From Bdellovibrio sp. (GTDB lineage: Bacteria; Bdellovibrionota; Bdellovibrionia; Bdellovibrionales; Bdellovibrionaceae), in NCBI GenBank assembly GCA_019104905.1, contig JAHRXB010000061.1:1-13707 (forward strand): DNA of 13,707 bases. Reading direction: 5' to 3'. The translations under genes and the position numbers were made by a program. The notes below the pieces were generated by a model. That model was not told where the DNA came from and did no database searches. It worked only from the letters and a program-made list of their open reading frames with translations. This document shows, piece after piece, positions 1 through 13,707 of the stretch (the first letter of the stretch is position 1; each line of letters begins with the position of its first letter).

Positions 1-210
1 GGCATAAGTATTCCTTTCCTAAATAAGTTTGGATGTCAGATACCCAAAGCTTATCTTGAAAAGGCTTATGCCTCACTTATTTATGACTCATCGTTTCCCA
101 CTGTTAACCGTGAAGAACCCTTTATCTTATTTATATCTGAACTCCTGCCAGATCATTTGATGCTGACCTTCCCATTTTTTGATGGAGTCCAGATAAGAAT
201 CCTTCCGTAA
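1..210 (+). CDS. 3' end of an unidentified protein (partial, 69 codons)
   Basis: The first forward frame is open from base 1 to a TAA at 208-210, giving 69 residues with no internal stop. The visible end reads GISIPFLNKFGCQIP and finishes in LMLTFPFFDGVQIRILP. The composition is that of a normal folded protein end, mixed hydrophobic and charged, with no membrane segment or repeat. The start lies outside the window. It converges on the next gene with only 20 bases between the two stop codons. I do not recognise a family. An open frame of this length could arise by chance, but its natural composition and its tight convergence with the neighbour make a real gene end more likely than not. Confidence 0.55.
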   Translation, partial: GISIPFLNKFGCQIPKAYLEKAYASLIYDSSFPTVNREEPFILFISELLPDHLMLTFPFFDGVQIRILP

Positions 211-229
211 AGCCGCTTTTTTTATGCTC

Positions 230-769
230 TTACTCGATAATATCGGGCGGAGGCAGAATAAAATAGACTCCGTATCGGGCGAATTCTGATAGCAAATTAT
301 CTAGATCGCCGTGATAGATAGTCTTCTCAAGAGATATCTTATCGCAACTCCTTGGTCCTGTGAGTTGAAGTTTAATGACGATTTGAGGGTAAAGGTAGGT
401 GGCGTCCACACTCTTTACCACACACTGTCGAGGCACTAATATCGAACTGTTGTTGTTAGATTCCAACCCAGCGAAATGAATTGCCAGGTTTCCTGCGACG
501 TAAGGATATGCCTGCTCACTCTTATTGGAGTGAGTTTGCCCATTAAAGTTAAATTCGGCATTATTATGGCCAGGCAGAAATGAAGTCGAAAAGCTAATAT
601 AAACTTGAGTTTTCTCTGGAAGCTCCCGAACCGTGGCATTTCTAAAGTTGACACCGCCCTGCAGACCACCAGCACTTTGCCCATAAAATCCCGTATACTC
701 TTCACCGATAAGGCCACGAACCCGACTAAGGCAGATATAGCCCGTTTTTAGGCGTGGAGCTCTACTCAA
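230..769 (-). CDS. Hypothetical protein with no ATG codon, downstream of endonuclease I
   Basis: A 179-codon frame begins 5 bases after the endonuclease I stop, on the same strand. The only usable start is a TTG at 769; no ATG occurs anywhere in the frame, and no clear SD precedes the TTG. If translated, it probably depends on coupling to the nuclease gene. The sequence is rich in Asn, Gly, Ser and Tyr with two cysteines (in PRQCVV and PRSCDK), as in an exported beta-rich domain. Yet there is no signal peptide and the N-terminus starts abruptly (SRAPRLKTGY). It may therefore be a 5'-truncated remnant, or have its true N-terminus in another frame. No family recognised. Coding status is supported mainly by the long open frame and natural composition. 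Confidence 0.45.
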   Translation of the reverse strand: MSRAPRLKTGYICLSRVRGLIGEEYTGFYGQSAGGLQGGVNFRNATVRELPEKTQVYISFSTSFLPGHNNAEFNFNGQTHSNKSEQAYPYVAGNLAIHFAGLESNNNSSILVPRQCVVKSVDATYLYPQIVIKLQLTGPRSCDKISLEKTIYHGDLDNLLSEFARYGVYFILPPPDIIE

Positions 770-774
770 AGTTC

Positions 775-1434
775 TTAAAAATTATCTATCTGCTCGACGA
801 GCTCTGGATGCTCAATAAATGGATTTAAGTTGTTTTGATATTTTTCAATGAGGTGATTGCGATCAAGTTCATCCTGATCAACGGAATCCATCACATGCCA
901 ACGACGCAAAACCTTTTCCTGGTGTTCATCAATCGACTTGTCATAACGAATTGCAAAGTAGAACAAAGCGCGAGCCACATTACCCTTATGATTTTGCGGC
1001 GGCTCAAAACAATGTTCAGAGTATTCATTATATCCCCGCTTACTTTGATCCGCCTCCCACTTAACAATTTGGACGTCACAAAATGGAAGACTGCTTCGCA
1101 TCGAGTTTGTCGAACTGGTAGTAGCAAACAAGTGATGTAAGTCACTCTTCGCATCCCCGTTGGCACCTTCAGATTGAGGCCAGGTATGCTCGACGTTCAT
1201 CAACTTGGGACTTGGAACCCCTAAAAAGTCCATGCAGACACTGGGAGAATAAACGCTGCAAATCACACCCTCCGTTTTATTCAACTTCGTGAATAAAACT
1301 TCATTTGCAGCTTTATATGTGATGGGACGATGAACACTCTTCACTGCTTGACTCAGATCACTCCGTAAGTCAGCCAAGGCAGAAAAAGAGAATATCAGTA
1401 AACACCCTAAAGTCATATGCGCCCTGTTTAACAA
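775..1434 (-). CDS. endA: Secreted endonuclease I (EndA/NucM/Vvn family)
   Basis: This is a periplasmic or secreted nonspecific DNase/RNase of the beta-beta-alpha-metal (His-Me) fold. Residues 1-21 form a signal peptide ending in SALA. The signature NVEHTWPQS lies at 80-88, where by family knowledge E82 helps bind the metal and H83 is the general base. KSDLHHLF (97-103) and HKGNVARALFYFA (149-161) follow, N152 being the second metal ligand. Residues 179-211 carry the usual C-terminal WHVMDSVDQDE and NPFIEHPE segments. Four cysteines after the signal (59, 67, 119, 142) could form disulfides. The length of 219 residues is normal. I chose the TTG at 1434 because AAGGAG lies 10 bases upstream and it gives the signal a positive n-region; the ATG at 1416 is the alternative. 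Expected roles are nutrient recovery from DNA or degradation of prey DNA. Confidence 0.93.
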   Translation of the reverse strand: MLNRAHMTLGCLLIFSFSALADLRSDLSQAVKSVHRPITYKAANEVLFTKLNKTEGVICSVYSPSVCMDFLGVPSPKLMNVEHTWPQSEGANGDAKSDLHHLFATTSSTNSMRSSLPFCDVQIVKWEADQSKRGYNEYSEHCFEPPQNHKGNVARALFYFAIRYDKSIDEHQEKVLRRWHVMDSVDQDELDRNHLIEKYQNNLNPFIEHPELVEQIDNF

Positions 1435-1448
1435 ACTCCCCCCTCTCC

Positions 1449-1472
1449 TTCAATAGAAGAAAAACTATTGAA
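1449..1472. promoter_or_regulatory. Perfect 8-bp inverted repeat touching the nuclease SD
   Basis: TTCAATAG (1449-1456) and CTATTGAA (1465-1472) are perfect inverted arms separated by 8 bases. In the nuclease mRNA, the hairpin's 3' arm ends on the first two bases of the AAGGAG SD. It could be an operator or a hairpin that limits ribosome access. The rest of 1473-1679 is C-rich, holds one weaker dyad (GCCTTG 1571-1576 with CAAGGC 1591-1596), and shows no ORF. Confidence 0.4.
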
Positions 1473-1644
1473 CCAAATACCCGAACCCCACCCCCTAAAA
1501 GGGTCATCTCACTAAATACCTAAAACCACAGTGGCTTTTACAACCTCTACGCGCAAGAAAAGGCCTTATCGCCTTGAAAAAGACTCCATCCAAGGCAAAC
1601 ATTCATCCCCGGAAACCCTCCGCCCCTCCCCGAAAAGACCCTTC

Positions 1645-1676
1645 TTGACCCTATTGCCGCGGTCCTTCACTATAAA
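1645..1676 (+). promoter_or_regulatory. Candidate promoter abutting the start codon at 1680
   Basis: TTGACC at 1645-1650 matches the -35 consensus at five of six bases. It is followed by CACTAT (1668-1673, spacer 17) or TATAAA (1671-1676, spacer 20). Either would start transcription at or within a few bases of the ATG at 1680. This fits the absence of an SD there and suggests a leaderless mRNA. Confidence 0.35.
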
Positions 1677-1679
1677 TCC

Positions 1680-2075
1680 ATGACCAGCTTCAAAGTGTTT
1701 ATCGCTCTTTTCTCGCCGCTTTTATTAATCTCATGCACCCATCTTTCAGCTCAGGATAAATCAATATACGCTTGCCATTTTCGCTATGGAGGAGACTGGA
1801 AGCACTTTGAGTTTTCTGAGACCCCCTATTACGAAGCTAAAATCTTTGATGCGAACTACTTTTTCCGAGCCAAGGTTGAAATCGTGACTCCTCCTACGGG
1901 AGAAAAGCTCCTTAAAGTCTACTCCTACGCGGAGGCTCATGGACGAGATCAACTTATTCACCAGGCTGTTTATAACGTCTCTAAAGCGCCTTTGAACGAA
2001 AACATCACAGGGGAACAAACTGTTTACGAACCGGCGACCGAAGCCGAAATGAAATACTGGTGCGAGGTCCGATGA
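1680..2075 (+). CDS. Small lipoprotein, unknown function, coupled to the CapA-like gene
   Basis: A 131-residue protein with a short signal peptide ending in lipobox LISC, so C19 would be lipidated and the protein anchored in the inner or outer membrane. The mature part has no membrane segment and holds two further cysteines (YACHF near 32, YWCEV near 128) that could pair as a disulfide. The ATG at 1680 has no SD, but a promoter-like box lies directly upstream. Its TGA overlaps the ATG of the next gene (ATGA at 2072-2075), so the two are almost certainly co-transcribed and translationally coupled. That suggests a shared envelope function. I do not recognise a domain. Confidence 0.8.
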   Translation: MTSFKVFIALFSPLLLISCTHLSAQDKSIYACHFRYGGDWKHFEFSETPYYEAKIFDANYFFRAKVEIVTPPTGEKLLKVYSYAEAHGRDQLIHQAVYNVSKAPLNENITGEQTVYEPATEAEMKYWCEVR

Positions 2076-3007
2076 AAACACTTATCTTTTCGACACTGAT
2101 GCTTTTTGGTTTTTCATCTTTCGCTCAAGAGGTCTCTTTGAGTTTTGTCGGCGACATCATGCTGGCTGACGGTCCCGGAAAATATATCAAACAAGGGGGA
2201 GATCCCTTTAAAGAATTTCGTCAGGACTTAAAAAAAACGGACTTTGCCATCGGCAATCTCGAATGCCCTGTTTCCACAAAAGGCAAAGAGCTGAAGGAAA
2301 AGCCCGTGACCTTCAGAGCCCACCCTTCCAGCGTCAGAGTCTTGAAAGATTTATTTCACGCAGTCGGTCTAGCCAACAATCACACTGGAGACTATGGCAC
2401 AGAGGCCTTTCTTGAAACCCTGGACGTTTTGAACAAAAACCAGATTCATTCTTTCGGTGGTGGAAAAAACCTCAAAGAAGCTCATCGCGCTTTGTATCTC
2501 GAAAAAAATGGCCTCAAGATCGCGGTCCTTGCTTACAACGATTTCAAACCTCGCTCTTTTGAAGCTTCCAATGAAAGCCCGGGACTGGCATGGCTCGAAG
2601 ACGATCAGGTTTTACAAGATTTTGCCGAAGTAAAAAAACAAGGGGCCGACGTGATCATTCCCTTTTTGCATTGGGGATGGGAATATGAAGGATCACCGAA
2701 TCAACGTCAAATTGAAATAGCCAGATTAATGATCGACAACGGCGCCAGCATCGTCGTTGGTGGTCACCCCCATGTGACTCAGAAGTTTTCAGAATACAAA
2801 GGAAAAAAGATCATTTGGAGTTTAGGGAATTTCGTCTTCGATGGTTTCCCTGAAGGACCTCGGCGCGTGGGTTGGCTTCTGCAATTTACCGCCACCAAGA
2901 ATTCTGTGAAAGATCTTAAAGTGATTCGGGCTCATCTGAGCGAAGGTGGAATTCCCCGTCGCGATGGCGAGGTAGACCTAAAGAGTGAAGAGTTTTCCGG
3001 AATATAA
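2072..3007 (+). CDS. Exported CapA/PgsA-type metallophosphatase-like protein
   Basis: A 311-residue member of the PGA_cap (CapA/PgsA) family, which has a calcineurin-like metallophosphoesterase fold. It is linked in other bacteria to poly-gamma-glutamate or capsule synthesis, and is often of unknown substrate. A signal peptide (1-18, ending SSFA) replaces the usual membrane anchor. Family motifs appear in order: FVGDIML (25-31), NLECP (62-66), ANNHTGDYG (101-109), FLHWGWEYEG (198-207), GGHPHV (230-235) and SLGNFVFD (250-257). These supply the Asp, Asn and His residues expected to bind metals. The start at 2072 overlaps the upstream stop and has GAGG just before it; a GTG at 2060 is less likely. 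No other polyglutamate synthesis genes (CapB/CapC) are present, so capsule synthesis should not be assumed. A periplasmic phosphoesterase is equally possible. Confidence 0.9.
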   Translation: MKTLIFSTLMLFGFSSFAQEVSLSFVGDIMLADGPGKYIKQGGDPFKEFRQDLKKTDFAIGNLECPVSTKGKELKEKPVTFRAHPSSVRVLKDLFHAVGLANNHTGDYGTEAFLETLDVLNKNQIHSFGGGKNLKEAHRALYLEKNGLKIAVLAYNDFKPRSFEASNESPGLAWLEDDQVLQDFAEVKKQGADVIIPFLHWGWEYEGSPNQRQIEIARLMIDNGASIVVGGHPHVTQKFSEYKGKKIIWSLGNFVFDGFPEGPRRVGWLLQFTATKNSVKDLKVIRAHLSEGGIPRRDGEVDLKSEEFSGI

Positions 3008-3032
3008 AAAAGGCCGGGATTAAATCCCGGCC
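3006..3032 (-). terminator. Intrinsic terminator of the large lipoprotein gene, possibly bidirectional
   Basis: GGCCGGGAT (3012-3020) and ATCCCGGCC (3024-3032) form a perfect 9-bp GC-rich stem with a 3-base loop. Read on the minus strand it is followed by six T residues (A 3006-3011 on plus), a textbook terminator for the gene ending at 3053. Read on plus it closes the CapA block without a T-run. Confidence 0.85.
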
Positions 3033-3052
3033 GGCCTTAGATATTTCACGTC

Positions 3053-4291
3053 TTACTGAACATCTGCAAAACTCACGCTATCAAACTTCAATCCAACAAG
3101 CTGATTCACCCAAGCTGCTGGCGAAGTTGCCTGAGCAGCAGGATGAAGACCGAAGGCATAGGCACCTTGAGCTGAAAGTTCGATCCCCGTATTCACCCCA
3201 CAGTCTCCGACGTTGGAGATATTGGTATGACAACGGTTGTTCGGCACCTCGATATACTTAGAGGCGTCAGCCAAATCGTTGCCAGTTTGAGTAGAGGCGT
3301 AGTAGTAGCGCGTCTTCAAACCTTGATTCAAATTTCCCTTGATCGTTGCAATACGTGCCGCGAACTGAGTACCATTATAAAGTGAGCTATCGTAGATATC
3401 GCTGGCAATCCCTTCAACCTGTGAGACTCCAGTGATTTCACCATTGGTCATAGATACCTGGGCCACAATTCGGTCATGGCGAGACCAGCCGCACGAACCC
3501 TGCTCGGCACACAAGAAGCGATCTGAACGACTTTCAAAGCGCAGCTTCCCGGTCAACAGATCAAAGCTTGCCGCATTCGCACCCGACTTATTCGGACTCA
3601 CTGCCGACTGATCATCTTCAGTTAAAAACTCGACCGTTGTGCCAGAAACCTTCGCCGCCAATCGATAAGTTCCAAATTCTTGCGACGTAATCGAAATCCC
3701 TGTGTCGTAGTAAGAATTAAAGAACGCTGGCTTAGAAGCTCGAACCGTCGCCACCATGGTACCAACTCCCATATTCGCAAGCTGGGAGGGGGTAAAACAA
3801 CTTGAATCAGCTACGACAGTAACTTGATGTTCCTGATTATCAAAAACCACTCCGGCTTTTTCGATAGCACAAGAGATCGCTCTGATGGTGTGCAAAGACC
3901 CTGGAATAGAATCTCCCGACGCTTCAGCGACTGAAAGCTTACAATAAAAAAGCCTTTGCGGATAATCCGGACTTTGAGTGTCGAGATAATTGCCGAGTTC
4001 ATCAATCGGCATCGCATGCTCATTGCAAAGCTGATTCACGAGATTGGACTGAGCTTGAATCTTGCCTTGTACCGCTTTGCCGTTCTGAACGGCGGACTGA
4101 CTTGCCAGGCCCTGTCCAACCTGGACAATCACCCCTTGCACAGCTCCCATCACCAGTGATGGTTTTTCGGCCGTGATCGGTTCAGATACTGGCGCTGAAG
4201 AACTCTCTTCTTTTGCCGCTTGGCATCCAGCCAAAACGAATGCGTATATCAGAACGCCAATACTGAGGATCTTATTCATCTGCTTATTCAT
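3053..4291 (-). CDS. Large lipoprotein of unknown function, probable sigma-54 target
   Basis: A 412-residue lipoprotein. Its signal peptide has K residues, a hydrophobic core and lipobox LAGC with C23 as the lipidated residue, followed by a Ser/Glu-rich linker (EESSSAPVSEP). The mature part is soluble, contains about eight cysteines (for example FLCAEQGSCGW), and looks like a mainly beta cell-surface or periplasmic protein. No catalytic motif or known domain is visible. The ATG at 4291 has AAGGAG six bases upstream and sits 44 bases from the predicted sigma-54 transcription start. The in-frame TTG at 4345 lies upstream of that promoter's start site and is rejected. The gene lies directly downstream of a sigma-54 activator gene on the same strand, which makes the activator its probable regulator. 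A terminator follows at 3032-3006. Confidence 0.85.
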   Translation of the reverse strand: MNKQMNKILSIGVLIYAFVLAGCQAAKEESSSAPVSEPITAEKPSLVMGAVQGVIVQVGQGLASQSAVQNGKAVQGKIQAQSNLVNQLCNEHAMPIDELGNYLDTQSPDYPQRLFYCKLSVAEASGDSIPGSLHTIRAISCAIEKAGVVFDNQEHQVTVVADSSCFTPSQLANMGVGTMVATVRASKPAFFNSYYDTGISITSQEFGTYRLAAKVSGTTVEFLTEDDQSAVSPNKSGANAASFDLLTGKLRFESRSDRFLCAEQGSCGWSRHDRIVAQVSMTNGEITGVSQVEGIASDIYDSSLYNGTQFAARIATIKGNLNQGLKTRYYYASTQTGNDLADASKYIEVPNNRCHTNISNVGDCGVNTGIELSAQGAYAFGLHPAAQATSPAAWVNQLVGLKFDSVSFADVQ

Positions 4292-4343
4292 AACACTCTC
4301 CTTGTTAAGGTTGCGCGCAATTGCGTTTGCGCTAACCCTTAAC

Positions 4344-4362
4344 AAAGCAAGAGCATGGCCAA
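4344..4362 (-). promoter_or_regulatory. Sigma-54 (-24/-12) promoter for the large lipoprotein gene
   Basis: Read on the minus strand, the bases are TTGGC, CAT, GCTC, TTGCT. The -24 element has TGGC (GG at 4360-4359), the -12 element has TTGCT (GC at 4348-4347), and exactly ten bases separate GG from GC. The most conserved RpoN positions all match, except ACG after TGGC, which is CAT here. Predicted start is near 4335, giving a 44-base leader before the ATG at 4291. Confidence 0.75.
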
Positions 4363-4401
4363 TCTCTAACTTGTGGAATTTATTAAAGTCTCAATATTAG
4401 G

Positions 4402-4427
4402 CGCCAACCATTGGTTGCAGGTTGGCG
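4402..4427. promoter_or_regulatory. Candidate upstream activator site, 8-bp inverted repeat
   Basis: CGCCAACC (4402-4409) and GGTTGGCG (4420-4427) are perfect inverted arms around a 10-base spacer, which itself holds a third TTGGTTG half-site (4411-4417). The repeat lies about 67-92 bases upstream of the predicted sigma-54 start, a usual position for an enhancer bound by a Fis-type domain. No T-run follows it on the minus strand, so a terminator for the activator gene is the weaker reading. Confidence 0.55.
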
Positions 4428-4445
4428 ACAACTTTTAGAGCAGAA

Positions 4446-5984
4446 TTAGGCAGCCTTCTTATTAAGTATCTTTCTGAGACCTTCCCGGGAAACTCCCAGT
4501 CGGCGAGCCGCCTCTGACTTATTGCCGAGAGAAGTCTGAATCACTCTTTGAATCATTTCCGCTTCAAAAGTTTCACGAGCCTCCCGCAAACTCATCTGTT
4601 CAAAGCGTTTAAAGGGATCCTCAGACAAAGGCACTGACACCAACTGCACCGCACTGCGATTGCGAAACTGAAAGTCATCCGGAAGTAGAACCGTGCGTTC
4701 TCCCGCCGACAGACACGCGCTTTCAATTTTATTTTCAAGTTCGCGAATATTCCCTGGCCAACTGTACTCAATCAAACGCTCCATTGCCTCGTCACTGATC
4801 GTACGAAGCTTCCAGCCTCGCTTTTGGTAAAGCTGCTGTATGATCGCAGAAGCTAACTCCGAAATATCCCCTTTTCTTTCACGCAAAGACGGCACCACGA
4901 GATTAACAACATTGATGCGGTAATAAAGATCCTCACGAAACTTCTCTTTTTGAATCTGCGTTTCGATATTCTTATTCGTGGCACAGATCAATCGAAAGTC
5001 CACAGCTTTGGGGGGCTCATTGGAGCCCAGTCTTTGCACTTTCCGTTCTTGGAGAACACGCAAAAGCTTAGCCTGCATCTCAATAGGCATTTCCCCGATT
5101 TCATCTAAGAACAAAGTTCCCCGATGAGCGAGTTCAATCTGCCCCTGACGCGGCAATGTCCCCGTGGCCGCCCCTTTCACGACACCGAAGAGCTCGGCCT
5201 CAAAAAGAGATTCAGGAATAGCTGCACAGTTGATGGCAATAAAAGGCCCTTCTCGACGAGACGAATGATGATGAGCCAGGCGAGCCACGACCTCTTTCCC
5301 GGATCCACTTTCTCCCGTAATCAGAATGTTCGAGTCGGACTTTCCGAAATCCTCAATGTGATCATAGATTTTTTGCAGATCTGCAGACTTTGATTTCAAA
5401 CTGACAGAAGAGATGCTCTTTCGCCAGATATTTTTACGGTGTTCAATCGCAGACTCAGAGTCCTCAGTCATTTGACTAATTTCGTAATTTTCAAAGGCCA
5501 TGGTCGCTAAAATAGAAAGAGCCTCTAAAGCATACTGATCGTGCTCGTCAAAATCCCCCTCGATCTTATTAAGAACTTCAATGACCCCCACCACCTTACC
5601 CTCTTTCCAATGGAGGGGCACGGCCAGAACCTTTTTCGTTCTATAGCCCGTCTTTTCATCGGCTGCAAAATAGAAGTCCTCATCTTCCTCAACTTGATTG
5701 CTATAATAACTTTTCTGGTCACGAAACACTTTTCCCGCAATCCCTTGGTCGGCGCTAATAACAATCGTGTGATTGCGAATACCTGTTGCAATGTAGTTGC
5801 TCAGATATTTCAGATGTTGTTCAATCTTGAATTGGGAATCAAAGAAGATGGCACCACGTTCGGCCCCTGTCGTTTGAATGCAAAGGTCCAAAATCCGCTC
5901 GATGAGATTCTCACCTTGCGCTCGTTCGAAAAACACTTGAGAAGAAGCACCTATAAACTTGAGATGATTATGCGATTTAGACAT
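4446..5984 (-). CDS. GAF-domain sigma-54 activator with altered GAFTGA motif
   Basis: A 512-residue bacterial enhancer-binding protein. A GAF sensor domain (about 20-170) is followed by an AAA+ domain with Walker A GESGSGKE (224-231), Walker B LFLDEIGE (291-298), arginine-finger region FREDLYYRINV (349-359) and WPGNIRELEN (409-418). It ends in a Fis-type helix-turn-helix (about 476-509, NKSEAARRLGVSREGLRKIL). There is no receiver domain, so activity is probably set by a ligand or redox state sensed by GAF. The loop that contacts sigma-54, normally GAFTGA, reads GAATGT (271-276), losing the key Phe. I chose the ATG at 5984, preceded by an AGGGG at very close spacing; a TTG at 6011 without SD would add 9 residues. 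A sigma-54 promoter lies just downstream before the lipoprotein gene, and another candidate lies on the divergent side. Confidence 0.92.
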   Translation of the reverse strand: MSKSHNHLKFIGASSQVFFERAQGENLIERILDLCIQTTGAERGAIFFDSQFKIEQHLKYLSNYIATGIRNHTIVISADQGIAGKVFRDQKSYYSNQVEEDEDFYFAADEKTGYRTKKVLAVPLHWKEGKVVGVIEVLNKIEGDFDEHDQYALEALSILATMAFENYEISQMTEDSESAIEHRKNIWRKSISSVSLKSKSADLQKIYDHIEDFGKSDSNILITGESGSGKEVVARLAHHHSSRREGPFIAINCAAIPESLFEAELFGVVKGAATGTLPRQGQIELAHRGTLFLDEIGEMPIEMQAKLLRVLQERKVQRLGSNEPPKAVDFRLICATNKNIETQIQKEKFREDLYYRINVVNLVVPSLRERKGDISELASAIIQQLYQKRGWKLRTISDEAMERLIEYSWPGNIRELENKIESACLSAGERTVLLPDDFQFRNRSAVQLVSVPLSEDPFKRFEQMSLREARETFEAEMIQRVIQTSLGNKSEAARRLGVSREGLRKILNKKAA

Positions 5985-6045
5985 ATCCCCTGTATCGGCA
6001 AAAACCGCCAACTTATGGAGGCTGCCAATGGGACTTTCTAGTATT

Positions 6046-6073
6046 GTGACAACCCCTGTGGGCGTTTCAAAAT
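6046..6073 (+). promoter_or_regulatory. Weak sigma-70-like promoter or imperfect activator dyad
   Basis: GTGACA (6046-6051), a 16-base spacer and CAAAAT (6068-6073) resemble a sigma-70 promoter. The same bases include an imperfect dyad, AACCCC and GGGCGTT, 64-80 bases upstream of the start predicted for the sigma-54-like promoter at 6105. Its arms only partly resemble the site at 4402-4427. The two readings are alternatives. Confidence 0.25.
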
Positions 6074-6104
6074 AGGATCTCTTTAATTTTAAGGACTTAG
6101 AAGA

Positions 6105-6120
6105 TGGCCTGCATTTCGCT
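6105..6120 (+). promoter_or_regulatory. Candidate sigma-54 promoter for the 60-residue protein
   Basis: TGGC at 6105-6108 and TCGCT at 6116-6120 put GG (6106-6107) and GC (6118-6119) exactly ten bases apart, as RpoN requires. The -12 element is one base off TTGCT. Predicted start is about 6131, 29 bases before the ATG at 6160, leaving room for the strong SD. It is weaker than the site at 4344-4362. Confidence 0.45.
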
Positions 6121-6159
6121 CTTTAAATACATAGAAATTTCTCACAAAGGAGATTTTTT

Positions 6160-6342
6160 ATGGACACAACTCAAAAAGCCCGTCGTTTTGAGGAAATGGA
6201 ACGCGAACTTCGTTTTCTATGGCAGGAGGCTCATGAAGAAGTCATCGCAAGTATTAAAGAGCGCAAAATCAAGCAATACTGGGAGCTTTTCCGTGCCTAC
6301 AAAAAGCAGAAGCAGTTCTTGTTGGCTTTGGAGACAAACTAA
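6160..6342 (+). CDS. 60-residue charged helical protein
   Basis: A small protein with no signal peptide or membrane segment. More than a third of its residues are charged (ERELRFLWQEAHEEV, ASIKERKIKQYWELF), in a pattern that predicts one or two long amphipathic helices or a short coiled coil. The start is well supported: AAAGGAG lies seven bases before the ATG. It diverges from the sigma-54 activator gene across about 175 bases that hold a candidate -24/-12 promoter. It may therefore be part of the same small regulon, perhaps as a cytoplasmic partner or modulator; this is inference. No family recognised. Confidence 0.75.
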   Translation: MDTTQKARRFEEMERELRFLWQEAHEEVIASIKERKIKQYWELFRAYKKQKQFLLALETN

Positions 6343-6347
6343 CACCC

Positions 6348-6369
6348 CGGTACCTCACTTGAGGTACCG
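6348..6369. terminator. 10-bp inverted repeat between convergent genes
   Basis: CGGTACCTCA (6348-6357) and TGAGGTACCG (6360-6369) are perfect inverted arms with two bases between them, so about four bases would stay unpaired in a real loop. It lies just after the stop of the 60-residue gene and includes the last codons and stop of the minus-strand membrane protein. There is no T-run on either side, so it may only block or stabilise converging transcripts. Confidence 0.45.
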
Positions 6370-6996
6370 TCCCCAAAGAACAAAGAGCCACATCAACAGC
6401 GCCGGCCCTGCGAGCATGGCCGCCGAGGTTCCCGCTGGCGGAACCGGTCCAAAAATACTTGAGGCGTAAATAGCCAAAAGAAACACAATTAAAACTATGA
6501 AAGAAATCAAACTTCCTTTTGATAGCTTAACTTTGCGTGTAAGAAACAACCAAATCCCTGCAAAAAAAATCCCGAGCTCCAACAAGACCGTAATAGGAAC
6601 AGAACGCCAAAGTAGAAAACCCACCTTGATAGAACTATCATCCAAAAGCGGCAAATCAGGCTCGTGAACCAAAAGATCCAAAAACCAATGACTGAGCACA
6701 AGGAAAAAAAGAACTAAAGAGGGCCGCTTCTCCCGCCTCACAAGATAAAAGACACCGGCAACTAAAAACGACCAAAAAAAGGTCGCCGCAAGACTGTGCG
6801 AGAAAGGGTAAGAATCAAATTTAAGGACATTCATCCCCACCTTTTCCGAAAGCGGAGACACGGACTCCCAGCCAAGAAGAACAAAAATAGGCCAAATTAA
6901 ATCAATAAACTGCGAAGCAAGAATACAAACTCCCAAATTTATTTTGGGTTCAATTCGCTTTGCCGCAAACGCCATTCCAAAGTGCGCTAAAAACAT
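6355..6996 (-). CDS. Multi-pass membrane protein with conserved His/Asp motifs
   Basis: A 213-residue integral membrane protein with about six hydrophobic segments. Polar residues sit at or within the membrane parts: H5 (LAHFG), D32 (IDLIW), H67 (YPFSHSLAA), H103 and D107 (SHWFLDLLV), then H111 and D114 (HEPDLPL). This arrangement resembles a widespread family of uncharacterised membrane proteins sometimes annotated as YdjM-like metal-dependent hydrolases. The His and Asp residues could bind a metal, but no activity is established. The ATG at 6996 has GGAAGGG six bases upstream, and a sigma-70-like promoter sits at 7028-7056. It converges on the 60-residue gene with 12 bases between stops. 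The family likeness is from memory of motif order, not a search. Confidence 0.75.
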   Translation of the reverse strand: MFLAHFGMAFAAKRIEPKINLGVCILASQFIDLIWPIFVLLGWESVSPLSEKVGMNVLKFDSYPFSHSLAATFFWSFLVAGVFYLVRREKRPSLVLFFLVLSHWFLDLLVHEPDLPLLDDSSIKVGFLLWRSVPITVLLELGIFFAGIWLFLTRKVKLSKGSLISFIVLIVFLLAIYASSIFGPVPPAGTSAAMLAGPALLMWLFVLWGRYLK

Positions 6997-7027
6997 AGAG
7001 AACCCTTCCGTCCAGATCGCTTTTCCC

Positions 7028-7056
7028 AGTTTAGATACATTTCATCACTAACTCAA
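7028..7056 (-). promoter_or_regulatory. Sigma-70-like promoter for the membrane protein gene
   Basis: On the minus strand TTGAGT (7056-7051), a 17-base spacer and TAAACT (7033-7028) match four of six bases in each box. The predicted start is about 25 bases upstream of the ATG at 6996. Confidence 0.4.
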
Positions 7057-7061
7057 ACGAT

Positions 7062-7222
7062 TATACTTTAGCAATGTGACTATGTCATTTACCCGAAAAT
7101 CTTGCACAACTCGAACTCCCTTTTTAAGCTGCGCTTGGGTTGTTTGCGTTGTTCGAGAGAGCTTCAACAAATACCCCGTCGCCCCCGCAAAGGTTTCGGT
7201 CTTCTGCGGGGATTTCTTTTTT
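7062..7222 (+). ncRNA. Candidate small RNA or leader ending in an orphan terminator
   Basis: The gap 6997-7340 has no convincing ORF. A TATACT box (7062-7067, five of six bases, weak -35) could start a transcript near 7074, and an intrinsic terminator ends at 7222, giving about 145-150 bases. Inside, CTCGAAC (7110-7116) pairs with GTTCGAG (7151-7157), and AAGC pairs with GCTT (7126-7136) within that loop. It could be a stand-alone RNA or an attenuated leader of the cytochrome gene that starts at 7341. No known RNA family recognised. Confidence 0.35.
7183..7222 (+). terminator. Intrinsic terminator without an upstream gene
   Basis: CCCCGCA (7183-7189) pairs with TGCGGGG (7205-7211), extended by AAG with CTT across a one-base bulge. 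ATTTC and six T residues (7217-7222) follow. The T-run faces plus-strand transcription, yet the nearest upstream gene runs on the other strand. Confidence 0.65.
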
Positions 7223-7340
7223 CACTCTCTTGAATTCACCCCTAAGTTTACATTTACTAAATTTTCAAGCCCATCCTTTAATAAATTTGAATTGCCGGAA
7301 CATCCTCCAAACTCTAGCGTCTAGGCAAAAGGAGAAACTT

Positions 7341-8111
7341 ATGAAATCACTTCTGTTAGTTCTGTCACTATCAATTTGTAGCTCTGGCTTCGCGATGGAT
7401 CCAACCTCCCACAATCCCCTTGAATCCTGTATGAAGAAGATGAATCAAAATTTGAAAGCGATCGCAAGACAGGTGCAAGAACCGAGTCTGAACCAACAAA
7501 CGGCTCAATGGGCTGACAAACTTTCTCAGATCACCACTCAATGTAAAAGCAACGTGCCCGATGGAATCAACAGCCTTCCCGACAACGAAAGAGACACACG
7601 TAAAGCTCTTTACGAAGAAATGATGGATCATACGGCAGAACTCAGTGATCAACTTGCGGCAACCCTTCGTAAAAATGACAACCTCAAAGCTCAAAAGATT
7701 GTGGAAAGCCTTATTGCGATTAAAAAAGATGGCCATCAAGAGTTTAAACACAGCGATTTCACGTTGATGGCATATGATCTTAAGACCCTGATGAAACAAA
7801 TGGGCACCAATCTTAAGCTCATCACAACGCGAATCAACGATCCGGCTCAAAATGCCAACTCTGCAAAGCTGGCTGACGAAATGACTCAAGCCACTTTGGA
7901 GTCCAAAAAGCATATTCCGGGATCTATTTCTTCTTTGCCGGCCAGTGAACAAGCCGCTCGCAAGGAGCAATATGATAAAATGTTAGATGAAAGCGCGGGA
8001 TTGTCTCAACAACTAGCACAGGCCCTCAGAGCCAATGATACGGCCAAAGCCAAAGTTCTTCTTGAGCAATTAGGTAGTCTCAAAAAAGACAGTCATATTG
8101 AGTTTAAGTAA
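7341..8111 (+). CDS. Exported protein of two tandem cytochrome-b562-like domains
   Basis: A 256-residue protein with a signal peptide (1-18, cleaved after SGFA) and two copies of a four-helix cytochrome b562-like domain, about 27-136 and 147-256, with a 120-residue period. Each copy starts with a helix like the b562 N-terminus (CMKKMNQNLKAI and LMKQMGTNLKLI) and ends in KKDxHxEFK. Aligned to E. coli b562, the axial haem ligands M7 and H102 correspond to M31 and H132 in copy one and to M151 and H252 in copy two. Both pairs are 101 residues apart. There is no CxxCH, so haem, if bound, would be non-covalent b-type. The ATG at 7341 has AAAAGGAG six bases upstream. Likely role: periplasmic electron carrier or haem-binding protein. 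Haem binding is inferred from ligand positions only. Confidence 0.82.
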   Translation: MKSLLLVLSLSICSSGFAMDPTSHNPLESCMKKMNQNLKAIARQVQEPSLNQQTAQWADKLSQITTQCKSNVPDGINSLPDNERDTRKALYEEMMDHTAELSDQLAATLRKNDNLKAQKIVESLIAIKKDGHQEFKHSDFTLMAYDLKTLMKQMGTNLKLITTRINDPAQNANSAKLADEMTQATLESKKHIPGSISSLPASEQAARKEQYDKMLDESAGLSQQLAQALRANDTAKAKVLLEQLGSLKKDSHIEFK

Positions 8112-8121
8112 AAAAATCGAT

Positions 8122-8146
8122 TTCTCGCTGTCGATTGCTGCGAGAA
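8122..8146 (-). terminator. Hairpin beyond the Spy-like gene
   Basis: TTCTCGC (8122-8128) and GCGAGAA (8140-8146) form a 7-bp stem. On the minus strand it is followed after a few bases by a T-run (A 8110-8116 on plus), so it may terminate the convergent minus-strand operon. The gap between stem and T-run makes this tentative. Confidence 0.4.
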
Positions 8147-8158
8147 GGAAGAGATAAG

Positions 8159-8192
8159 ATCCTAAAGACTACGACTAGGTAGTCTTTAGGAT
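8159..8192. terminator. 14-bp perfect inverted repeat between convergent genes
   Basis: ATCCTAAAGACTAC (8159-8172) and GTAGTCTTTAGGAT (8179-8192) are perfect arms around a 6-base loop, midway between two convergent genes. No T-run follows on either strand. It could work in both directions as a strong structural stop. Confidence 0.5.
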
Positions 8193-8205
8193 TAACACCA
8201 AGACT

Positions 8206-8697
8206 CTACTGAGCCTGGTACTGATGAGCCTGTTCCCAAAAGAAGGGACGGTAGAAATCTTGAATGTCTGTGTCAGACTTTTCTCCAAGAATGGCCTGAA
8301 CTTTATCCAGGGCTTCAAACATATTTTTCATCTTTTTATCGTTCAAAGAAGTCAGTTTTTTCTTAAGACTTGCGACCTTCTTGCGATCATAAGGCTTTGT
8401 TGTGATGGTTTCAAACAACACACCTTTTAACTTCGAGGTCTCTTCCTGAATTTGGAAGGTTTCCTTCGCCAGATTTCCGTGAAGGTTCATTAGCTGCTTT
8501 TTCTGATCCGCCGTCAAAGTCTTTGAATTCAAGATAGACTCAACACCTTTTTGAGCGACGCCTCCATGCATTTCAGCCGCAGGCTGCGCTTGAACTTCTT
8601 TTTCAAGCTTTACTTCTTCCGCAGAAGGCTTGGATGCACAATTAACCATAAGAACCGAAAACAGACCCACTACAAGAACTCGAACAGAACTTTTCAT
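8206..8697 (-). CDS. Spy/CpxP-like helical lipoprotein
   Basis: A 163-residue exported protein, almost all helical after a Glu/Ala-rich linker. The signal peptide ends in MVNC (C20), an atypical lipobox with Asn before Cys, but the CASKPS that follows is typical of lipoproteins. LTADQ (61-65) and the long helix around 104-137 (SLKKKLTSLNDKKMKNMFEAL) match the LTxxQ / heavy-metal-sensor layout of Spy and CpxP. Those proteins are periplasmic chaperones or stress sensors induced by envelope damage or metals. The start at 8697 has AAAGGA eight bases upstream. It lies 34 bases after the next gene upstream on the same strand, so they are probably one operon. Family membership rests on motif and helix pattern, not on strong identity. 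Confidence 0.7.
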   Translation of the reverse strand: MKSSVRVLVVGLFSVLMVNCASKPSAEEVKLEKEVQAQPAAEMHGGVAQKGVESILNSKTLTADQKKQLMNLHGNLAKETFQIQEETSKLKGVLFETITTKPYDRKKVASLKKKLTSLNDKKMKNMFEALDKVQAILGEKSDTDIQDFYRPFFWEQAHQYQAQ

Positions 8698-8731
8698 ATT
8701 AGTTTTCCTTTCAAACCTCTAAAAAATGATC

Positions 8732-9091
8732 TTACAAACACTCATTCACAGACTTTACAAAATACTCAGTCAAATCCCCGCTTTTCTCATCCAAAATGTC
8801 GTAGATCGACTGCACCGGTTCCACCACACAGCTGCCTTTTCTGAAAATAAAAAAGTCATCCTGAGGGATCATAAAACGCATGGATAGTATGCACGACTTT
8901 GCATTTCTTCGACAAACAATCTCGTCAAACGAAACAGGCTGCGAATTTAGCAACTGATGTTTCTGTGCCTTCCCATTCAAAAGCTCAAGAATTGTTCCTC
9001 GCGCTGAGGCAGAAGGAAAGGCCAAACTTACCGAACTCATCATCGAAACCATTGAAAGAAGTAAAACTGCATTTCTCATAAGGGACCTCAT
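8732..9091 (-). CDS. Small secreted cysteine-containing protein, unknown
   Basis: About 119 residues with a clear signal peptide ending in SVSLA, then FPSASARG. The mature part has four cysteines (VCRRNAKSC, GSCVV, NECL at the end), which could make two disulfides in the periplasm. No known motif seen. Two starts are possible: ATG 9091 with AAGG seven bases upstream, and ATG 9079 with GAGG six bases upstream; both keep the signal peptide. The longer TTG form (9172) would add a stretch with no signal character. It is the first gene of a likely two-gene operon with the Spy-like lipoprotein 34 bases on, and it diverges from the esterase gene across a palindrome-rich stretch. Confidence 0.7.
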   Translation of the reverse strand: MRSLMRNAVLLLSMVSMMSSVSLAFPSASARGTILELLNGKAQKHQLLNSQPVSFDEIVCRRNAKSCILSMRFMIPQDDFFIFRKGSCVVEPVQSIYDILDEKSGDLTEYFVKSVNECL

Positions 9092-9107
9092 ATGCTTACC
9101 TTCTAAC

Positions 9108-9160
9108 ACCCCGGGATGGGGTTGATCAATGACATGGGTCATGTCTTGAGTCGAATCGAC
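9108..9160. promoter_or_regulatory. Cluster of four short palindromes between divergent genes
   Basis: In 53 bases there are ACCCC/GGGGT (9108-9112 with 9118-9122), TTGATCAA (9122-9129), GACATG-GGT-CATGTC (9131-9145) and GTCGA-A-TCGAC (9150-9160). The third and fourth are the size of typical repressor operators. They sit between the divergent starts at 9091 and 9199, so a shared regulator is possible. Confidence 0.4.
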
Positions 9161-9162
9161 AC

Positions 9163-9192
9163 TTGTCCCCACGGTTTAAGGCATGCTGTAAT
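9163..9192 (+). promoter_or_regulatory. Candidate promoter abutting the esterase start
   Basis: TTGTCC (9163-9168), an 18-base spacer and TGTAAT (9187-9192, five of six bases) put the transcription start at about 9199, the A of the ATG. No SD precedes that ATG, so a leaderless mRNA is likely if this promoter is real. Confidence 0.4.
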
Positions 9193-9198
9193 TCAACT

Positions 9199-10170
9199 AT
9201 GAACAGATTATTTTTTAAGTATGTCCTTCTTTGTTCCTTCACCTTTTTCTTCCTTTCCTGTCGCTCCAAACCGCCTCAAAACACGACTTCCGACGCTTCG
9301 CTGCAAAAAAAAGAGACCTTCAGTGGCGGAAAAAAGCGCTCTTACTGGATATCTATTCCTCCGACGTGTCGCACTTCAAAAGACTGCCCCCTGGTTTTGG
9401 CTTTTCACGGAGGCGGTGGAGAAGGCCGTGACATGGATCAACGCCTTCAACTTTCAAAAGAAACAAACATGCGCAAAATGATTTTAGTTCTACCCAACGG
9501 AGTTGATAGAAACTGGAATGATGGGCGGCCCGAAATCAATGCTGACATTGATGATATCGGCTTCGTCGAAAAAATCTTAGAGGACCTTGTGCCCCTACGC
9601 TCCCCCCAAACTCCTGTTTTTTTATTAGGTCTTTCCAACGGTGGCCAGTTCGTGTTTCGCTTAGCTTGTGAGCACGAGCGCACACAAGCCTTCCAAGCCT
9701 TTGCGACGGTTGTATCAAATTTTGGTGAAGATCTAGCGAAACGCTGCCAGCGTTCTTCACCTCTCTCGGGATTTCTTATCTTCGGAGATCAGGATCCCAT
9801 CATGCCTTTTCAGGGAGGTCCCATCAAAGGTCCTTTGGGTTTCAAAAATCGAGGTCGGGTTATTTCTGCAGATGAAACAGCAGATCTTTGGCTTCGCTTG
9901 AACCGCTGCCAGAGCTGGTCCTCCCCAGAGATCTTAGACAAGAATCTAGACGACGAAACGTCGATAAAAAAAATAAAGGGCGCCAAGTGCGCTCCTGGAG
10001 TCCTTTTCCAGAAATGGGTGATTCACGGCGGAGGCCATGGATTTCCGGGCGCGGCCGGCTCGCTTCCGAAGCGCCTTGTCGGAACAACTAGCTACGAATT
10101 CTCCGCCACCACTGAGATCTTTAACTTTTTTCAAAGAGCCTCGAGCTTGAATTCACATAGTGTGGACTGA
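9199..10170 (+). CDS. PHB-depolymerase / LpqC-type esterase lipoprotein
   Basis: A 323-residue alpha/beta-hydrolase anchored by a lipid. The signal peptide ends FLSC with C21 as the lipidated residue. The sequence follows the polyhydroxybutyrate depolymerase / feruloyl esterase (LpqC) family: PLVLAFHGGGG (64-74, oxyanion region), LVLPNGVDRNW (96-106), the nucleophile elbow GLSNGG with S146, GDQDPIMPF with D199 as the probable acid, and GGGHGFPG with H280. All three members of the triad are present and the length is normal for the family. The ATG at 9199 gives a proper lipoprotein signal; a TTG at 9163 would add 12 residues without SD. Expected substrates are short esters, storage polyester or feruloyl esters at the cell surface. 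The true substrate cannot be told from sequence. Confidence 0.88.
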   Translation: MNRLFFKYVLLCSFTFFFLSCRSKPPQNTTSDASLQKKETFSGGKKRSYWISIPPTCRTSKDCPLVLAFHGGGGEGRDMDQRLQLSKETNMRKMILVLPNGVDRNWNDGRPEINADIDDIGFVEKILEDLVPLRSPQTPVFLLGLSNGGQFVFRLACEHERTQAFQAFATVVSNFGEDLAKRCQRSSPLSGFLIFGDQDPIMPFQGGPIKGPLGFKNRGRVISADETADLWLRLNRCQSWSSPEILDKNLDDETSIKKIKGAKCAPGVLFQKWVIHGGGHGFPGAAGSLPKRLVGTTSYEFSATTEIFNFFQRASSLNSHSVD

Positions 10171-10191
10171 TTTAAGATTTCGTCCACACTA
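10158..10191. terminator. 10-bp inverted repeat over the esterase stop codon
   Basis: TAGTGTGGAC (10158-10167) and GTCCACACTA (10182-10191) are perfect arms with a 14-base loop that contains the TGA stop. No T-run follows. It may slow transcription or protect the 3' end; an operator for the downstream KH gene is the alternative. Confidence 0.4.
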
Positions 10192-10211
10192 AATCGACCA
10201 GTCTCTATTTA

Positions 10212-10249
10212 CTCCGCTTTCAATATCCGAAAAGATCAAAAGAGCGGAG
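10212..10249 (+). promoter_or_regulatory. Leader stem able to hide the SD of the KH gene
   Basis: CTCCGCTTT (10212-10220) can pair with AGAGCGGAG (10241-10249) through eight Watson-Crick pairs and one G-U pair, leaving a 20-base loop. The 3' arm holds GGAG, the core of the SD for the ATG at 10255. The stem would block translation until opened by protein, heat or ligand. Confidence 0.5.
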
Positions 10250-10254
10250 GATAA

Positions 10255-10623
10255 ATGAGTAAATCTGAACTTCAAGTGATCGTCCTAAAAACCCCAAAAT
10301 GCACCCCCGACCAAGCCTCAGAAGTGGATCTGGACAAGATTCGCGAAGACATCGCCCAGTATATTCGCGAGACCATCCGCCTTGTCTGCGGCTCTGACGC
10401 AAAACACTCCGTCACTTGGATCAAAGGAGACAAAACCACGGCTTATAAAGTTTGTGTTGAGCAAAGAGTGCTTGGAAAAATCCTTGGTTCAAAAGGAAAT
10501 CACATCAATGGACTGCGCACGCTCATCCAAGCTATGTGTGGAAGTCGTGGCTTTCGCGGCGTTATTGATGCCCCGGAGACGTTTGAGTACGGCTCGAATA
10601 CTCCGAAGTTCTTGCCTCGCTAG
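10255..10623 (+). CDS. KhpA-like KH-domain RNA-binding protein
   Basis: A 122-residue cytoplasmic protein with a single KH domain of the KhpA type. The RNA-binding loop is GSKG (78-81) in GKILGSKGNHINGLRTLI, the GxxG motif, followed by the helix usual in KH_4 proteins. It differs from the roughly 80-residue KhpA by an extra N-terminal part and a C-terminal tail (APETFEYGSNTPKFLPR). Known KhpA proteins act, often with KhpB, on mRNA stability, cell division or cell size. The ATG at 10255 has GGAGG four bases upstream. Its leader can fold over that SD, which would allow self-regulation. Its last 62 bases overlap the 3' end of the convergent hemG-like gene. Confidence 0.85.
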   Translation: MSKSELQVIVLKTPKCTPDQASEVDLDKIREDIAQYIRETIRLVCGSDAKHSVTWIKGDKTTAYKVCVEQRVLGKILGSKGNHINGLRTLIQAMCGSRGFRGVIDAPETFEYGSNTPKFLPR

Positions 10624-11167
10624 GACGCTCTACCGAGCTGACAAAATCGAGGGTGAATTGAAGAACCTGGTCCCATTTAGTGTATTCATAGTCATAAGAA
10701 ATATCAGTGTCTGAACCCGCCTTCTTCGCAATTCCCCTCATTATTCTTTTCAGAATCCAGTTGTACTTAGAGTATCTCAGGGCTCCCGCAAAAACCACCC
10801 ATCGCCCGGGTCTCCACCCACTCCAAGTGAAGAAGTCTTCCACAATCCCACGCAACTCTTTTTGAACCGCATCATCATTTTGCAAAATTCCCAGGCAGAC
10901 AGAAAAAAACGCCGTGGGTTTATTGGAAAGTTGCCGCGCGTGAAAGCGCGCCCATTTTCTGAGAGAACTCGGATACTTTCTCATATACACGGGAGCCCCC
11001 ACCAAAATCCCATCGTATTTCTGAAGACTCTCGGGAGAACGAACCGCCTGGCGACTATAAACTATATCGACGTTGTGACCTCGGGTCCGGATTTTTTCAG
11101 CCATGAACATCGCTATCTTTTCCGTCTGTCCGTATTCGGTTCCGTAGACGATCAAAAACTGGGACAT
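10562..11167 (-). CDS. hemG: HemG-type flavodoxin, menaquinone-dependent protoporphyrinogen oxidase
   Basis: A 201-residue flavodoxin-fold protein. The FMN-phosphate loop is YGTEYGQTEKIA (8-19). The region WRPGRWVVFAGALRYSKYNWI (118-138) and the later TKWDQVLQF closely match E. coli HemG (WRPD, AGALRYPRYRW, TDWEQV). Known HemG oxidises protoporphyrinogen IX to protoporphyrin IX late in haem synthesis, using FMN and passing electrons to menaquinone at the inner membrane. After about residue 178 it has a Ser/Thr-rich tail (SSVERPSEARTSEYSSRTQ) that E. coli HemG lacks; the end of this tail is antisense to the KH gene's end. The ATG at 11167 has AAAGGAGGG just upstream. A general flavodoxin role is the alternative. 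Confidence 0.85.
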   Translation of the reverse strand: MSQFLIVYGTEYGQTEKIAMFMAEKIRTRGHNVDIVYSRQAVRSPESLQKYDGILVGAPVYMRKYPSSLRKWARFHARQLSNKPTAFFSVCLGILQNDDAVQKELRGIVEDFFTWSGWRPGRWVVFAGALRYSKYNWILKRIMRGIAKKAGSDTDISYDYEYTKWDQVLQFTLDFVSSVERPSEARTSEYSSRTQTSPGHQ

Positions 11168-11196
11168 AAATCCCTCCTTTTGCGCACCCTTTAATC

Positions 11197-11224
11197 AATA
11201 TACTGCATTAAATCGCCCCAGCAA
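11197..11224 (-). promoter_or_regulatory. Sigma-70-like promoter for hemG
   Basis: On the minus strand TTGCTG (11224-11219), a 16-base spacer and TATATT (11202-11197, five of six bases) place the transcription start about 20-25 bases upstream of the ATG at 11167, leaving space for its SD. Confidence 0.4.
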
Positions 11225-11267
11225 GAGCGATCCTCAAAGGACACAAGTGGCCAAAGGGCCGAAAATA

Positions 11268-11295
11268 TTGAGAACCGGCAAATTATGTGTAAACT
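11268..11295 (+). promoter_or_regulatory. Sigma-70-like promoter for the exonuclease
   Basis: TTGAGA (11268-11273, five of six bases), a 16-base spacer and TAAACT (11290-11295, four of six) lie about 33 bases before the TTG start. The same TAAACT box is seen at 7028-7033. Confidence 0.45.
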
Positions 11296-11328
11296 CAAAA
11301 TCCCAATTAACAGCTAAGGAGCTTCGTT

Positions 11329-12216
11329 TTGGCATTTCGTTGGATCGGAAAATCACAAGATGGAAAGTCAGTCACTCTTCAACGCCTTGAAGGTTGTCCG
11401 ATTGAGACCCCGCCGTACGCGACATCCGCTTGGCTAGATAATAACGCAGATCTTATCCGTGTCGGTGCCGTTTTGGATGTCGAGACAACAGGCCTGAATC
11501 AAAACGAAGATAGCATCATTGAAATCGGTCTACGCCAGTTTTCATTTAACAGAAATACCGGAGAAATTCTGTCGCTAGGAAAGTCCTACTGCTGCTTTCA
11601 AGATCCAGGGCGCCCGATTTCGGCGGAAATTGTTGAATTAACAGGGATCACCGATGAAATGGTTGCCGGACAAAACATTGATTGGAACCATGTAAATTCA
11701 CTTTTAGAAGAAGCCAGTCTTGTCGTTGCTCACAATGCCCGTTTTGATCGCCCTTTTGTCGATCGAAAATCGAAAACCTCTAAGGACAAGATCTGGGCTT
11801 GTTCCTTAAAGCAGATTGATTGGAGCAAAAAAGGCTTCACGAGCTCAAAACTTGAACTTCTTAATATCTATCATGGCTTCTTTACTGACTCCCACCGCGC
11901 AATCAATGATGTGGATGCTTTACTGTATCTTTTGAGCCTGCCGGAAAACGATTCGAATAAACCTTATCTATTTGAACTCCTCAACAACGCACGCCGTCCT
12001 ATGACCCAAGTCATCGCAAGCGCGGCGCCTTTTGAATCCAAAGATCACCTCAAAGGCCGAGGTTACAATTGGGATAATACAAATCGCTTCTGGTCCAAGT
12101 TCATCTTTAAAGATGAAGTCCCGACAGAGATGTCCTGGCTTGAAGACTGTGTCTATTGTGGCCCGTTTGGAGGAATGACTCGAGACATTCCCCTTGTGGA
12201 TGGCTTTAAGAACTAA
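11329..12216 (+). CDS. DnaQ-like 3'-5' exonuclease with extra C-terminal module
   Basis: A 295-residue DEDDh exonuclease. Exo I is VLDVETTG with D50 and E52, Exo II is AHNARFDRPF with D140, and Exo III is SHRAINDVDA with H189 and D194, so all catalytic residues are present. A 45-residue N-terminal lead precedes Exo I. After the nuclease domain comes APFESKDHLKGRGYNW (233-248), then FW and WLEDCVYCG (270-278), a module seen at the end of other stand-alone DnaQ homologues whose role is unclear. The start is a TTG at 11329 with AAGGAG seven bases upstream. It has a separate promoter and diverges from hemG. A stand-alone role in DNA repair, proofreading or RNA trimming is more likely than being the main Pol III epsilon subunit. 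Confidence 0.88.
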   Translation: MAFRWIGKSQDGKSVTLQRLEGCPIETPPYATSAWLDNNADLIRVGAVLDVETTGLNQNEDSIIEIGLRQFSFNRNTGEILSLGKSYCCFQDPGRPISAEIVELTGITDEMVAGQNIDWNHVNSLLEEASLVVAHNARFDRPFVDRKSKTSKDKIWACSLKQIDWSKKGFTSSKLELLNIYHGFFTDSHRAINDVDALLYLLSLPENDSNKPYLFELLNNARRPMTQVIASAAPFESKDHLKGRGYNWDNTNRFWSKFIFKDEVPTEMSWLEDCVYCGPFGGMTRDIPLVDGFKN

Positions 12217-12323
12217 ACTCTGATTTTAAAAAAGCCGATTTTAGTCCTCTTGTTTTCTTACATAAGGACCTCGTGCGCAGATCTTTTCAGCATCACGATG
12301 TTAAACTGGAACTGACTCCTCAA

Positions 12324-12351
12324 CTTGACAAGATTGATATAGTGCTCATCT
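12324..12351 (+). promoter_or_regulatory. Heat-shock (sigma-32-like) promoter for lon
   Basis: CTTGACA (12324-12330), a 13-base spacer and GCTCATCT (12344-12351) resemble the sigma-32 pattern CTTGAAA and CCCCATNT, differing at one base in the first box and two in the second. TTGACA is also a perfect sigma-70 -35 box, but no good -10 lies 16-18 bases away. lon is a known heat-shock gene. Confidence 0.5.
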
Positions 12352-12363
12352 TTGTTACATTAA

Positions 12364-12379
12364 CCCCCTTTGCTGGGGG
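12364..12379 (+). promoter_or_regulatory. GC hairpin in the lon leader
   Basis: CCCCC (12364-12368) and GGGGG (12375-12379) form a 5-bp stem with a 6-base loop, near the 5' end of the mRNA predicted from the promoter at 12324 and seven bases before the SD. No T-run follows, so it is not a terminator. It may stabilise the mRNA or adjust ribosome access. Confidence 0.4.
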
Positions 12380-12394
12380 AAAAGTGAGGTCCTT

Positions 12395-13707
12395 ATGTCA
12401 TTCGTATCTGGGTTTGTGCCCGTTATTCCACTTAAAAATTCCGTTTTATTTCCCGACATCACCATGCCTTTGCGCGTGGGACGTGAAAAAAGCATTTCAG
12501 CTTTACAGAAAGCACTTAAAGAGAATCATTGGATTGTTCTTTTAACTCAAAAAAATCCACAAGTGCCTCTTGAGAAGATCGAAGATCTTTACTCCGTCGG
12601 CACTTTAGCCAAAGTCGAGTCGTTTCGCATTGATGAAGACGGCAGTTACAGCGTCTTCGTCAAAGCCCACCAACGCGTCCGAGTTGTCCAGAGCCATGAC
12701 AAAGAAGGCTTCTTCGAAGTTCAAAGTGAAGCCCTGGAAGATCGTGGGCAAATGGATAAAAAAACCGAAGAGGCCCTCTTAGCCAGCCTTCGCGCGCTGA
12801 GTGAAGAAATGTTAACTCTGCTTCCTGGCAACACCCAACAAGTCAAAGACATGTTGACCGAGATCGAAGACCTTTCCACTCTCGCGAATATGTGCGCGGC
12901 TTATGCGGATATCTCTGTTCCCGAAAAACAGGAAATCTTAGAAATCCTGGACCTCAAAGATCGCACCTTAAAATTGCTTGATCGCATGCAAGAACTCAAA
13001 GAACGTCTTAAAATCCAAAGAGGCATTCGCGATAAATTAAATGAAAGCTTCCAGCAAACGCAGAAGGAAGCGATCTTACGCGAACAAATGCGCGTCATTC
13101 GAGATGAATTAGGCGAAGGTGAAAACGGCAACCTTTACGGCAAATTCAAGGAACGTGTCGAAAAATCTGGAATGCCGCCCGAGGCCTTGGACTTAGCTCG
13201 CAATCAGCTAAAACGTCTAGAGACGATCAATTCCGCCTCACCTGAATATCAAATGATTCGAACCCATCTAGAGCTGATGCTGGATCTTCCTTGGAATAAA
13301 TCTTCTCTTCAAAAAGAAATTGATCTTGAAGAAGCAGAACGAATTCTTCACGAAGATCACTACGGTCTGGATAAAATTAAAAACCGTATCATGCAACATC
13401 TGGCGGTGATGAAACTTCGTAAAGCCCATCAAGGATCTATCTTGCTCTTTATCGGCCCTCCGGGAGTTGGCAAGACCTCTTTAGGGAAAAGCATCGCTCG
13501 TGCCTTAGGTAAAAAATATGTTCGCGTCAGTCTGGGAGGCGTTCGCGATGATGCCGAAATTCGCGGGCATCGTCGTACCTATATTGGTGCACTCCCCGGT
13601 CGCATTATCTCTGCCATTAAAAAAGCCGGGGAAAACGATCCGGTCTTTATTCTTGATGAAATAGATAAATTGACCCGAGGGTATGGTGGAGACCCCGCCG
13701 CAGCAAT
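12395..13707 (+). CDS. lon: Lon ATP-dependent protease, N-terminal part (runs off the window)
   Basis: 437 codons are visible with no stop before the end of the window. The LAN substrate-binding domain starts at once (VPVIPLKNSVLFP, 8-20), followed by the helical region with the usual LREQMRVIRDELGE (228-241). The AAA+ domain begins with DHYGLDKIKNRI; Walker A is GPPGVGKT (354-361), then RVSLGGVRDDAEIRGHRRTYIGA (377-399), and Walker B is VFILDEIDK (417-425). The protease domain with the Ser-Lys dyad lies outside the window. Lon degrades misfolded and regulatory proteins in the cytoplasm. The ATG at 12395 has GAGGT four bases upstream. The spacing and a heat-shock-like promoter support its own transcription unit. 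Everything visible looks intact and typical of bacterial LonA. Confidence 0.96.
   Translation, partial: MSFVSGFVPVIPLKNSVLFPDITMPLRVGREKSISALQKALKENHWIVLLTQKNPQVPLEKIEDLYSVGTLAKVESFRIDEDGSYSVFVKAHQRVRVVQSHDKEGFFEVQSEALEDRGQMDKKTEEALLASLRALSEEMLTLLPGNTQQVKDMLTEIEDLSTLANMCAAYADISVPEKQEILEILDLKDRTLKLLDRMQELKERLKIQRGIRDKLNESFQQTQKEAILREQMRVIRDELGEGENGNLYGKFKERVEKSGMPPEALDLARNQLKRLETINSASPEYQMIRTHLELMLDLPWNKSSLQKEIDLEEAERILHEDHYGLDKIKNRIMQHLAVMKLRKAHQGSILLFIGPPGVGKTSLGKSIARALGKKYVRVSLGGVRDDAEIRGHRRTYIGALPGRIISAIKKAGENDPVFILDEIDKLTRGYGGDPAAA

Follow-up and report, generated by a model that had tools for sequence, protein, structure and literature searches.

The window analysed here, i.e. the whole 13.7-kb contig taken from an 88%-complete Bdellovibrio genome (G000), carries on its minus strand a gene for a 512-residue regulator, a gap of 154 bp and a lipoprotein gene, in this order. 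A first-pass annotation made from the letters alone had described an activator gene, an inverted repeat, a -24/-12 promoter and a lipoprotein gene in this region, and all of these positions proved correct when the elements were re-located, as did the distance of 44 bases between the predicted transcription start (about 4335, placed about 12 bases past the promoter GC) and the lipoprotein ATG at 4291. The features considered below are as follows.

4446-5984, minus strand: regulator gene, 512 aa, ATG at 5984, with GAF, AAA+ sigma-54-interaction and Fis-type helix-turn-helix domains (Pfam and motifs)
5490-5912, minus strand: GAF sensor domain, residues 25-165 (Pfam GAF_2 and GAF)
5157-5174, minus strand: L1-loop codons for residues 271-276, with non-canonical GAATGT replacing GAFTGA; identical in 6/6 orthologous loci
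4470-4577, minus strand: Fis-type helix-turn-helix, residues 470-505 (Pfam HTH_8), with the dyad as its presumed DNA target
4400-4429, minus strand: dyad, presumed enhancer, with 10-bp arms, a 10-bp spacer and a perfect 8-bp core at 4402-4427
4346-4361, minus strand: putative -24/-12 promoter TGGCCATGCTCTTGCT, with exactly ten bases separating GG from GC and a predicted start about 4335
4302-4345, minus strand: extended 19-nt inverted repeat over promoter and leader, about -10 to +34, with an inner hairpin at 4315-4332
4298-4303, minus strand: Shine-Dalgarno AAGGAG of the lipoprotein gene (AACAAGGAGAG invariant in 6/6 loci)
3053-4291, minus strand: lipoprotein gene, 412 aa, apparent target, with an invariant lipobox Cys23

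Two further reading frames were noted in the window. That at 6160-6342 encodes 60 residues of charged character, is divergent from the regulator gene and has tblastn matches in the four orthologous loci tested (72-79% identity along some 40 residues); that at 7140-8111 encodes a predicted exported protein in which two alike halves (KKMNQNLKAI... and KQMGTNLKLI...) can be distinguished by eye.

The lipoprotein was found in six of 59 genomes (G000 included), confined to one of 34 genera, and close orthologues of the regulator (78-100% identity) are confined to those six, adjoining the lipoprotein gene and co-oriented with it, that of G003 being split into two pieces on two contigs. A profile search located the lipoprotein in seven of 24 genus genomes, the seventh match (G013) being weak and partial (E 1.8e-9), and gave no strong match in any of the 18 genus genomes beyond the six. 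For the regulator, the best match in the other 53 of the 59 genomes reached E 6.0e-77 or weaker, with 39-51% identity among the matches listed. The gap between the two genes aligns in all six loci, at 62-69% identity among the three more distant groups (70% for one pair), and the window lipoprotein shares just 58-60% identity with four of its five counterparts; the -24/-12 bases and the dyad are nonetheless kept in all six, so that their lack of conservation in orthologous loci, which had been named beforehand as an outcome that would count against a regulatory link, is not what is observed. An RpoN domain is encoded in 23 of the 24 genus genomes, as well as in the more distant genomes G149 and G167 described below, and one predicted RpoN-like gene, bd0843, is reported for strain HD100 (PMC3464611). 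None was found in the 88%-complete G000 assembly, most likely reflecting an assembly gap.

Within the lipoprotein, the lipobox Cys23 and eight further cysteines do not vary across 18 aligned rows, made up of the window sequence and 17 of its 24 matches. These 24 relatives were retrieved from 5.8 billion proteins, in a search limited to proteins sharing short words, and those with a named organism belong to Bdellovibrio. The lipoprotein matched no Pfam family, and its AlphaFold model (mean pLDDT 74.5) gave no match in the PDB at E <= 0.001.

Pfam identifies GAF_2 (1.9e-13), Sigma54_activat (PF00158; 2.8e-64, 216 bits) and HTH_8 (3.1e-10) in the regulator, and a pattern search recovered intact GESGSGKE, LFLDE, ATN and FREDLYYR motifs, which we take to be Walker A, Walker B, sensor and arginine fingers, respectively. 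The protein accordingly combines the AAA+ domain, Walker motifs and arginine fingers of a bacterial enhancer-binding protein with a C-terminal Fis-type helix-turn-helix and an upstream dyad, which this domain would presumably bind. In the L1 loop, however, GAFTGA or an aromatic variant of it is replaced by GAATGT at all six orthologous loci, and the loop shows a one-residue gap relative to solved enhancer-binding proteins in three of the three alignments shown. The first-pass description of an ordinary sigma-54 activator consequently holds for the family domains and ATPase motifs but not for the loop. Recurrence of the same altered loop at six loci, together with the intact ATPase motifs, suggests an active motor and not decay.

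Of 147 rows assembled for a tree of AAA+ domains, 27 were missed by the Walker A pattern and dropped, as were three with an unparsed loop, leaving 117 (loop columns retained), 56 without a loop aromatic and 61 with one. The aromatic-free loops comprise GAATGT (42), GVATGV (seven), GAATGV (three), GAATDV (two), GTATGT (one) and GTATGV (one), and one close homologue of the regulator, P0030, carries GTATGT. Forty-nine of the 56 form one clade with support of 100/100, the seven GVATGV proteins being placed elsewhere; the tree requires two changes to an aromatic-free loop, and the AU test does not reject a single clade (p 0.259). In an alignment of 47 rows, the Ala that replaces Phe never varies, nor does the Thr after it, an invariance that stems partly from the rows having been chosen mostly as aromatic-free.

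By published rules (PMC3162934, PMC2941729, PMC7057263), as worded in passages of these papers, a GAATGT loop should stop the regulator from working with sigma-54: changes of the Phe or Thr mostly abolish sigma-54 activation, and such proteins are excluded from the sigma-54 activators (PMC3162934); the Phe of PspF is replaceable by Tyr only (cited in PMC2941729); and the loop Phe is described as consistently found essential (PMC7057263). A structural paper of 2025 describes L1 loops that surround the sigma-54 N terminus, with a steric role for the Phe between subunits (PMC12054792). The motif has also served as a filter, one genome survey having retained only GAFTGA-bearing sequences (PMC12316311) and another having set aside proteins with disabling loop changes (PMC3162934). 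A full-text literature search by loop motif, from which the bare word GAATGT was excluded as it is also a DNA word, returned a single paper with an aromatic-free motif, that on DVUA0100, whose loop is GVATGV and which is nonetheless predicted by its authors to work on type III secretion operons through their sigma-54 promoters (PMC4641369). Plasmid searches did not find the gene of this GVATGV relative. DVUA0100 is the one precedent found in print for an aromatic-free sigma-54 activator, and is itself a prediction.

GG at -24 and GC at -12, with exactly ten bases between them and lying 5' of a gene, are present in all six loci and in G167, and CTTGC at -12 is likewise invariant across the six. 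The sigma-54 consensus is TGGCACG-N4-TTGCW; scored against it, with GG and GC required, the window promoter matches at 9 of 12 positions, a score equalled in 4.2% of 3000 dinucleotide shuffles of the 154-bp gap on one strand (P 0.042), and in the other five loci the shuffle P ranges from 1.8% (G023) to 12.6% (G003). Since five sites across both strands of the window score at least 9/12, the earlier label of a near-consensus sigma-54 promoter is not striking alone, whereas its exact GG/GC spacing, kept in 6/6 loci, stands. A second site in G002 and G006, located within the dyad, scores as high as the promoter. Column shuffling of the aligned loci gave the shared GG-N10-GC in 698 of 20000 trials (P 0.035), and in 687 of 20000 when four lineages were used; the hypergeometric P is 0.067 for GG and GC only, and 0.004 with eight columns picked after the alignment had been seen. 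A start-site map of strain HD100 has been published (PMC3627812).

The dyad core is a perfect 8-bp inverted repeat, CGCCAACC-N10-GGTTGGCG, at 4402-4427; its flanks match in part and widen it to 4400-4429. The repeat reported in the first-pass annotation is therefore real, and a 30-bp dyad of the form GNCGCCNACY-N10-RGTNGGCGNC occupies the same place in 6/6 orthologous loci, whilst the exact repeat is modest alone: 500 shuffles of the gap equal it in 7.4% of cases (P 0.074), or in 1.0% with shuffling restricted to the sequence 5' of the promoter. At the five remaining loci the exact repeat is unremarkable (P 0.21 in G003, 0.42 in G019 and 0.87-0.90 in G002, G006 and G023). The six-dyad pattern, which was built from these sites, has one mismatch-free match per carrier genome, always at this place, and none in the 18 other genus genomes; with up to two mismatches allowed, matches exceed a reversed-pattern control in only three of 24 genomes (G000, G003 and G011). 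From the single perfect match per carrier and the few genomes above control, the dyad appears dedicated to a single target.

Other roles for the sequences around the regulator gene were considered and rejected. A terminator function for the dyad is not borne out, as no T-run follows it consistently across the six loci and no terminator-like site was found. For autoregulation, conserved words resembling dyad half-sites upstream of the regulator gene in five aligned loci reach at most 8.5 bits, compared with 13.0-17.2 bits for the dyad arms, and are equalled at about a dozen places in the window, making this a weak lead. Words common to the five loci in 5985-6070 include ACGCC[CA]AC-like words and GTTGGC, as well as a CCGATA box that ends up about 8-10 bases from the activator ATG. 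This CCGATA is similar to the FliA -10 element that PMC3627812 describes at attack-phase promoters, although a poor -35 accompanies it. The regulator might correspond to bd1891, which the same source (PMC3627812) describes as an attack-phase regulator that has a FliA site; the position of the gene would allow this, but no FliA-like site better than two mismatches was found before the activator gene.

The leader repeat was examined as RNA. Begun at -11, the leader folds with z of -4.2 in G000, -4.6 in G003 and -4.95 in G019 (0/200 shuffles each), whereas the G002-type leader gives z -0.35 (73/200 shuffles), i.e. a stable fold is present in three of the four sequence types tested; begun at the predicted +1, the G000 leader, with the inner hairpin alone, gives z -0.9 (41/200 shuffles). 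Letters of the outer arm differ in G019, and Rfam contains no match to the leader. As the outer 5' arm would be absent from an mRNA begun at 4335, we speculate that the repeat might mask the ribosome site solely in RNA that arises by read-through, which could silence such RNA with sigma-54 transcripts staying translatable.

More distant clade members were sought in 290 genomes of the phylum (best five candidates each) and 140 of the order (best ten each), and among these best candidates two further strong members were identified. In G167, from another family of the order, a GAATGT activator gene is followed by an inverted repeat, a GG-N10-GC site and a lipoprotein gene. The repeat is perfect over 15 bp (0/500 shuffles), with letters unlike those of the window dyad; the GG-N10-GC site scores 10/12 (P 0.006) and is the sole site of at least 9 in 9 kb on both strands; and the lipoprotein, its lipobox recognised by eye, has no detectable similarity to that of the window (BLASTP E 1.0). 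G167 thus holds the same layout built from different parts. G149 has the same GAATGT loop, no lipoprotein neighbour and no clear target, the next gene being family-X polymerase-like by eye; sigma-54-like sites lie just past its activator gene and before a gene that is pilin-like by eye. The latter site (L105:10647, minus strand) scores 10/12.

Retention of promoter and dyad in the orthologous loci and the layout in G167 support a local one-target circuit, as had been proposed in the first-pass annotation; taken as a whole that proposal is borne out in part, since the comparison favours it, the single statistics are modest and the activator loop is not GAFTGA. We lean, slightly, towards a sigma-54 circuit of this kind, activated despite its loop by a non-canonical, aromatic-free enhancer-binding protein. 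The regulator would bind the 30-bp dyad through its Fis-type helix-turn-helix; on receipt of a signal by the GAF domain its AAA+ ring would remodel the sigma-54 RNA polymerase poised some 50 bp downstream, at the -24/-12 promoter; and the neighbouring lipoprotein gene would be switched on. The L1 loop, GxATG[T/V], would engage the sigma-54 N terminus with the aromatic and one position missing and, having lost these, would have to grip it differently from PspF or NtrC. The wider proposition, that a class of enhancer-binding proteins in the Bdellovibrionota (with GVATGV relatives elsewhere) drives sigma-54 polymerase through an aromatic-free, one-residue-shorter L1 loop GxATG[T/V], we regard as nearly balanced between true and false, tilting marginally to the latter. 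Against the circuit are to be set the loop change, judged by published criteria, the modest statistics, the equally scoring site inside the dyad of G002 and G006, the absence of a clear target in G149 and the failure to find RpoN in G000.

A different division of labour would leave the promoter real but driven by a canonical GAFTGA activator encoded elsewhere, with the neighbouring regulator binding the dyad as a repressor, an antagonist or a subunit of mixed rings. GAATGT lacks the residue that passages of PMC3162934 and PMC2941729 present as needed for contact with sigma-54, and candidates for such an activator are at hand, in that each carrier genome holds 12 to 14 matches to the activator query (the orthologue included) and all 22 weaker matches that could be parsed, out of 24 loci fetched, have GAFTGA or GSFTGA. 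This explanation sits less well with an altered loop that is the same at six loci alongside intact ATPase motifs; the 18 genus genomes without the gene pair are, moreover, also without a perfect dyad match, which indicates that the dyad goes with this regulator and not with shared activators. We consider it unlikely, if still credible. That the regulator instead acts in the manner of VpsR, TyrR or Caulobacter NtrC on a promoter of the sigma-70 family, the GG-N10-GC being fortuitous or vestigial, is suggested by reports of relatives with a defective or missing GAFTGA working on sigma-70 promoters (PMC10274813, PMC3162934) and by the modest promoter statistics, but GG/GC spacing is kept in 6/6 loci and the same promoter type recurs in a second lineage (G167). 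A simple consensus scan of 4250-4470 found no sigma-70-like site, though sigma-70 promoters of Bdellovibrio may deviate from that consensus, and the NtrC cases, as reported, are loop deletions, whereas here the loop is kept minus one residue; this reading we judge quite unlikely.

Control might also be mainly post-transcriptional, the long hairpin of an RNA made by read-through from the activator gene hiding the ribosome site, and promoter and dyad being incidental. The low fold z in G000, G003 and G019 and the pairing of the outer arm beside or over the Shine-Dalgarno sequence speak for such control, yet the fold is not kept in the G002-type leader, where promoter and dyad are kept, and the leader has no Rfam counterpart, making this very improbable. 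The sigma-54 circuit with an aromatic-free activator, if correct, has several implications. The conserved phenylalanine would no longer count as universally required, and the motor would need some other means of holding the sigma-54 N terminus; survey filters based on GAFTGA would miss real regulators; and the GAATGT class would offer a natural test of how an AAA+ ring pulls the sigma-54 N terminus. With one regulator, one dyad, one promoter and one lipoprotein, the locus is in addition a compact Bdellovibrio circuit to test.

Amongst known systems, the regulator resembles the canonical GAF-AAA+-Fis proteins of the NorR/NifA type in domain order, ATPase motifs, Fis-type helix-turn-helix and the position of a dyad 5' of a -24/-12 promoter, and its top solved relative is the Nif-specific regulatory protein 9qq6, over residues 77-432. 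It differs from them in having GAATGT and not GAFTGA, in an L1 loop one residue shorter and in a single neighbouring lipoprotein as its apparent target. VpsR, TyrR, HupR and the NtrC proteins of Rhodobacter and Caulobacter are similarly described as being without a working GAFTGA motif (PMC3162934, PMC10274813); these, however, are reported on or assigned to sigma-70 promoters, whereas the regulator adjoins a conserved promoter with -24/-12 elements. DVUA0100 of Desulfovibrio vulgaris Hildenborough shares with the regulator an aromatic-free loop and a predicted action at neighbouring sigma-54 promoters (PMC4641369), but the passages describing it give it a long N-terminal region of unknown kind, name no GAF domain and assign it type III secretion operons as targets, in place of the single lipoprotein gene seen here.
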